Translations under genes and position numbers: made by a program
Assembly (NCBI RefSeq): GCF_029714285.1
Contig: NZ_CP121662.1
Span: 2,910,001-2,974,000, forward strand
DNA length: 64,000 nt
From: Rhizobium sp. CB3090
GTDB taxonomy: Bacteria; Pseudomonadota; Alphaproteobacteria; Rhizobiales; Rhizobiaceae
Direction of reading: 5' to 3'
Notes under the pieces: generated by a model
Seen by the model: the letters and a program-made list of their open reading frames with translations, nothing else
Told to the model about the DNA's origin: nothing
Databases searched by the model: none
Shown: positions 1 through 64,000 of the stretch, one piece after another
Layout of the letters: every line of letters begins with the position of its first letter
Numbering within the stretch: position 1 is the first letter of the stretch

Positions 1-2
1 GC

Positions 3-1586
3 CAGCCCTTCGCGCATGTGAAGATCGCGCTCGCCACCAAGCGCGTCGCCACCGAGAGCTATCCTGCCTTCGATCCGCTGGCGATCTTTTCCGCCGATGA
101 AAATATCCCGCCGGCGGCCAATCGCACGGGTGCGATCTATGGTTCCGATGTGGAATCCGAGGTCAGCCTGAAAACCGTGCCCTTTCCGGCCAAGGATGTG
201 CCCTTCCCGCTTGCCGGTTCGATGTCGCTCGATGAAGTCGAGGCGAATGTTCGTTCCAACGGCTCCGTGCTGATTGACGGCAACACCCAGCTTTCCGCCC
301 TCTATTATGTCGATCCGCGCCGCTTTGCGACCGACGACACCGATGTCGATCTGACAGCCGGGCTTGCCGCCCGCGTCGTCGAAGAGAACATGTCGGTATC
401 CGCTCCCGAAGCGGTCACGCCGCAGACGCAGGAATTTGCCGACGACATCATTCCGGTGCGCGAAGATACGCCGATCGAGACGGCGCTTACCAATGCCGGC
501 TACCTCAAAGCGGATGCCGGCGACATCGCGGCCAAGATCGAGCCGCTATTCGGCTCGTCCGAGCTTTCCGGCGGCGACGTACTGCGCATCGGCATCCTGC
601 AGAAAGGTGAGCAGGCAAAGATCATCCGCGCCAGCATCTACCGCGGCACCAAGCATGTGCTGACGGTCGCTGAAAATGATCATGGCGATTTCGTTGCCGG
701 CAGCGAACCTCCGATGCTCGATGCCATTGCTACCGCCTTCGACAACGACGCGCCCACAACCACAGCCGGCCGCGATTTGCCGAGCGTCTATGACGGCATT
801 TACCGGGCCGCCCTCTCCTACGGCATGACCCAGCAGATGGTGGCGCAGATCGTCAAGCTGCTCGCCAGCAATGTCGATTTCCAGGCGCAATTGAAGCCGA
901 CGGATTCGCTCGAAGCCTTCTTCTCCGTCGCCGACGAAAACGGCCAGGCGACAGCCGATTCCGAACTGCTCTACGTCAACGCCAAATTCGGCGACACCGT
1001 CACCCGTTTCTATCGTTTCGAAGGTCCCGACGATCATTCGATCGATTACTTCGACGAAAACGGCAAGAGCATCCGCCAATTCCTGCTGCGCAATCCTGTC
1101 CCGACCGGTATCTTCAAGTCCGGCTTCGGCATGCGCCGCCATCCGATCCTCGGATTTGCGCGCATGCATACCGGCGTCGATTGGGCAGCCCCGCGCGGCA
1201 CGCCGATCATCGCCGCCGGCAACGGTATCGTGGAAAAAGCCGGCTGGGATTCTGGCGGCTTCGGCAATCAGACATTGCTCCGTCACGCCAACGGCTATGT
1301 CTCCTCCTACAACCATCAGAGCGCCATTGCCAAAGGTATCGTACCCGGCGCAAAAGTGGTGCAGGGTCAGGTCATCGGCTTCATCGGCTCGACCGGTCTC
1401 GCAACCGGGCCGCACCTGCATTACGAACTGATCGTCAACGGCACCAAGGTCGACCCTCTGCGCATACGCCTGCCCGGCGGCAAGACGCTGGATGGCGAGG
1501 CGCTCGCCAAATTCGAGGATGAGCGCAAGCGTATCGACACGCTTCTGAGCGACGACAAGTCCAAGCAGGTTGCGAGCAAGGATTGA
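3..1586 (+). CDS. M23 family metallopeptidase (5' end outside window)
   Basis: LytM/M23-type zinc peptidase, expected to cut peptidoglycan cross-links in the periplasm. The frame is open back to base 3 with no convincing start, so the N-terminus lies outside the window. Counting from the GTG at 18, the C-terminal domain carries the M23 zinc and catalytic residues: H375 in RRHPILG, HTGVD at 384-388 and HLH at 466-468. About 350 residues of less conserved sequence precede the domain, as is usual for alphaproteobacterial DipM/LytM-like proteins. Some family members lack activity, but the metal ligands are intact here. The next gene is convergent. Confidence 0.9.
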   Translation, partial: QPFAHVKIALATKRVATESYPAFDPLAIFSADENIPPAANRTGAIYGSDVESEVSLKTVPFPAKDVPFPLAGSMSLDEVEANVRSNGSVLIDGNTQLSALYYVDPRRFATDDTDVDLTAGLAARVVEENMSVSAPEAVTPQTQEFADDIIPVREDTPIETALTNAGYLKADAGDIAAKIEPLFGSSELSGGDVLRIGILQKGEQAKIIRASIYRGTKHVLTVAENDHGDFVAGSEPPMLDAIATAFDNDAPTTTAGRDLPSVYDGIYRAALSYGMTQQMVAQIVKLLASNVDFQAQLKPTDSLEAFFSVADENGQATADSELLYVNAKFGDTVTRFYRFEGPDDHSIDYFDENGKSIRQFLLRNPVPTGIFKSGFGMRRHPILGFARMHTGVDWAAPRGTPIIAAGNGIVEKAGWDSGGFGNQTLLRHANGYVSSYNHQSAIAKGIVPGAKVVQGQVIGFIGSTGLATGPHLHYELIVNGTKVDPLRIRLPGGKTLDGEALAKFEDERKRIDTLLSDDKSKQVASKD

Positions 1587-1602
1587 TACAGGCCGGGAAT
1601 TT

Positions 1603-2112
1603 CTAAGCGACATCGCGCCGTAGCAGAGCAATCAGCTCGCCAACTGCATCGTCAGCGTTCTTATAGGCGGTATCGACGACGATCTGTCGTCCGCCCCAAT
1701 CGTCATAGGTTCGGTTGACGATCTCATCCCAGGACGGCTTTACGAGGCCTTCGACATCCGTCAAACGGGTTTCGGCGCGCCGGCGATGCTCGGCCTTGTC
1801 AGAACAGACGACCTCCACCTCAATGGCGCGCGTGCCGGCCCGTTTTGCGACCTGCAGCCAGGCATCACGCGTTATGCCGATGGGGTTGACCGAATCCGCG
1901 ATTACCGTTCTTCCCAGTCGAAGATTGTCTTCGGTGATCCCATAGGCAACCATATAGCCGGCAGGCCCTACCTCGGCGTTTAACATGCCCGAATCTCGCA
2001 AGGCCTGCTCGATCGTGTCCACCCGAACATGCACGGCTTGCAGCCGCTCCGCCAGCGAGAGCGCGATCGTGGTTTTTCCGCTGCCCGGCAAACCGCCGAA
2101 GATAACAAGCAT
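1603..2112 (-). CDS. AAA family ATPase / small P-loop kinase
   Basis: Predicted cytosolic P-loop kinase of the AAA_33 / chloramphenicol-phosphotransferase-like type, 169 aa; substrate unknown. The Walker A motif GGLPGSGKTT lies at residues 6-15, right at the N-terminus as usual for these kinases. I chose the ATG at 2112 because GGAGG sits 6 bases upstream; an earlier ATG at 2136 has its only purine run directly abutting it. The gene converges with the M23 peptidase gene and lies downstream of the clpB terminator, so it is probably transcribed separately. The sequence does not reveal the phosphate acceptor. Confidence 0.75.
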   Translation of the reverse strand: MLVIFGGLPGSGKTTIALSLAERLQAVHVRVDTIEQALRDSGMLNAEVGPAGYMVAYGITEDNLRLGRTVIADSVNPIGITRDAWLQVAKRAGTRAIEVEVVCSDKAEHRRRAETRLTDVEGLVKPSWDEIVNRTYDDWGGRQIVVDTAYKNADDAVGELIALLRRDVA

Positions 2113-2191
2113 GATCCGCCTCCGAACATCCTCCAAAGTCTACGGCAGCATCACAGAAGCGGATTGCAGCAGCAAGACGATTGCGAACAGG

Positions 2192-2226
2192 TCTGAAAAA
2201 CAAAATGGCGGCCCGAAAGCCGCCAT
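2192..2226 (-). terminator. Rho-independent terminator of clpB
   Basis: Perfect 8-bp stem (ATGGCGGC at 2205-2212, GCCGCCAT at 2219-2226) with a 6-base loop. On the minus strand it is followed by TTTTGTTTTTC, a good U tract. It starts about 30 bases after the clpB stop codon. Confidence 0.85.
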
Positions 2227-2254
2227 CTCGTGGGTTGATGTGCTGACGCAGCTA

Positions 2255-4855
<2,601 letters not shown>

Positions 4856-5017
4856 ACCGGACCTCCATGAACCGCCCTGCCCTTAAAGGCGCAGACCGAT
4901 GTTTGAGATTGAGCCCCCTGAAAAGGCAGACCCCGCCGCCGCTTACTAGGATTTGCGGCAAAGCAACTGGGAAGAATATGGGAGGAGTTTTGAAAAGTTT
5001 AAAGAGCAACGGAAATG

Positions 5018-5052
5018 AAAAACCCCCGAGGTTGATGTCCAACTTTCGGGGG
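5018..5052 (-). terminator. Terminator of the DUF4167 gene
   Basis: On the minus strand CCCCCGA pairs with TCGGGGG (5046-5052 with 5023-5029), enclosing a second short stem (GTTG/CAAC). A TTTTT tract follows. It lies about 80 bases after the DUF4167 stop codon and before clpB, separating the two genes. Confidence 0.8.
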
Positions 5053-5133
5053 TCAATTCACATACCGGCGTTGTGCAGAAGTGGAATTGGTGCTCCGCGT
5101 TTGCTGAAGCCACCTGTTCACACGAAGCAGCTT

Positions 5134-5814
5134 TTATTCCGACGCGGCGTCTGCCAAAGCGGGCGCTTCGCCCGATGCGGCCTCGCCCTTGCCTTCGCCA
5201 TCGGCGTTGCGGCGCGGCTGGCGGCGGGGACGGTTGCTAGCGTTGCGGCGGCGCGGCTGACGCTCGGTCGCGGCGGCAGGCGTCTCTTCTTCGATCGCCA
5301 CCTCAGCTGGAATACCCTCGATCACCGGCTGCGGGCCAGTGCCATCGATAACCTCCGGCTCGGGAGCAGGAACTGCGGCAACGGCGGGAGCAGGCTGTTG
5401 ACGTGCCCGAGGCGCAGCCATCTGCGGCTGGTCGTCCATCTCGTTCGCATCGATATCATCGATGTCGCGGTCGGCATTGTCGCGATCATTGTAGTTATGA
5501 TGCTCGTCGCGCTGATAGCGTTCCTGCATCTGCGCCTGAGCGCTGGCGATGATCCGATTATAGTGTTCAGCGTGCTGGAGATAGTTTTCCGCCATGACGC
5601 GGTCGCCGGAGCTTTGCGCGTCGCGGGCGAGAGCCGAATACTTCTCGGCGATATGCTGCGCGGTGCCGCGAATTTTCACATCGGGACCGGAGCTGTCGTA
5701 AGTCCTGGTCAGCGGGTTGGAGCCCTTGCGGTTGAAATTGTTATTGTTATTTCCGCCGCCGCCGCCGTTGTTGCCACGCCCCCGACCGCGCTTATTCTGC
5801 TGTCCTGGCCTCAT
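5134..5814 (-). CDS. DUF4167 domain-containing protein
   Basis: Conserved alphaproteobacterial protein of unknown function, 226 aa. The N-terminus is a low-complexity basic Gly/Asn/Arg segment (residues about 5-32), which suggests RNA or nucleic-acid binding. The DUF4167 core follows (about 33-105, with TRTYDSSGPDVKIRGTAQHI near its start). The C-terminal half is acidic, then Pro/Ala/Arg-rich and probably disordered. AGGTGAAGG precedes the ATG. In many rhizobia this gene lies beside prmC/prfA, as here, which hints at a translation or RNA role, but that is inference. Confidence 0.85.
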   Translation of the reverse strand: MRPGQQNKRGRGRGNNGGGGGNNNNNFNRKGSNPLTRTYDSSGPDVKIRGTAQHIAEKYSALARDAQSSGDRVMAENYLQHAEHYNRIIASAQAQMQERYQRDEHHNYNDRDNADRDIDDIDANEMDDQPQMAAPRARQQPAPAVAAVPAPEPEVIDGTGPQPVIEGIPAEVAIEEETPAAATERQPRRRNASNRPRRQPRRNADGEGKGEAASGEAPALADAASE

Positions 5815-6160
5815 AGATCCTTCACCTGAATTCTCTTAGTTGGGATGAAATTATACACGGCACCTGCCGCCGTGGCCGGAATCTTCCGAGCCAGGGCCTG
5901 CGTACCGCAAGCAAACTGCGCCTTATGCGCCTGTCTGCCGCTCGACTACGTCAGATTAACTGATCACGCATTGGGTTATCTTCAACCTTTGACACTCTTA
6001 CCAGAGAGTGGTTCCCCGAGGCTGTCCAAGACAGGCGAATCGTCTCGCCTATTCCCAGCCGCCCAACGCGTGAGCGCAACCTATATTGCTTCCTCAGGAA
6101 ATCCAAGCCTTTTCTTTGCGATAACAACAAGGTCCCATGAACCTGCAGCAAATTGTCGCG
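5815..6160. other. Intergenic gap between the DUF4167 gene and prmC
   Basis: No convincing gene in these 346 bases. Two small hairpins are visible (CACTCT/AGAGTG near 5992-6009 and AGGCGA/TCGCCT at 6033-6050), neither with a U tract. The region should hold the DUF4167 promoter on the minus strand. A 66-codon minus-strand frame here lacks a ribosome site and resembles nothing I know. Confidence 0.5.
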
Positions 6161-7036
6161 TCAATCATGATGTTTAAACACGAGAACTCGGTCGTTATGG
6201 CCGTAGTCCCGAATTGCGTCGATAAGAAAAAATCCTGCTCCTTCAAAAACCGAAGTCACCGTTTTGCGTTGATTATGGCCGATTTCCACTCCGACAATAC
6301 CATCTCGGTACAGAAACCGTGCCGCATCTCTTGCGATCGCTCTATATGCATCCAGCCCATCAAGGCCGCCGTCGAGAGCTGCCGGAGGATCGAAATTCTT
6401 TACTTCTGGAGCGAGAGTGGAAATGACATTGGATTCAATATAGGGCGGATTTGAGACAATCACGTGAAATCGACCGTTGATGGCTTCAAACCAGCTTCCT
6501 TGCACAGTATCAAACCGTGCCGCCAAGCCGTTGCGCGCCGCATTCGCCCGCGCCGTTTCCAAAGCTTCGCCAGAAATATCGGAACCGATGCCCGTCGCTT
6601 GCGGGCATTCATGAAGTAACGCGAGACATATGGCCCCGGTTCCCGTTCCTAGATCCAGTATATGGATATTCCCATGTTGTTCCGCAAGGCGTCGCGCATA
6701 TGGCAACACGGTATCGACCAGGATTTCGGTGTCGGGCCGCGGCTCCAGCGTCGCCGGCGACAGCGTCAAGGGCAGGCCGTAGAACTCCCGCTCGCCCAGG
6801 ATACGGTGGACCGGCTCGTGATTGAGCCGTCGCGCCACCGCCGCGCGGGCCGTTTCCACCCGCTCCGGCGCCACCACATCCGAGCCACGGGTGATGAGCT
6901 CCGTCGATGAAAGATTAAGAAGACCGCCGACAAGAATGCGCGCCTCCGTGGCCGGATCATCGAGATCGGCCTCGATAAAGCGGGCACGCACCTCCTGGAA
7001 AAGCTCCGCGACCGTCGGCCTCTGCCCGCTGCTCAT
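6161..7036 (-). CDS. prmC: Peptide chain release factor N5-glutamine methyltransferase
   Basis: Methylates the glutamine of the GGQ motif in release factors RF1 and RF2, using S-adenosylmethionine, which speeds translation termination. The 291-aa protein has an N-terminal helical domain, the SAM-binding motif DLGTGTG at 128-134 and the family signature NPPY at 196-199, which binds the Gln side chain. Its ATG overlaps the stop codon of its substrate gene prfA by 4 bases (7033-7036), so the pair is translationally coupled. Length and motifs are complete. Confidence 0.96.
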
Positions 7037-8112
7037 GCCTGTTCGCCGAGTTGGGCGAGCTGGCTCGCCTGATAATCCGCCAAGAGCGCATCGACCACCT
7101 CGTCGATCTCGCCTTCCATCATCCGATCGAGCTTATAGAGCGTCAGGTTGATGCGGTGGTCGGTAACCCGGCCCTGCGGGAAATTGTAGGTGCGGATACG
7201 CTCGGAGCGGTCGCCGGAACCAACTTGGCTCTTGCGGTCGGCGGATCGTTCGCTGTCGGCGCGCTGCCGCTCCATGTCAAAGAGACGCGACCGCAGCACC
7301 TGCATTGCCTTGGCGCGATTTTGATGCTGCGATTTTTCCGAACTCGTCACCACGATCCCCGAGGGAAGATGGGTGATGCGTACCGCCGAGTCCGTCGTGT
7401 TGACGTGCTGACCGCCGGCGCCGGAGGAGCGCATGGTATCGATGCGGATATCCTCGGGGCGGATGTCGATATCGATTTCCTCGGCTTCAGGCAGCACGGC
7501 CACGGTCGCCGCCGAGGTGTGGATGCGCCCGCCCGCCTCGGTTTCGGGCACGCGCTGCACGCGATGCACGCCGGATTCGAATTTCAGCCGCGAGAACACA
7601 CCCTTGCCGCTGATGGTCGCGATGATTTCCTTGTACCCGCCCGCTTCGCCATCGCTGGCCGAGAGGATTTCGACCTTCCAGCCGTTATTCGCTGCGAAGC
7701 GCTCATACATGCGAAAGAGATCGCCTGCGAAAAGTGCTGCTTCGGAACCGCCGGTACCGGCGCGAATTTCCAGGATCGCGCTCTTCTCGTCGGCAGCATC
7801 CTTCGGCAGCAGCAGGATCTGGATGTCTTTCTCCAGCGTCTCGATCCGCTCCTTGACCTCCGGCAGCTCCATCTCGGCGAGATCCCGCATCTCGCGATCG
7901 ACCGACTTGTCGTTGAGCATGGTTTCGAGATCGGAAGCTTCGGCGATCGCCTTCTCGTAGTCGCGAATCTTGGTGACCACGGGCTGCAATTCGGAATATT
8001 CGGAAGCGAGCTTCACATAAACGTCTGCCGACGGGCCGGCCGACATACGCGCTTCGATCTCACCGAAACGGCGCTCCAATTCGCGCATTTTTTCAATGGG
8101 AAGATTCGCCAC
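7033..8112 (-). CDS. prfA: Peptide chain release factor 1 (RF1)
   Basis: Recognises UAA and UAG stop codons and triggers release of the finished protein. The catalytic GGQ is at 233-235. The stop-codon-reading tripeptide is PET at 189-191, the position of PAT in E. coli RF1; RF2 would have SPF there. At 359 aa it is full length. It sits between ptsP and prmC on the same strand and overlaps prmC by 4 bases. Its start is preceded by a short gap from ptsP, so ptsP-prfA-prmC may form one transcript. Confidence 0.97.
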
Positions 8113-8144
8113 CCCACACTCCGATTCTTCTTATTCGTTCTGGT

Positions 8145-10412
8145 CTACAATGGAATATTGTGGCTCTCGGCGAAGCGGACAAGGATATCGCGCATCGAGG
8201 CTTTCGGATGCGTGTCGTTCAACGCTTCTTCCATGACCGCGGACAATGCCTGGAGATCAAGGCCCAGCAGCATCGCCTTGACCGGGCCGATGGATGCCGG
8301 CGACATCGACACCGAGCGGAAGCCGACACCCAGCAGCGCCATGGCCGAAATCGTCTTGCCGGCAAGTTCGCCGCAAAGCGTCACCGGCGTCTTGTTGCGC
8401 TCGCCGGCGCGCACGATGTCGCGCAGGATGCGCAGGAACGGGCGCCCGAGCGGATCGAAACGATCGGCGACGCGAGCATTGCCGCGATCGACCGCCATCG
8501 AAAACTGGAAGAGATCGTTGGAACCGACCGAGACGAAATCGACCGCCGCCATCAGCTCGTCCAACTGCCACAACAGCGCCGGCACCTCCAACATCGCTCC
8601 GAACTGAAACTTCCGCGGCAGGCTATGGCCGAAGCGCGACAGGTGCTGCACTTCCTTCTGCACGAGTTCGCGCACCGCCTCGATCTCGGAGACCTCGGTG
8701 ACCATCGGCACCATCATCTTCAATTCGCTGTCCGCCGCCGCCTTCAGCATGGCGCGCAGCTGCGTGCGCAGCAGGCCGGGCCGATCGAGCGACAGGCGAA
8801 TGGCGCGCCAACCAAGCGCCGGATTCTCTTCCTCATGGGCGCGGAAATAGGGCACGACCTTGTCGCCGCCGATATCGAGCGTCCTGAAGGTGACGACGCG
8901 GCCGCCGGCCTGCTTCATCACGTTGCGGTAGAAGGCTTCCTGCTCCTCTGCCTTCGGCATGGTGGACGCGATCATGAACTGCAGTTCCGTGCGGAAGAGG
9001 CCAATGCCTTCCGCGCCGGATTCGGCAAGCTGCGGCAGATCGACCAGCAGACCGGCATTCATCAGCAGCGAAATGCGCTGTCCGTCCTTGGTGACCGGTT
9101 CGACCGCGCGCAGCGCCCGGAACTGCTCCTGCCGGCGGGCGCGGAAGCGCACCTTTTCCTCGTAGGAGCGCTGATGATCGGCCATCGGCCGCAGGTGCAC
9201 ATGGCCGCCATCGCCGTCGATGATCACGGCATCGCCGTTTTCGGCAAGTGCCACCACGCCCGCCGCCTGGCCGACGACCGGAATGCCCATGGCGCGGGCG
9301 ACGATGACGACGTGGCTGGTGACCGCGCCTTCTTCCAGCACCAAACCGCGAATATTGGCGCGGGGATAGTCGAGCAGCTCGGCAGCACCCATGGCGCGCG
9401 CAAAGATGATCGCATCGTTCGGGAAACCTTCGGCGGCGGTGCGGCCGGAATAGCCGATCAACTGCCTGAGCAGCCGGTTCGCCAGATCCTCGAAATCATG
9501 CATGCGCTCGCGCAGGTAAGGGTCGGTCAGGCGCATCATCCGCGCCTTGGTGTCGCTCTGCACCTTCTCGACCGCGGCTTCCGCGGTCAGGCCGTTGCGG
9601 ACAGCCTCTTCCAGCTTGCGCACCCAACCCTGGTCGTGGGCGAACATGCGGTAGGTTTCCAAGACCTCGCGATGCTCGCCTTCCATGGAAACGTCGCGGC
9701 GCGACAGCATGTCGTCGATCGAAATGCGCAGGGAACCGAGCGCATCCGCCAGCCGGCGGATTTCCTTTTCGGTATCCTCGTTCAGAAGATTGGTGACGAC
9801 GATGCGGGGCTCATGCAGCACGACATAGCCGAGGCCGATACCTTCATTGTAGCTGTCGCCATCGATGGTGACCGAGCGGGTAAGATCGAGTTCGAGGCCC
9901 GGCTTGGTGATCTTCTTCAGCTCGCCGGTTGCGATCATCTCGGCCAGCACCATCGCCGTCGTTTCGAGCGCTTCCAGCTCCTCCTCGCGATAGTTGCGGC
10001 TCGCCTTGTTCTGTACGACGAGAACGCCTAGCGAGCGGCCGGTACGCAGGATCGGCACGCCGAGGAAGGAGTGATAGACCTCTTCACCGGTTTCCGGCAG
10101 GTAGCGGAAGGCGGGATGTGACTGCGCGTCGGAGAGATTGAGCGGCTGGGCGGAAGCGGCGATCGTGCCGACCAGGCCCTGGCCCATCTTCAATTGCGAA
10201 AGGTGGACGGCTTCTTTCTTCAGACCTTCGGTGGCGTAGAGCTCGAGCACACCATCGGCGCGCAGCACGTAGACCGAGCAGACTTCGGCGACCATATTGC
10301 TGGCGATCTGGCGGACGATCCGGTCAAGACGCTCTTGCGGCTCCAGCGGCTCCGCCATGAGTTCGCGCAGCCGCTTGAGCAGAACGCGTGGACCGCCGGA
10401 TAGGTCTCTCAT
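8145..10412 (-). CDS. ptsP: Phosphoenolpyruvate-protein phosphotransferase PtsP (enzyme I-Ntr)
   Basis: First enzyme of the nitrogen-related phosphotransferase chain; it takes phosphate from PEP and passes it to NPr and then EIIA-Ntr in the cytosol. An N-terminal GAF sensor domain (about residues 12-157) is followed by the enzyme I domains, with the phosphorylated histidine in EGAVTSHV (H367). The C-terminal PEP-binding domain ends with CGELAG and a Ser/Met-rich helix. I chose the ATG at 10412 (755 aa); the frame could be extended 8 codons to a TTG, which has no ribosome site. The GAF domain is known to respond to nitrogen status (glutamine) in related species. Confidence 0.95.
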   Translation of the reverse strand: MRDLSGGPRVLLKRLRELMAEPLEPQERLDRIVRQIASNMVAEVCSVYVLRADGVLELYATEGLKKEAVHLSQLKMGQGLVGTIAASAQPLNLSDAQSHPAFRYLPETGEEVYHSFLGVPILRTGRSLGVLVVQNKASRNYREEELEALETTAMVLAEMIATGELKKITKPGLELDLTRSVTIDGDSYNEGIGLGYVVLHEPRIVVTNLLNEDTEKEIRRLADALGSLRISIDDMLSRRDVSMEGEHREVLETYRMFAHDQGWVRKLEEAVRNGLTAEAAVEKVQSDTKARMMRLTDPYLRERMHDFEDLANRLLRQLIGYSGRTAAEGFPNDAIIFARAMGAAELLDYPRANIRGLVLEEGAVTSHVVIVARAMGIPVVGQAAGVVALAENGDAVIIDGDGGHVHLRPMADHQRSYEEKVRFRARRQEQFRALRAVEPVTKDGQRISLLMNAGLLVDLPQLAESGAEGIGLFRTELQFMIASTMPKAEEQEAFYRNVMKQAGGRVVTFRTLDIGGDKVVPYFRAHEEENPALGWRAIRLSLDRPGLLRTQLRAMLKAAADSELKMMVPMVTEVSEIEAVRELVQKEVQHLSRFGHSLPRKFQFGAMLEVPALLWQLDELMAAVDFVSVGSNDLFQFSMAVDRGNARVADRFDPLGRPFLRILRDIVRAGERNKTPVTLCGELAGKTISAMALLGVGFRSVSMSPASIGPVKAMLLGLDLQALSAVMEEALNDTHPKASMRDILVRFAESHNIPL

Positions 10413-10513
10413 TGCGTCTCTAGCTCCCGAAATCAAGATGTCATGCCTGACTTGCCCACGTCAGGGCCGGCCGAAACTCACCTCCGTCGCGGTCCCTCGT
10501 CAGCAGTCCTGAA

Positions 10514-11788
10514 TCAACTCTTATCCAGACCGTAGCAGGAATGCAAAGTCCTGACTGCCAGTTCTGCATAAGGACCATCGATCAGGATGGAAATCTTGAT
10601 TTCCGACGTCGTAATAGCCTTGATGTTGATGCCTTTTTCGGCAAGTGCCCGGAAAGCAGTCGCAGCAACGCCAGCGTGCGAACGCATGCCGATGCCGATG
10701 ACGGAGACTTTGACGAGACCTGATTCGTTTTGGATGACGTCGTAGCCGATCTTGTCCTTGTTTTCGCCAAGAACGCGCAGCGCCTTTTCGACATCGCCCG
10801 AAGGAACCGTGAAGGTCATATCGGTCTTGGAACCGTCCTCGGAAATGTTCTGGACGATCATATCGACGTTGATGTGGCTTTCGGCCAAAGGCCCGAAGAT
10901 CGCAGCGGAGACGCCCGGCCGGTCGGCGAGACGGCGCAGCGAGATCTGGGCTTCATCCTTGGCATAAGCAATGCCGGTGACTACTTCCTGTTCCACGATT
11001 TCTTCCTCGTCACAAATCAGCGTTCCGGGCGGGTTCAACAGATCGCCCATGCCCGGAGCATCGGGATCCTCGAAAGATGAGCGCACGAAGGTGCGAACCT
11101 TAAAGACCATGGCCAGCTCGACCGAGCGCACCTGCAGCACCTTGGCGCCGAGCGAGGCCATTTCCAGCATTTCTTCGAAAGCGATCTTCTTCAGACGCCG
11201 CGCCTTCGGCTCGATGCGCGGATCAGTCGTATAGACGCCGTCGACGTCGGTATAGATATCGCAGCGATCGGCCTTCACGGCCGCGGCGATCGCCACCGCC
11301 GACGTATCGGAACCACCGCGGCCGAGCGTCGAGACGCGGTTGTCGGGGCCAAGACCCTGGAAGCCGGCGACGACGGCCACCTGACCCTCTTGCATGCGGC
11401 GGACCATTTCACCGCCGTCGATTTCGAGAATGCGCGCCGCACCGTGGGCGTTGTCGGTTCTGATCGGGATCTGCCAGCCCTGCCAGGAGCGAGCATTGAT
11501 GCCCATCGCCTGCAGCGCGATCGCCAGCAACCCGGAGGTCACCTGCTCGCCGGAAGCGACGACGGCATCATATTCACGGGCATCATAGATCGAGTGGTCG
11601 GCACCTGCGACCTTGGGCGTATTCTGCACCCAGCCGACCAGCTCGTTGGTCTTGCCGGACATGGCGGAGACGACGACTGCGACCTCATGGCCCGCGTCGA
11701 CCTCGCGTTTCACATGGCGGGCGACATTCTTGATCCGGTCCAGATCCGCGACGGATGTCCCGCCGAATTTCATAACGATACGTGCCAT
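10514..11788 (-). CDS. lysC: Aspartate kinase
   Basis: Phosphorylates aspartate, the committed step to lysine, methionine and threonine. The 424-aa protein has the N-terminal kinase signature KFGGTS (residues 7-12) and two C-terminal ACT domains (about 265-420) that mediate feedback inhibition by amino acids. It lies upstream of ptsP on the same strand. The window also contains lysA, the last step of lysine synthesis, about 41 kb away. The length is normal for a monofunctional class II aspartokinase. Confidence 0.97.
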   Translation of the reverse strand: MARIVMKFGGTSVADLDRIKNVARHVKREVDAGHEVAVVVSAMSGKTNELVGWVQNTPKVAGADHSIYDAREYDAVVASGEQVTSGLLAIALQAMGINARSWQGWQIPIRTDNAHGAARILEIDGGEMVRRMQEGQVAVVAGFQGLGPDNRVSTLGRGGSDTSAVAIAAAVKADRCDIYTDVDGVYTTDPRIEPKARRLKKIAFEEMLEMASLGAKVLQVRSVELAMVFKVRTFVRSSFEDPDAPGMGDLLNPPGTLICDEEEIVEQEVVTGIAYAKDEAQISLRRLADRPGVSAAIFGPLAESHINVDMIVQNISEDGSKTDMTFTVPSGDVEKALRVLGENKDKIGYDVIQNESGLVKVSVIGIGMRSHAGVAATAFRALAEKGINIKAITTSEIKISILIDGPYAELAVRTLHSCYGLDKS

Positions 11789-12041
11789 GTGCCTCTACCA
11801 GTACCAGTACCAGCGCCGGGCGGCCGATACGCTACGAGCCCGGCATGCAAAATCGCCCCTCCGGTACATTAGCCGGAAAAGCTTGATCTCAATGGGGGCG
11901 TCTCTTAACGAGTTTGGAAGGCGGGTGCAATAGCAGGGTCAGTCGCCTTTCCAGCCTCCGCTCCCAATACTCTACTTTCAGGCTCGGCCTGCGCCTGTTT
12001 CGGAGCGCGCTCTCGTTGGCAATGAAGGAGAGCCGATCTAC
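11789..12041. other. Intergenic gap between lysC and the TetR gene
   Basis: No gene seen. It should contain the lysC promoter on the minus strand. Three tandem copies of TACCAG lie just upstream of the lysC start (about 11796-11813). The regulatory sites of the TetR gene begin at 12042. Confidence 0.5.
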
Positions 12042-12092
12042 TTGCCATATTAGAGCGGATGCTCTATATCACGTTTTGGAGCAGACGCTCCA
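12042..12092 (+). promoter_or_regulatory. Promoter and two palindromic operators of the TetR/MFS cassette
   Basis: A -35 box TTGCCA (12042-12047) and a -10 box TATATC (12065-12070) are 17 bases apart. Operator 1, TAGAGC-N4-GCTCTA (12051-12066), fills the spacer and touches the -10. Operator 2, TGGAGC-N4-GCTCCA (12077-12092), lies just downstream. Centres are 26 bases apart, and both are exact palindromes of the same pattern. This is the layout expected for autorepression by the TetR protein encoded 39 bases further on. Confidence 0.8.
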
Positions 12093-12130
12093 TAATTATT
12101 TGCCTCCAAGCAGGTTGCGAGAACTCTCCC

Positions 12131-12748
12131 ATGGCAAGACCCCGGCAATTCGATGAGGACAGCGTTTTGGAAGCAGCGGGCGAGATATTCTGGTCGAAGG
12201 GTTATGAGGCAACCTCCACCCGCGATCTGACCGACCGCATGGGGCTGACGCATGCGAGCCTCTATAATGCTTTCGGTGACAAGCGCCGCCTCTATCTGAA
12301 GGTGCTGAAGCACTATCTCGACCGGAACCTGCGCAGCCGCATCGCGCGGATGGAGGCAGCCTATTCGCCGGGCCTCACCATTGTCGGCTACTTCCAGGAA
12401 GTCGTCGAGCGTTCCCTGGCCGATACCGAACATCGCGGCTGCATGCTGGTCAACACGGTCCTTGAGGCGCGTTCCGATGATCCGGAAATGCGGCGCGTCG
12501 TCGCTGACGAGACGGCCGAGATCGAGGCCTTTTTCCTTCGGTCGGTCGTTGCCGCTCAGGCAAGCGGTGAAATTCCGGCAAATCTGCCGCCTGACGACAT
12601 CGCCAAATTGCTGCTCTCGGTACAGTTCGGTTTGCGCGCCCTTGTCCGCGTCCATCCCGAGCGCGAATTGCTGAACGGTATCCTGAGGCCGGCAATGGCT
12701 ATGCTGACCTTGCCCTGGCCGCTGCCCGAAAGCAGGCCGGACGGGTAA
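12131..12748 (+). CDS. TetR/AcrR family transcriptional regulator
   Basis: One-component DNA-binding repressor, 205 aa. The N-terminal helix-turn-helix spans about residues 20-50, with LTDRMGLTHASLYNAFGDK as the recognition region. The variable C-terminal half would bind an unknown ligand. I chose the ATG at 12131 because the protein then starts MARPRQFD, typical for the family; the upstream extension would run through the operators. It is followed after 78 bases by an MFS transporter on the same strand. It probably represses itself and that transporter through the two palindromes upstream. Confidence 0.9.
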   Translation: MARPRQFDEDSVLEAAGEIFWSKGYEATSTRDLTDRMGLTHASLYNAFGDKRRLYLKVLKHYLDRNLRSRIARMEAAYSPGLTIVGYFQEVVERSLADTEHRGCMLVNTVLEARSDDPEMRRVVADETAEIEAFFLRSVVAAQASGEIPANLPPDDIAKLLLSVQFGLRALVRVHPERELLNGILRPAMAMLTLPWPLPESRPDG

Positions 12749-12826
12749 GCTTCCGGCACAGAACTCTTTCTCCACGAAACATCGAGCCGGACGCGGCAAG
12801 ACCGCTCCGAACAGAGAAGCTGCACC

Positions 12827-14074
12827 ATGTCTGCCCCTCTACGCCATTCGAACGCCTCTCACGCCGTCGCCGAACCCGCGCCCCTCACCGCTGCAGCCTG
12901 GTATGCCACTATTGCCGGCCTCTGCGGGAGCCTCGTCGCGATCGGTCTCGCCCGCTTTGCTTATACGCCGCTGATTCCGCCGCTCATCAGCGCGCATTGG
13001 TTTTCGGCTGGCGATACGGTGACGCTGGGTGCAGCCAATTTTGCCGGATACCTTGCCGGCGCGCTGCTCGGCCGGCCGCTGGCTGCCGGTCTCGGCAACC
13101 GTCTGGCGCTGCGGCTGCTGATGGTCGCCGCGACTGCCGCCTTCTTCGCCTGCGCCTTTCCGGTCTCCGTCACCTGGTTCTTTGTCTGGCGCTTCCTTTC
13201 CGGTCTTGCCGGCGGCTCCATCATGGTGCTCGTCGCGACCACCATCCTGCCGCACATTCCGGTCTCCCGCCGCGGCTTCGTCAGCGGTATGATTTTCCTC
13301 GGCCTCGGTCTCGGCATCGCCGCCTCGGGAACACTGGTGCCGACACTGCTACGTCTCGGTCTTCGTGAAACCTGGATCGGCTTGGGGGTCCTGTCGCTCA
13401 TTCTGACCGCCGTCAGTTGGTTCGGCTGGCCGGCGACCAATCCGCCACTGCCTGCTACACATGCCACCACCCACCGCCATCCCGCCGCAAAGGCCGAATG
13501 GTCGCTGCGCATCCTCTACGGCCAATATGCCGCCAATGCCCTCGGGCTCGTGCCCGTCATGGTGCTGCTGGTCGACTATGTCGCCCGTGGTCTTGGTCGT
13601 GGTGCCGATATCGGAGCGGCCTGCTGGGTGCTCTATGGCGTTGCCGCCGCCACCGGCCCGGTACTGACGGGCTATGCCGCCGACCGCATAGGCTTTGCCT
13701 CGGCCTATCGCGTCGCTCTTTTGCTTCAGGCGGTCGGAGCTGCCATTCTGGCCGCATCCGGCAATCCCTGGCTGATAGGCTTTGCCACAGTGCTGCTCGG
13801 CATCTTTACACCGGGCATCGTGCCATTGGTGCTCGGCCGCATCCAGGAAATCCTGCCGCACAGCCACGTCGCCCAACGCGCCGCCTGGAGTCGGGCAACG
13901 ACGGCGTTCGCTCTCTTCCAGGCGCTCGGCGGCTACGGCTATTCCTATCTCTTCATCCATACCGGCGAAAACTACAGCATCATCTTCCTCTGCGGCGGGG
14001 CAGCGCTCGTCCTCGCCTTGCTGGCGGATGTCCTGAACGGCGTGAAGCGCAGCCGGAAACATCGCGCGCAATGA
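12827..14074 (+). CDS. YbfB/YjiJ family MFS transporter
   Basis: Inner-membrane secondary transporter of the major facilitator superfamily, 415 aa, with about 12 hydrophobic segments. The N-terminus has the family pattern GLARFAYTPLIPPL in the first membrane segment, pointing to the YbfB/YjiJ (MFS_4) group, whose substrates are mostly unknown. The TetR regulator directly upstream on the same strand suggests ligand-induced efflux. lysC and ubiG commonly lie close together in rhizobia, so this two-gene cassette may be an insertion. The substrate cannot be read from the sequence. Confidence 0.88.
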   Translation: MSAPLRHSNASHAVAEPAPLTAAAWYATIAGLCGSLVAIGLARFAYTPLIPPLISAHWFSAGDTVTLGAANFAGYLAGALLGRPLAAGLGNRLALRLLMVAATAAFFACAFPVSVTWFFVWRFLSGLAGGSIMVLVATTILPHIPVSRRGFVSGMIFLGLGLGIAASGTLVPTLLRLGLRETWIGLGVLSLILTAVSWFGWPATNPPLPATHATTHRHPAAKAEWSLRILYGQYAANALGLVPVMVLLVDYVARGLGRGADIGAACWVLYGVAAATGPVLTGYAADRIGFASAYRVALLLQAVGAAILAASGNPWLIGFATVLLGIFTPGIVPLVLGRIQEILPHSHVAQRAAWSRATTAFALFQALGGYGYSYLFIHTGENYSIIFLCGGAALVLALLADVLNGVKRSRKHRAQ

Positions 14075-14237
14075 AAAGCTGCGCCGCATGCTGGTTCCGG
14101 CGCGCTGAGGATGCGACCCATGGCCGTTGAGACAGTCCAACCCTTGACATCAGCTTCCGATCGTCCGACTTCACATCTACCAGGGCGTCGCTTGCACAAT
14201 CAGATGGGTGACGCCGCGTAGACCAAGGAGCGAGATC

Positions 14238-14984
14238 ATGACCAAAGCGGCGAAAAGCACGATCGACCAGAGCGAAGTGGATCGCTTTTCCGCGATGGCT
14301 ACGGAATGGTGGAGCCCGACCGGCAAATTCAAGCCGTTGCATAAGTTCAATCCGGTGCGGCTCGCCTATATTCGTGACCATGCCTGCAGGAATTTCGGCC
14401 ACGACCCGAAGAGCGGCCGGCCGCTAGAGGGGCTGCGCGTGCTCGATATCGGCTGTGGCGGCGGATTGCTGTCGGAGCCGGTGGCGCGCATGGGTGCCTC
14501 GGTCGTCGGCGCCGATCCTTCCGAAAAGAACATCGGCATTGCCTCGACCCATGCGAAAGCCTCCGGCGTTCCCGTCGACTACCGAGCCGTCACCGCCGAG
14601 CAACTGGCTGAGGCCGGCGAGACTTTCGATATCGTTTTGAATATGGAAGTGGTGGAACACGTTGCCGATGTCGAATTTTTCCTTTCGACCTGCGCTAAGA
14701 TGGTGCGCCCCGGCGGCCTGATGTTCGTCGCCACCATCAATCGGACCATGAAAGCCGCGGCACTCGCCATCTTCGCCGCCGAAAACGTCCTGCGGTGGCT
14801 GCCACGCGGCACGCATCAATATGAAAAGCTTGTCCGCCCGGAAGAGATCGAAAAGCCACTTGCCGCAAACGGCCTAGACATCATCGCCCGCACCGGCGTC
14901 TTCTATTCGCCGCTGCAGGACCGATGGAACCTGTCGAAGGACATGGACGTGAACTATATGCTGCTGGCAAAGCGGGCGGAATGA
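14238..14984 (+). CDS. ubiG: Ubiquinone biosynthesis O-methyltransferase UbiG
   Basis: Carries out both O-methylations of ubiquinone synthesis (demethylubiquinol and the 2-octaprenyl-6-hydroxyphenol step) with S-adenosylmethionine. The SAM motif DIGCGGG lies near residue 74, and the protein contains the family pattern [12 protein letters not shown] near its start. The ATG at 14238 has AAGGAG 8 bases upstream; a GTG at 14208 would add ten unrelated residues. The length is 248 aa, as usual. Its stop codon TGA also ends the reading frame of the ParE remnant that follows. Confidence 0.96.
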
Positions 14985-15134
14985 AAGTGTCCTTTCCGCC
15001 AGCGATCTATCGTGTCGTCGCGTCCACATGGCGACTACTTGATCTTCTACCGAATCAAAGAATCGGTCGTAGAAGTATTGCGTGTTTTGCGCGGCGCTCG
15101 GGACTACGAGCGCGTGTTGTTTCCGGAAAGTTAA
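14985..15134 (+). pseudogene. Remnant of a ParE/RelE-family toxin (C-terminal end only)
   Basis: In the frame that follows the ubiG stop, codons from 15030 read GDYLIFYRIKES, then VLRVLRGARDYERVLFPES and a stop at 15132-15134. This matches the conserved C-terminal strand pair of ParE/RelE toxins (a YLIFYR-like strand, then VLRVLHGxRDYExLF). Only about 15 further codons precede it before an in-frame stop, whereas a working toxin has about 90-100 residues, so the N-terminal two thirds and any antitoxin gene are missing. No start codon or ribosome site is present. It marks a lost toxin-antitoxin locus. Confidence 0.75.
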
Positions 15135-15137
15135 TAT

Positions 15138-15737
15138 TCACTCAGCTTGCGAGGCTCGAACCCTCAGCTTTAAAACATGCGTCAACAAATCGCTTTGACC
15201 TTCAGCGTTCTCAGCGGTTAGCCGTTTCACCCGCTCACGGTCAATCACTGTCATATTCCCGTCAGCGCCATACGGCTGCTTGAACGAAAACGCCGCCGCG
15301 CTCGGCCCTTCATCGTGAAGCCGCTCCAGCCGCTTGGCACCGTCTTTCCATTCCGGAATGACACCGCCATCCATCCACCACAGAACCAGCGCCGGCCAAC
15401 GTTGTTTCACGTTCCAGTGCCGCGCATGCTTCAGCGCATCGGCGTGAACGCCGCTATAGCTGAAGGCCATGAGGGATTCGATATCGGTCCAAAGAGACAG
15501 CGAAGACGGCGCCGTCGCAAAGCCGCTACCGTCGATGAATCGCGGAAAAACCTGCTTGCCCCAACTTGCCGGTCCCGGGTCGCCATCGTAGCCGGAGCGG
15601 CCGATGAAGCCGTGGGCGCGGGCGGCTGCCTCGAAATTTGCCGCTTCCCGCAAGCGAAAACCTTCGACCGCGGGGCTGCCGTAAGGCGCGACATGCAGCC
15701 CGAAATTATACATTGCCAGATGCTTGCCGCTGGGCAT
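15138..15737 (-). CDS. DUF3291 domain-containing protein
   Basis: Predicted soluble protein of 199 aa matching the DUF3291 pattern: an N-terminal YNFGLHVAP strand, a central WTDIESLMAFSYSGVH segment and a later RWPALVLWW strand. The fold is probably a monooxygenase-like alpha/beta ferredoxin, but no catalytic role is established. Its ATG shares one base with the stop codon of the upstream DUF1178 gene (TGATG), so they are coupled. An alternative start is the Met at 15713. The protein ends just short of the ParE remnant on the other strand. Confidence 0.8.
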   Translation of the reverse strand: MPSGKHLAMYNFGLHVAPYGSPAVEGFRLREAANFEAAARAHGFIGRSGYDGDPGPASWGKQVFPRFIDGSGFATAPSSLSLWTDIESLMAFSYSGVHADALKHARHWNVKQRWPALVLWWMDGGVIPEWKDGAKRLERLHDEGPSAAAFSFKQPYGADGNMTVIDRERVKRLTAENAEGQSDLLTHVLKLRVRASQAE

Positions 15738-16165
15738 CAGTTGATGTCGTCCGGCAATACCGGGATAGCGGCGATCTCGATGCCCTCTTCGACCAGCGCC
15801 TGCGCCTCATCCGGCGTCGCCTTGCCGATGATGCCTCTCGCGTCCGCCTCGCCATAGTGGATCTTGCGGGCCTCTTCCGGGAATTTCGTGCCGACGTCCT
15901 CGGTATTGGCCTTGATGGCATCGACGGCCTCTTTGAGCTTGGTCAGGGCCTCCTTGCGCGCGATATCCATGGCAAGCGTCTGCAATTCCTCCTTCTTGCG
16001 CCCCGTGGAAACCGACGGCGCCATCAGGAGTTTCGAGATCGCACCCGAATTGCAGACGGGGCAGGTCAGGAAACCGCTTGCGACCTGCCGGTCGAAATCG
16101 GCGCTTTCCGAAAACCAGCCCTCGAACTCATGGGCACTGTCACATCTCAGCGAATAGCGGATCAA
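15737..16165 (-). CDS. DUF1178 family protein
   Basis: Small conserved proteobacterial protein, 142 aa, function unknown. It begins MIRYSLRCDSAHEFEGWF and has a CPVC motif near residues 35-38; with Cys8 this suggests an N-terminal zinc ribbon. The middle is helical and charged. It sits in a tight run with the nitrilase-family gene upstream (4-base overlap at 16162-16165) and the DUF3291 gene downstream, so all three are probably co-transcribed from the grxC side. Confidence 0.85.
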   Translation of the reverse strand: MIRYSLRCDSAHEFEGWFSESADFDRQVASGFLTCPVCNSGAISKLLMAPSVSTGRKKEELQTLAMDIARKEALTKLKEAVDAIKANTEDVGTKFPEEARKIHYGEADARGIIGKATPDEAQALVEEGIEIAAIPVLPDDIN

Positions 16166-17019
16166 GCAGCGACGCCTCCAGCCGCCGGCGTCGCGATCTT
16201 CTCCAGCGAAAACTCGCGCGCATTCTTAAGATTTGGGATCTTGTCGTGAGCGGATTTGACCGCTGCGACATCGATCTCGGCAATGACAACTGCTTCGCCC
16301 GTGCCGCCGGCCGATGCCAGGACCTTACCCCAGGGATCGATGATCATCGAATGGCCGAAAGTCTCGCGGCCATCCTCATGCGTACCTGCCTGAGCAGCCG
16401 CAATAACGAACATGCCGTTTTCGATGGCGCGGGCCCGAAGCAGGATTTCCCAATGCGCCTCGCCCGTCTGTCTTGTGAAGGCGGCCGGCACCGTCATCAC
16501 CTCGGCGCCGGCAACGGCCTGGGCGCGGAAGAGCTGCGGAAAGCGCACGTCGTAGCAAATGGAAAAGCCAAGTTCGGCAAAGGGCAACGACACGATGCGC
16601 GCCTCGGAGCCGGGACGATAAACAGCGCTTTCGCGCCAGCTCTCGCCATTGTCGAGATCGACGTCGAACATGTGGATCTTGTCGTAACGGCTGAGCAGCT
16701 TGCCGTCCGGGCCGAAGAGAAAGCCGCGATTGGCGATCTTGCCATCATCGAGCGCGATCGCCGTCGAACCGACATGTACGTGGATGCCGAGTTCCTGAGC
16801 GAGCTCCGCTGCCGTCTTGACGACGATATCATTGGCTTCGTCGCGCAGCACCGCGCGCAGACCCGGCCGATCCTTCTGCACCGCTCCGGTCATTTCCGGC
16901 GTCTGCACATAGACCGCACCTTTTGCCGCTGCTTCGCGAACCAGCCGCGCCATGTCGGCGGCGTTCCTCACCGGATTGACACCGGAGCACATCTGAATGG
17001 CGGCGGCCTTGAAGGTCAT
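16162..17019 (-). CDS. Carbon-nitrogen hydrolase (NIT1/NIT2-like amidase)
   Basis: Nitrilase-superfamily amidase of 285 aa. The catalytic triad is intact: E42 (in TPEMTG), K114 (in YDKIHMFD) and C155 (in SICYDVRFPQ). The YDKIHMFDVD and CYDVRFPQLFR patterns fit the NIT1/NIT2 branch, whose members hydrolyse deaminated glutathione or omega-amides such as 2-oxoglutaramate. The neighbouring glutaredoxin gene fits a glutathione-repair role, but the substrate is inferred. It overlaps the DUF1178 gene by 4 bases. Confidence 0.9.
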   Translation of the reverse strand: MTFKAAAIQMCSGVNPVRNAADMARLVREAAAKGAVYVQTPEMTGAVQKDRPGLRAVLRDEANDIVVKTAAELAQELGIHVHVGSTAIALDDGKIANRGFLFGPDGKLLSRYDKIHMFDVDLDNGESWRESAVYRPGSEARIVSLPFAELGFSICYDVRFPQLFRAQAVAGAEVMTVPAAFTRQTGEAHWEILLRARAIENGMFVIAAAQAGTHEDGRETFGHSMIIDPWGKVLASAGGTGEAVVIAEIDVAAVKSAHDKIPNLKNAREFSLEKIATPAAGGVAA

Positions 17020-17043
17020 TGTTCTCTCCCCATTTTGTCCGGC

Positions 17044-17301
17044 TCAGGCAGCAAGCAGCAGATCGAGCTTGCCCGCCTGGTCGAGCGCATGAATATCATC
17101 ACATCCGCCGACATGCTCGCCATTGATGAAGATTTGCGGGAAGGTCGAACGACCCTTCGCCTTGGAAATCATCTCCTGGCGCAACTCGGGCGAATAGGTG
17201 GCGTTGTGTTCGACATAATCGACGCCCTTGGAGTCGAGCAGCGATTTTGCCCGGGTACAATAGCCACAGAATTCACGCGTATAAATGACGACGGATGCCA
17301 T
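17044..17301 (-). CDS. grxC: Glutaredoxin 3
   Basis: Small dithiol oxidoreductase of 85 aa that reduces disulfides using glutathione in the cytosol. The active site is C12-G-Y-C15, a variant of the classical CPYC, seen in rhizobial GrxC proteins. A TFPQIFI stretch (cis-proline) and the GG-CDD glutathione-binding loop are present. It lies 24 bases upstream of the nitrilase-family gene on the same strand and 30 bases after comF, with a possible weak terminator between comF and grxC. Confidence 0.93.
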   Translation of the reverse strand: MASVVIYTREFCGYCTRAKSLLDSKGVDYVEHNATYSPELRQEMISKAKGRSTFPQIFINGEHVGGCDDIHALDQAGKLDLLLAA

Positions 17302-17310
17302 GATCCACTC

Positions 17311-17333
17311 CGAAAAAAGACAGGTTTACTGTC
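17311..17333 (-). terminator. Possible weak terminator between comF and grxC
   Basis: On the minus strand GACAG-taaac-CTGTC is followed by six T residues (TTTTTTCGG). The stem is only 5 bp and overlaps the comF stop codon, so termination would be partial at best. Confidence 0.4.
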
Positions 17334-18108
17334 ATATAGGATCGCCGACAGCCCTTGCAAAGGTTAAAACGGTTACGTCCGCCACGCCGGCTTTTTTCAA
17401 CACGCGTGTCGCCGCGGTAACCGTGGCGCCGGTCGTATAGACGTCATCGACCAGCACGATCCGACGGCCGAAGACATCGCCAGCCCTGCCTTCCGGGATC
17501 GCGAAAGCGCCGCGCACATTGTCCTCGCGCGCCCTTGCCCCGAGGCCGACCTGCTGGGTCGTCCGCTTGGTGCGCAGCAATGTCGCCGCCAGCAGCGGTT
17601 TGCCCGAAAGCCGCGCCAAGTGGCGGGCAAGTTCCGCCGCCTGATTGTATTTGCGCGAAAAGAGCCGCGTCCGGTGTAGCGGCACCGGAATGATGGCGTC
17701 GCAGGCGGCAATCGTGCCGTCGCTGGCGCGCAGCATCCAGCCGGCCATCATCGGCGCCAGATCGGTGCGGTCGCGATATTTCAATCCAAGCACGAGATCG
17801 CGCACCACCCCGTCGTGAATGGCAGCCGAGCGCAGCCGATCGAACACGGGTGGATCGGCGATCGCCTCGGCGCTCAAAATCCCCGTGCCGAGATCATGGG
17901 AAAACGGGCTTCCCAGCACTTCGCAATAGGGCCGCTCGATGAATCGGATGCCGGACCAGCAGGCGGGGCAAAGGCTGCGATGCGCGCCCGTCAAGGTGCC
18001 GCAGCCGGCGCAAGCGGGCGGATAGATGAGATCGGCCAGTGCCGACCACGGCTTTATCAAGCCGGCCCGCAGCATCGATACCGTGATTTCGCGTCCCATC
18101 ATCCCCAT
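17332..18108 (-). CDS. comF: ComF family protein (phosphoribosyltransferase-like)
   Basis: ComF-type protein of 258 aa; homologues take part in DNA uptake or use of external DNA, but in non-competent bacteria the role is unclear. An N-terminal zinc ribbon has C33-x2-C36 and C47-x2-C50. The C-terminal half is a phosphoribosyltransferase fold with the PRPP motif VLVDDVYTTGA near residue 217. Several in-frame Met codons at the start (MGMMGRE) leave the exact start uncertain by three codons. The gene diverges from a methyltransferase gene. Confidence 0.9.
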   Translation of the reverse strand: MGMMGREITVSMLRAGLIKPWSALADLIYPPACAGCGTLTGAHRSLCPACWSGIRFIERPYCEVLGSPFSHDLGTGILSAEAIADPPVFDRLRSAAIHDGVVRDLVLGLKYRDRTDLAPMMAGWMLRASDGTIAACDAIIPVPLHRTRLFSRKYNQAAELARHLARLSGKPLLAATLLRTKRTTQQVGLGARAREDNVRGAFAIPEGRAGDVFGRRIVLVDDVYTTGATVTAATRVLKKAGVADVTVLTFARAVGDPI

Positions 18109-18194
18109 ATGATTGACACTAGCTTTTTCCTGGCGCCTTTGCGAAGGAAAACCGCGTGGCCGCTATGCCCCATCAATGATTGCAGGAAACCGTC

Positions 18195-19079
18195 ATGGAA
18201 ATTGTCTTCGACCAATCGCTGCTCGCCGCCCGCAGGCGCCGCGCGCTTGCCCAGGGAGACCAGAAGGCGACCTTCCTGCTGGACATCGCCGCCCACGAGC
18301 TGGCCGAACGGCTTGCCGTCATCGAGCGACATTTCGACGAGGCAGTGGAACTGCACGGCGCAACCGGGATTGCCGCACGTGAGGCCTTCGCGACCGGCAA
18401 GATCGGTAGTATCAGGCGCCTCGAAAGCGAGGCCGGTTTCGCCGCGGCCGGCGAGGAATTGATCGAAGCCCCGTTGGAGGAGCTGCCGCTGGAAGCGGAA
18501 TCGGTCAACCTCGTCCTGTCGCCGCTCAGCCTGCATCTCACCAACGATACACCCGGCGTCTTCATCCAGATCCGCCGCGCGCTGAAGGCCGATGGCCTGT
18601 TTCTGGCCGCGATCCCTGGCTCCGGCACACTGCAGGAATTGCGCGAGGTGCTGCTCGCAACCGAGATCGAGCTGACCGGCGGCGCGAGCCCGCGCGTCAT
18701 CCCCTTTGCCGATGTTCGCGATGTCGGTGGCCTGCTTCAGCGTGCCGGTTTCACTTTGCCGGTCATCGACGCTGAGACGTATACGGTGCGCTACGACAAT
18801 CTCTTCGCGTTGATGCGGGACCTGCGTGCCATGGGCATGACCAATCCGCTCGCCGATCGCAGCCGCAAGCCGCTGACGCGCGCTTTCTTCCTGCGCGCTG
18901 CCGAACTCTATGCCGAACGCTATTCCGATCCCGACGGGAGAATAAGGGCGACATTCTCGATCATCTATGTGTCCGGCTGGACGCCGCATGAAAGCCAGCA
19001 GAAACCGCTGCAACCCGGCTCAGCCAAAGCACGGCTTGCCGACGCGCTGAAGGTCGAAGAACACAAGCTGAAACAGTGA
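18195..19079 (+). CDS. SAM-dependent methyltransferase (NDUFAF5/BioC-like)
   Basis: Protein of 294 aa resembling the alphaproteobacterial relatives of mitochondrial complex I assembly factor NDUFAF5. It begins with MEIVFDQSLLAARRRRAL, which matches that group, and contains the methyltransferase pattern LPLEAESVNLVLSPLSLH followed by TPGVFIQIRRALKADGLFLA. A strict GxGxG motif is not visible, so catalytic activity is uncertain. ATG 18195 was chosen over a TTG five codons upstream; AGGA lies 8 bases before it. It diverges from comF. Confidence 0.85.
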   Translation: MEIVFDQSLLAARRRRALAQGDQKATFLLDIAAHELAERLAVIERHFDEAVELHGATGIAAREAFATGKIGSIRRLESEAGFAAAGEELIEAPLEELPLEAESVNLVLSPLSLHLTNDTPGVFIQIRRALKADGLFLAAIPGSGTLQELREVLLATEIELTGGASPRVIPFADVRDVGGLLQRAGFTLPVIDAETYTVRYDNLFALMRDLRAMGMTNPLADRSRKPLTRAFFLRAAELYAERYSDPDGRIRATFSIIYVSGWTPHESQQKPLQPGSAKARLADALKVEEHKLKQ

Positions 19080-19118
19080 ATGGATCGGACCCGGGTTCGC
19101 TGAGCTCAGTGAGCCGCG

Positions 19119-19295
19119 TCAATTAGCCGGCGAGTTCGTGACTGTGTCAGAGATGTAATTGAACATCGCTGACAGGCTGTTGCCGAAAGCGCCGACGCCG
19201 CTGATGATCGCTACCGACATCAACGCGGCGATCAGGCCATATTCGATGACCGTGGCACCGGTCTTGTCATGAAAAAAACGCTGTACGGTACGCAT
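19119..19295 (-). CDS. Flp/Fap-type IVb pilin
   Basis: Tiny major-pilin-like protein of 58 aa. It has a short basic leader (MRTVQRFFHDKTG), a predicted prepilin-peptidase site after that Gly, and the Flp pilin helix start ATVIEYGLIAALMSVAII with the conserved Glu-Tyr pair. AGGAG lies 10 bases before the ATG at 19295; longer versions of this frame run upstream through a palindromic repeat and are rejected. No tad/cpa secretion or peptidase genes occur in the window, so assembly would need genes elsewhere. Convergent with the methyltransferase gene. Confidence 0.92.
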   Translation of the reverse strand: MRTVQRFFHDKTGATVIEYGLIAALMSVAIISGVGAFGNSLSAMFNYISDTVTNSPAN

Positions 19296-19313
19296 ACGCT
19301 TCAAACTCCTAAA

Positions 19314-19357
19314 GCAATGCCGGGAAAAGTGCGAAGCGGTTTTCCCTTCGGAATTGC
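19314..19357. repeat. Palindromic intergenic repeat ahead of the pilin gene
   Basis: Nested palindrome: an outer pair GCAATgCC/GGaATTGC surrounds CGGGAAAA...TTTTCCC with an interior GTGCGAAGCGG. It has the same architecture as the repeat at 22945-22992. It ends 3 bases before the Shine-Dalgarno sequence of the pilin gene, so it would form a hairpin in the pilin mRNA leader. Confidence 0.7.
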
Positions 19358-19459
19358 GTAAAAACAAAGGAACAGAGCGGGAAAGCATTCCGCTCCAGCA
19401 TCTGAAAACGAGCGTATCCGGCGCCATCATGCACCCGATAGGCTTTACCAGTATAACAG

Positions 19460-19774
19460 TCAGCAGCCGCTGTCGGCGCCATAGCCTTGGATGATGCAGA
19501 CCGAACCGGGCTCCTGCTGCAGCACGCTACGGCGGATCGTGTAACGCTTGCCGTTTTCCGTCTGCGGGATGGAGCCGGTGGTGATGTTGTCGAAATCAGG
19601 CGCGCTGGCGAGCACGCTGGACTTGGATTTGTCGGAAAGCATTGGCGTCAGGATAAGAGAAAGCGCAACCGCCGCCGTTCCGAACAGCAAGGCGATATTC
19701 AACGCGCCCGTCTTGCGCGACGAGGAATACGACTGCTCTTTTTCCTGAACAGCTTTCCAGAAATCGTCGTCCAT
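19460..19774 (-). CDS. Hypothetical single-pass membrane protein
   Basis: Protein of 104 aa with no family I can name. Residues 1-20 are polar and charged (MDDDFWKAVQEKEQSYSSSR), about 24-43 form one transmembrane segment, and the rest is a Ser/Thr-rich tail with two cysteines near the C-terminus (SVCIIQGYGADSGC). The orientation is probably N-in with the tail in the periplasm, where the cysteines could form a disulfide. GAAGG lies about 10 bases upstream. It is upstream of, and co-directional with, the Flp pilin gene, 164 bases away; a functional link is only a guess. Confidence 0.7.
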   Translation of the reverse strand: MDDDFWKAVQEKEQSYSSSRKTGALNIALLFGTAAVALSLILTPMLSDKSKSSVLASAPDFDNITTGSIPQTENGKRYTIRRSVLQQEPGSVCIIQGYGADSGC

Positions 19775-20106
19775 AATGTCAAGCCTTCTTTAACGCCCAC
19801 ACCAACCGCTTGATTGAGCTCATTCAATGCCAGAAGGTCATAAACGATCCCTTAATATCCACATGCAAATTAAAGAGACCTAACACTCTGGGACAGTGCC
19901 CGATTCGGGTTACTGGGCTGATTCCAAATGGCTAATTTTTGTTAACCATATCTGCTGTCTGCGCCCCTGACGCGTTAAACATACGCGCGGCAGACGCCAA
20001 AGAGATCCAGCACATCATTCGACGCCAAATCCCTTTGGAGCTCACACGCAATGAAATAATTCTAATATGAAATACACCAATAAATTGATATTGATGTTTG
20101 CTCGCA
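19775..20106. other. AT-rich intergenic region between divergent small genes
   Basis: No gene. It holds the promoters of the two small membrane-protein genes. A TTAACCAT motif at 19942-19949 looks like a CtrA half-site, but no second TTAA lies at the 7-base spacing. The stretch 20041-20100 is only 25% GC, against about 60% in the surrounding genes. Confidence 0.5.
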
Positions 20107-20484
20107 ATGATCTACTTTATGAAAATAGTATTATTATTAGTTGTAGAGGAGCTGATTTATGGCGGGTTGTTTAAAGTCGTCGGCGGCCTCGTTATAGCCC
20201 TAGCGGTCGTTGTAGCCATTTCGATGCTCGCCATCGGAGGCATCGGTGGCTTTTTCGCCGGACTGGTCGCTGCACTTCTAAACGCATTTCGCGGCGCCGC
20301 GATTTTTGCCTTTGGATTGATGCTCGAACATCTGGAGGCAATTCGCTGGGATTCGGCCAGACAGTCGGAAATGCTGAGGGAGTTGCTGCGGGGAGCATCG
20401 AAGGCGGATCCGTCTGGCAGAGATCCGAAAGCAAACAGCCTCGATCAACTTGAGAAATCGAAGTTCCGCTTCAGGGAAATCTGA
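20107..20484 (+). CDS. Hypothetical membrane protein
   Basis: Protein of about 125 aa, not recognised. Two hydrophobic stretches are visible, one at the extreme N-terminus (MKIVLLLVV) and a long Val/Ala/Gly-rich segment (about residues 20-75, possibly two passes). A polar tail of about 45 residues follows, rich in Arg, Lys, Ser and Asp. The start is uncertain: ATG at 20107 or 20119, or the TTG at 20098, none with a strong ribosome site. The upstream region is very AT-rich. It ends 2 bases from the convergent mutT gene. Confidence 0.55.
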   Translation: MIYFMKIVLLLVVEELIYGGLFKVVGGLVIALAVVVAISMLAIGGIGGFFAGLVAALLNAFRGAAIFAFGLMLEHLEAIRWDSARQSEMLRELLRGASKADPSGRDPKANSLDQLEKSKFRFREI

Positions 20485-20486
20485 TC

Positions 20487-20900
20487 CTAAAGCAGATCCT
20501 GCAAGAACGGGATCAACGGCTCATCCGCCGGCGGCATCGGGTAGTCGCGCAGCGCCTGAGGTCGTACCCATTTGATCGCCTGGCCCTCCCGGCCATGCGG
20601 TATGCCTTCATAGCGACGGCAGATATAAAGCGGCATCAGCAGATGGAAGGTTTCGTAGGTATGGCTGGCGAATGTCAGCGGCGCAAGACAAGCGATCTTC
20701 GTCTGGATGCCAAGCTCTTCCTGAAGCTCGCGCACCAAAGTCTCTTCCGGCGTCTCGCCGGGCTCGACCTTGCCGCCCGGAAATTCCCATAGGCCGGCGA
20801 GCGATTTTCCCTCCGGCCGCTGCGCCAGAAGGATGCGGCCATCGGTGTCGATCAGCGCGCAGGCAGCGACCAGAATGATCTTGCGGCCGGCTTCGCTCAT
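20487..20900 (-). CDS. mutT: 8-oxo-dGTP diphosphatase MutT
   Basis: Nudix hydrolase of 137 aa that removes oxidised guanine nucleotides (8-oxo-dGTP) from the pool before they are built into DNA. The full Nudix box occupies residues about 42-64, starting GGKVEPGET and ending RELQEELG. The preceding LWEFPGG and the RPEGKSLAG loop are typical of MutT. Its ATG overlaps the stop of the upstream GNAT gene by 4 bases, so argJ-GNAT-mutT is probably one operon. Confidence 0.93.
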   Translation of the reverse strand: MSEAGRKIILVAACALIDTDGRILLAQRPEGKSLAGLWEFPGGKVEPGETPEETLVRELQEELGIQTKIACLAPLTFASHTYETFHLLMPLYICRRYEGIPHGREGQAIKWVRPQALRDYPMPPADEPLIPFLQDLL

Positions 20901-21676
20901 GCTTCACTCGCAGGGCGCCAGTAGCAATACCGATAGGCCTCACGGAAACCGAAGCGGGCATAGAGCGCCAATGCCGGGTCGTTGCAGGCACCGACTTGCA
21001 GCCAGGCGGTCCGGGCGCTGCGCATACGCGCCCACCGCAGCGCCGACGTCAGAATCTCGATTGCCAATCCCTTGCGCCGGTGCTCGGCCGCCACCGACAC
21101 CGACATGATGCCGGCAAGGTCGTTGTCCTGCACGCAAAGCGTCGTTGCCACCGGTCCAGCCTCGTCATTCTCGATAACGAAAAGACCCGAGGGCGGCTTG
21201 ATACCGCTCACAACCTCTGCCAGGGCAGGCTTGAGAACGGGATCGGCTTTATCCACCAACAGGCTCGCGTCGACATAGCGGCCGACATCGTGGCTCGGCA
21301 GATGATCCAGCGTATCGGGAAGTTCGAGATCGATCAGATCGGTGGTCATGACGATGGTCTCGTCGAACCGCGTCCAACCCTGGCGCTGCAACAGCTCGAT
21401 CAGCATTGGCGAGGCGAGCGGCGTCTCGCGCACCACCATCGGCCGGCCATAGGCCTCGAACTTGCGCTGCGCCTTCGTCAGCCGGATATCGAGATCGCGG
21501 CTGTCGGAGGGATCGAGCGGTACGACGCAGTTCAGCCGTTTCGACGGATGGCCCGCCGTCAACCGCACCTGCCAACTGCCATCATACTGCACGGACGAGG
21601 CAGGCCATGCCCGGAAACCGACGGCTTCGAGCCTGCGCACCAAAGGCAGCTTGTTCATCGTGGACTGCGCATGCAT
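20897..21676 (-). CDS. GNAT family N-acetyltransferase
   Basis: Acetyl-CoA-dependent N-acetyltransferase of 259 aa; substrate unknown. The GNAT domain is in the C-terminal half, with motif A visible as VSVAAEHRRKGLAIEIL (pattern Q/RxxGxG/A) and the C-terminal ALALYARFGFREAYRY. The start is taken at the ATG at 21676, 10 bases after the argJ stop; the ATG at 21658 is an alternative. The longer frame reaching 21760 overlaps argJ and is unlikely. Gene order argJ-GNAT-mutT is common in rhizobia. Confidence 0.85.
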   Translation of the reverse strand: MHAQSTMNKLPLVRRLEAVGFRAWPASSVQYDGSWQVRLTAGHPSKRLNCVVPLDPSDSRDLDIRLTKAQRKFEAYGRPMVVRETPLASPMLIELLQRQGWTRFDETIVMTTDLIDLELPDTLDHLPSHDVGRYVDASLLVDKADPVLKPALAEVVSGIKPPSGLFVIENDEAGPVATTLCVQDNDLAGIMSVSVAAEHRRKGLAIEILTSALRWARMRSARTAWLQVGACNDPALALYARFGFREAYRYCYWRPASEA

Positions 21677-21686
21677 TGGAAGGATA

Positions 21687-22928
21687 TCAGCTCCGGTAGT
21701 CGCCATTGATGGCAACATATTCCTTGGTGAGGTCGCAGGTCCAGACCGTCGCCCGGCCATTGCCCAGTCCGAGGTCGACTTTCACAGGAATATCCTGCTG
21801 CTTCATCACATTGGAGGCTGCTTCCTCGGAATAGGAGGCATCGCGCTCACCGTTGACGGCGACGCGGACGTCGCCAAACCAGATGGCGAGCCTGTCGCGG
21901 TCGGCCATTTCGCCGGCCTTGCCGACGGCCATGACGACGCGGCCCCAATTGGCATCCTCGCCGGCGGCAGCGGTCTTGACCAGCGGCGAATTGGCGATCG
22001 AGAGCGCAATGCGCTTGGCGGCAGCGTCATTTTCAGCGCCGGTCACGGTGATCTCGAGCATCTTGGTGGCGCCTTCGCCGTCGCGGACCACCTGGATGGC
22101 GAGATCCTTCAGGAGCTCGTTCAGCGCCGTACGGAACGCGGCAAGCTTGGGATCCTCGGCGCGCTCGATGCGAGCCTGACCGTCAGCGGCGGCAGCGCCG
22201 GTGGCGAACAACATCAGCGTATCCGATGTCGACGTGTCGCTGTCGACCGTCATCGAATTGAAGCTCGGGCCGACGCCTTCCGACAGGAGGGTCTGCAATG
22301 CAGCGGAAGAGATATCGGCATCGGTGACGACGAAGGACAGCATGGTCGCCATGTCGGGCGCGATCATGCCCGCACCCTTGGCGATGCCGTTGATGGTGAC
22401 CTTGACGCCATCGATCTCGGCGCTGCGGGTGGCAACCTTCGGATAGGTATCCGTCGTCATGATCGCCTTGGCGGCCTCGAACCAGAAATCGCTGGTCGCG
22501 TCCTTTGCCATGGTGTCGAGCACGCCGGCGAACTTGGTCGCGTCCAATGGCTCGCCGATCACACCCGTCGAGGCGAGATAGACTTCGTTCTCGCCGCAAC
22601 CGACAGCAGCCGCTGCCGACTTGGCGGTGAGCTCGGTCGCCTGACGACCCTTGAGGCCGGTGAAGGCGTTGGCATTGCCGGAATTGACGACGACGGCGCG
22701 GGCGCTGCCATGCGCCAGGTTCGACCGGCAGAAATCGACGGGAGCCGACGGGCACTTAGAGCGGGTGAAGACACCCGCGACGGCGGCCGGCCTGTCGAAA
22801 ACCATGAGCAGGACGTCGGTCCGGTTCTTGTATTTGATACCGGCGGATGCCGTGGTCATGCGCACGCCGCGCAAGGCCGGCATGGCAACGAAGGATTTAG
22901 GAGCGAGCGGGGAGACGGAACCGGACAT
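21687..22928 (-). CDS. argJ: Bifunctional glutamate N-acetyltransferase / amino-acid acetyltransferase
   Basis: Transfers the acetyl group from N-acetylornithine to glutamate, closing the cyclic arginine pathway; it may also make acetylglutamate from acetyl-CoA. The 413-aa precursor cuts itself into alpha and beta chains at T195, found in the conserved PDMATMLSF. The N-terminal active-site region with [10 protein letters not shown] is intact. It works in the same pathway as argH at 50-51 kb. Upstream lies a palindromic repeat and then the parvulin gene. Confidence 0.96.
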
Positions 22929-22944
22929 GAGGCCACACCTGAAA

Positions 22945-23045
22945 GAGCATGATGCCGAAAAGTACAGGCGGTTTTCGGACTACATCATGCTCTGTTTCTT
23001 TGATTCTGGAGCGGATTCAGATTTTAGGTCGATGCGACCTAAAAT
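22945..23045. repeat. Palindromic repeat cluster between parvulin gene and argJ
   Basis: Two hairpins. The first is nested: GAGCATGATG (22945-22954) pairs with CATCATGCTC (22983-22992), enclosing CCGAAAA/TTTTCGG. The second is an 11-bp perfect stem, ATTTTAGGTCG (23021-23031) with CGACCTAAAAT (23035-23045). Repeats of this build are scattered through Rhizobium genomes. Confidence 0.8.
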
Positions 23046-23061
23046 CATCCGACTCCAGTGA

Positions 23062-23084
23062 AGGGCCCGGAAGAACCGGGCCCT
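23062..23084 (-). terminator. Candidate terminator of the parvulin gene
   Basis: Perfect 9-bp stem (AGGGCCCGG with CCGGGCCCT) around a 5-base loop, located 20 bases after the parvulin stop. The following minus-strand bases (TCACT) are not U-rich, so it may act as a 3' stabiliser rather than a strict terminator. Confidence 0.6.
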
Positions 23085-23104
23085 GATGGTTTAACTGCTG
23101 CGAC

Positions 23105-24007
23105 TTACTGCTGCGGCTGGGCGCCAGGGGCGACCGCGTCGTCTGCCGGCGCCTGATCCTGCTGCTTCTGCGCATCATCATAGGCCTTGCTCAGCGCCGG
23201 GTCATTGATGACGACCTTCGATTCCTGCTTGGCCTTGGCCAGGAGCTCAAGATACTTGTCGCGCATGACGAGCTGACGAACCTGATCCTTCACCTGATCG
23301 AACGGCGGCGGCGGAGCGACGCGCTTGTCTTCGACCTTGATGACGTGCCAGCCGAAGTCGGACTTCACCGGGGTCTTGGTGTAGGTGCCGACGGGCAGCG
23401 CGAAGGCTGCATCTTCGAATTCCTTGACCATCCGGCCACGGGCGAAATAGCCGAGATCGCCGCCATCGCCCTTGTTCGGATCGGTCGACTTTTCCTTGGC
23501 GAGTTCGGCAAAATCCTTGCCGGCGTCGAGTTCCTTGATGATTGCCTTGGCCTCGTCCTCGGTCTTCACCAGGATGTGGCGTGCATGAACCTCTTCCTGC
23601 TTCGGCAGGGCCGCGACTTCCTTGTCGTAGCGGGCCTTGACCTCATCGTCCTTGATCGCGTCCGCGACATGCGCCTTGAAATAGGCATTGTGCAGCTCGC
23701 GGTCGCGCAGATAGGCCATATGCGACTGGAAGTCCGGCGTCTGGTCGAGCTTTTCGGCAGCCGCATCCTTGGCGAGCAGCTTGACGTCGATCGAAGCCGA
23801 AAGTGCCGCGACCTTCTTCTGATCGTCGGGAAGCTGGCCGAGCTGCGGGTCGAGATTGGCGATCGCGAGATCGAGCTCGGACTGATGGATTTCGACATCG
23901 CCGACCTTGGCGACAACGGGATCTTTGGCGTCAGCGGCAAAGACCGGCGCCTGCAAGGTGACGAATGTTGCGAACGCAGCCGCAGCAAGTTTGTTGTAGC
24001 TCAACAT
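23105..24007 (-). CDS. Parvulin-type peptidyl-prolyl cis-trans isomerase
   Basis: Periplasmic foldase that isomerises proline bonds of secreted proteins. The 300-aa precursor begins MLSYNKLAAAAFATFVTLQA with a cleavable signal peptide ending near VFAAD. Residues about 40-135 form a SurA/PrsA-like N-terminal helical region. The parvulin domain follows (about 140-235) with HARHILVK, GGDLGYFARG and GWHVIKV. A Pro/Gln/Ala-rich tail ends the protein. The start at 24007 has AAAGG 7 bases upstream. It diverges from secA, fitting a shared secretion role. Confidence 0.92.
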   Translation of the reverse strand: MLSYNKLAAAAFATFVTLQAPVFAADAKDPVVAKVGDVEIHQSELDLAIANLDPQLGQLPDDQKKVAALSASIDVKLLAKDAAAEKLDQTPDFQSHMAYLRDRELHNAYFKAHVADAIKDDEVKARYDKEVAALPKQEEVHARHILVKTEDEAKAIIKELDAGKDFAELAKEKSTDPNKGDGGDLGYFARGRMVKEFEDAAFALPVGTYTKTPVKSDFGWHVIKVEDKRVAPPPPFDQVKDQVRQLVMRDKYLELLAKAKQESKVVINDPALSKAYDDAQKQQDQAPADDAVAPGAQPQQ

Positions 24008-24251
24008 AAAATAACCTTTCGGTGGTCTCGACCGGCTCAAAGTAATGAATCCGGCAGGAAAAGCCTTCAGCAGGAGAATGTGGCCTTTCTGTATCGGCCA
24101 ATTCCCGTTGACATCAATCGACCCCCCTCTTATCTGTCACGCAACCTCGCGTCCAGAACAGTTTCCGGGCGTTTTGTGCTATACTCCCGATTTTTTCAGG
24201 GGCGGATGAAGCAGAAAACGACAGGATGAAATCTCAGAAAGGACCAGTCAT

Positions 24252-26972
<2,721 letters not shown>

Positions 26973-27000
26973 GACTTCGCAGTCCCTCGGCCATGACCAA

Positions 27001-27024
27001 ATGCCGCCTTCGGGCGGCATTTTT
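27001..27024 (+). terminator. Terminator of secA
   Basis: Perfect 8-bp stem ATGCCGCC / GGCGGCAT with a TTCG tetraloop (27001-27020), then TTTT. A near copy occurs at 28420-28441, on the far side of the LysR/tautomerase pair. Confidence 0.92.
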
Positions 27025-27066
27025 ATGCGCGATTTTGCCTGAAGGCCGAGCAATATATGTCGGAAA

Positions 27067-27960
27067 CTATTCGGCAGGTGCGCCAAAGCGTTTCAGCAAG
27101 AAATCGATCATGCTGCGCAGTTTCGCGGTGGGTCGACGATCGAGGGCATACAGCAAGTGCATTGGCGAGGCGACCGGCATCCAGTCGGGCAGCACCTGCA
27201 CAAGGCGACCTCTGGCAAGATCCTCGGCAAGCATGACTTCCGGCTGAAGGACGATACCCGCGCCATTCAAGGCGGCGACGCGCAGTGCATCACCATTGTC
27301 GGCAGACAATCGCCCGCTTACGTCCGGCCGCCATTCGCCATCAGGGCCAAACAAATACCACTGGTCGCGGCGACGCCAGTAGGAGAGGCCGAGGCAATCA
27401 TGCGCGGACAAATCCCTGGGGTGCGTCGGTGTACCCCGCCGCTCCAGATAGGCTGCAGACGCCGCCATTATTCGTCGGTATGGCTGCAAAGGGCGTGCGA
27501 CCAGATCGAGCTCGGCGACGTCCCCTATGCGAATTGCGAGTTCGCACCCCTCCCGCGAAAGGTCTGGCACTCCGTTGTCCAGCATGACGTCCACACTTAC
27601 GGCTGGATACATAGCGAGATAGTCGGCAAGTGCCGGCATCAGGCGATGACTTCCGAACGTAACAGGGGAGACGATGCGCAGGAGACCGCGAGGTTCGGAC
27701 TGCAATTCGCTCGCGCTGGCGTCAGCCAGTTGCACATCGGCGAGCACTTGCTTGCAGCGCTCGTAATACAGACGGCCGATTTCGGTTAGTTGCTGACGCC
27801 GGGTGGTTCGATGAAGCAAGCGAGCTCCGAGGCGCGCTTCTATTGCCCGCACTTGCTTGCCTGCCATGGTGGGAGACACGCCTGCAGCGTCGGCGGCGGC
27901 ACTGAAACTGCCGTGTTCAACCACCCGCACGAACATCGTCATCGCGGACAATTTGTCCAT
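27067..27960 (-). CDS. LysR family transcriptional regulator
   Basis: Protein of 297 aa with an N-terminal winged helix (FVRVVEHGSFSAAADAAGVSP, residues about 10-30) and a C-terminal periplasmic-binding-like effector domain. It belongs to the DsdA/YhjC-like LysR subgroup judged by the KLSAMTMFVRVVEHGSFSA opening, a form common near small oxidoreductase or tautomerase genes. It is divergent from the tautomerase gene (125 bases between starts), the classical LysR/target arrangement. The effector is unknown. Confidence 0.92.
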   Translation of the reverse strand: MDKLSAMTMFVRVVEHGSFSAAADAAGVSPTMAGKQVRAIEARLGARLLHRTTRRQQLTEIGRLYYERCKQVLADVQLADASASELQSEPRGLLRIVSPVTFGSHRLMPALADYLAMYPAVSVDVMLDNGVPDLSREGCELAIRIGDVAELDLVARPLQPYRRIMAASAAYLERRGTPTHPRDLSAHDCLGLSYWRRRDQWYLFGPDGEWRPDVSGRLSADNGDALRVAALNGAGIVLQPEVMLAEDLARGRLVQVLPDWMPVASPMHLLYALDRRPTAKLRSMIDFLLKRFGAPAE

Positions 27961-28085
27961 ATTATAAACCTAGCGGTTCTAAATGAATGAACATAAAGCA
28001 CGTTTATTCCAGGGAAGCCAGCGGCCATAGTTCCTTTGCCTCAGTCCTTCTCAATTGGAGAAGGCAACCAAACAGGAGCTTTCCA

Positions 28086-28295
28086 ATGCCAACAATTCAT
28101 CTCGAAATGCATCCGGGCCGAACCCTTGAGCAAAAGCGTGATTTCGTCCGCAAGGTCACACAGGTTGCCGCCGAGACGCTTGCTTGCCCGACGGATAGTG
28201 TGGACGTGTTGATCAGCGAGATTCCTCGCGAACACTGGGCCAAGGGCGGCCAACTCGTAGCGGATAAGGACACGCTTCAGAAAATCGCACGATGA
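28086..28295 (+). CDS. 4-oxalocrotonate tautomerase family protein
   Basis: Small tautomerase of 69 aa. After Met removal the N-terminus is Pro1 (PTIHLEM), the catalytic base of the superfamily. The family pattern VDVLISEIPREHWAKGG is present. Such enzymes form hexamers or dimers of hexamer-like units and interconvert enol and keto forms of unsaturated acids; the real substrate is unknown. AGGAG lies 7 bases before the chosen ATG; the longer frame upstream overlaps the promoter region. It is probably controlled by the divergent LysR protein. Confidence 0.88.
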   Translation: MPTIHLEMHPGRTLEQKRDFVRKVTQVAAETLACPTDSVDVLISEIPREHWAKGGQLVADKDTLQKIAR

Positions 28296-28419
28296 CGCGC
28301 TGACGGGTAACTGATTTTCACCTCCGTCTCTCGCGACGGACCAGCCACGGCAGCCATTGCCATCAACGTTCGAGGGCAACGAGGTCATTTAGGCTTCGCA
28401 TCTTCTTGCCGATCCAAAG

Positions 28420-28441
28420 TGTCGCCTTCGGGCGGCATTTT
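28420..28441 (+). terminator. Terminator downstream of the tautomerase gene
   Basis: Seven-base-pair stem TGTCGCC / GGCGGCA (one G-U pair) with a TTCG loop, then TTTTATT. It is about 120 bases beyond the tautomerase stop and resembles the secA terminator in stem, loop and flanks. Confidence 0.75.
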
Positions 28442-28558
28442 ATTGATGCGCCGGCACCGTCTTCGCATGCTTTTCATGTGTTCGAGGAACCGATTCTTAA
28501 CCCCCTTCTGCGAAAACTATCCTTAGGTTAGATCATGTTTTAAGTATTGCGTATCGAC

Positions 28559-29974
28559 ATGGCGGTCTTTCAAACAGCAGAGAAAATGCTGCCGTCCGGG
28601 CTGCGGACTGTGCTGTCGCCGCACCTGCGCAAACTCGTGCCCCTCTTCACCGGCAATGACGAAAAGGCCGTCTCGCAGCGTATGGCACTGGTCGCTTTCG
28701 CCATCCGCATTGCCGGCGCCGCCCTTGCTTTCGTCTCGCAGATCGTTCTCGCCCGCATGATGGGGCGCTTCGAATATGGCGTCTTCGTCTTCGTCTGGGT
28801 GCTGATGATCCTGTTCGGCAATCTCGCCTGCCTCGGCTTCCCGACAGCCATCATCCGTTTCCTGCCGCAATATGATGCGAGCGGCGATCACGATGCCATC
28901 CGCGGTGTGACCGCCACGGCACGCCGCTTCGTCCTGGCAGTTGCCGGCGGATTGGCTCTGATCGGCATGGCGGCGCTCTATGCGTTCAGCGGCATGGTCG
29001 AAAACTATTATGTCGTGCCGATCTTTCTCGGCCTGATCGCCGTGCCGATGATCGCGCTTGGCGACGTGCTGGATGGCACGGCGCGCGCCAATCATTGGCC
29101 GGTCATGGCGCTGAGCCCGACTTTCCTCATCCGCCCGACGTTGATCCTGCTGTTCATGCTGGCCGCCATCCTTTTCGGCGCGGCCCATAGCGCGGTGACG
29201 GCGATGGCGGCTGCCCTTGCTGCCGCTTTCGTCACCGTCTTTTGCCAATATCTCGCCCTCACCTTCCGCCTGCGCCGCCATTATCCCAACGGCCCGAAAA
29301 CGATCGAATTCAACGCCTGGCTTGCCGTCGCTTTCCCGGTCTTTCTGGTGGAAGGCGTCGGTTATCTCCTGACCAATTCCGATGTCGTCGTGGTCGGCAT
29401 CTACCTCGATCCCGCTGAGGTCGCCGTCTATTTCGCCGCTGCCAAGATCATGGCGCTGGTGCATTTCATCTCTTTCGCCGTCAAGGCTGCCATTGGCCCG
29501 CGTTTTGCCGCCATCATCGCCGAGAACGATCGGGAAAAACTCGCGGCCTTCGCCACGGAAGCCGCGCGCTGGACCTTCTTCCCGGCCCTCGCTGTCGGTC
29601 TTGTCGTGTTCGCGGCCGGACAATTCCTGCTCTCGCTCTTCGGCGCAGCCTTTACCGAGGGCCAGGTGGTCATCGCCATCCTGCTTGCCGGCGTTCTCGC
29701 CAAGGCGCTTGTCGGTCCGGCCGAGATGCTGCTGCTGATGGCGGACCGGCAGATGCTCTGCGTCTATCTCTATGCCGCGGCGCTGATCGCCAATATCGGC
29801 CTCAACGTCGCTCTCATTCCGCATTTCGGCATCGAAGGCGCGGCCATTGCTGCGGCCAGTGCCATGATGGTCGAGGCCATGTTGCTGCATTTCGCCGTCC
29901 GCCGTGCGCTCGGCATCGTGCTCTTCGCCCTTACCCGTCAGCCGGCGACATCAGCTACGAACGGGGCACTCTGA
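28559..29974 (+). CDS. Lipopolysaccharide/polysaccharide flippase-like membrane protein
   Basis: Integral membrane protein of about 471 aa with 12 or more hydrophobic segments, in the MOP/MATE superfamily near Wzx and RfbX-type flippases. Recognisable parts include RIAGAALAFVSQIVLARMMG in the first membrane segment and FGIEGAAIAAASAMMVEA near the end. It would move a lipid-linked sugar across the inner membrane. The ATG at 28559 or 28586 is possible. The next gene starts 2 bases after its stop and encodes a CelD-like acyltransferase, so the two form an operon, probably for a surface polysaccharide. Confidence 0.82.
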   Translation: MAVFQTAEKMLPSGLRTVLSPHLRKLVPLFTGNDEKAVSQRMALVAFAIRIAGAALAFVSQIVLARMMGRFEYGVFVFVWVLMILFGNLACLGFPTAIIRFLPQYDASGDHDAIRGVTATARRFVLAVAGGLALIGMAALYAFSGMVENYYVVPIFLGLIAVPMIALGDVLDGTARANHWPVMALSPTFLIRPTLILLFMLAAILFGAAHSAVTAMAAALAAAFVTVFCQYLALTFRLRRHYPNGPKTIEFNAWLAVAFPVFLVEGVGYLLTNSDVVVVGIYLDPAEVAVYFAAAKIMALVHFISFAVKAAIGPRFAAIIAENDREKLAAFATEAARWTFFPALAVGLVVFAAGQFLLSLFGAAFTEGQVVIAILLAGVLAKALVGPAEMLLLMADRQMLCVYLYAAALIANIGLNVALIPHFGIEGAAIAAASAMMVEAMLLHFAVRRALGIVLFALTRQPATSATNGAL

Positions 29975-29976
29975 CC

Positions 29977-31248
29977 ATGGCGCGCCCTCCTTTTACCGAA
30001 AGCACCGACAGCCAAGTGAATGCTCTGACGCATACGCTGGCAGCGCTGCATTTCGAGCGACCCAAGGCCGAGGCCCGCGTCGAGGTCGGACGGGCCGGCC
30101 GTGAACTCTGCCTCTATCCCGGCAAGCTCGGCTATGAACTGCAGGATGAACTGGATTTTCTCTCCAATCGTGCCATGGAGCCGAACGTCTTCTTCTCCGG
30201 TCGCTTCCTGGCGCCTGCCATGCCGCGCCTGGAGGATCGGCAGATCCGCCTCGCCCTGATCCGCGACGACAATAGCGCCCGCAGCCGCATGCGCCTCCTG
30301 GTGCCCTTTACTGTCGACAAGCCGGGTTTTGCGATCGGTCCTTCGATTATCCGTGTCTGGTCGAATTCATTCGGTCCGCTCGGCACTCCCCTAGTGGACG
30401 CCGAAGAGGCCGGCGAAACGCTCGACAATCTCTTCGAGGCGCTGACCCGGCGGGAACTGCACCTGCCGACCACGCTGGTGCTGCCGGATATCCGATTGAA
30501 CGGCCGTTTCGCCCAGATGGCAAAGGCAGTCGCCATCGGCCGCAACCTGCCGCTCACTGTCGCCAATTCCTATCAGCGGCCGATGCTCGACAGCAGCGAG
30601 GATGCGCTCGCCTATCTCAAGCGAACGATCTCGAACGCGCATCTGCGCGAAATGCGCCGCCAGTGGCGTCTCCTGGAAAATCTCGGTGAGGTCGTCTACA
30701 GCGTCGCCCGCCAGCCCCGCGACATTCACCTGCGCATGGAGGAATTCATGGCGTTGGAAGCGAGCGGCTGGAAGGGTAAGAAACGCAGCGCCATGGTCAC
30801 TGACCGCCACCATGCGGCCTTTGCCCGCGAGGCCATCTCCAATCTCGCCGCCGTCGATGCCGTGCGCATTCACACCATCGACCTCAACGGCAAGGCCATC
30901 GCCTCGATGATCGTGCTGATGATGGGCGGCGAGGCCTATACCTGGAAGACGGCCTATAACGAGGATTACGCCCGCTATTCGCCGGGCAAGCTGCTGATGG
31001 GCGAGCTGACCGAGTGGCATCTCGACGACGCCAACATCGTCCGTTCGGACTCCTGCGCGGTGCCCAATCATCCGATCATGAGCCGCTTTTGGCAGGAGCG
31101 CGAAGACATGGGCACGCTGATCATCGGCCTGACGCAGAACGGTGACCGCGACGTCCGGCAAGTGGCAACGCAACTGCATATGTACCGCAGCACCCGCAAC
31201 ATGGCGAAGCTGCTGCGCGAGAAGATATTGTCGCTTACGAAGCGCTAG
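29977..31248 (+). CDS. GNAT/FemAB-like acyltransferase (CelD/BcsL type)
   Basis: Cytosolic protein of 423 aa with the Acetyltransf_6 (CelD/BcsL, FemAB-related) fold. The region about 220-380 contains LREMRRQWRLLENLGEVVYS and YTWKTAYNEDYARYSPGKLL, which is typical of this family. Members are thought to add acyl or aminoacyl groups to polysaccharide precursors. It follows the flippase gene by 2 bases, supporting a joint role in exopolysaccharide or lipopolysaccharide modification. Its last 14 bases overlap the convergent acyl-CoA synthetase gene. Confidence 0.82.
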   Translation: MARPPFTESTDSQVNALTHTLAALHFERPKAEARVEVGRAGRELCLYPGKLGYELQDELDFLSNRAMEPNVFFSGRFLAPAMPRLEDRQIRLALIRDDNSARSRMRLLVPFTVDKPGFAIGPSIIRVWSNSFGPLGTPLVDAEEAGETLDNLFEALTRRELHLPTTLVLPDIRLNGRFAQMAKAVAIGRNLPLTVANSYQRPMLDSSEDALAYLKRTISNAHLREMRRQWRLLENLGEVVYSVARQPRDIHLRMEEFMALEASGWKGKKRSAMVTDRHHAAFAREAISNLAAVDAVRIHTIDLNGKAIASMIVLMMGGEAYTWKTAYNEDYARYSPGKLLMGELTEWHLDDANIVRSDSCAVPNHPIMSRFWQEREDMGTLIIGLTQNGDRDVRQVATQLHMYRSTRNMAKLLREKILSLTKR

Positions 31249-32896
31249 ACATCCGGTTTGCTTCCAGAGCCTCGGCCACCGCGCGGTCGCGCAGCAGGCG
31301 GCGGATGACCTTACCCGATGTCGTCAGCGGCAGGGCATCGACAAACTCGATCTCGCGCGGATATTCGTGCATGGAAAGCCGCGTTTTCACCCAGTCGCAG
31401 ATTTCGGCGGCCAGCGCCTCGCCCGGCTCGAAGCCGGACGTGAGAACCACATAGGCCTTGACGATCTCCGTGCGCACCACATCCGGCTTGCCGACGGCGG
31501 CGGCCAGTTGCACGGCTGGATGACCGCCGAGACAGTCCTCGATCTCGCTGGGGCCGATGCGATAGCCCGACGAGGTGATGACATCGTCGTCGCGGCCGAT
31601 AAAGGAAATATAGCCGTCCGCATCCTGCCGGCCGAGATCACCGGTCAACAGCCAGTCGCCGGCGAATTTCGCCTCCGTCGCCTTCTCGTCCTGCCAGTAG
31701 CCGAGGAACATCACCGGATCGGGCCACTGGATAGCGATCTGCCCGCTCTCACCGACCGGCATCTCCCTGCCATCCGCATCGACGATCGCAACGCGATGGC
31801 CGGGCACGGGCTTGCCGGTCGACCCGCCACGGCTGACGCCGAAGGCGGCGCTGGAGGAGAGAACGAAATTGCATTCGGTCTGGCCGAAAAACTCGTTGAC
31901 GGTGACCCCGAGGGCGGAACGCGCCCATTCATAGGTCTCGCGCCCGAGCGCCTCGCCGGCCGAGCCGACGGTGCGCAGCTTGAGATCGTAAAGCGCCCGG
32001 GGATTGCTCACCGACTTCAGCAGCCGCAAGGCGGTCGGCGGAATAAAGGCGTTTCGCACGCCCATCTCGGCCATGATGCGGAAGGCCATGTGCGCATCGA
32101 ATTTCTGCGCCGGCGAGGAGACGACGGGCACGCCGAGCATCAGGCTCGGCAGCAGCGCATTCAGCAGACCGCCCGCCCAGGCCCAATCCGACGGCGTCCA
32201 AAGTTTATCGCCCGCTTGCGGAAAACCTTCGTGGGCGAACTGCATGCCGGGAATATGCCCCGGCAAAACGCGATGCCCGTGCAACGCACCCTTCGGCGGG
32301 CCGGTGGTGCCTGAGGTGAAAATCATCAGCGCCGGATCGTCAGGTCCGGTATCCGCCACCTCGAAAAGCGGCGGATGCGCCGCAACGAGCTCGGCAAAAC
32401 CGGCGACACCCTCCCCGACGCCGTCGATGCTGATCACATGCGCGAGGGCTGGCAAGCGATCGCGGATCGGCCGCAGCCGCGTGAGGCCGAACTGATTAGT
32501 GACGATCGCCGAGGTTCCCGAAACTGTCAGCCGGTATTCCAATGCTTCCGCACCGAAAAGCAGCGCCAGCGGCAGGGCAATTGCTCCCATCTTGTAGATC
32601 GCGACATGCGCGATGACTGTCTCGAAACTCTGTGGCAAAAGCAGCGCCACCCGATCGCCTGACCGCACGCCGAGCGCCGTCAACGCATTGGCAAAAGCGG
32701 CGGAACGGTCCCGCAGCTCGCCATAGGTCATCGCCAGATGGCTGCCGTCCGGGCTGAAATGCTCAAGGCAGACCCGGTCCGGCTCTCGCTCCGCCCAATC
32801 GTCGCAAACCACGCGCCCGATATTGAATTTCGCCGGAATGTCCCAACGAAAATCGCGATATAGGGCGTCATAGCTGTTGCGAGGGGGCAGTTTCAT
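31235..32896 (-). CDS. Acyl-CoA synthetase (AMP-binding)
   Basis: ANL-superfamily adenylating enzyme of 553 aa; activates a carboxylic acid through an acyl-AMP and joins it to CoA. The ATP motif TSGTTGPPKG is at 194-203. The adenylation core motifs (NEFFGQTECNF near 340 and the hinge TGDLGRQDADGYISFIGRDDD near 425) are present, and the catalytic lysine lies in TTSGKVIRR near the C-terminus. The sequence fits the medium-chain or benzoate/short-chain acyl-CoA ligase group; chain-length preference is not certain. No obvious operon partner. Confidence 0.9.
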   Translation of the reverse strand: MKLPPRNSYDALYRDFRWDIPAKFNIGRVVCDDWAEREPDRVCLEHFSPDGSHLAMTYGELRDRSAAFANALTALGVRSGDRVALLLPQSFETVIAHVAIYKMGAIALPLALLFGAEALEYRLTVSGTSAIVTNQFGLTRLRPIRDRLPALAHVISIDGVGEGVAGFAELVAAHPPLFEVADTGPDDPALMIFTSGTTGPPKGALHGHRVLPGHIPGMQFAHEGFPQAGDKLWTPSDWAWAGGLLNALLPSLMLGVPVVSSPAQKFDAHMAFRIMAEMGVRNAFIPPTALRLLKSVSNPRALYDLKLRTVGSAGEALGRETYEWARSALGVTVNEFFGQTECNFVLSSSAAFGVSRGGSTGKPVPGHRVAIVDADGREMPVGESGQIAIQWPDPVMFLGYWQDEKATEAKFAGDWLLTGDLGRQDADGYISFIGRDDDVITSSGYRIGPSEIEDCLGGHPAVQLAAAVGKPDVVRTEIVKAYVVLTSGFEPGEALAAEICDWVKTRLSMHEYPREIEFVDALPLTTSGKVIRRLLRDRAVAEALEANRMSSAS

Positions 32897-33150
32897 ACCA
32901 AAATCCAGAAAAATGCTGCAGTGCAGCTAACACCTGTCGCGCCTGGGGTTCAAGGAAACATTTGCAATCGTCGCCTCCGCGCCCGCGGAAATCGCCGTAT
33001 TTATTTAGCGCTGCTTCAAAGCCTATTGCGAATTATTGAGCTAATCGCCGAAGCTACGCTCCGCTAGTCTCCCTTCGACAACACATCCACTCTGCCTCCA
33101 GTCCGGCGGCGGAGCGTTTCCGTGTCGGACCCTAAAGATGGAGACTACCG

Positions 33151-34131
33151 ATGGAATATGTGAAGCTTGGCAAAACCGGCCTTGAAGTGTCCCGCATCTG
33201 CCTGGGCTGCATGACCTATGGCGATCCCGGCAAGGGCACGCATGCCTGGTCGCTGAAGGAAGAGGAGAGCCGTCCGCTGCTTAGGCAGGCGATCGAGGCC
33301 GGCATCAACTTCCTCGATACGGCGAACACCTATTCCAACGGCTCGTCGGAGGAGATCGTCGGCCGCGCCATCAAGGATTTCGCGCGCCGCGAGGATATCG
33401 TCCTGGCAACCAAGGTGTTCAACCGCATGCGTCCCGGCCCGAACGGCGCCGGCCTGTCGCGCAAGGCGATCTTCGATGAGATCGATAACAGCCTGCGCCG
33501 CCTCGGCACCGACTATGTCGATCTCTACCAGATCCATCGCTGGGACTATACGACGCCGATCGAGGAAACGCTGGAAGCGCTGCACGATATCGTCAAGGCC
33601 GGCAAGGCCCGCTATATCGGCGCCTCCTCGATGTATTCCTGGCAATTCGCCAAGGCGATCTTCACCTCGCGCCTCAACGGCTGGACCGAATTCGTCAGCA
33701 TGCAGAACCACCTGAACCTGCTCTATCGCGAGGAAGAGCGCGAAATGCTGCCCTTCTGCGAAGACCAGAAGATCGCGGTCATTCCCTGGAGCCCGCTTGC
33801 CCGCGGCCGCCTCACTCGCGACTGGGACGAGACGACGGCCCGCACGCAAAGCGACGAATTCGGCAAGACGCTTTACACTCAGGCAATCGACGCCGACCGC
33901 AGGGTTGTCGAAGCCGTCGGCGCCATCGCCAAGGCCCGCGGCATCGCACGCGCCCAGGTCGCCACAGCCTGGCTCCTGCAGAAAAGCGCCGTCACCGCCC
34001 CGATCATCGGCGCCTCCAAACCCGGCCACATCGCCGACGCCGTCGCCTCGCTTTCGGTGAAACTGACGCCCGAGGAGATCGAAGCGCTGGAATCGCCTTA
34101 CATTCCGCATGGGGTTGCCGGCTTCAAGTGA
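33151..34131 (+). CDS. Aldo/keto reductase (YajO/Tas-like)
   Basis: NADPH-dependent oxidoreductase with a TIM barrel, 326 aa. The catalytic tetrad is visible as D56, Y61 (DTANTYSNG), K88 (LATKVF) and H129 (QIHRWD). The PWSPLARGRLTR stretch near 210 and IIGASKPGHI near 285 form the cofactor-binding loops of this branch, which resembles 1-deoxyxylulose-5-phosphate-producing YajO. GGAGA lies 8 bases upstream. It stands alone, followed by a repeat-rich gap. Confidence 0.92.
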   Translation: MEYVKLGKTGLEVSRICLGCMTYGDPGKGTHAWSLKEEESRPLLRQAIEAGINFLDTANTYSNGSSEEIVGRAIKDFARREDIVLATKVFNRMRPGPNGAGLSRKAIFDEIDNSLRRLGTDYVDLYQIHRWDYTTPIEETLEALHDIVKAGKARYIGASSMYSWQFAKAIFTSRLNGWTEFVSMQNHLNLLYREEEREMLPFCEDQKIAVIPWSPLARGRLTRDWDETTARTQSDEFGKTLYTQAIDADRRVVEAVGAIAKARGIARAQVATAWLLQKSAVTAPIIGASKPGHIADAVASLSVKLTPEEIEALESPYIPHGVAGFK

Positions 34132-34679
34132 TCTGGGATTTGGCGCTGGTCAGGTTGGGCCAATGATGCCGCACCTGCTTGCTTGGCCTCTCATCCCGCA
34201 TGCATCAGGGCAATCGCAGGTGCAGGATTATTGAAAAATAGAGCTGCGGCTCCTCCTTCTCCCCTCGGGGAGAAGGTGCCCGAAGGGCGGATGAGGGGGA
34301 CGTGCGGCAAAGTAAGAATTCATTAAAACAATAGCATTTTTGCTCGGGGAGACACCCCCTCATCCGACCCTTCGGGCCACCTTCTCCCCGCTGGGGAGAA
34401 GGAGTAACCCTCGCGGCAAACCGGTTATCATTCGATTCTTCAACAATCTCGCATATACGATTTCCCTGCCCATGCGGGGAGAGGGCTAGGGTGAGGGGCG
34501 GCAGTCCCGAACTCTAAAGCCATTTCCTGAGCCCTTTAGAAACAAGCGCTCGGGCTTTGAGCCGCAGAGAATAACGGTGCCGCTGAATCCCCCGCAAATC
34601 GCGCAAAAGTTACTTCACGAGCCGGTCACTGTTGAGGCTTAACAAGTCAAGATTCCCCCACCCCCGAGGATGGCAATCC
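34132..34679. other. Repeat-rich intergenic gap
   Basis: No gene is visible in these 548 bases. Positions 34251-34404 hold an inverted mosaic repeat pair, and 34464-34502 a third, diverged unit. The methyltransferase gene promoter presumably lies in the last 100 bases. Confidence 0.6.
34251..34404. repeat. Inverted intergenic mosaic repeat (RIME-like)
   Basis: Two arms of about 50 bases in opposite orientation: 34251-34300 begins CTCCTTCTCCCC and ends GATGAGGGGG, and 34355-34404 begins CCCCCTCATCCG and ends GGGGAGAAGGAG. The arms are separated by about 54 AT-rich bases. Each arm itself contains two short palindromes. Similar units occur at 49381-49430 and in damaged form near 63239-63418. 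Confidence 0.85.
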
Positions 34680-35474
34680 ATGATCACAGTTCCCTTCGAA
34701 GCGCGGCGCTTTCAGTCGACCGCGGCCGACTACCTGCGCTATCGCATCCCCTATCCGGACAGCCTGATCGCCCGTGTCGCCGAGCAAAGCGGCCTGAAGG
34801 CCGGCGACCATGTGCTTGACCTCGGCTGCGGCCCGGGACAGCTCGGGATCGCGTTTGCGCGGCTTCGGGGCGCTGCCGTCACTGCCATGGACCCCGAGCC
34901 GGAAATGCTCGCCGCAGCCGAAGCCGGGGCGAAAGAAGCCGGTGTCGAGATTACCCTGCGTCAAGGGTCCTCCTACGATCTCGGGCCGGATATCGGCAGG
35001 CTGCATCTCTGCGTCATGGGCCGCTCCTTCCACTGGATGGATCGCCCGGCGACACTTGCGGCCCTCGACAGGCTGATCGAACCCGGCGGCGCGGTCGTGC
35101 TGTTCCATGACCGACAGGTGCTGGCGACCCCGGATTGGCGCAGCATCGTAGATAGACTGGCGGAAACTTTTTCGCCGGAGCGACATGAGCAGCGCTTGCT
35201 GAGGAAGAGCAAGGCATGGGCGCCGCATGAGGCAGTGCTCCTCGCCTCGCCCTTCCGCAATCTCGAGCGCATCGGCATCGTCAGCGAATATCAGAGGGAT
35301 ATCGACGATATCGTCGGCCGCGTCTTCTCGATGTCCTCCACATCGCCGCAAGCGCTCGGCGACAAGCTTGCCGATTTCGAGGCGGCATTGCGCGCCGAGC
35401 TGCTGGAAACGGCCCCCGACGGCAAAATCACTGAGATCGTCGAATCGAACGGCCTGCTCGCTTTCCGCGGCTGA
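34680..35474 (+). CDS. Class I SAM-dependent methyltransferase
   Basis: Predicted cytosolic methyltransferase of 264 aa; substrate unknown. Motif I, LDLGCGPGQLG, lies near residues 46-56, and MDPEPEMLAAAE near 75 is the motif II acidic region. FHWMDRP near 120 is shared with the trans-aconitate/YafE-like group. The ATG at 34680 has GAGGAT 8 bases upstream; an upstream TTG-type start would add 16 basic residues. It is convergent with a TetR gene, with a 12-base gap. Confidence 0.88.
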   Translation: MITVPFEARRFQSTAADYLRYRIPYPDSLIARVAEQSGLKAGDHVLDLGCGPGQLGIAFARLRGAAVTAMDPEPEMLAAAEAGAKEAGVEITLRQGSSYDLGPDIGRLHLCVMGRSFHWMDRPATLAALDRLIEPGGAVVLFHDRQVLATPDWRSIVDRLAETFSPERHEQRLLRKSKAWAPHEAVLLASPFRNLERIGIVSEYQRDIDDIVGRVFSMSSTSPQALGDKLADFEAALRAELLETAPDGKITEIVESNGLLAFRG

Positions 35475-35486
35475 TCGAAGCGGGCT

Positions 35487-36056
35487 TTAACGCGAAGCGA
35501 GCTCCTGCCGGGTTGCGGCCAGAAGCTCTTCGGAAAGCGCCGGCGTATCCATGGCGCGGGCGAGAATGACCGCGCCGACCATGGTAGAGAGATCAGCAAG
35601 CGCCTTGCGCCGCCGCTCCTCCTGCGTTTCTCCGGGCGTGATCTCTTCGAGGATCGCCGCCATTCCCATCAGGCCGTTGGTGAAGGTGGACTGCATTTCC
35701 GGACCGTAGCGGCTGACCTCCTGCGTCAGCGCCGCAAAGACGCAGCCGGTGCCATGTTCGACGACATTGCGATGCGAGAGATAATGCGTGAGCAGTGCAT
35801 CGCGCGGCGCTTCCGGTGCTCCCTCGACCACCTGCTGCCAGCGCTCCTGCGAGCGCGCCACCAGCGCCTTGCTGGCTTCACAAGCCAGCTCATCTTTCGA
35901 TTCGAAATGGCCGTAGAAGCCGCCATGCGTCAGCCCGGCCGCCTTCATGATGTCGGCGACGCCGATGCCGTCGAAACCCTTCTCGCGAAAGAGCTCCCCT
36001 GCGACAGCAAGGATCTTCTCGCGATTTTCAGCGAATTTTTCCCGGCTCACTCTCAT
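35487..36056 (-). CDS. TetR/AcrR family transcriptional regulator
   Basis: Repressor of about 189 aa. The N-terminal helix-turn-helix occupies residues about 25-50 (VADIMKAAGLTHGGFYGHFESK). The GGFYGHF pattern and the C-terminal sequence place it near the NemR/AcuR-like regulators with a TetR_C domain; the ligand is unknown. The ATG could be at 36056 or one codon earlier at 36059. It is divergent from an MFS gene, and an exact palindrome lies inside its own promoter. Confidence 0.9.
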   Translation of the reverse strand: MRVSREKFAENREKILAVAGELFREKGFDGIGVADIMKAAGLTHGGFYGHFESKDELACEASKALVARSQERWQQVVEGAPEAPRDALLTHYLSHRNVVEHGTGCVFAALTQEVSRYGPEMQSTFTNGLMGMAAILEEITPGETQEERRRKALADLSTMVGAVILARAMDTPALSEELLAATRQELASR

Positions 36057-36097
36057 CAAAAAACTCCATCAGAGCATCAATAAATCTGTATTGACAA

Positions 36098-36126
36098 TTT
36101 ATATGATGGCCATCATCAATATGCAA
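36098..36126 (-). promoter_or_regulatory. TetR promoter with palindromic operator
   Basis: On the minus strand a -35 TTGCAT (36121-36126) and a -10 TATAAA (36098-36103) are separated by 17 bases. The spacer contains an exact 14-base palindrome, ATGATGGCCATCAT (36103-36116). Binding there would block RNA polymerase, so autorepression is likely. The divergent MFS gene starts at 36292, about 175 bases away, and may or may not be under the same control. Confidence 0.75.
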
Positions 36127-36291
36127 CAAATATGACAGCAATCATCTAAATGCCTTTACACAAACGTTCAAGCCGGGAGCACGGTATGGCGCTAGGAGCG
36201 GACACGGCACACCTGGACGTCTGCGATCGAGCGCTTTCGCCACCCTTCTGATCCAGACGTCAAGACACGCAACTTTATCGGAACGCACCCC

Positions 36292-37590
36292 ATGGTTTCC
36301 ACAGTCCTTGCTTCGACGCTTGCCCGGCGCAACATCCACTATGGATGGGTCGTCGTCGGCGCCACTTTCCTCACCATGCTGGTCACCGCCGGCGCCATGG
36401 GGGCGCCCGGCGTGCTCATCAAGCCCCTGGAAGACGAATTCGGCTGGAGCACATCCTCCATCTCCTCCGCGCTTGCCGTCCGCCTGGTATTGTTCGGCCT
36501 AATGGGTCCGTTCGCCGCAGCGTTCATGAATCATTTCGGTGTCCGCAAGGTCATCGTCTTCGCGCTGATCACCATCTGCGCCGGCTTCATCGGCTCGCTG
36601 TTCATGACGCAGGTCTGGCAGTTGCTGCTCTGCTGGGGCATCGTCATCGGCTTCGGCACCGGCCTTACCGCCATGGTACTGGCCGCAACGGTATCGACGC
36701 GCTGGTTCACCAAGCATCGCGGCCTCGTCGTCGGCATGCTCTCGGCAAGCTCGGCCACCGGCCAGCTCGTTTTCCTGCCGCTGATGGCGGAGCTGACGCA
36801 ACGTTACGGCTGGCGCACCACCGTACTCTTCGTCTGCGCCATGATCGTCATCGCTGCTTTGGTCGTGCTGCTGCTGATGCGCGACCGCCCGGCCGACGTC
36901 AATCTGCCGCTCGTCGGTGAACTCCATGTTTCGCCGACGCCGCCCGCCACCAAGAACCTCAAGGCGGCCCTGGCCTCGCCCCTCGTCATCCTGAAGGAAG
37001 CATCCACGAGTTCCACTTTCTGGATCCTCGCCGCCACCTTCTTCATCTGCGGCCTTTCGACCAACGGCCTGATCCAAACGCATTTCGTCACGCTCTGCGG
37101 CGATTTCGGCATCGTGCCGGTGGCCGCCGCCAGTGTGCTTGCCGTCATGGGCATCTTCGATTTCTTCGGCACGATCGGCTCCGGCTGGCTGTCCGACCGC
37201 TTCGACAATCGCTGGCTGCTCTTCTGGTATTACGGCCTGCGCGGCCTGTCGCTGATCTACCTGCCCTTCAGCAACTTCACTTTCTACGGCCTGTCGATCT
37301 TCGCCGTCTTCTACGGTCTCGACTGGATCGCCACCGTGCCACCGACCGTCAAGATCGCCGCCGACCGCTTCGGCCGCGAAAAAGCCGGTCTCGTCTTCGG
37401 CTGGGTCTTCGCCGCCCACCAGCTCGGCGCCGCCACAGCAGCTTATGGCGCCGGCCTGTCGCGCACCGAACTCAGCACCTACCTGCCCGCCTTTTTCATC
37501 GCCGGCGCCTTCTGCGTGCTCGCCGCAATCCTGGCGCTGACGATCAGCCGCTCCGGCTCGACTGACAAGGCCCCGGCAATGGCCCACTGA
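36292..37590 (+). CDS. MFS transporter (monocarboxylate/OFA-like)
   Basis: Inner-membrane secondary transporter of 432 aa with about 12 membrane segments. The opening RRNIHYGWVVVGATFLTMLVT and the loop FTKHRGLVVGMLSASSATGQL between segments 4 and 5 fit the oxalate/formate or monocarboxylate branch of the family. A repressor of the TetR family is encoded divergently, suggesting inducible uptake or efflux of a small organic acid. Substrate not evident. Confidence 0.88.
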   Translation: MVSTVLASTLARRNIHYGWVVVGATFLTMLVTAGAMGAPGVLIKPLEDEFGWSTSSISSALAVRLVLFGLMGPFAAAFMNHFGVRKVIVFALITICAGFIGSLFMTQVWQLLLCWGIVIGFGTGLTAMVLAATVSTRWFTKHRGLVVGMLSASSATGQLVFLPLMAELTQRYGWRTTVLFVCAMIVIAALVVLLLMRDRPADVNLPLVGELHVSPTPPATKNLKAALASPLVILKEASTSSTFWILAATFFICGLSTNGLIQTHFVTLCGDFGIVPVAAASVLAVMGIFDFFGTIGSGWLSDRFDNRWLLFWYYGLRGLSLIYLPFSNFTFYGLSIFAVFYGLDWIATVPPTVKIAADRFGREKAGLVFGWVFAAHQLGAATAAYGAGLSRTELSTYLPAFFIAGAFCVLAAILALTISRSGSTDKAPAMAH

Positions 37591-37740
37591 GGCAGCGCCG
37601 CAAGAGACAAAACGGCCCATGGCGCCCGCTGCCGCCATGGGCCGAATTGCAAGCCCCGGAAAACAAGACGCATTCCTTCGCAACCCGTCTTGCGCGCCCG
37701 GCCAATCACATGTTAGACACCCGCCTCGTTGCGATCCGTT

Positions 37741-37825
37741 GCCCCATTGGCGGAATTGGTAGACGCGCTCGACTCAAAATCGAGTTTCGAAAGAAGTGCT
37801 GGTTCGACTCCGGCATGGGGCACCA
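37741..37825 (+). tRNA. tRNA-Leu (anticodon CAA)
   Basis: The acceptor stem GCCCCAT pairs with ATGGGGC (37815-37821), followed by the discriminator A and an encoded CCA end. The anticodon stem CTCGA/TCGAG holds the loop CTCAAAA, giving anticodon CAA, which reads UUG. A long variable arm (TTTCGAAAGAAG), as in all tRNA-Leu, and a GGTTCGACTCC T arm are present. It sits exactly at the edge of the AT-rich DUF262-FRG insert. Confidence 0.95.
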
Positions 37826-37909
37826 AATCTCAGAACCTTCCTTAACTGGATATAACCCCGCGGCATCAAGGTGCTGGCAGAGAATGAAAAAGGTTCGATA
37901 CCGAAGTCA

Positions 37910-39013
37910 TTAACGTCCTCCCCCGGGTGAGGGCGGATCGGCCAAAACATCATCCTCAAACGAACGTGGTTTTTTTACTATACCCAGCCATTCTTCGTAG
38001 GCACTGTTCAGAATTTTGACTCGCTCTAAATGTGAAGAGCGATCGTTAATATTGCGAAGCGCGCCCTTGTAGCGCGCGATGTCGTCGTTGCTGGTAAGGA
38101 ACGCGATTGTTTTTTCTTTTAGCTCTTCATAAAACGCTTCCAAGAACGGTCGTACGAGTCGCAACTGATCAACTTCAATGGATCGAACAAACCAATAGAA
38201 GGCCGGCACGCTTCCTGCCGATCTAAGCAATTTGTCTTTCGCGCCGAAAACGACTGCGAGCTTGTCTAGTGTCTGCTGGGCATCGAGTTTTGCTACCTCA
38301 AGCTTTTGATGTTCATTAGCAAAGTCTGTGACAACCTTATCTAGATTTACGCGTTTCGTTTCCGTAACATCGTCTTGCAACTCGAATGCCAAGATTTTCG
38401 CAGCATTATTTTGATTCTCTCCTCGGTCATCTTTATACGATGTGCATTGAACAAAGAAATCATGTTGCGCAATTTCGGCGATTACGGAGGGAACGGTTCC
38501 AATCATTGCGTTGCGCTTTTCCGGTCCTGTGAGCACGATTCCTTTATTCAGGCGCAAAAACAATTCACGAATTCTAGCCGCATCGTCTGTTACAACGTGC
38601 ACCACGGGCATTGGAAATTCTTCAACTCGCTCGGCAAACGGAAATGCAATTTCTACAATATCCCTATAGTACAACCCTGCGAGCTTTAGTTTTGGATTCT
38701 CTTCCAATACAAAACTATCGGACAACGGCATTTCATTACTTAGAAAATCAAATATTGCTTGAAGTCTCTGTTTTCCATCAACCACAGCATACCTCATACC
38801 GGCAGAATTTAACTCCGACTTAATTGTCGTGAAGTCGGCAAAATAGAGCTTAGGCATATCATAGCCATTGATCATGGTGTCGATAAGCGATTGCCTATCA
38901 CCAATCCTCCAAAGTCCCCCCTTGCGCTGATATGGCGGGTTCATATCAATTTGTGACCGCCGGGTAAGCCAGTAGCGTGCGGATTTGAATTGTTGGTGCT
39001 GAATCTCAAACAT
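37910..39013 (-). CDS. DUF262 domain-containing protein (ParB/GmrS-like)
   Basis: Protein of 367 aa with the three hallmarks of DUF262: PPYQR at 26-30, VDGKQRL at 78-84 (the DGQQR nucleotide-binding motif) and LFLRLNKG at 151-158. DUF262 is the nucleotide-sensing half of GmrSD restriction enzymes and of SspE. Here the usual C-terminal nuclease (DUF1524/HNH) is absent; residues after about 200 are helical with no nuclease motif I can see. Its start overlaps the end of the FRG-domain gene by 8 bases, so the pair is translationally coupled. A sampled 60-base stretch is 43% GC, against 65% in the preceding MFS gene. Confidence 0.85.
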   Translation of the reverse strand: MFEIQHQQFKSARYWLTRRSQIDMNPPYQRKGGLWRIGDRQSLIDTMINGYDMPKLYFADFTTIKSELNSAGMRYAVVDGKQRLQAIFDFLSNEMPLSDSFVLEENPKLKLAGLYYRDIVEIAFPFAERVEEFPMPVVHVVTDDAARIRELFLRLNKGIVLTGPEKRNAMIGTVPSVIAEIAQHDFFVQCTSYKDDRGENQNNAAKILAFELQDDVTETKRVNLDKVVTDFANEHQKLEVAKLDAQQTLDKLAVVFGAKDKLLRSAGSVPAFYWFVRSIEVDQLRLVRPFLEAFYEELKEKTIAFLTSNDDIARYKGALRNINDRSSHLERVKILNSAYEEWLGIVKKPRSFEDDVLADPPSPGGGR

Positions 39014-39779
39014 GTGCGCCTCCGTGGCGGCGCCTTATCTCGATGGCCAGCCCTTCCAGATCCGGAAATATAGTTGAATAAGTTATGCCATAGCTTTCCA
39101 AATCAGAAAGCATCTGGGGCTTCATACTCTTATCTATAATAAGCTTTGTAAGTATAGTTGGCTTCACACGATAATCTTGAGCGAAATTCTCCAGAGGCGC
39201 TGGTTGGGGCGCAAAAATCACAAACCGACCTTTTTGCGCGTTTATACGTGGATTGTTCATGATTCCCTGAATAGCCAATGGCTCATTGCGATTGCTTTTT
39301 TCCTTAAACGTTGGGTGATATTGCTTTACCAAGCCGTCATCAGTGGTAAAAATACGCGGCGGCTCTTTGATATCATCCAGTACTACTCCATTCCATGCCG
39401 CCGGGTCGAAGCACCATACGACTGAATTTTCCTTCGAATTTCCTGACATCAAAGCAAAGTAGAGCGCGATAAGTGGACTAGCGGTCCAGTCCAACAGCCT
39501 TGTGGGCGCTCTATAATGCTGCATTAAGAAAAGCAGATCCCATTGATCACGCCGATGCGCATCAAAAAGAGGAGATCTCCTTAAGAATTCATCGTAGACC
39601 GCACTTTCCATCGTCGCGATGTCATTTCTGTCCTCCGGCTTGCGGCCACGGTGAATGAACGGCTCGAGCAAATAGCTCTCTGCACTGTGTCCCCGATACC
39701 AAAGCTCATTTACGGCAACGCGACCTGCCCGAAACTTTTCGATGGCTTTAATGAAATCGCTAAAGCGGGATATTTTCAT
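39006..39779 (-). CDS. FRG domain-containing protein
   Basis: Protein of 257 aa with a complete FRG domain: the defining Arg-Gly in WYRGHS (27-32), then QHYRAPTRLLDW (87-98) and SPLIALYFAL (101-110). The biochemical role of FRG domains is not established; they recur in phage-defence and mobile contexts. A predicted ribosome site AGGGG lies 7 bases before the ATG. It is the first gene of the two-gene unit with the DUF262 gene. Sampled bases 39121-39180 are only 30% GC, which points to transfer from another source. Confidence 0.85.
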   Translation of the reverse strand: MKISRFSDFIKAIEKFRAGRVAVNELWYRGHSAESYLLEPFIHRGRKPEDRNDIATMESAVYDEFLRRSPLFDAHRRDQWDLLFLMQHYRAPTRLLDWTASPLIALYFALMSGNSKENSVVWCFDPAAWNGVVLDDIKEPPRIFTTDDGLVKQYHPTFKEKSNRNEPLAIQGIMNNPRINAQKGRFVIFAPQPAPLENFAQDYRVKPTILTKLIIDKSMKPQMLSDLESYGITYSTIFPDLEGLAIEIRRRHGGAHV

Positions 39780-40065
39780 GAGGATCCCCTCTAATATTTC
39801 GCACAGGTTTACAACGGAAAAGCGAATAAATTTTTAATCGGTTGCATATTGGTGCAGTGAGTTATCGCGAATAACCGAATACAAAAAGGCTAAAGGCGCT
39901 AATCAATTTCCTTACCTGCGGCGCTTTGGACAACGTGTTCACCGAAAAGCATCTCACCCACCCATCACGAAAAATTTTGCCTTTCCGCCACTTCCGTCAT
40001 CCCCCGACCATTTACAGCCATAATCCTCCCCCCTAAAGGTGTGCAACGCAGCAAAAGGGGGCAGA

Positions 40066-40659
40066 ATGCTTCGTAGACTTTACGACTGGACCATGTCGCT
40101 GGCTCGCCGCAAATCGGCGGAAGTCTGGTTGGCCATTATCGCCTTCGTTGAAAGCTCGATCTTCCTCGTGCCCGCCGACGTTTTGTTCCTACCGATGTCG
40201 CTCGCAAAGCCCGAGCGTGCCTGGCGCTATGCGCTGACGGCGACGGTTGCCTCCGTGCTGGGCGGCGTTGCGGGCTGGGCGCTCGGCTATTACGCCTTCG
40301 AGGCCATCGCCAAGCCGATCCTGATCTTCTACGGCAAGCTCGACGCCTTCAACCAGATGAGCGCCGGCGTCACCTACGGGTGGGTCGTTCTGCTGCTCGT
40401 CACGTCGGGTCTGGCGCATCTGCCGCCGATCAAGGTGGTCACCATCCTGTCCGGCGTCGCCCATATCGATCTCGGCCTCTTCATCATCTCGGCCATCGTC
40501 GCCCGCGGCGCCCGCTTCTTTTTCCTCGCCTTTCTGCTGCGCCGCTATGGCGAATCGATCCGGCATTTCATCGAGAAGCGCCTGGGCCAGATCACCATGG
40601 CGGCCGCCGCCGTCCTCATTCTTCTCTATATCCTCTTCCATTATGTGCTGGCGCACTGA
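40066..40659 (+). CDS. YqaA family (DedA-like) inner-membrane protein
   Basis: Membrane protein of 197 aa with 4-5 hydrophobic segments and the VTT/DedA fold shown by FVESSIFLVPADVLFLPMSL near the N-terminus and GVAHIDLGLFIISAIVARGARF later. Such proteins are linked to lipid flipping and membrane homeostasis. The ATG at 40066 follows a GGGGGC purine run; an upstream start would read through the ribosome site. The dsbB-like gene begins 16 bases after its stop, so the two probably form an operon. Confidence 0.88.
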   Translation: MLRRLYDWTMSLARRKSAEVWLAIIAFVESSIFLVPADVLFLPMSLAKPERAWRYALTATVASVLGGVAGWALGYYAFEAIAKPILIFYGKLDAFNQMSAGVTYGWVVLLLVTSGLAHLPPIKVVTILSGVAHIDLGLFIISAIVARGARFFFLAFLLRRYGESIRHFIEKRLGQITMAAAAVLILLYILFHYVLAH

Positions 40660-40674
40660 CGACGGAGCCCTTGC

Positions 40675-41184
40675 ATGTCTAAGACCTTGACCTCTCGCGC
40701 CGGCCTCACCTATTCCGCGCTGCTTGCTATCGGCATGATCATCGTCATCGGCTCGGCGCTCGGCTTCCAATATATCGGCGGCTATATTCCTTGCGCGCTC
40801 TGCCTTGAGCAGCGCCAGCCCTATTATTACGGCATTCCCGTCGCGATCGTCGCCGCTCTAACGGCCGTCGCTGGCTTGCCCTCCTGGATCACCCGCGCGC
40901 TGCTCGCCATTGCCGGCATCATGATGGTGGTCGGCGGCGGCATCGGCGTCTATCACGCCGGCGTCGAATGGCACTTCTGGGCCGGCCCGACGACCTGCTC
41001 CACATCCGCCAGCAGCATGACGCAGAATGCCGGCGACCTGCTGAACGAACTCAGCACCATCAAAGGCCCGTCCTGCACGGAAGCGGCACTCCGCGTTCTC
41101 GGCTTGTCGATGGCAGGATGGAATGTGATCGCGAGTGTGATCCTGGCGGCGATTGCGTTTATGGGTGTGAAAAAGGCCGGTTGA
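40675..41184 (+). CDS. dsbB: Disulfide bond formation protein B (DsbB-like)
   Basis: Four-helix inner-membrane protein of 169 aa that re-oxidises DsbA using quinone. The first cysteine pair is C40-A-L-C43 in IPCALCLEQRQPYY, as in the family. The second periplasmic pair is present in the loop TTCSTSA...GPSC (about residues 107 and 127). Both loops and the four membrane helices are in place, so the protein looks functional. It is downstream of the YqaA-type gene on the same strand. Confidence 0.9.
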   Translation: MSKTLTSRAGLTYSALLAIGMIIVIGSALGFQYIGGYIPCALCLEQRQPYYYGIPVAIVAALTAVAGLPSWITRALLAIAGIMMVVGGGIGVYHAGVEWHFWAGPTTCSTSASSMTQNAGDLLNELSTIKGPSCTEAALRVLGLSMAGWNVIASVILAAIAFMGVKKAG

Positions 41185-41223
41185 TCGTCGGCAGGGCCGC
41201 GACCTTTCATGTGCCGGGCCTCT

Positions 41224-41416
41224 GGTACCCCCCTCTGTCCTTTTCGGGACATCTCCCCCACAAGGGGGAGATTGTAGGGAGATTGCCGCTCGCCATCACC
41301 AAAACAAAGTCCTCGGTCTCAGCGGATGCAATGTCTGCTTAAGGCGAGGGAGTGCCACGCGTTACCAATCTCCCCCCTTGTGGGGGAGATGTCACGAGAG
41401 TGACAGAGGGGGTACC
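41224..41416. repeat. Inverted intergenic repeat pair
   Basis: Left arm (41224-41272) starts GGTACCCCCCTCTGTC and ends CAAGGGGGAGATT. Right arm (41367-41416) starts AATCTCCCCCCTTG and ends GACAGAGGGGGTACC. The two are inverted copies of about 50 bases with about 94 unrelated bases between. The unit differs from the CTCCTTCTCCCC family seen at 34251. Confidence 0.85.
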
Positions 41417-41459
41417 GCACCCTCCGCAACCGATACGGCCGCATGCCGAGGAACATTCC

Positions 41460-42017
41460 TTACGGCTGCAGTTCCGTATCCCAATAGAGATAGTCGAGCC
41501 AGCTATCGTGCAGATAGTTCGGCGGAAACAGGCGGCCGTTGTTGTGCAGGTCCTGCACGGTCGGCTGATAGGGTTTCTGCGCCGGGAACATGCCGGCCTG
41601 CTTCGGTAGCTTGCTGCCCTTGCGCAGGTTGCATGGCGAACAAGCCGCGACGACATTTTCCCAGGTCGTCTCGCCGCCGTGGGCGCGCGGGATGACGTGG
41701 TCGAAAGTCAGATCGTCATGATTACCGCAATATTGGCACTCGAACCGGTCGCGCAGGAAGACGTTGAATCGGGTGAAGGCCGGATTGCGGGAGGGCTGAA
41801 CGTAAGTCTTGAGGCAGACGACGCTTGGCAGCCGCATCGAGAAGCTCGGCGACGATACGGATTGATCGTATTCAGCAATGATATTCACACGGTCAAGGAA
41901 GACCGCCTTGATCGCGTCCTGCCAGGACCAGAGCGACAAAGGGTAATAACTCAGCGGCCGATAGTCAGCGTTCAGCACGAGCGCTGGCAGGGACTGCGGT
42001 GAGACTGCAATCGTCAA
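41460..42017 (-). CDS. HNH endonuclease family protein
   Basis: Conserved rhizobial protein of 185 aa with a C-terminal HNH nuclease fold. The zinc-binding CQYC and SPCN pairs flank the catalytic FDHVIPRAHGG (about residues 93-140). The start is a TTG at 42017, chosen because AGGAGGG lies 5 bases before it. The gene is conserved next to other core genes in the Rhizobiales, so a housekeeping DNA-processing role is more likely than restriction. The target is unknown. Confidence 0.85.
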   Translation of the reverse strand: MTIAVSPQSLPALVLNADYRPLSYYPLSLWSWQDAIKAVFLDRVNIIAEYDQSVSSPSFSMRLPSVVCLKTYVQPSRNPAFTRFNVFLRDRFECQYCGNHDDLTFDHVIPRAHGGETTWENVVAACSPCNLRKGSKLPKQAGMFPAQKPYQPTVQDLHNNGRLFPPNYLHDSWLDYLYWDTELQP

Positions 42018-42128
42018 GGAACCCTCCTGATCGATTCGGCATCTACATCTGTATATTAGGCCGGTTGTTACAGGATTGTGAAGTCCAATAAATTCAGTGC
42101 ATAGCGGCGAATCGATGAGAGCAGCCGA

Positions 42129-42773
42129 TCAATCGATAGGCAGCGCGTCGCGCCGGGTCTTGACGGCGTAATAGGCCCAGAAAAGCCGGGCAGCGACCGA
42201 GCGCCAGGGCATCCATACCGCCGCTTCCCTGGCCAAAGCCTTGGGCAAGGGCCGGACCTCATGCCCGAAAGCCATGCCGACAGCCGCCTGCAAGGCCACA
42301 TCACCGACCGGAAACACATCTGCGTGACCGCCGCAGAACATCAGATAGACCTCCGCCGTCCAGGGACCGATTCCCTTGATGGCGGTCAGCTCGGAAAGCG
42401 CCTTTTCCGGGCTTTCGGCACTCAGCGAGTGAAGGCCGAGGCCGCCGCTGACCACGGCGTCGGCAACGCGCGCCAGCGTGTCGTGCTTGATTCGCGACAG
42501 ACCAAAGCCGCGCCAGGCATCCGGTTCCAGCCCGTGATAGGCCTCGGCGGTCACCTTCCCCATCCTCGCCATCATCCGCCCCCAGATCGCATCGGCGCTC
42601 GCCCGCGACACGACCTGCGACACGATGATATGGGCCAGCCCCTCGAAGCCCGGTTCGCGCAGACGCAGCGGCACCGGACCCGCCTCGGAGACAATCTGTC
42701 GCAGGCGCGGGTCGAGATCGACCAGCGCCGCCAGCCCTTGCTTGATATCGTCTTCGCCGCGGATGATGTGCAT
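42129..42773 (-). CDS. DNA-3-methyladenine glycosylase II (AlkA-like)
   Basis: Base-excision repair glycosylase of 214 aa with the HhH-GPD fold. The helix-hairpin-helix is IKGIGPWTAEVY (near 140-151), and the catalytic Asp lies about 20 residues later in PVGDVALQ. It would remove alkylated bases from DNA. I prefer the ATG at 42773, because the longer start at 42818 overlaps the start of the divergent gluQ. The ribosome site is weak, so the start is tentative. Confidence 0.88.
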   Translation of the reverse strand: MHIIRGEDDIKQGLAALVDLDPRLRQIVSEAGPVPLRLREPGFEGLAHIIVSQVVSRASADAIWGRMMARMGKVTAEAYHGLEPDAWRGFGLSRIKHDTLARVADAVVSGGLGLHSLSAESPEKALSELTAIKGIGPWTAEVYLMFCGGHADVFPVGDVALQAAVGMAFGHEVRPLPKALAREAAVWMPWRSVAARLFWAYYAVKTRRDALPID

Positions 42774-42816
42774 GGCTTCTCGTAGTGTGGGATTAAAATT
42801 CGTGGCAGAAGAAAGC

Positions 42817-43698
42817 ATGAACGCGATTCCCCGTCAAAAGCCGATATTCCGTTTTGCGCCGAGCCCGAACGGCCCGTTGCATCTCGGCCACGCGCTGTCG
42901 GCGATTCTCAATCACGACATGGCGGATGAGGCCGGCGGCCGTTTCCTGCTGCGCATCGAAGACATAGATCAGGCCCGCTGCACACCCGAATTCGAAGCGG
43001 GCATATTTGCCGATCTCGCCTGGCTGGGCCTTTCCTGGGAAAAACCGGTGCGCCGGCAGTCCGAACATCTCCCGGCCTACGAAGCCGCCATACAGTCGCT
43101 CATCGCGCGCGACCTCGTCTACCCCGCCTTTCTGACGCGCGGCGAGGTGAAGGCGCGGGTCGCAGCCGGCGCCGCCAGCGGCAGCCCGTGGCCGCGTGAT
43201 CCGGACGGCACGCCGCTTTACCCGCCCGACGATCGCCTGCGCAGCAAAGAGGAAAGGAAGCAATTGCTGGGCACCGGCCTCAAGCATGCCTGGCGGCTCG
43301 ACATGGAAAAAGCCGTCGCCGCGGTCGGGGAGCCGCTGCATTGGCAGGAAAGCGGCGATGGCGAGAGGGGCGATATTCTTGCCAATCCCGGCGCCTGGGG
43401 CGATGTCGTGCTGTCACGCTCCGATGCGCCGTCGAGCTATCATCTCTCCGTGGTCGTCGACGATGCGGCGCAGGGCGTCACCCATGTCGTCCGCGGTCTC
43501 GACCTCTTTCACGCCACCTCGGTCCACCGGCTGCTGCAGGCTCTGCTCGATCTGCCGCAGCCGCTCTATCATCATCATCGGTTGATTCTCGGCGAGGATG
43601 GCAAGAAGCTGTCGAAGAGCCAGGGCGACACCGGCATTGCCGAATGGCGCCGGCATGGCTGGTCACCTGCGGAGCTTCGCCGCCGCATCGGCCTCTGA
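42817..43698 (+). CDS. gluQ: Glutamyl-Q tRNA(Asp) synthetase
   Basis: Truncated glutamyl-tRNA synthetase homologue of 293 aa that attaches glutamate to the queuosine base at position 34 of tRNA-Asp. It keeps the class I catalytic motifs FAPSPNGPLHLGHALSA (HIGH-type) and KLSKSQGD (KMSKS-type) but lacks the anticodon-binding domain. The ATG at 42817 was chosen because the protein then starts MNAIPRQKPIFRFAP; the earlier frame belongs to the neighbouring gene region. Its last 36 bases overlap the convergent yihY-like gene. Confidence 0.93.
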   Translation: MNAIPRQKPIFRFAPSPNGPLHLGHALSAILNHDMADEAGGRFLLRIEDIDQARCTPEFEAGIFADLAWLGLSWEKPVRRQSEHLPAYEAAIQSLIARDLVYPAFLTRGEVKARVAAGAASGSPWPRDPDGTPLYPPDDRLRSKEERKQLLGTGLKHAWRLDMEKAVAAVGEPLHWQESGDGERGDILANPGAWGDVVLSRSDAPSSYHLSVVVDDAAQGVTHVVRGLDLFHATSVHRLLQALLDLPQPLYHHHRLILGEDGKKLSKSQGDTGIAEWRRHGWSPAELRRRIGL

Positions 43699-44595
43699 TA
43701 TTTTGTCTGCTTCTCGTCCATTCGCTTCGGGACTGCCCATTCCCTTGCGAAAGAGCATGCGCCGCACCTTGAATTTCATCAGCGCCGCATTGATCTCCGC
43801 GCCCAGGATGAAGATCACCGCCAGCATGTAGAGGAAGATCAGCACGATCATGACCGAGGCGAGGCCGGCATAGGTGGCCGTGTAATTGGCGAAAGTCGCG
43901 AGGTAATAGGCGAAAATCAAAGCGCCGAGCGACCAGAAGAGCAATGTCAGGAACACGCCCGGGATGACATCGAGCAGCCGCCGCCGTCCGGCTGCCAGCC
44001 ACAGATGCAGGATCAACAATCCCGCGAGCAGCAGGAAGACGGTGCCATAGATGCGCCAACTGAAGACGACATCCAGAATATCGGCAAGCCGCGGCACCCA
44101 CTCCCGCGTATAGTTCAGCACCAGCGGCACTGCGACCAGCATGATGCTGAGAAGCGCAAAGATCAAAACCGCCATTAGCACATAGCCGAGGCTCGCAAGA
44201 CGGTTGAAATACCAGGGCCGGTTTTCCAGCACACGGTAGGCGCGATTGAGGGAGATGCGCAGTGCTTCGACGCCGTTGGAAGCGAAATAGGCCGCAGCCA
44301 GCACGGAGACGGTCAGCAGCCCGCCGCGCGGAATGGTCAGCACCTGCACCACCTGATCCGCCAGCGGCTTGGCGATCGCCTCCGGCCAGGTGTCGAAAAT
44401 CAGATGCACCGCCGTCGAGGAAAACTGGCTGGCGCCAAGGAAGCTCGCAAGCGCCGTACCGAAGATCAGAAATGGAAAAACGGCCAGCAGCGTCGAGAGC
44501 GCCACATGGCTTGCCATGGCAAAACCGTCGTCCTCGACGAAATGAAACACCGCGTCGTAGACGACCCTGTAGAGCGTACGGACGAATATCGGCAT
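43663..44595 (-). CDS. YihY/BrkB family inner-membrane protein
   Basis: Membrane protein of 310 aa with six hydrophobic segments, the family layout. Recognisable signatures are FHFVEDDGFAMASHVALSTL at the N-terminus and VFLTLLFWSLGALIFAYYL in the middle. Members were once called ribonuclease BN, but that was a misassignment; the true role, possibly envelope or serum resistance, is unclear. The end overlaps gluQ on the other strand by 36 bases. Confidence 0.88.
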   Translation of the reverse strand: MPIFVRTLYRVVYDAVFHFVEDDGFAMASHVALSTLLAVFPFLIFGTALASFLGASQFSSTAVHLIFDTWPEAIAKPLADQVVQVLTIPRGGLLTVSVLAAAYFASNGVEALRISLNRAYRVLENRPWYFNRLASLGYVLMAVLIFALLSIMLVAVPLVLNYTREWVPRLADILDVVFSWRIYGTVFLLLAGLLILHLWLAAGRRRLLDVIPGVFLTLLFWSLGALIFAYYLATFANYTATYAGLASVMIVLIFLYMLAVIFILGAEINAALMKFKVRRMLFRKGMGSPEANGREADKISEADAAAKLRR

Positions 44596-44692
44596 TCCAT
44601 CTCCGCTTCAGCCCGGTTCTCGTCTGCCGGTAGTCGATTGTGTCGAGTCTTTGAATATGGGAAACGACTCCCGTTTGTACAGGAATCATTCC

Positions 44693-45526
44693 ATGGCAGA
44701 TCAACGCACTATCATCGCAACGGGTTGCTCTTCCGGCATCGGCGCTTTCTGCGCCCGTGCACTGACAGCCGACGGCTGGCGGGTTTTCGCAACCGTACGC
44801 AAGGAGGCTGACCGCGCTTCCCTCGAGGCCGATGGGATCGAAACGCTGCTGATGGACTATGCCCGGCCGGAAACGATCTCCGCCCTGGTCGCAACCATGT
44901 GCGAACGGACCGGCGACCGCATCGACGCCCTATTCAACAATGGCGCCTATGGCCAGCCGGGCGCGGTCGAGGACCTTTCGACCGATGTGCTCCGCGAACA
45001 GTTCGAGACGAATTTCTTCGGCTGGCATGAGCTGACGCGGCAGGTGATCCCGCTGATGCGCAAGCAAGGTCAGGGCCGCATCGTCAACGTATCCTCCATT
45101 CTCGGGCTCGTTCCCTATCGTTTCCGCGGTGCCTACACGGCTTCGAAATTCGCGCTGGAGGGCCTGACGATCACGCTCAGGATGGAGCTGCAAGGGAGCG
45201 GCATCCATGTCAGCCTGATCGAGCCCGGTCCGATCGCCTCGCGCTTTACCGCCAATGCGCTCGCCAAGATCGAGGAGCATATCGACCTCGAACGTTCAGC
45301 CCATGCGGTCGAATACCGGCGGCAATTGGCGCGGCTGAATGGCACAGGCCCGGTCAACCGGCACAAATTGGGACCCGAAGCGGTCTATGCCGTGTTAAAA
45401 TCCGCATTGAACGCCAAAAATCCACGTCCGCATTATGTTGTGACCACACCTGCAAAACAGGGTGTTCTTCTGAAAAGGTTGTTGCCGGCTGACCTTTTCT
45501 ATCGTCTGATGCGCCGGTTGGATTGA
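44693..45526 (+). CDS. SDR family oxidoreductase
   Basis: Short-chain dehydrogenase/reductase of 277 aa with a Rossmann fold. The cofactor motif is TGCSSGIG near residue 9-16, the NNGAYG motif (variant of NNAG) is near 87, and the active-site S-x-Y-x3-K is IVNVSSILG followed by YTASK. A C-terminal extension continues past the core. The ATG at 44693 (MADQRTII) is preceded by CAGGA; a TTG 42 bases earlier is less likely. The gene starts a run of small genes that ends with the cobalamin adenosyltransferase gene. Confidence 0.88.
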   Translation: MADQRTIIATGCSSGIGAFCARALTADGWRVFATVRKEADRASLEADGIETLLMDYARPETISALVATMCERTGDRIDALFNNGAYGQPGAVEDLSTDVLREQFETNFFGWHELTRQVIPLMRKQGQGRIVNVSSILGLVPYRFRGAYTASKFALEGLTITLRMELQGSGIHVSLIEPGPIASRFTANALAKIEEHIDLERSAHAVEYRRQLARLNGTGPVNRHKLGPEAVYAVLKSALNAKNPRPHYVVTTPAKQGVLLKRLLPADLFYRLMRRLD

Positions 45527-45545
45527 AAGACGAAGGCCCGAAGCA

Positions 45546-45749
45546 ATGTCTACCGTTACCTATATCGCCGCCATCATCCTCATGGGTCTGGTCGCGATCG
45601 TCCTCATTCGCGGCCTGTTCAACATGATGAAGGGCGATAATCCAAATCTCTCCAACCGGCTGATGCAGCTTCGCGTGCTGCTGCAGGCAATCGCGGTCAT
45701 CCTGATCATGCTGACGCTGTGGCTGACCGGCGGCGGCCGCCCGGGCTGA
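45546..45749 (+). CDS. Twin-transmembrane (HIG1-like) small protein
   Basis: Small membrane protein of 67 aa with two hydrophobic helices (about residues 5-25 and 45-60) joined by a short polar loop MMKGDNPNLSNRLMQLR. The loop and length match the HIG1/RCF-type proteins found in alphaproteobacteria and mitochondria, where they associate with cytochrome oxidase. It begins 19 bases after the SDR gene and ends 13 bases before the adenosyltransferase gene, all on the plus strand. Confidence 0.8.
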   Translation: MSTVTYIAAIILMGLVAIVLIRGLFNMMKGDNPNLSNRLMQLRVLLQAIAVILIMLTLWLTGGGRPG

Positions 45750-45762
45750 CAACGGGGTTACC

Positions 45763-46341
45763 ATGGTCAAGCTCAACAAGATCTACACCAGGACCGGCGA
45801 TGACGGCACCACCGGTCTGGTCGCCGGCCCCCGCCGGCTCAAGCACGATTTGCGGGTCGAAGCCTATGGCACCATCGACGAAACCAACTCCGTCATCGGT
45901 GTTGCCAGGCTCCATACCACCGACATGCCCGAACTGGATGCCATGCTGATGCGCATCCAGAACGATCTTTTCGATCTCGGCGCCGATCTCTCAACACCGG
46001 AAACGGACAAACCGCTCTCCTATGAGCCGCTGCGCATCATCGACAGTCAGGTCGAGCGCATCGAACGGGATATCGACACACTCAATGCCGGTCTCGAACC
46101 GCTGAGATCCTTCATTCTGCCCGCCGGCAGCCGCGCCTCGGCGCATCTCCACCTCGCCCGCACGGTCGCGCGGCGCGCCGAGCGGCTGATGGTCGCCCTG
46201 TCGCGCAGCGAGGGCGAGCGGGTGAGCCCGGCAGCCATGAAATACGTCAATCGTCTCTCGGACTTCCTGTTCGTCGCCGCGCGCCATGCGAATGATCAGG
46301 GGCGCGCTGACGTTCTATGGGTGCCGGGGAAGAATCGCTAG
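45763..46341 (+). CDS. Cob(I)yrinic acid a,c-diamide adenosyltransferase (PduO type)
   Basis: Attaches the adenosyl group to reduced cobalamin, making coenzyme B12, 192 aa. The N-terminal P-loop-like signature YTRTGDDGTTGL (residues about 8-19) and the DETNSVIG helix that follows identify the PduO/MMAB type. The C-terminal helix FLFVAARHAN is also conserved. It follows the HIG1-like gene closely. In rhizobia B12 is used by methylmalonyl-CoA mutase, among others. Confidence 0.93.
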   Translation: MVKLNKIYTRTGDDGTTGLVAGPRRLKHDLRVEAYGTIDETNSVIGVARLHTTDMPELDAMLMRIQNDLFDLGADLSTPETDKPLSYEPLRIIDSQVERIERDIDTLNAGLEPLRSFILPAGSRASAHLHLARTVARRAERLMVALSRSEGERVSPAAMKYVNRLSDFLFVAARHANDQGRADVLWVPGKNR

Positions 46342-46375
46342 GCGAGGCAGACGACGTCTATAAGCAGCCCGCCTT

Positions 46376-46398
46376 ATTGACGTTGACGTAAACGTTAT
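46376..46398 (+). promoter_or_regulatory. Possible MerR-type (LiuR-like) operator upstream of etfBA
   Basis: An imperfect palindrome, ATTGACGTTGACG followed by TAAACGTTAT, lies 144 bases upstream of etfB. It matches the ACGTxxACGTxAACGT layout known for LiuR-type MerR regulators, which control branched-chain amino acid and fatty-acid breakdown in proteobacteria. etfBA would be a natural target. No regulator gene is in the window, so this rests on pattern alone. Confidence 0.45.
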
Positions 46399-46541
46399 TT
46401 ATGTCGCTAAAAGCAATTTGCCGTTCTGCGCCATGCAAGCGTTGTAATTGGGGGAAAAACGCGTATCCATGTCGCCATTCGACAAATGGAACGGCGCTGA
46501 ACAGGCCATGTTCATGAGCGCAGTGTTGAAGGAAGGAACCC

Positions 46542-47291
46542 ATGAAAATTCTCGTCCCAGTGAAGCGGGTTGTTGATTACAACGTCAAGATCCGGGTGAA
46601 GCCGGATGGCACGGGCGTCGAGCTCGCCAACGTCAAGATGTCGATGAACCCGTTCGACGAGATCTCGGTCGAGGAAGCGCTCAGGCTGAAGGAGGCCGGC
46701 AAGGCCGAGGAAGTGGTGGTGGTGTCGATCGGCCCGGCCAAGGCCGAAGAGACGCTGCGGACCGCGCTTGCCATGGGTGCGGACCGGGCGATCCTGGTCG
46801 AGACCGACGATCAAGTCGAGCCGCTGGCCGTTGCCAAAATCCTCAAGGGCGTGGCCGATGCCGAGCAGCCGGGCCTGATCATCGTCGGCAAGCAGGCGAT
46901 CGATGATGACTCGAACCAGACCGGCCAGATGCTGGCGGCATTGCTCGGCACGGCGCAGGCAACCTTCGCCTCGAAGATCGAGATCGGCGAGGGAAGCGCT
47001 CAGGTCACCCGCGAGGTCGACGGCGGCCTGCAGACGATCGAGGTCAAGCTGCCGGCGGTAGTGACGACGGACCTTCGCCTCAACGAGCCGCGTTATGCCT
47101 CGCTGCCGAACATCATGAAGGCGAAGAAGAAGCCGCTCGACAAGAAGAGCCCGGCCGACTTCGGCGTTTCGACCGAGCCGCGCCTGAAGGTGCTGAAGAC
47201 CGAAGAGCCGTCCGGCCGCAAGGCGGGCGTCAAGGTCAAGTCGGTCGCCGAGCTCGTCGAAAAGCTTAAAGTCGAAGCCGGTGTGCTTTAA
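46542..47291 (+). CDS. etfB: Electron transfer flavoprotein subunit beta
   Basis: Small subunit of ETF, 249 aa; binds AMP and, with EtfA, passes electrons from acyl-CoA dehydrogenases to ETF-ubiquinone oxidoreductase. The opening [20 protein letters not shown] and the [21 protein letters not shown] stretch are family signatures. [16 protein letters not shown] near 125 is the docking region. AAGGAA precedes the ATG. etfA starts 27 bases after its stop, so the two are co-transcribed. Confidence 0.96.
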
Positions 47292-47318
47292 ACCAGTCCG
47301 AACGAGGAGTTAGACATC

Positions 47319-48248
47319 ATGGCCATTCTTCTTCTGGCTGACCACGACAACCAAAGCCTGTCCGACCAGACCGCCAAGGCGCTGACGGCTGCCGTAAAGA
47401 TCGGCGGCGACGTGCATGTGCTGGTGGCCGGCAAAGCCGCCAAGGCTGCCGCCGATGCCGCGGCAAGGCTCTCCGGCGTCTCAAAGGTGCTGCTCGCCGA
47501 AAGCGACGAGCTTGCCAACAATCTCGCCGAGCCGCTCGCCGATCTCATCGTGTCGCTGGCGGCAAGCTACGACACCATCCTGACGGCTGCCACCTCGGTC
47601 GGCAAGAACGTCATGCCGCGGGTTGCCGCCCTGCTCGATGTCGCCCAGGTCTCGGAAATCATCGAGGTGGTGTCATCCGATACCTTCAAGCGGCCGATCT
47701 ATGCCGGCAATGCCATCCAGACGGTGCAGGCAAGCGACGCCAAGCGAGTGATCACCGTGCGCACCGCCTCGTTTGCCTCGGCCGCAGAGGGCGGTTCGGC
47801 TGCGATCGAAGCCATCCCGGCGGTCGCCAATCCCGGCCTGTCGACCTTCGTCAAGGATGCACTGTCGACCTCGGACCGTCCGGAACTGACCTCTGCGAAG
47901 ATCATCATCTCCGGCGGCCGCGCCCTCGGTTCGGCGGAGAAGTTCAAGGAAGTGATCCTGCCGGTTGCCGACAAGCTAGGGGCTGCCGTTGGCGCTTCCC
48001 GCGCTGCCGTCGATGCCGGCTATGCGCCGAACGACTGGCAGGTCGGCCAGACCGGCAAGGTGGTGGCCCCGCAGCTCTATATCGCCTGCGGCATTTCCGG
48101 AGCGATCCAGCATCTGGCCGGCATGAAGGACTCAAAGGTCATCGTCGCCATCAACAAGGACGAGGAGGCGCCGATCTTCCAGATCGCCGACTACGGCCTC
48201 GTCGCCGACCTCTTCGAGGCATTGCCGGAACTCGAAAAGGCGCTGTGA
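47319..48248 (+). CDS. etfA: Electron transfer flavoprotein subunit alpha
   Basis: Large, FAD-binding subunit of ETF, 309 aa. The N-terminal half resembles EtfB. The C-terminal FAD domain shows [13 protein letters not shown], then [23 protein letters not shown] and [17 protein letters not shown]. The electrons it carries reach the quinone pool through ETF dehydrogenase, which is not encoded here. It lies between etfB and hbd, a typical rhizobial order for butanoyl/3-hydroxybutyryl-CoA metabolism. Confidence 0.97.
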
Positions 48249-48260
48249 TCGCGCCGACTC

Positions 48261-48280
48261 TCTTTCGCAGTTGCGAAAGA
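48261..48280 (+). terminator. Hairpin after etfA
   Basis: Perfect 8-bp stem (TCTTTCGC with GCGAAAGA) around AGTT, 12 bases after the etfA stop. No U tract follows, so it may stabilise the etfBA message or allow read-through to hbd rather than end transcription. Confidence 0.5.
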
Positions 48281-48393
48281 CTGGAAAATCATCCTTTATA
48301 GAGCTATCAATCTTGCCGGGCTAGAAATAGTCCGGCAAATTTGTGATGAAAAGTATGGCGCGCCTTCAAGAACGCGCCGCCGGGGAGTTGGCA

Positions 48394-49272
48394 ATGAGTT
48401 CGCTGAAGACGATCGGTATTATCGGCGCGGGCCAGATGGGCTGCGGTATTGCTCACGTGTCCGCCTTGGCAGGCTACAAAGTTCACATCTACGATCTGTC
48501 GCAGGATCGTATCGAGAGCGGTCTTGCCACCATCAACGGCAACCTTGCCCGCCACGTCGCTTCCGGCAAGATGAGCGACGAGGACCGCAAGGCGGCGCTG
48601 TCGCGCATCACCGGTTCCGCCGACCTCAACGACCTCGCTCATGTCGATCTCGCAATCGAAGCCGCGACCGAGGATGAAAGCGTCAAGCGCAAGATCTACG
48701 CCCAAGTCTGTCCGATCCTGAAGCCCGAGGCGATCCTCGCCACCAACACCTCATCGCTGTCGATCACGCGGCTCGCATCCGCGACCGACCGGCCTGAGCG
48801 CTTCATGGGCATCCATTTCATGAACCCGGTGCCGGTGATGAAGCTGGTCGAGCTCGTGCGCGGTATCGCCACCGAGGAATCGACCTTCTCCGCCGCCAAG
48901 GAATTCGTCACCTCGCTGGAAAAGACGATCACGGTGGCCGAAGACTTCCCGGCCTTCATCGTCAACCGCATCCTGCTGCCGATGATCAACGAGGCGATCT
49001 ACACGCTTTACGAAGGCGTCGGCACCGTCGATGCCATCGACACCGCCATGCGCCTCGGCGCGAACCATCCGATGGGCCCGCTGCAGCTCGCCGATTTCAT
49101 CGGCCTCGACACCTGCCTGTCGATCATGCAGGTGCTGCACGACGGCCTCGCGGATTCGAAATACCGCCCCTGCCCGCTTCTGGTGAAATATGTCGAAGCC
49201 GGCTGGCTCGGCCGCAAATCCGGCCGCGGCTTCTATGATTATCGCGGCGAAGTACCGGTTCCGACTCGATAA
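48394..49272 (+). CDS. hbd: 3-hydroxybutyryl-CoA dehydrogenase
   Basis: Oxidises or reduces (S)-3-hydroxybutyryl-CoA with NAD(P), linking fatty-acid and polyhydroxybutyrate metabolism. The 292-aa protein has the N-terminal Rossmann motif GIIGAGQMGCGIA and the catalytic His region GIHFMNPVPVMKLVEL near residue 140. The C-terminal dimerisation domain ends in RKSGRGFYDY. The ATG at 48394 follows GGGGAG; upstream starts add an unrelated basic leader. Same strand as etfBA, 145 bases downstream. Confidence 0.95.
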   Translation: MSSLKTIGIIGAGQMGCGIAHVSALAGYKVHIYDLSQDRIESGLATINGNLARHVASGKMSDEDRKAALSRITGSADLNDLAHVDLAIEAATEDESVKRKIYAQVCPILKPEAILATNTSSLSITRLASATDRPERFMGIHFMNPVPVMKLVELVRGIATEESTFSAAKEFVTSLEKTITVAEDFPAFIVNRILLPMINEAIYTLYEGVGTVDAIDTAMRLGANHPMGPLQLADFIGLDTCLSIMQVLHDGLADSKYRPCPLLVKYVEAGWLGRKSGRGFYDYRGEVPVPTR

Positions 49273-49274
49273 AA

Positions 49275-49430
49275 GACCCTCCCCCAGCGGGGAGAGGGTC
49301 GCGCGCCAGCGCGGGGCGAGGGGGCGTTACCGGCAAAGCCGCGCTTCTTTGCCCGATAAACTTGTCCGAATATGACGCGGCACCCCCTCATCCGCCCTAT
49401 CGGGCACCTTCTCCCCGAGGGGAGAAGGAG
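49275..49430. repeat. Intergenic mosaic repeats between hbd and tlpA
   Basis: Left unit (49275-49325) begins GACCCTCCCCCAGCGGGGAG and ends GGGCGAGGGGG. Right unit (49381-49430) begins CACCCCCTCATCCGCCC and ends GAGGGGAGAAGGAG, and matches the 34355-34404 arm closely. The two convergent genes hbd and tlpA end on either side. Confidence 0.85.
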
Positions 49431-49435
49431 GAACG

Positions 49436-50101
49436 TCAAATCCCCGCCGCAGCCTTCACCAAATTCTTCGCATCCTCGCTGTCCCAGGCCGCCGGGCCGT
49501 TCATGGCCGAGATGAGGCAGCCCTTGCTGTCGATCAGCAGTGTCACGGGTAGGCCGAAGGCGAGTCCCTGCTTCTTCAGGGCGTTGAAGACGCCCATGGT
49601 GCTGTCGCGATAGTAGCCGAGCTTGTCGATGCCGTAATCCGTGCGGAAGGCCTTCGGCTTTTCGTCGTCGCCCGTGTCGATGTTGACGGCGACGACCTCG
49701 AACTTGCTGTTGCCCATGCTTTTCTGCAGCGCGTTCAGCGCCGGCATTTCCTCACGGCAGGGCACGCACCACGTCGCCCAGACATTGAGCAGCACGGTCT
49801 TGCCAGAGAAATCGCCAATCGACAGAGGCTGGGCATCCGGACCCTTGAAGGCGATGTTCTGCAGCGAGATCGGCGTCTGTGGCGCGGCCATTGCGGCAAC
49901 CTGCCCCTTGGTAAAGGGCGTCAACGTCGCGGCGCGATCCTTTGCGGTCTCGCACTGTCCGGATGAGGCCGTTTCACCAATGCCATTGCCATACCCCGCC
50001 TCCTTCACGTATACCGCTGCCGCACCCGCAATAATCCCAGCGACGGCGGCAAGCAGAACGAGTTTCATGGACGGCAGACCGAACGGCTTCTTTGCTGTCA
50101 T
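49436..50101 (-). CDS. tlpA: TlpA family thiol:disulfide oxidoreductase
   Basis: Membrane-anchored periplasmic thioredoxin-like reductase of 221 aa. One N-terminal transmembrane helix (about residues 12-32) is followed by a linker and the thioredoxin domain with active site WCVPC near residue 112. A C-terminal [12 protein letters not shown] holds the cis-Pro. In Bradyrhizobium TlpA reduces ScoI and CoxB for cytochrome aa3 assembly. It is divergent from argH, which starts 24 bases away, so the promoters overlap. Confidence 0.9.
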
Positions 50102-50124
50102 TACATTCTCCAGGTAGGCATCTC

Positions 50125-51525
<1,401 letters not shown>

Positions 51526-51624
51526 GAAAATCGCCGAAAATCACAATCAACAATCAGGGTGCACAAGGCCCGGAAACTTCGCTATGAAGGACTGCTTCCG
51601 CGTTTGCCGCCCAAGAGGATTTCG

Positions 51625-51819
51625 ATGCAGATCAACATGCCGCATATCATCCGCCTGACCGTCGTGCTCTCGGTCATCGGCCTTGCCGTCGTCGGATGTG
51701 GCCGCAAGGGCGATCTCGATCCGCCAAGCGCAGCAGCAACCAAGGGCGGTGACGTCAACAAGCCGACGAAACAGCCGGGCACGGAGGACAAGAAGTTCCT
51801 CCTCGATCCGCTTCTCTAA
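51625..51819 (+). CDS. lptM: Small LptM/LppL-type lipoprotein
   Basis: Short lipoprotein of 64 aa. A signal peptide (MQINMPHIIRLTVVLSVIG) ends in the lipobox LAVVGC, so the Cys would be acylated and the protein anchored in a membrane. The mature part is about 40 residues with GRKGDLDPPS, the conserved mark of this family (GxKGxLxxP). In E. coli LptM helps LptD mature. It lies between argH and lysA, the usual place for LppL/LptM genes. The start at 51625 has AGAGGAT upstream. Confidence 0.85.
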   Translation: MQINMPHIIRLTVVLSVIGLAVVGCGRKGDLDPPSAAATKGGDVNKPTKQPGTEDKKFLLDPLL

Positions 51820-51832
51820 ACAGGCCTCGACC

Positions 51833-53104
51833 GTGAACCATTTTCAATATCGCGACGGCATTCTCTACGCCGAGGACGTTCCCGTTCCGGAGATCGCCAA
51901 GGCGGTCGGCACGCCCTTCTACGTCTATTCGACGGCAACGCTCGAGCGTCACTACCGCGTCTTCTCCGAAGCCTTCGGCGATGTCGACGCCATGGTCTGC
52001 TACGCGATGAAGGCCAATTCCAACCAGGCGGTGCTGAAGACGCTCGGCCGGCTCGGCGCCGGCGTCGACGTCGTTTCCGTCGGCGAGCTGCATCGTGCGC
52101 TGGCCGCGGGCATTCCGGCAAGCCGCATTATGTTCTCCGGCGTCGGCAAGACCGCTGAGGAGATGGATGTCGCGCTGGAAGCCGGCATCTACTGCTTCAA
52201 CGTCGAATCCGAGCCGGAACTGGAAGTGCTGAACCAGCGGGCCGTCCGCGCCGGCAAGGTTGCACCCGTTTCCTTCCGCATCAATCCCGATGTCGATGCC
52301 CGCACGCATGCGAAGATTTCGACCGGCAAGAAGGAAAACAAATTCGGCATCTCTTGGGAACGTGCCCGTGCCGTCTACGGCCGCGCCGCCAATCTGCCGG
52401 GCATCAAGGTCACCGGTATCGATATGCATATCGGCAGCCAGATCACCGAGCTGCAGCCCTTCGAGGACGCTTTCAAGCTGCTGCGCGATCTCGTCGAAAC
52501 GCTACGCGGCGACGGCCACGATATCCACCATGTCGATATCGGCGGCGGCCTCGGCATTCCCTACCGCGACGACAACGATCCGCCGCCGGCACCGGAAGCC
52601 TATGCCCATATCGTCAAGAACCAGTTGAGCGGCCTGAACTGCAAGATCGTCACTGAGCCCGGCCGCCTGATCGTCGGCAATGCCGGTATCCTGGTGACCG
52701 AGGTGATCTATGTGAAGGACGGCGGCCATAAGACCTTCGTCATTGTCGACGGCGCCATGAACGACCTGATCCGCCCGACGCTTTACGAGGCCTATCACGA
52801 AATTCGCGCCGTCGAGATCACCGCCGCCAATGCCCCGCGCATCAAGGCTGATGTGGTCGGCCCGGTCTGCGAGACCGGCGACTACTTGGCTCTCGACCGC
52901 GAAATGGCGATGCCGAAGCCCGGCGATCTGCTGGCCATCAGCTCCGGCGGCGCTTATGGCGCGGTACAGGCCGGCACCTATAACAGCCGGCTTCTGGTGC
53001 CCGAAGTGCTGGTCAAGGGCAGCGATTTCCACGTCATTCGCCCACGCAAGACCTATGAAGAGCTGATCGGTCTCGATTCGATCCCGCCCTGGTTTGAAGC
53101 GTAA
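51833..53104 (+). CDS. lysA: Diaminopimelate decarboxylase
   Basis: PLP enzyme of 423 aa that converts meso-diaminopimelate to lysine. The PLP lysine is in CYAMKANSNQAV near residue 60. The HIGSQI loop and the C-terminal GPVCETGD carry the other PLP and dimer-site residues. The start is a GTG at 51833, 13 bases after the lptM stop; a longer frame runs through lptM in another frame and is rejected. Together with lysC it covers the two ends of the lysine pathway. Confidence 0.96.
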   Translation: MNHFQYRDGILYAEDVPVPEIAKAVGTPFYVYSTATLERHYRVFSEAFGDVDAMVCYAMKANSNQAVLKTLGRLGAGVDVVSVGELHRALAAGIPASRIMFSGVGKTAEEMDVALEAGIYCFNVESEPELEVLNQRAVRAGKVAPVSFRINPDVDARTHAKISTGKKENKFGISWERARAVYGRAANLPGIKVTGIDMHIGSQITELQPFEDAFKLLRDLVETLRGDGHDIHHVDIGGGLGIPYRDDNDPPPAPEAYAHIVKNQLSGLNCKIVTEPGRLIVGNAGILVTEVIYVKDGGHKTFVIVDGAMNDLIRPTLYEAYHEIRAVEITAANAPRIKADVVGPVCETGDYLALDREMAMPKPGDLLAISSGGAYGAVQAGTYNSRLLVPEVLVKGSDFHVIRPRKTYEELIGLDSIPPWFEA

Positions 53105-53105
53105 G

Positions 53106-53190
53106 TTCGAAAATCCGAGCGGATTTTCGGTGGGATTCACGCGCTATGCCCGATCAAACAGCTTGATCACGTTTCGGCGAAATCCGATGA
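53106..53190. repeat. Palindromic repeat cluster after lysA
   Basis: A perfect hairpin CGAAAATCCG/CGGATTTTCG (53108-53117 with 53120-53129) is followed by GATCAA-N5-TTGATC. The core resembles the GAAAA...TTTTC units at 19314 and 22945, so it is probably a diverged member of the same family. No U tract, but it may still help end lysA transcription. Confidence 0.6.
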
Positions 53191-53354
53191 AAAAGCGGCC
53201 ATTACTGCCGCTTGCCCTCGTCTTCGCCACAAAGAATGTTATCTTCCTGTGAAAGGCGTCTCGCCGGGCGCCGCGATTGCGGGCCTATGCGACGCCCCAG
53301 CGTCTCCAACGGAGAGATAGCCATCAACGTCAGATCGGGGAGAAAGCCGGACCG

Positions 53355-56114
53355 ATGACCAGCCCCAGCAACCTCAAGAAGGGCGCTCTCGCCACCCGTC
53401 CGGCGCTGGCGCGGCTGGTTGCGGTCAAGCGTCTCTTCGCGCGGCTGGTCCTGACATCGGAACAGATCCTGCCGCTGCTGCTGGTGCCGCTCTCGATCCT
53501 GGCTCTTTTCGTCTCAGCAGCCTGGTTCGGCATTTTCCGCATCGCACCGGATGCTCTGCGTCTCGTCCTGCTTGCCGTTTTCACCATCGCCTTCGCCATT
53601 TCCGTTGTCCCCTTCCGCCGCCTGCGCTGGCCGACGGTTGCGGAAGCCGACCGGATGCTGGAGGAGCGCAACGGCCTTGCCCACCAGCCGGTCACCGTGC
53701 AGGAGGACGAGCCGGCTTTCGACACGCCCTTTGCCAGAGCGCTGTGGCGGGAGCATCAGACGCGCATGGCGGCGCGGATCGCAGCTCTGGACGCCGGCCT
53801 GCCGCGTCCTGACATCGCCCGCTACGACCGTTTCGCGCTTCGCACCATTCCGGCACTGCTTCTGGTGACGGCGTTCAGCTTTTCCATGTCCAACAGCGGC
53901 GGCTCGCTGACCGATGCCTTCACCGCCCCGGCCATCACGTCCGTCAATCCGGACCTGCGCGTCGACGCTTGGGTGACGCCGCCCTATTACACCGGTGAAG
54001 CGCCTGTCTACCTGACGGGGGGTGCCGCCAACGGTGGCGACAGCGTCAACGTACCGCAATTCTCAGAACTGACCGTGCGCGTCACCGGGGCTTCGACGGA
54101 TGAGAAGGTATTGTTCCGGGCCGCCGGCGCCGGCACGGAAGCCGAGATCCCCGAACAGGCCGCGGATGCGAGCAAGCAGCCGCCGGCAAGCGGCAATACC
54201 GCCACGCCCCCGACCATTCAACCGGTGTCGAACAATACCGCCACGCCGGCCGGCGCCGGCGCCATGGTCGCCCGCACCCATGTGCTGAAGCTCGAAAAGG
54301 GCGGTAAGCTGACCGTCAACGGCAAATCATGGTCTTTCAAAGTGGTCGCCGACAAGCCGCCGGAAATCGCCTTCGACGGCATTCCACATGCGACCGCCAA
54401 CGGCGCGCTGGAAATCGGCTTCAAAGTCAAGGACGATTACGGCGTCGAGGAGGCCCATGCCGAAATCGTGCCTGTCGATACCGATCCTCAGGCCACGCCG
54501 CTTTACGGTCTGCCGGAATACCGACTGGAGATCTCGCGCCGCGACCGCCGGAACGGCAAGGGGCTGGCGAACCACGACCTGACGCAGGACCCGCTTGCCG
54601 GCAAGCAGGTGCGCATCAGCCTCGTCGCCCGCGACGGCGCCGGCCAGACCGGCCGCAGTGCACCCTATGAAATGACCTTGCCCTCGCGCAATTTCAGCCA
54701 GCCGCTCGCCGCTGCCGTTGCCGAGGAACGCCAGGTTTTCGCGCTGGACACCCGTAAGATGCCGGAGGCGATTGAACTCAATCAATCGCTGACCGTCCGC
54801 CCGGACGAGACGATCCCGGATCTCGGCAACTACCTGCTGATCGAATCCGCACTGGCACGCATGAAGCTTGCCCGCGGCGATATCGCGCTGAAGGATACCG
54901 CTGATTACCTTTGGCAGATCGCGCTCGGCATGGAAGACGCGCAGTTGACCGATGCGGAGAAGGCTCTGCGTGACGCGCAGCAGAAGCTATCCGAGGCTCT
55001 GCAGCGCAATGCGTCCGACGCCGAGATCAAGAAACTGACGGACGAACTGCGCAAGGCGATGAACGCCTATATGAAGGAGCTCGCCGAGCGCATGAGGAAC
55101 ATGCCGGCGCAGCCGAACCAGAAGTCGGCCAATATCCTGCGCCAACAGGATCTGCAGCGGATGATGGATCAGATCGAGAATCTGGCCCGCTCCGGCAACC
55201 GCGAGGCGGCGCAGCAATTGCTCTCCGAACTGCAGCAGATGATGAACAACCTGCAGGCCGGCCGGCCGCAGCGCGGCCAGAACCAGCAGCAGGGTGAAGC
55301 AAACGATAAGATGCGTCAGCAGATGGACAAGCTCGGCCGCATCCTGCGCGATCAACAGAAGCTGATGGAGCAGACGTTCAAGCTCGACCAGGCCATGCGC
55401 GACCGCATGCAGCGCGGCGACCCCAATGAGGATGGCGACGATGCGCTGAACCAGCCTATGCCGGAGCTGAACGATCCGACACAGCCGAACATGGGACAGC
55501 AGGATCAGGGCCAACAGAATCGGCAGCAAGGGCAGCAAGGCCAGAACCAGCAGGGCCAGAAGCAGCAGGGCGACAATCAGACGGATAACATGACCGCCGA
55601 TCAACTGCGCGATGCCCTGAAGCAACTACGCAAACAGCAGGATGAACTCGGCAAGCAGCTCGGCGAACTGCAAAAAGACCTGGGCTCCATGGGCATGAAG
55701 CCGAACCAGAATTACGGCAAGGCCCAACAGGAAATGAAGGGCGCCTCCGGAGATCTCGGTCGGGGCAATGGCGAAGCCGCCGTGCAGGACCAAGGCCGCG
55801 CACTCGACGCATTGCGCAAGGGCACGCGCGACATGATGAACCAGCTCATGGCGCAGATGCAACAGCAGGGTCAGGGCCAAGGGCAGCAGCAAGGTCAGGC
55901 TGGCCAGGGTAATCAAAACGGCCGCGATCCGTTGGGACGTCAACGCAGCGACGGCAATTTCTTTGATGAGACAAACGAAAACAAGATACCGAACATCATC
56001 GACCCGCAGCGCGCCCGCGAAATTCTCGATGCGATCCGCGAGCGGCTGAGCAACAACCCATCATTGTCGGAAGAGCGGCGTTATCTCGAGCGCCTGCTCA
56101 ATTTGGGCCAATAA
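53355..56114 (+). CDS. TIGR02302 family (DUF4175) membrane protein
   Basis: Large alphaproteobacterial protein of 919 aa and unknown function. Residues about 30-85 contain two membrane helices, and a third lies near 165-190. The middle (about 210-470) is a periplasmic beta-rich region with VDAWVTPPYYTGEAPVYLTGG at its start. From about 580 onward it turns into long helices and a very Gln/Gly/Asn/Met-rich segment (about 640-860), then a conserved C-terminal helical end. ATG 53355 is preferred over an ATG 78 bases upstream, as it sits after GGGGAGAAAG. It precedes cpdR and hpt, which are convergent. Confidence 0.88.
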   Translation: MTSPSNLKKGALATRPALARLVAVKRLFARLVLTSEQILPLLLVPLSILALFVSAAWFGIFRIAPDALRLVLLAVFTIAFAISVVPFRRLRWPTVAEADRMLEERNGLAHQPVTVQEDEPAFDTPFARALWREHQTRMAARIAALDAGLPRPDIARYDRFALRTIPALLLVTAFSFSMSNSGGSLTDAFTAPAITSVNPDLRVDAWVTPPYYTGEAPVYLTGGAANGGDSVNVPQFSELTVRVTGASTDEKVLFRAAGAGTEAEIPEQAADASKQPPASGNTATPPTIQPVSNNTATPAGAGAMVARTHVLKLEKGGKLTVNGKSWSFKVVADKPPEIAFDGIPHATANGALEIGFKVKDDYGVEEAHAEIVPVDTDPQATPLYGLPEYRLEISRRDRRNGKGLANHDLTQDPLAGKQVRISLVARDGAGQTGRSAPYEMTLPSRNFSQPLAAAVAEERQVFALDTRKMPEAIELNQSLTVRPDETIPDLGNYLLIESALARMKLARGDIALKDTADYLWQIALGMEDAQLTDAEKALRDAQQKLSEALQRNASDAEIKKLTDELRKAMNAYMKELAERMRNMPAQPNQKSANILRQQDLQRMMDQIENLARSGNREAAQQLLSELQQMMNNLQAGRPQRGQNQQQGEANDKMRQQMDKLGRILRDQQKLMEQTFKLDQAMRDRMQRGDPNEDGDDALNQPMPELNDPTQPNMGQQDQGQQNRQQGQQGQNQQGQKQQGDNQTDNMTADQLRDALKQLRKQQDELGKQLGELQKDLGSMGMKPNQNYGKAQQEMKGASGDLGRGNGEAAVQDQGRALDALRKGTRDMMNQLMAQMQQQGQGQGQQQGQAGQGNQNGRDPLGRQRSDGNFFDETNENKIPNIIDPQRAREILDAIRERLSNNPSLSEERRYLERLLNLGQ

Positions 56115-56167
56115 AGTCACCCGGGGTTCGCCGCTATCGGCGAAGCTCATTCCGATGATCTTGCCGT

Positions 56168-56527
56168 TCAAGCAGCGAGCGCACGAGCAACCGCCTTGCG
56201 GATGTCCGGCAGGGCGAAGGGCTTGGAAACCACATCGACGATCTTTTCCATGAGGTCGTCGGCGCGTTCGCGCTGCTCGGCATAGCCGGTCATCAAGAGT
56301 ATCTTCATCCCAGGGCAAGTCGAGGCAGCCTGATGCGCCAGTTCGATGCCGTCCATCACCGGCATGCGGATATCGGAGAGCAGCAGGTCGTAAGCGCCCT
56401 GTCTCAATTTCTCCAGACCTTCAGCGCCATCGGCCGCCTCTTCGGTCTCGTGGCCGTCCAAGCGCAGGGCGCGGGCGACAAAGGTGCGAAGAGAATCTTC
56501 GTCTTCGGTGATCAAAATTTTTGCCAT
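56168..56527 (-). CDS. cpdR: Response regulator CpdR
   Basis: Single-domain receiver of 119 aa. The phospho-acceptor is D52 (in LLLSDIRMP), with acidic residues E8/D9, T80 and K102 completing the pocket. In Caulobacter and Sinorhizobium CpdR, when unphosphorylated, directs ClpXP to the cell pole to degrade CtrA and other targets, tying it to the CckA-ChpT relay. It ends in Leu-Ala-Ala, an ssrA-like end, consistent with its own turnover by ClpXP. There is no output domain. Confidence 0.93.
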   Translation of the reverse strand: MAKILITEDEDSLRTFVARALRLDGHETEEAADGAEGLEKLRQGAYDLLLSDIRMPVMDGIELAHQAASTCPGMKILLMTGYAEQRERADDLMEKIVDVVSKPFALPDIRKAVARALAA

Positions 56528-56713
56528 GGTCTATGCTCCGTGGTCCGTCATGTTCCGCGACCGAAATCACCAGAATTCCGTTTGCGATCGGTAAACGGCG
56601 ACGGTGCGATACGGCTCCGTGGTTAATGAGTCGTCATCGCTGGAGCGTATTGGGACAGATTGCCGGAGGATGGGGTTGTCCCAAAACCGGCAGCCGTTTC
56701 TGACCCCGAAATC

Positions 56714-57256
56714 TCAGGCGTCCCCGGTTACTACGCCGACAAAAGGCAGTTCGCGGAAGGCGTAGGCAACGTCCATGCCGTAGCCGACTACGAAATAGTC
56801 GGGGCATTCGAAACCGACATAGTCGGCTTCCAGCTCTTCCTGGCGCTTGACGCTCTTGTCGAGCAGCACCGCGAGCGTGACGTGGCGGGCGCCGCGCTCG
56901 TAGAGCAATTCCTTGGCAAATCGCAGCGTACGACCGGATTCCAGAATGTCGTCGATCAGCAGCACATCGCGATCTCGGACATCGCTGTCGATGTCCTTGA
57001 CAATCCGTACGCCCTGGGAAACCGTGCCTGCACCATAGCTGGAGAGCGTGATGAATTCGACTTCCGGCGCCAACCCCGTGTCATGCAGCGCACGCAGCAG
57101 ATCGGCGGCAAAGATGAACGAGCCCTTGAGAATGGCGATGACGAGGAGGTCCTTCGTCGGTCCGCTGGCGATTTCCTTCGCCATGGCGCGATTGCGCTCG
57201 GCGATCTGCTCGGCGGTGAAAAGCGGCTCGATATTCTTCCCGCGTACGACAGGCAT
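56714..57256 (-). CDS. hpt: Hypoxanthine phosphoribosyltransferase
   Basis: Purine-salvage enzyme of 180 aa that makes IMP (and GMP) from the free base and PRPP. The PRPP-binding motif is VLLIDDILESGRTL near residue 97, and the flexible catalytic loop and base-contact DYVGFECPDYFVVGYGMD near the C-terminus are present. It is on the same strand as cpdR but 186 bases away. The start ATG gives MPVVRGKNIEPLF, which looks right. Confidence 0.93.
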   Translation of the reverse strand: MPVVRGKNIEPLFTAEQIAERNRAMAKEIASGPTKDLLVIAILKGSFIFAADLLRALHDTGLAPEVEFITLSSYGAGTVSQGVRIVKDIDSDVRDRDVLLIDDILESGRTLRFAKELLYERGARHVTLAVLLDKSVKRQEELEADYVGFECPDYFVVGYGMDVAYAFRELPFVGVVTGDA

Positions 57257-57341
57257 TGAATGGCATGCTCCATAGCTGTTGCGGCACTTGTCCGCCGATC
57301 AAGCTCTAGCCCGTAGCACAATCCGGAGGGCCGACACACCC

Positions 57342-58007
57342 CTACTGCATGAAGGAAAGGCGAACATCCGGCATTTTTCCGCCGGGATGCTGTAATCGCG
57401 TGGAAAATCCGCGGCTCTCATGTGGCCGGATGCGGTTGACCGGCGGGTTCACCACCACGCTCGTCAGCAATTGCCCGCCGGAGAAGATATCGGCGCGGAC
57501 AGGGGGCACGGAGAGCGTCGCGCCGGTCTCGTTCTCGATGATGCCGTTGACGGTGAGCACCCGCATGCCGTTCTCGTCGCGCGGCGTCAGTGTCACATGG
57601 GAAAACTGCAACGGCTCAGAGGTGGCCTGTGCCGGTGTGCCCGATAACCCCGCGAAGCCGCCGGCAAGACCGAAGACCAGGATGGCCAGAGCAACGATGA
57701 GCGCCACGAAGCTGCGGCGTGAAGCCTGCTGCAGCCAGCCTTCGGCAAGGCGTAGGCCCGTCAATGCGTGAAACAAAGCGCCCTTGGGGGCCGGCCGCGG
57801 CGATTGCGTGGGGCGGGAAACCCTGTCGCTTACATTACCGCTCGCAACGGTCCTGATACGGCTGGGGATGACCGTCACGAACTCGGCGTCGACGACATCC
57901 GGCTTCGGCCCGAAGCGGCGTGCCAGTCCCGAACCCAATGCGCGTTCGGGCGGCAACAGGTCATAGATCAATCCCGCCTGCGGTTGGCGGTGGCGAAAAG
58001 TGCCCAT
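57342..58007 (-). CDS. Hypothetical membrane protein next to ftsE
   Basis: Alphaproteobacterial protein of 221 aa without a firm family. Residues about 1-95 are cytosolic and basic/Pro-rich, one membrane helix lies near 98-118 (FVALIVALAILVFGLAGGFAGL), and a C-terminal beta-rich domain of about 90 residues follows (HVTLTPRDENGMRVLTVNGIIENETG). The last domain resembles FxLYD-like immunoglobulin folds. AGGAGG 5 bases before the ATG at 58007 decides the start. It is divergent from ftsE, suggesting but not proving a division role. Confidence 0.75.
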   Translation of the reverse strand: MGTFRHRQPQAGLIYDLLPPERALGSGLARRFGPKPDVVDAEFVTVIPSRIRTVASGNVSDRVSRPTQSPRPAPKGALFHALTGLRLAEGWLQQASRRSFVALIVALAILVFGLAGGFAGLSGTPAQATSEPLQFSHVTLTPRDENGMRVLTVNGIIENETGATLSVPPVRADIFSGGQLLTSVVVNPPVNRIRPHESRGFSTRLQHPGGKMPDVRLSFMQ

Positions 58008-58204
58008 GACGACCTCCTTTTCCGGTGATCCACATGGTTTCACGCCCACCTAAATTCTGGGCATTGAAACGAATCCTGCCCAGTCGTAAATTTTAATGGT
58101 TAATGCTTCGCAAAGATCGCCATGAATCGGGCGCCTTTCCAGCAAAATTTACCGGCTGTTAACGCCCTTGGTTAACAAGTCGCCTGATTGAACACTGCGG
58201 AAGA

Positions 58205-58876
58205 GTGGACTGCCCGTTGATTCATTTTGAGAACGTCGGTTTGCGTTATGGTATGGGTCCGGAAATCCTCCGCGACCTGACCTTCGACATTCCGAGAAAA
58301 TCGTTCCAGTTCTTGACGGGACCTTCCGGCGCCGGCAAGACGACGTTGCTTCGGCTTCTCTTCATGTCGCTGCAGCCGACCCGCGGACTGATCCGCATGT
58401 TCGACCGCGAGATTTCCTCGATCCCGCGCAACGAACTGCCGCTCCTGCGCCGCCGTGTCGGCATCGTCTTCCAGGATTTCCGGCTGCTCGAACATCTGAC
58501 CACCTATGAAAACGTCGCGCTGCCGCTCCGCGTACGTGGCAAGGAGGAAAGCTCCTATCGCACCGACGTGCTGGAACTGTTGAAATGGGTCGGCCTTGGC
58601 GAGCGCATCAATGTGTTGCCGCCGGTTCTCTCTGGCGGCGAGAAGCAGCGTGCCGCCATTGCCCGCGCCCTGATCGACCGCCCGGAGATCCTGCTCGCCG
58701 ATGAGCCGACCGGCAATGTCGATCCACCCATGGCGCGGCGGTTGCTCAATCTCTTCCTCGAACTCAATCGCCTCGGCACGGCGGTCGTCATCGCCACGCA
58801 CGATCTCACTCTCATGGATCAGATCGAGGCCCGGCGCATGATTCTATCGGGAGGGCATCTCGATATCTATGACTGA
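58205..58876 (+). CDS. ftsE: Cell division ATP-binding protein FtsE
   Basis: ATPase of the FtsEX complex, which activates peptidoglycan hydrolases at the septum. The Walker A is GPSGAGKTT (39-47), the signature LSGGEKQR (141-148) and Walker B LLADEPTGN (162-170). The start is probably the GTG at 58205 with GGAAG upstream; a TTG at 58217 (giving LIHFENV) is also possible. Its last 8 bases overlap the start of ftsX. The leader has two GTTAAC copies 13 bases apart (58158-58163, 58171-58176), which could be CtrA-like sites. Confidence 0.95.
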   Translation: MDCPLIHFENVGLRYGMGPEILRDLTFDIPRKSFQFLTGPSGAGKTTLLRLLFMSLQPTRGLIRMFDREISSIPRNELPLLRRRVGIVFQDFRLLEHLTTYENVALPLRVRGKEESSYRTDVLELLKWVGLGERINVLPPVLSGGEKQRAAIARALIDRPEILLADEPTGNVDPPMARRLLNLFLELNRLGTAVVIATHDLTLMDQIEARRMILSGGHLDIYD

Positions 58877-59915
58877 GCCCGACCGCCGCAGGAGAGCCTC
58901 GAATACCGGGGCTGCCAACAACCAGGAAAGACCCGTCGCATCTCCGCCGGAGAGAAGACGGCCGGAAATGCGCGTGCGTCCGACCGGACCGATCGTGCCG
59001 TCCTCCAATATCCAGGGCAATGCGCTGATCGTCGTCATCGCCATCATGGCTTTCCTTGCCTGCCTGACGCTCGGCGCCGTCAGCATGGTGCGCTCGACGG
59101 CGGCAAGCTGGGAAAGCCAGATTTCCCGCGAAATCACCATCCAGATCAAGCCGGACGACAATCTCGACATGGACAAGGCGCTCGCCAGCGCCCGCGATAT
59201 CGCGCTCGGTTTCGTCGGCACCAAAAGCGGCCAGATCGTCGACGAGGCGGCGACGGCTCGCCTGCTCGAACCCTGGCTCGGCGCCGGCCTCGACCTCAAG
59301 GAGCTGCCGGTCCCGCGCCTGGTGATCATCACCATCGACGAAACGCATCCCCCCGATTTCGAGGCGATGCGCAACCTCCTCAAGGATCAGATTCCGCAGG
59401 CAACGCTGGATGATCACCGCACCTGGGTCGATCGGCTCGTTTCGATGGCGCATACTACCGTCCTCATCGGCACCGGCGTGCTGCTCCTGGTTTTCACCGC
59501 CATGGTGCTGACCGTGGTTTTTGCCACACGCGGCGCGCTATCGAGCAACCGCCATATCGTCGAGGTGCTGCACTTCGTCGGCGCCGAGGGCACCTTCGTC
59601 GCCACCGAATTCCAGAAGCATTTCCTGAAGATCAGCCTGAAGGGCTCGGCTGCCGGCAGCGCGCTCGCCGCCCTGTTCTTCGCCAGTGCCGGTTTTCTGC
59701 AAAGCCGCACGATCGCCACGCCGCAGACCGATCAGGCAACCGCTCTGTTCGGCACATTCTCGGTCGGCGCGCTCGGCTATCTCGGCATTTTCGCCACCAT
59801 GATCATCATCGCCCTGCTCACCACGGTCACGGCGCGCTTCACCGTCATGCGCACCATTTATGAGATCGATTTGATCCGCTCCGACCCCGGGAGGACCGAA
59901 ACTGTGCAGAATTGA
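58869..59915 (+). CDS. ftsX: Cell division protein FtsX
   Basis: Membrane partner of FtsE, 348 aa, permease-like but not a transporter. A basic cytosolic N-terminus (about 1-50) is followed by the first helix (IALIVVIAIMAFLACLTLG-like, about 53-73), a periplasmic domain of about 120 residues that would contact hydrolase activators, and three further helices near 200-225, 255-280 and 305-330. It overlaps ftsE by 8 bases, so the two are co-translated. Confidence 0.93.
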   Translation: MTEPDRRRRASNTGAANNQERPVASPPERRRPEMRVRPTGPIVPSSNIQGNALIVVIAIMAFLACLTLGAVSMVRSTAASWESQISREITIQIKPDDNLDMDKALASARDIALGFVGTKSGQIVDEAATARLLEPWLGAGLDLKELPVPRLVIITIDETHPPDFEAMRNLLKDQIPQATLDDHRTWVDRLVSMAHTTVLIGTGVLLLVFTAMVLTVVFATRGALSSNRHIVEVLHFVGAEGTFVATEFQKHFLKISLKGSAAGSALAALFFASAGFLQSRTIATPQTDQATALFGTFSVGALGYLGIFATMIIIALLTTVTARFTVMRTIYEIDLIRSDPGRTETVQN

Positions 59916-59984
59916 CGCTACGGCGATGATTTTTTACGATTTAACGACCCGTTCCTTGCCGCAATTTGCGCATAATGACGAATC

Positions 59985-60707
59985 ATGAGCATGGACCTGA
60001 CGACTCGCAAAACCGTGAGTTCGCAGACGTTGCGGGAGCAATCCCGCAGCGACAGGCCTGTGCGGCGCAGCCTCTTCCGTCGGTTTTTGCGCTGGGGCGG
60101 CTTCGGCTTCATCATCCTTGTCGCCATAGTTTTCGGCGGCTTCCTGCATTTCGCCGATTCGATCACCACGCTGAAGCCGCCACCCGAGCCGAAGGCGGAT
60201 GCCATCGTCGTGCTGACCGGCGGCTATCAGCGCATAGGCCAAGCGGTGGAACTGCTGCGCACCGGCGCCGGTAACCGGCTGCTGATCTCCGGCGTCCATC
60301 CGACCACCACGCCGTCGCAAATCCGCAGGCTGACCCAAAGCCCCGTCAGTCTCTTCAACTGCTGCGTCGATGTCGGCTATGACGCCCTCGACACCATCGG
60401 CAATGCACGCGAGGCCGCGAAATGGATCCACGCCAGAGGCTACAAGAGCATATTGGTGGTGACCAACAACTATCATATGCCGCGCAGCCTGGCCGAGCTG
60501 AAATATGTCGATCCGGCCACGGATTTCATCCCATACCCGGTGGTCAATTCCGATCTCAAGACCACGAACTGGTTCACCGATCCCAATGCCTTGCGCACCA
60601 TGCTCTCCGAATATGTTAAGGTTCTTCTCGCCGGCGCGCGCAATCTCACGGGCCTGGGACGCCCGGTCGGCCTGCGCTCGCGGGAAGCGGACGATGATCG
60701 GAGCTAA
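59985..60707 (+). CDS. YdcF family (DUF218) protein
   Basis: Membrane-anchored protein of 240 aa with one N-terminal helix (about residues 34-58) and a DUF218/YdcF domain after it, marked by ADAIVVLTGGYQRIGQAVELL, then LISGVHP and VVTNNYHMPRS. Members may bind SAM or act in envelope metabolism (SanA, ElyC). The ATG at 59985 or 59991 is uncertain. It follows ftsX by 69 bases and precedes plsC on the same strand. Confidence 0.87.
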   Translation: MSMDLTTRKTVSSQTLREQSRSDRPVRRSLFRRFLRWGGFGFIILVAIVFGGFLHFADSITTLKPPPEPKADAIVVLTGGYQRIGQAVELLRTGAGNRLLISGVHPTTTPSQIRRLTQSPVSLFNCCVDVGYDALDTIGNAREAAKWIHARGYKSILVVTNNYHMPRSLAELKYVDPATDFIPYPVVNSDLKTTNWFTDPNALRTMLSEYVKVLLAGARNLTGLGRPVGLRSREADDDRS

Positions 60708-60804
60708 GATGGTCGGCAACACGCGACTGGCTTTTTATTGACAGCGTAATCGTGTAGGCAAAGCTTCGGATGCTGGCGAAAGCCGGCGTGTTGGGAAAGC
60801 CTTG

Positions 60805-61605
60805 ATGATCACTTTGCGTTCGATCCTGTTCAATACGACCTTCTATGCCAACTTGATCATTCGCATGATCGTGCTTTCACCGATCTATTTCCTGATGCCG
60901 CGCAAGGCCGGCTATGCCATCCCCAAGGCCTGGGCGAAATCCAGCGTCTGGCTGATGGAGAAGATCGTCGGCACCACTTTCGAAATTGAGGGCCTGGAGA
61001 ATATTCCAGCCGGCAGCTACATCTTCGCCCCCAAGCATCAATCCTTCTGGGATACTTTCGCGCTGCTGCCCTATCTCGACGATCCCGTCTACATTCTGAA
61101 GCGCGAGCTGATGTGGATTCCGCTGTTCGGCTGGTATGCGAAGAAACAGCGCATGATCCCGGTCGACCGCAGCGCCCGCGGCAAGGTGATGTTTGACGTG
61201 CTGAAACGCACGCGGGAAGAGCTGTCCACCGGCCGTCAGTTGATCATCTATCCCGAGGGTACCCGCCGTCCGCCGGGGGCCGAGCCGGTCTATAAGTACG
61301 GCATCGCCCGCATGTATCGCGATCTCGATATTCCTGTCGTCGCGGTCGCCATGCATCCCGGCCTGTTCTGGCCGCGCCGCACCTTCCGCAAATATCCCGG
61401 CCATTTCAAGGTGCGTATCCTGCCGCCGATCCCGCCCAGCCTTGATCCGGACGTCTTCTTTGCGCGATTGGTCGAGGAGACGGAAAAGGCAAGCGACGAA
61501 TTGCTGGTCGAAACGATCGCCAACAACCCGCATCTGCCGGTCCCGCCCACGGCGGCAAAACGCCTGGATGAGATCGCCAAGGCGAAAATGGCGGCCGCGG
61601 TTTAA
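60805..61605 (+). CDS. plsC: 1-acyl-sn-glycerol-3-phosphate acyltransferase
   Basis: Inner-membrane enzyme of 266 aa that acylates lysophosphatidic acid to phosphatidic acid, the second step of phospholipid synthesis. The H-x4-D motif is KHQSFWD (H78, D83) and the YPEGTRRP motif III lies near 150. One N-terminal membrane helix is present. GGAAAG lies about 8 bases before ATG 60805. In rhizobia several plsC paralogues exist, including ones for ornithine lipids (olsA); the YPEGTRRPPG motif does not discriminate. Confidence 0.92.
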   Translation: MITLRSILFNTTFYANLIIRMIVLSPIYFLMPRKAGYAIPKAWAKSSVWLMEKIVGTTFEIEGLENIPAGSYIFAPKHQSFWDTFALLPYLDDPVYILKRELMWIPLFGWYAKKQRMIPVDRSARGKVMFDVLKRTREELSTGRQLIIYPEGTRRPPGAEPVYKYGIARMYRDLDIPVVAVAMHPGLFWPRRTFRKYPGHFKVRILPPIPPSLDPDVFFARLVEETEKASDELLVETIANNPHLPVPPTAAKRLDEIAKAKMAAAV

Positions 61606-61639
61606 GCGGAACGCCTTCGGCTCGGCGGGAGAAGGTCGA

Positions 61640-62173
61640 TCAGGATGCTTTCCGCTTCCGCTCGATCTCGCCCACCACCTGTTCCAGCCACTGGTCGCGA
61701 ATGCCCATCTCGCGCAGATGTGTCAACGTATTGAAGACATAGGCATCGTTCGGTCCGGACTGTCCGACGGCGGAATCGACAATATGGGCAGCCTCTATGG
61801 CATCGAGCGTGCCGGCATATTGCTGATGGTTCCGGTCGACAATATAGGCGACGGCAGTCACCCTCCGGCCATCCGCAAGGCGAATAGGCAGCCTCTTTTC
61901 CAGATAGACGTTGGTGACCAACTCGCGCTCGCGTAGATAATTCAGTATCTCGTCCCACTCGGCGGCGGCTATGCTGAATGCCATGCCGCGGCAGGAGCCG
62001 CCATGGTCTAGGCCGAGCACCAGGCCGGGTTTTGCCTCCGTCCCGCGATGGACCCAGGAATGAACGCAGAGGGAGCGGCGATAGCCGAAAATCAAGGCCT
62101 CTGCTTTTTCAACATAGCTAAACCCCGGATTCCACATGAGTGATCCGTAGCCAAACACCCAAAATTCGTCCAT
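61640..62173 (-). CDS. Gamma-glutamylcyclotransferase (ChaC-like)
   Basis: Protein of 177 aa of the ChaC type, which cleaves glutathione to 5-oxoproline and Cys-Gly. The family signature FGYGSLMWNPGF (about 5-16) binds the substrate, and the catalytic Glu lies in YLRERELVTNVY. The start at 62173 was preferred because the protein then begins just before the YGSL motif, and the longer start overlaps the divergent gene upstream. The end is close to plsC, convergent. Confidence 0.9.
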   Translation of the reverse strand: MDEFWVFGYGSLMWNPGFSYVEKAEALIFGYRRSLCVHSWVHRGTEAKPGLVLGLDHGGSCRGMAFSIAAAEWDEILNYLRERELVTNVYLEKRLPIRLADGRRVTAVAYIVDRNHQQYAGTLDAIEAAHIVDSAVGQSGPNDAYVFNTLTHLREMGIRDQWLEQVVGEIERKRKAS

Positions 62174-62224
62174 ATCCCACGCCAAATCACTGTGAACACA
62201 TCGGTTCAACCATTGGAGAACAAC

Positions 62225-63238
62225 ATGGCAGCGTCAAGCCAGAGCGTAGCATCCGGCAGAGGCAAACGCATGTGGCTCATCGGGCTAGGTCTGATCGTGG
62301 TCCTCGCCGGGTTTTATACCGGCGGCTGGTTTTACGCGACCACGATCGTAAAAACGACGGTGTTGAAGGCGCTCGGCGAGCAGAACGCCGCCGGCATCTC
62401 GGGCGAATGCAGCGACATGGCCTCCAGCGGCTTTCCCTTCTCCATCGGCCTCTCCTGCGCCAAGGTGACCGTCGACGACCATGTGAAGGGTGTTTCCGCC
62501 TCCTTCGACAATCTCAATGCCTCGGCACCGGTCTATCAGCCGAACCATGTCGGCTGGAGCCTGAAATCGCCGGCGGAAATCCGCACGGCGCAGGGCCTGA
62601 CAGTGTCGGCCGAATGGGCTAATCTGCAATCGAACCTCGTCGCCAAGGGGCGCGGTGTCTCGCAGAGCCAGACCGTCATCGATGGCCTGAAGGCCGGCAT
62701 CGTCTCCTCATTCACCGGCCAGAGCGCTGACGTGACCGCTGCCCACACAGAAATGCACGCCCGCCAGAACGGCGACGACCTCGAGCTGGCAATCGACATC
62801 GAAAACGCCACGGCAGTTATCAAGGATTTTCCGCAGACGCTGCCGACGGCATCGACAAGCGCCGATATTACCCTGACCGGCAAGGCCGGGCTGCTCGACG
62901 GCAGTGACGGACACGGCCTTTACGGTGCGGCCGGCGTTCTGCGTCAGGTGGTGATCGATATCGGCGACGGCCGCGTGATGACGCTTACCGGCCCTTTCAA
63001 TTTCGACGATCAGGGCTTTCTGTCCGGCCAGTTCAAACTGCAGATCAATCAGATCGGGCCATGGGGCGACAGCCTGAAAGCAACGATCCCGGCGGCCAAG
63101 AACATGATCGATACCGCCACCAAGCTCCTGAAATCGCTCGCAGCCGGCAGTGACAAGGTCTCTGTCGATCTCACCGCCGATCATGGACGCCTGTCCCTGA
63201 GCGGCTTCATCCCGCTCGGGAAGGTTCCGCCGATCTGA
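62225..63238 (+). CDS. DUF2125 domain-containing protein
   Basis: Protein of 337 aa found in alphaproteobacteria, function unknown. One N-terminal helix (about residues 17-37, LIGLGLIVVLAGFYTGGWFY) probably anchors it in the inner membrane, with the rest in the periplasm. The beta-rich body has GYP-like FPFSIGLSCAKV, typical of the family, and the C-terminal region LSLSGFIPLGKVPPI is well preserved. ATG 62225 has TTGGAG 6 bases upstream. It diverges from the ChaC-like gene. Confidence 0.85.
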   Translation: MAASSQSVASGRGKRMWLIGLGLIVVLAGFYTGGWFYATTIVKTTVLKALGEQNAAGISGECSDMASSGFPFSIGLSCAKVTVDDHVKGVSASFDNLNASAPVYQPNHVGWSLKSPAEIRTAQGLTVSAEWANLQSNLVAKGRGVSQSQTVIDGLKAGIVSSFTGQSADVTAAHTEMHARQNGDDLELAIDIENATAVIKDFPQTLPTASTSADITLTGKAGLLDGSDGHGLYGAAGVLRQVVIDIGDGRVMTLTGPFNFDDQGFLSGQFKLQINQIGPWGDSLKATIPAAKNMIDTATKLLKSLAAGSDKVSVDLTADHGRLSLSGFIPLGKVPPI

Positions 63239-63418
63239 CCTTTACCTTCGCCCGGAAGAAGGTGGACGCGAACGGTTGAGCGTAGCGAAGCCGCGAGTGG
63301 CCGGATGAAGGGGGACTCGCAGCGAAGCTGCGAATGCCTTGAGCGGCGAGCGAAAGGCAATCTGACAATGCAACGCCCTCTCAACCTGCGCTTACGCGCA
63401 TCCTTCTCCCCGCCGGGG
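63239..63418. repeat. Mosaic repeat region broken by the IS element
   Basis: The stretch holds partial mosaic units (TTCGCCCGGAAGAAGGTGG, GGCCGGATGAAGGGGGACTCG) and the right-hand unit starts CGCATCCTTCTCCCCGCCGGGGA. That unit should run on with GAAGGAG-like sequence but stops at about 63419, where the IS begins. Confidence 0.65.
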
Positions 63419-64000
63419 ACTATTGCAAAATTGGTTGGATATGATTCCCTGTTGTTGAACGGGGACGATTAGCATGGCGATGAAACGGACTGGTCAGTTC
63501 AGTTTTGCGGATGCGTTGATGCCGGCGAGTGGTGGCAATCAGCGTCTGGATCGGTTATCGGGACTTGTAAAATGGTACCGGTTCGAGAAGGTGCTGCAGC
63601 GGCTGCGCAATGACGCGGCTGCGGGCCGCCCGGCCTATCCGCCGCTGATCATGTTCAAGGCGCTGCTTTTGCAGTCGCTGTACGGCCTATCGGACATGGA
63701 GCTGGAGGAAGCACTGTACGATCGGCTGTCGTTCCGCCGCTTTGTTGGCCTAAGCTTGGGAGAAGCTGTTCCCGATCACACGACTTTGTGCCGGTTCCGC
63801 AACCATCTGATCGAGGCGCGACTTCTGGAGGTGCTGTTTGCGGAACTCGACAGTCAATTGGACAAAGCCGGGTTGATTCTGCGGCGTGGCACGATGCTGG
63901 ATGCGACCATCATCGAGACGGGAGCCGCTCGGCCGCCGAGGGAGCGCCTGCCCGGACAGCAGGTTGGCGAACCAGCAGGAGATGACGATGACGTGGACAC
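63419..64000 (+). mobile_element. IS5-type insertion sequence (left part, continues beyond window)
   Basis: From about 63419 the sequence changes to a non-repeat leader (CTATTGCAAAATTGG) that leads directly into a transposase gene. The start of the element is judged by the abrupt break in the mosaic repeat; the exact inverted repeat cannot be checked without the right end. IS5-family elements often duplicate a short CTA-type target. Confidence 0.7.
63474..64000 (+). CDS. IS5 family transposase (3' end outside window)
   Basis: Open frame from the ATG at 63474 to the window edge (175 codons), beginning MAMKRTGQFSFADALMPASG. The N-terminal DUF772 region is clear (PAYPPLIMFKALLLQSLYGLSD-like, then SFRRFVGL and VPDHTTLCRFRN). 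The first catalytic Asp of the DDE triad is in TMLDATIIET near residue 145. The rest of the triad lies outside the window. No frameshift or stop is seen in the visible part. Confidence 0.85.
   Translation, partial: MAMKRTGQFSFADALMPASGGNQRLDRLSGLVKWYRFEKVLQRLRNDAAAGRPAYPPLIMFKALLLQSLYGLSDMELEEALYDRLSFRRFVGLSLGEAVPDHTTLCRFRNHLIEARLLEVLFAELDSQLDKAGLILRRGTMLDATIIETGAARPPRERLPGQQVGEPAGDDDDVD

What the first reader, a model, noticed from the sequence alone, without database searches (positions are those of the whole stretch)
37910..39779. DUF262-FRG two-gene unit: candidate undescribed defence or stress system
A DUF262 protein (PPYQR at 26-30, DGKQR at 79-83, LNKG at 155-158) and an FRG-domain protein overlap by 8 bases and form one transcript. 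DUF262 is the sensing or nucleotide-binding part of GmrSD and SspE, but here no DUF1524/HNH nuclease follows it. The FRG domain would have to supply or control the effector. I know of no characterised system built from just these two parts. Both genes are AT-rich and sit beside a tRNA, the usual place for defence islands.
Basis: partly seen in the sequence, partly recalled or inferred. Interest (0 to 1): 0.8.

Follow-up and report, generated by a model that had tools for sequence, protein, structure and literature searches.

The report
Conserved FRG–DUF262 candidate defence gene pair
Two overlapping bacterial genes, one for a protein related to DNA-surveying NTP-binding sensors and one for a protein that appears shaped like an ADP-ribosyl-transferring enzyme, occur together across many phyla, with more anti-phage genes around them than in control regions, and look like an uncharacterised phage-defence switch.

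Summary
FRG (39006–39779, −) and DUF262 (37910–39013, −) overlap by 8 bases, are AT-rich (46% against 60% GC) and fill a variable spot behind tRNA-Leu(CAA). FRG is the upstream gene. The pairing is a widespread unit: 77 of the best 80 DUF262 relatives have FRG directly upstream (spacing −8 to +53 nt), in 14 phyla, and the two proteins co-vary (r 0.86, 89 loci). DUF262 models as an SspE/BrxU/ParB-like NTP-binding domain without DUF1524. FRG models as the ADP-ribosyltransferase fold: weak scores, but all 50 listed entries are of that fold as far as I recognise them, and a published classification agrees. Neighbours hit far more defence models than control regions. New here: a C5 DNA methyltransferase, often with an Eco29kI-type restriction enzyme, sits beside the pair in 14 of 89 loci, including tight C5-MTase–(REase)–FRG–DUF262 arrays; not in the window. 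Best reading: DUF262 surveys DNA, perhaps its modification, and controls an FRG effector that acts on NAD+ or ADP-ribosylates a target. Close kin exist (Menshen, PD-T4-2; FRG is PADLOC candidate PDC-S15), so this is a new variant of a known kind. Activity is untested.

The parts
39006..39779 (-). FRG-domain gene (257 aa), first gene of the pair; predicted ADP-ribosyltransferase-like fold; WYRG at residues 27-30 with invariant R29
37910..39013 (-). DUF262/GmrSD_N gene (367 aa), second gene; ParB/Srx-like N-terminal NTP-binding domain with DGKQR, helical C-terminal half, no DUF1524
39006..39013 (-). 8-base overlap of the FRG end and the DUF262 start
   Evidence: spacing -8 to +53 nt in 77 other loci
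37826..39956 (.). accessory segment between tRNA-Leu and the conserved flank of the yqaA-like gene; right edge about 39957-39962; no shared repeat of 11 nt or more with the tRNA end
   Evidence: comparison with 18 congener stretches that hold both tRNA and yqaA-like gene; 182 bp tRNA-to-gene gap in L261
37741..37825 (+). tRNA-Leu (CAA) bordering the segment
   Evidence: same order MFS gene - tRNA-Leu - yqaA-like gene in those 18 congener stretches

Best explanation
The pair is a small, mobile anti-phage (or anti-element) module. SHOWN by computation: the two genes form one conserved, co-varying unit, patchy in its genus and order; the DUF262 protein has the NTP-binding fold of SspE/BrxU/ParB with the DG(K/R)QR motif but no DUF1524 nuclease; the FRG protein has an ADP-ribosyltransferase-like predicted fold (weak scores); neighbours of the pair elsewhere hit many more defence models than control genes. 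INFERRED: DUF262 is the sensor/gate. It binds an NTP and surveys DNA, most plausibly its modification state as its nuclease-bearing relatives do, and holds or releases FRG through a physical complex. Once released, FRG uses NAD+ through the invariant WYRG arginine, either destroying NAD+ or ADP-ribosylating a host or phage molecule, and stops the infected cell before phage are made. The overlapping reading frames keep sensor and effector in fixed proportion.
For: FRG directly upstream in 77 of the best 80 DUF262 loci, spacing -8..+53 nt; Mantel r 0.86 over 89 loci, highest of 1000 permutations 0.11; 14 phyla. Patchy: 4 of 397 genomes of the order and 4 of 148 of the genus have DUF262 at 170 bits or more. 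15 of 24 viral-contig DUF262 loci carry the pair; of the other 9, L164 is cut at the contig start and 8 are remote DUF262 proteins. PADLOC at E 1e-10: 170 models hit by 133 near neighbours, 5 by 126 control proteins from the same contigs; among the neighbours are Gabija, DpnI-like and Eco29kI restriction genes. C5 MTase beside the pair in 14 of 89 loci, at least 8 changes on the tree; 7 of 9 Eco29kI-family genes in 81 pair-bearing genomes lie within about 11 kb of the pair. ART-like fold; SspE/BrxU/ParB fold. BrxU acts on m5C DNA in vitro (PMC12707154, passages); Frg placed in the ART superfamily and suggested as a NADase (PMC9503650, passages).
Confidence: 0.6

Rival explanations
1. Toxin-antitoxin addiction module: FRG is an ART-fold toxin and DUF262 its antitoxin, kept because it stabilises mobile DNA, with phage defence secondary or absent.
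For: Two overlapping genes; the fold rows include the TA toxins ParT and DarT1; FRG falls in more than one frame in 5 of 77 loci and DUF262 in none; presence on viral contigs.
Against: DUF262 is a large NTP-binding protein related to defence sensors, unlike usual antitoxins; recurrent neighbourhood of C5 MTase/Eco29kI and company of Gabija and DpnI-like genes. The broken-frame count is biased, since loci were found through DUF262.
Confidence: 0.18
2. Modification guard: the pair watches a DNA methyltransferase or restriction system, its own or the host's, and FRG kills or halts the cell when methylation or restriction is disturbed, as PrrC does for EcoprrI.
For: Tight C5-MTase-FRG-DUF262 units in L083, L086, L090 (2-15 nt between MTase stop and FRG start) and MTase-REase-FRG-DUF262 in G069/L326 (2 nt between REase and FRG); 7 of 9 Eco29kI genes near the pair; a related DUF262 lies between an N6/N4 MTase and a helicase-like gene in L340; PrrC guard logic (PMC12707154, passages).
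Against: 75 of 89 loci have no C5 MTase beside the pair; only 1 of 12 Eco29kI loci sampled from the phylum carries the pair, though several of the 12 lie on short contigs; other modification enzymes were not systematically searched.
Confidence: 0.15
3. FRG keeps the ART-like fold but works on RNA or another nucleotide, for example a Tpt1/KptA-like 2'-phosphate chemistry, so the unit repairs or processes RNA under stress.
Against: Rows within 1 Z unit are tied; a repair enzyme would not explain the patchy, virus-borne, defence-linked distribution.
Confidence: 0.06

Closest known systems
Menshen (PADLOC NsnA/B/C; that Nsn stands for Menshen is recalled)
   Same: Nearest PADLOC match of the DUF262 protein (NsnA, 92 bits); DUF262 without DUF1524 next to a separate effector gene
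   Different: [quoted passage not shown] here the partner is FRG
PD-T4-2
   Same: DUF262 protein plus one partner (PD-T4-2_A 47 bits); deleting it raises T4 plaquing (PMC9519451, passages)
   Different: PMC10952713 lists a HEPN domain for it (passages), not FRG
GmrSD / BrxU / SspE / DndI
   Same: DUF262 fold and DG(Q/K)QR motif; SspE, BrxU and the DndBCDE-DndI entry 9jfl are among the fold matches
   Different: GmrSD, BrxU and SspE carry a DUF1524/HNH nuclease; here none, and FRG takes the effector place
PDC-S15 (PADLOC phage-defence candidate) and the Frg clade of the ART superfamily
   Same: FRG protein hits PDC-S15 at 169 bits; published placement in the ART superfamily (PMC9503650, passages)
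   Different: That PDC-S15 is a one-gene candidate is read from its code (recalled naming); I found no report of the fixed DUF262 partner or of the C5-MTase neighbourhood
PrrC-EcoprrI (guard of a restriction system)
   Same: Accessory effector beside a restriction-modification system in a minority of our loci
   Different: PrrC is an anticodon nuclease with a type IC system (PMC12707154, passages); no homology claimed

Membership tests
GmrSD-family type IV restriction enzyme | DUF262 (PF03235) NTP-binding domain with (I/V)DGxQR | tested here: met
   PF03235 53 bits; D79, G80, Q82, R83 invariant in 36 sequences; SspE and BrxU head the fold list
GmrSD-family type IV restriction enzyme | DUF1524 / HNH nuclease fused or adjacent | tested here: not met
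   No Pfam match in either protein; partner is FRG in 77 of 80 loci
Menshen (NsnABC) | NsnA-type DUF262 protein | tested here: met
   NsnA, E 1e-26, 92 bits, residues 19-244
Menshen (NsnABC) | OLD-type ATPase/nuclease partners | tested here: not met
   The segment between tRNA-Leu and the yqaA-like gene holds only these two genes, and none of the 10 flanking proteins checked hits NsnB/NsnC at E 1e-6
PD-T4-2 | HEPN-type partner (PD-T4-2_B) | tested here: not met
   All 15 PADLOC matches of the FRG protein up to E 1 are PDC-S15 models
PDC-S15 / FRG domain family | FRG domain over the PF08867 cut-off | tested here: met
   82 bits against cut-off 25; PDC-S15 169 bits
ADP-ribosyltransferase superfamily | ART fold | tested here: inconclusive
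   [not shown]
ADP-ribosyltransferase superfamily | NAD-binding arginine on the first strand and a catalytic glutamate | tested here: inconclusive
   R29 of WYRG is invariant in 34 sequences and lies on strand 27-31; the start offsets of three alignments would put R29 on the NAD-binding arginine (residue numbers recalled) if no gap falls before it (one search gives ranges only); no glutamate could be placed
ADP-ribosyltransferase superfamily | NAD+ cleavage or ADP-ribose transfer | not testable with these tools
   needs enzymology

The most novel reading that the evidence does not exclude
FRG-DUF262 is the death-or-arrest arm of a modification-surveillance system: DUF262 reads cytosine methylation, set by a linked C5 methyltransferase where present or by host or phage enzymes otherwise, and licenses an ADP-ribosyltransferase-fold effector. 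This would make C5-MTase-(Eco29kI REase)-FRG-DUF262 a restriction system with a built-in NAD+/ADP-ribose abortive arm.
Probability: 0.25. Interest if true: 0.85.

Novelty: new variant of a known kind. Interest (0 to 1): 0.66.

Why it matters
It gives part of the large, uncharacterised FRG family a fixed partner and a testable trigger. It also shows that the DUF262 sensor, known mainly with DNA nucleases, has been stably joined to an ADP-ribosyltransferase-like protein in at least 14 phyla. If the methyltransferase link is functional, it connects DNA-modification sensing with NAD+/ADP-ribose biology, two defence currencies usually treated apart.

Tried and rejected
GmrSD/SspE-type restriction enzyme: rejected as membership, since no DUF1524 is present. 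Menshen and PD-T4-2: partners not found. A defence island in the window: the segment holds only these two genes; of 10 flanking proteins, which I read by eye as metabolic or housekeeping, one methyltransferase-domain protein matches part of the mad2 model (73 bits) and one HNH protein matches PtuB (32 bits). Integrase-made island with att repeats: no shared stretch of 11 nt or more with the tRNA end. Sequence search of solved structures: nothing for FRG up to E 10; for DUF262 only a marginal DUF262 entry (9jfl, E 0.01) among chance-like hits. Natural fusion as proof of contact: one database protein, P0254, reads FRG and the start of DUF262 as one frame, but the joint looks to me like a frameshift; L072 joins the FRG start to the middle of DUF262; neither is counted. 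Promoter scan uninformative. Paper searches pairing DUF262 with FRG gave 0 papers, in an open-licence library only; the one paper naming PDC-S15 was seen as a listing; no search was made for FRG with Eco29kI or C5 methyltransferases.

Rows dropped before counts: the 80 genome loci are the best 80 of 212 found with two peptide patterns. For PADLOC I passed 133 of 140 neighbour proteins and 126 of 139 control proteins; the rest are over 850 aa. The tables show only the first 25 families each. The tree and Mantel set holds 72 of the 77 genome pairs (L004, L037, L043, L049, L080 dropped for split or cut FRG), 15 viral pairs, G069 and the window. PF00145 was searched in 50 of the 81 genomes only. 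The link label on the tree (14 of 89) was set by me from C5-MTase positions within about 1.5 kb of the pair, or next to an adjoining Eco29kI gene; L021 and L076 (MTase about 5 kb away) and L060 (about 10 kb) were not counted.

Full report
WHAT IS THERE. Two minus-strand genes lie between a tRNA-Leu(CAA) (37741–37825) and a yqaA-like gene at about 40060: FRG first (39006–39779, 257 aa), then DUF262 (37910–39013, 367 aa), overlapping by 8 bases. Pfam confirms both domains and finds no DUF1524. PADLOC gives NsnA (92 bits) and PD-T4-2_A (47 bits) for DUF262 and PDC-S15 (169 bits) for FRG. NCBIfam gives nothing over a cut-off; PHROGs match families of unknown function.

THE PAIR IS A REAL UNIT. A scan of one genome per GTDB species with the DUF262 alignment kept the best 80 of 212 loci. 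In 77 of 80 an FRG gene stands directly upstream on the same strand. Of the three others, L072 joins the FRG start to DUF262 in one frame, and L055 and L058 have no FRG. The spacing runs from −8 to +53 nt, and in 72 of 77 it is 11 nt or less. Protein distances of FRG and DUF262 correlate at r 0.86 over 89 loci; the highest of 1000 permutations is 0.11. The tree (quick method, SH-aLRT support only) has rows from 14 named phyla. In the window's genus the DUF262 proteins at 300 bits or more have FRG (three of three: G000, G908, G897), whereas G968 (171 bits) and the five weaker ones examined (G469, G993, G481, G956, G023) do not. FRG is the larger family: PF08867 is in 40 of 397 genomes of the order, DUF262 of this type (170 bits or more) in 4.

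ACCESSORY AND MOBILE. The order MFS gene – tRNA-Leu – yqaA-like gene is kept in 18 of the 20 congener stretches fetched; the other two end before the tRNA. The tRNA-to-gene gap in the 18 runs from 182 to 3481 bp with different contents, and BLASTN with the pair's DNA finds nothing in any of the 20 stretches. The right edge of the window's segment is at about 39957. The pair is also on 15 of 24 viral-contig loci found with DUF262 and on a Hymenobacter plasmid. In annotated phages, tblastn gave 10 records with DUF262, none covering 80% of the query, and 10 with FRG, 9 of them covering 80%; their neighbours were not read.

COMPANY. I took the two nearest reading frames of 130 codons or more on each side in 35 loci (mechanical calls, longest first), and the same number from stretches of the same contigs centred at least 60 kb away. 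At E 1e-10, 133 neighbours hit 170 PADLOC models and 126 controls hit 5. The counts are of models, several per protein, so the number of defence proteins is not known exactly. Pfam names four Eco29kI endonucleases, three C5 methyltransferases and one DpnI-type enzyme among the families shown; PADLOC without the seven RM proteins adds Gabija A and B, among others. The 10 window proteins checked have no such company.

THE METHYLTRANSFERASE LINK. C5 methyltransferases sit beside the pair in 14 of 89 loci; the state changes at least 8 times on the tree, and one five-member clade (L065, L083, L086, L087, L090) has it throughout. In L083, L086 and L090 the order is C5 MTase–FRG–DUF262 with 2–15 nt between MTase and FRG, and in L090 a Vsr gene follows. 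In G069, from the window's own family, MTase–Eco29kI REase–FRG–DUF262 is one array with 2 nt between REase and FRG. Among 81 genomes (the 80 loci's and the window's) there are 9 Eco29kI-family genes over the cut-off, in 8 genomes. Seven of them, in 6 genomes, are on the pair's contig within about 11 kb: six within about 3 kb, and one in G513, a borderline match, about 10 kb away. The other two (G1003, G1026) are on other contigs. Such surroundings are about half a percent of a genome, so this is far from chance, though two of the genomes are of one genus. In reverse, 12 of 398 genomes of the phylum have Eco29kI, and 1 of 12 has the pair next to it; several of the 12 are on short contigs. So the link is real but optional, and absent from the window: the window's genome has one C5 MTase, over 1 Mb away, and no Eco29kI gene.

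HOW IT PROBABLY WORKS. DUF262 relatives bind NTPs and respond to DNA modification (PMC10952713 and PMC12707154, passages). Related DUF262 genes in the same genus stand beside other partners: AAA ATPases in L342 and L344, an N6/N4 methyltransferase and a helicase-like gene in L340 (the helicase is read by eye). This fits a sensor with exchangeable effectors. I therefore read DUF262 as the gate and FRG as the effector. NAD+ consumption or ADP-ribosylation is inferred from fold and literature, not shown.

VERDICT. A conserved, co-varying, probably defensive two-gene module with an effector pairing that I found nowhere described, and a statistically strong tie to cytosine methylation genes in a minority of loci. 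Known kin keep it from being categorically new. 'Nowhere described' rests on searches in an open-licence library; the methylation tie was not searched for in print beyond, whose two papers were seen as passages (PMC12707154) and a listing (PMC8565348).

Noticed in passing
window 41460-42017 (-): HNH-type protein near the segment with a weak PADLOC PtuB hit (32 bits). It lies beyond the yqaA-like and dsbB-like genes (names by eye), probably core, so I do not take it for the missing nuclease of this DUF262.
   Followed up: partly
window 37910-37972 (-): The last ~20 residues of DUF262 have no counterpart in close orthologues, as if the 3' end had run on into the tRNA-side flank.
   Followed up: no
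L252-L271, tRNA-Leu to yqaA-like gene: This gap is a variable spot in the genus, with different contents: by eye a Fic-like gene in L256, a ParA-like gene in L259, a transporter in L266 and L268-L271; 182 bp in L261.
   Followed up: partly
L223-L251: In many other genera of the family tRNA-Leu(CAA) is also close to the yqaA-like gene but points the other way than in the window's genus, so the spot has been rearranged.
   Followed up: no
L340:7986-11303: A related DUF262 gene (171 bits) lies between an N6/N4 DNA methyltransferase gene and a large helicase-like gene, another DUF262 tied to DNA modification.
   Followed up: partly
L090:6757-7191: A Vsr mismatch-endonuclease gene directly follows C5 MTase-FRG-DUF262 on a viral contig; a Vsr-like frame also stands by L087 (by eye).
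   Followed up: no
L004, L009, L037, L042, L049: FRG falls in more than one frame in 5 of 77 loci while DUF262 is in one piece in all. Search bias through DUF262 and assembly errors are not excluded.
   Followed up: no
plasmid collection: FRG relatives (all under 60% identity) occur in 345 plasmid records, 256 of them conjugative, most often Enterobacter, Klebsiella and Citrobacter; this DUF262 matches only 35 records, 3 with 80% coverage. Most plasmid FRG genes thus seem to lack this type of DUF262 on the same plasmid.
   Followed up: no
G000:C1:1803427-1804368: The window's genome has one C5 DNA methyltransferase match, more than 1 Mb from the pair.
   Followed up: no
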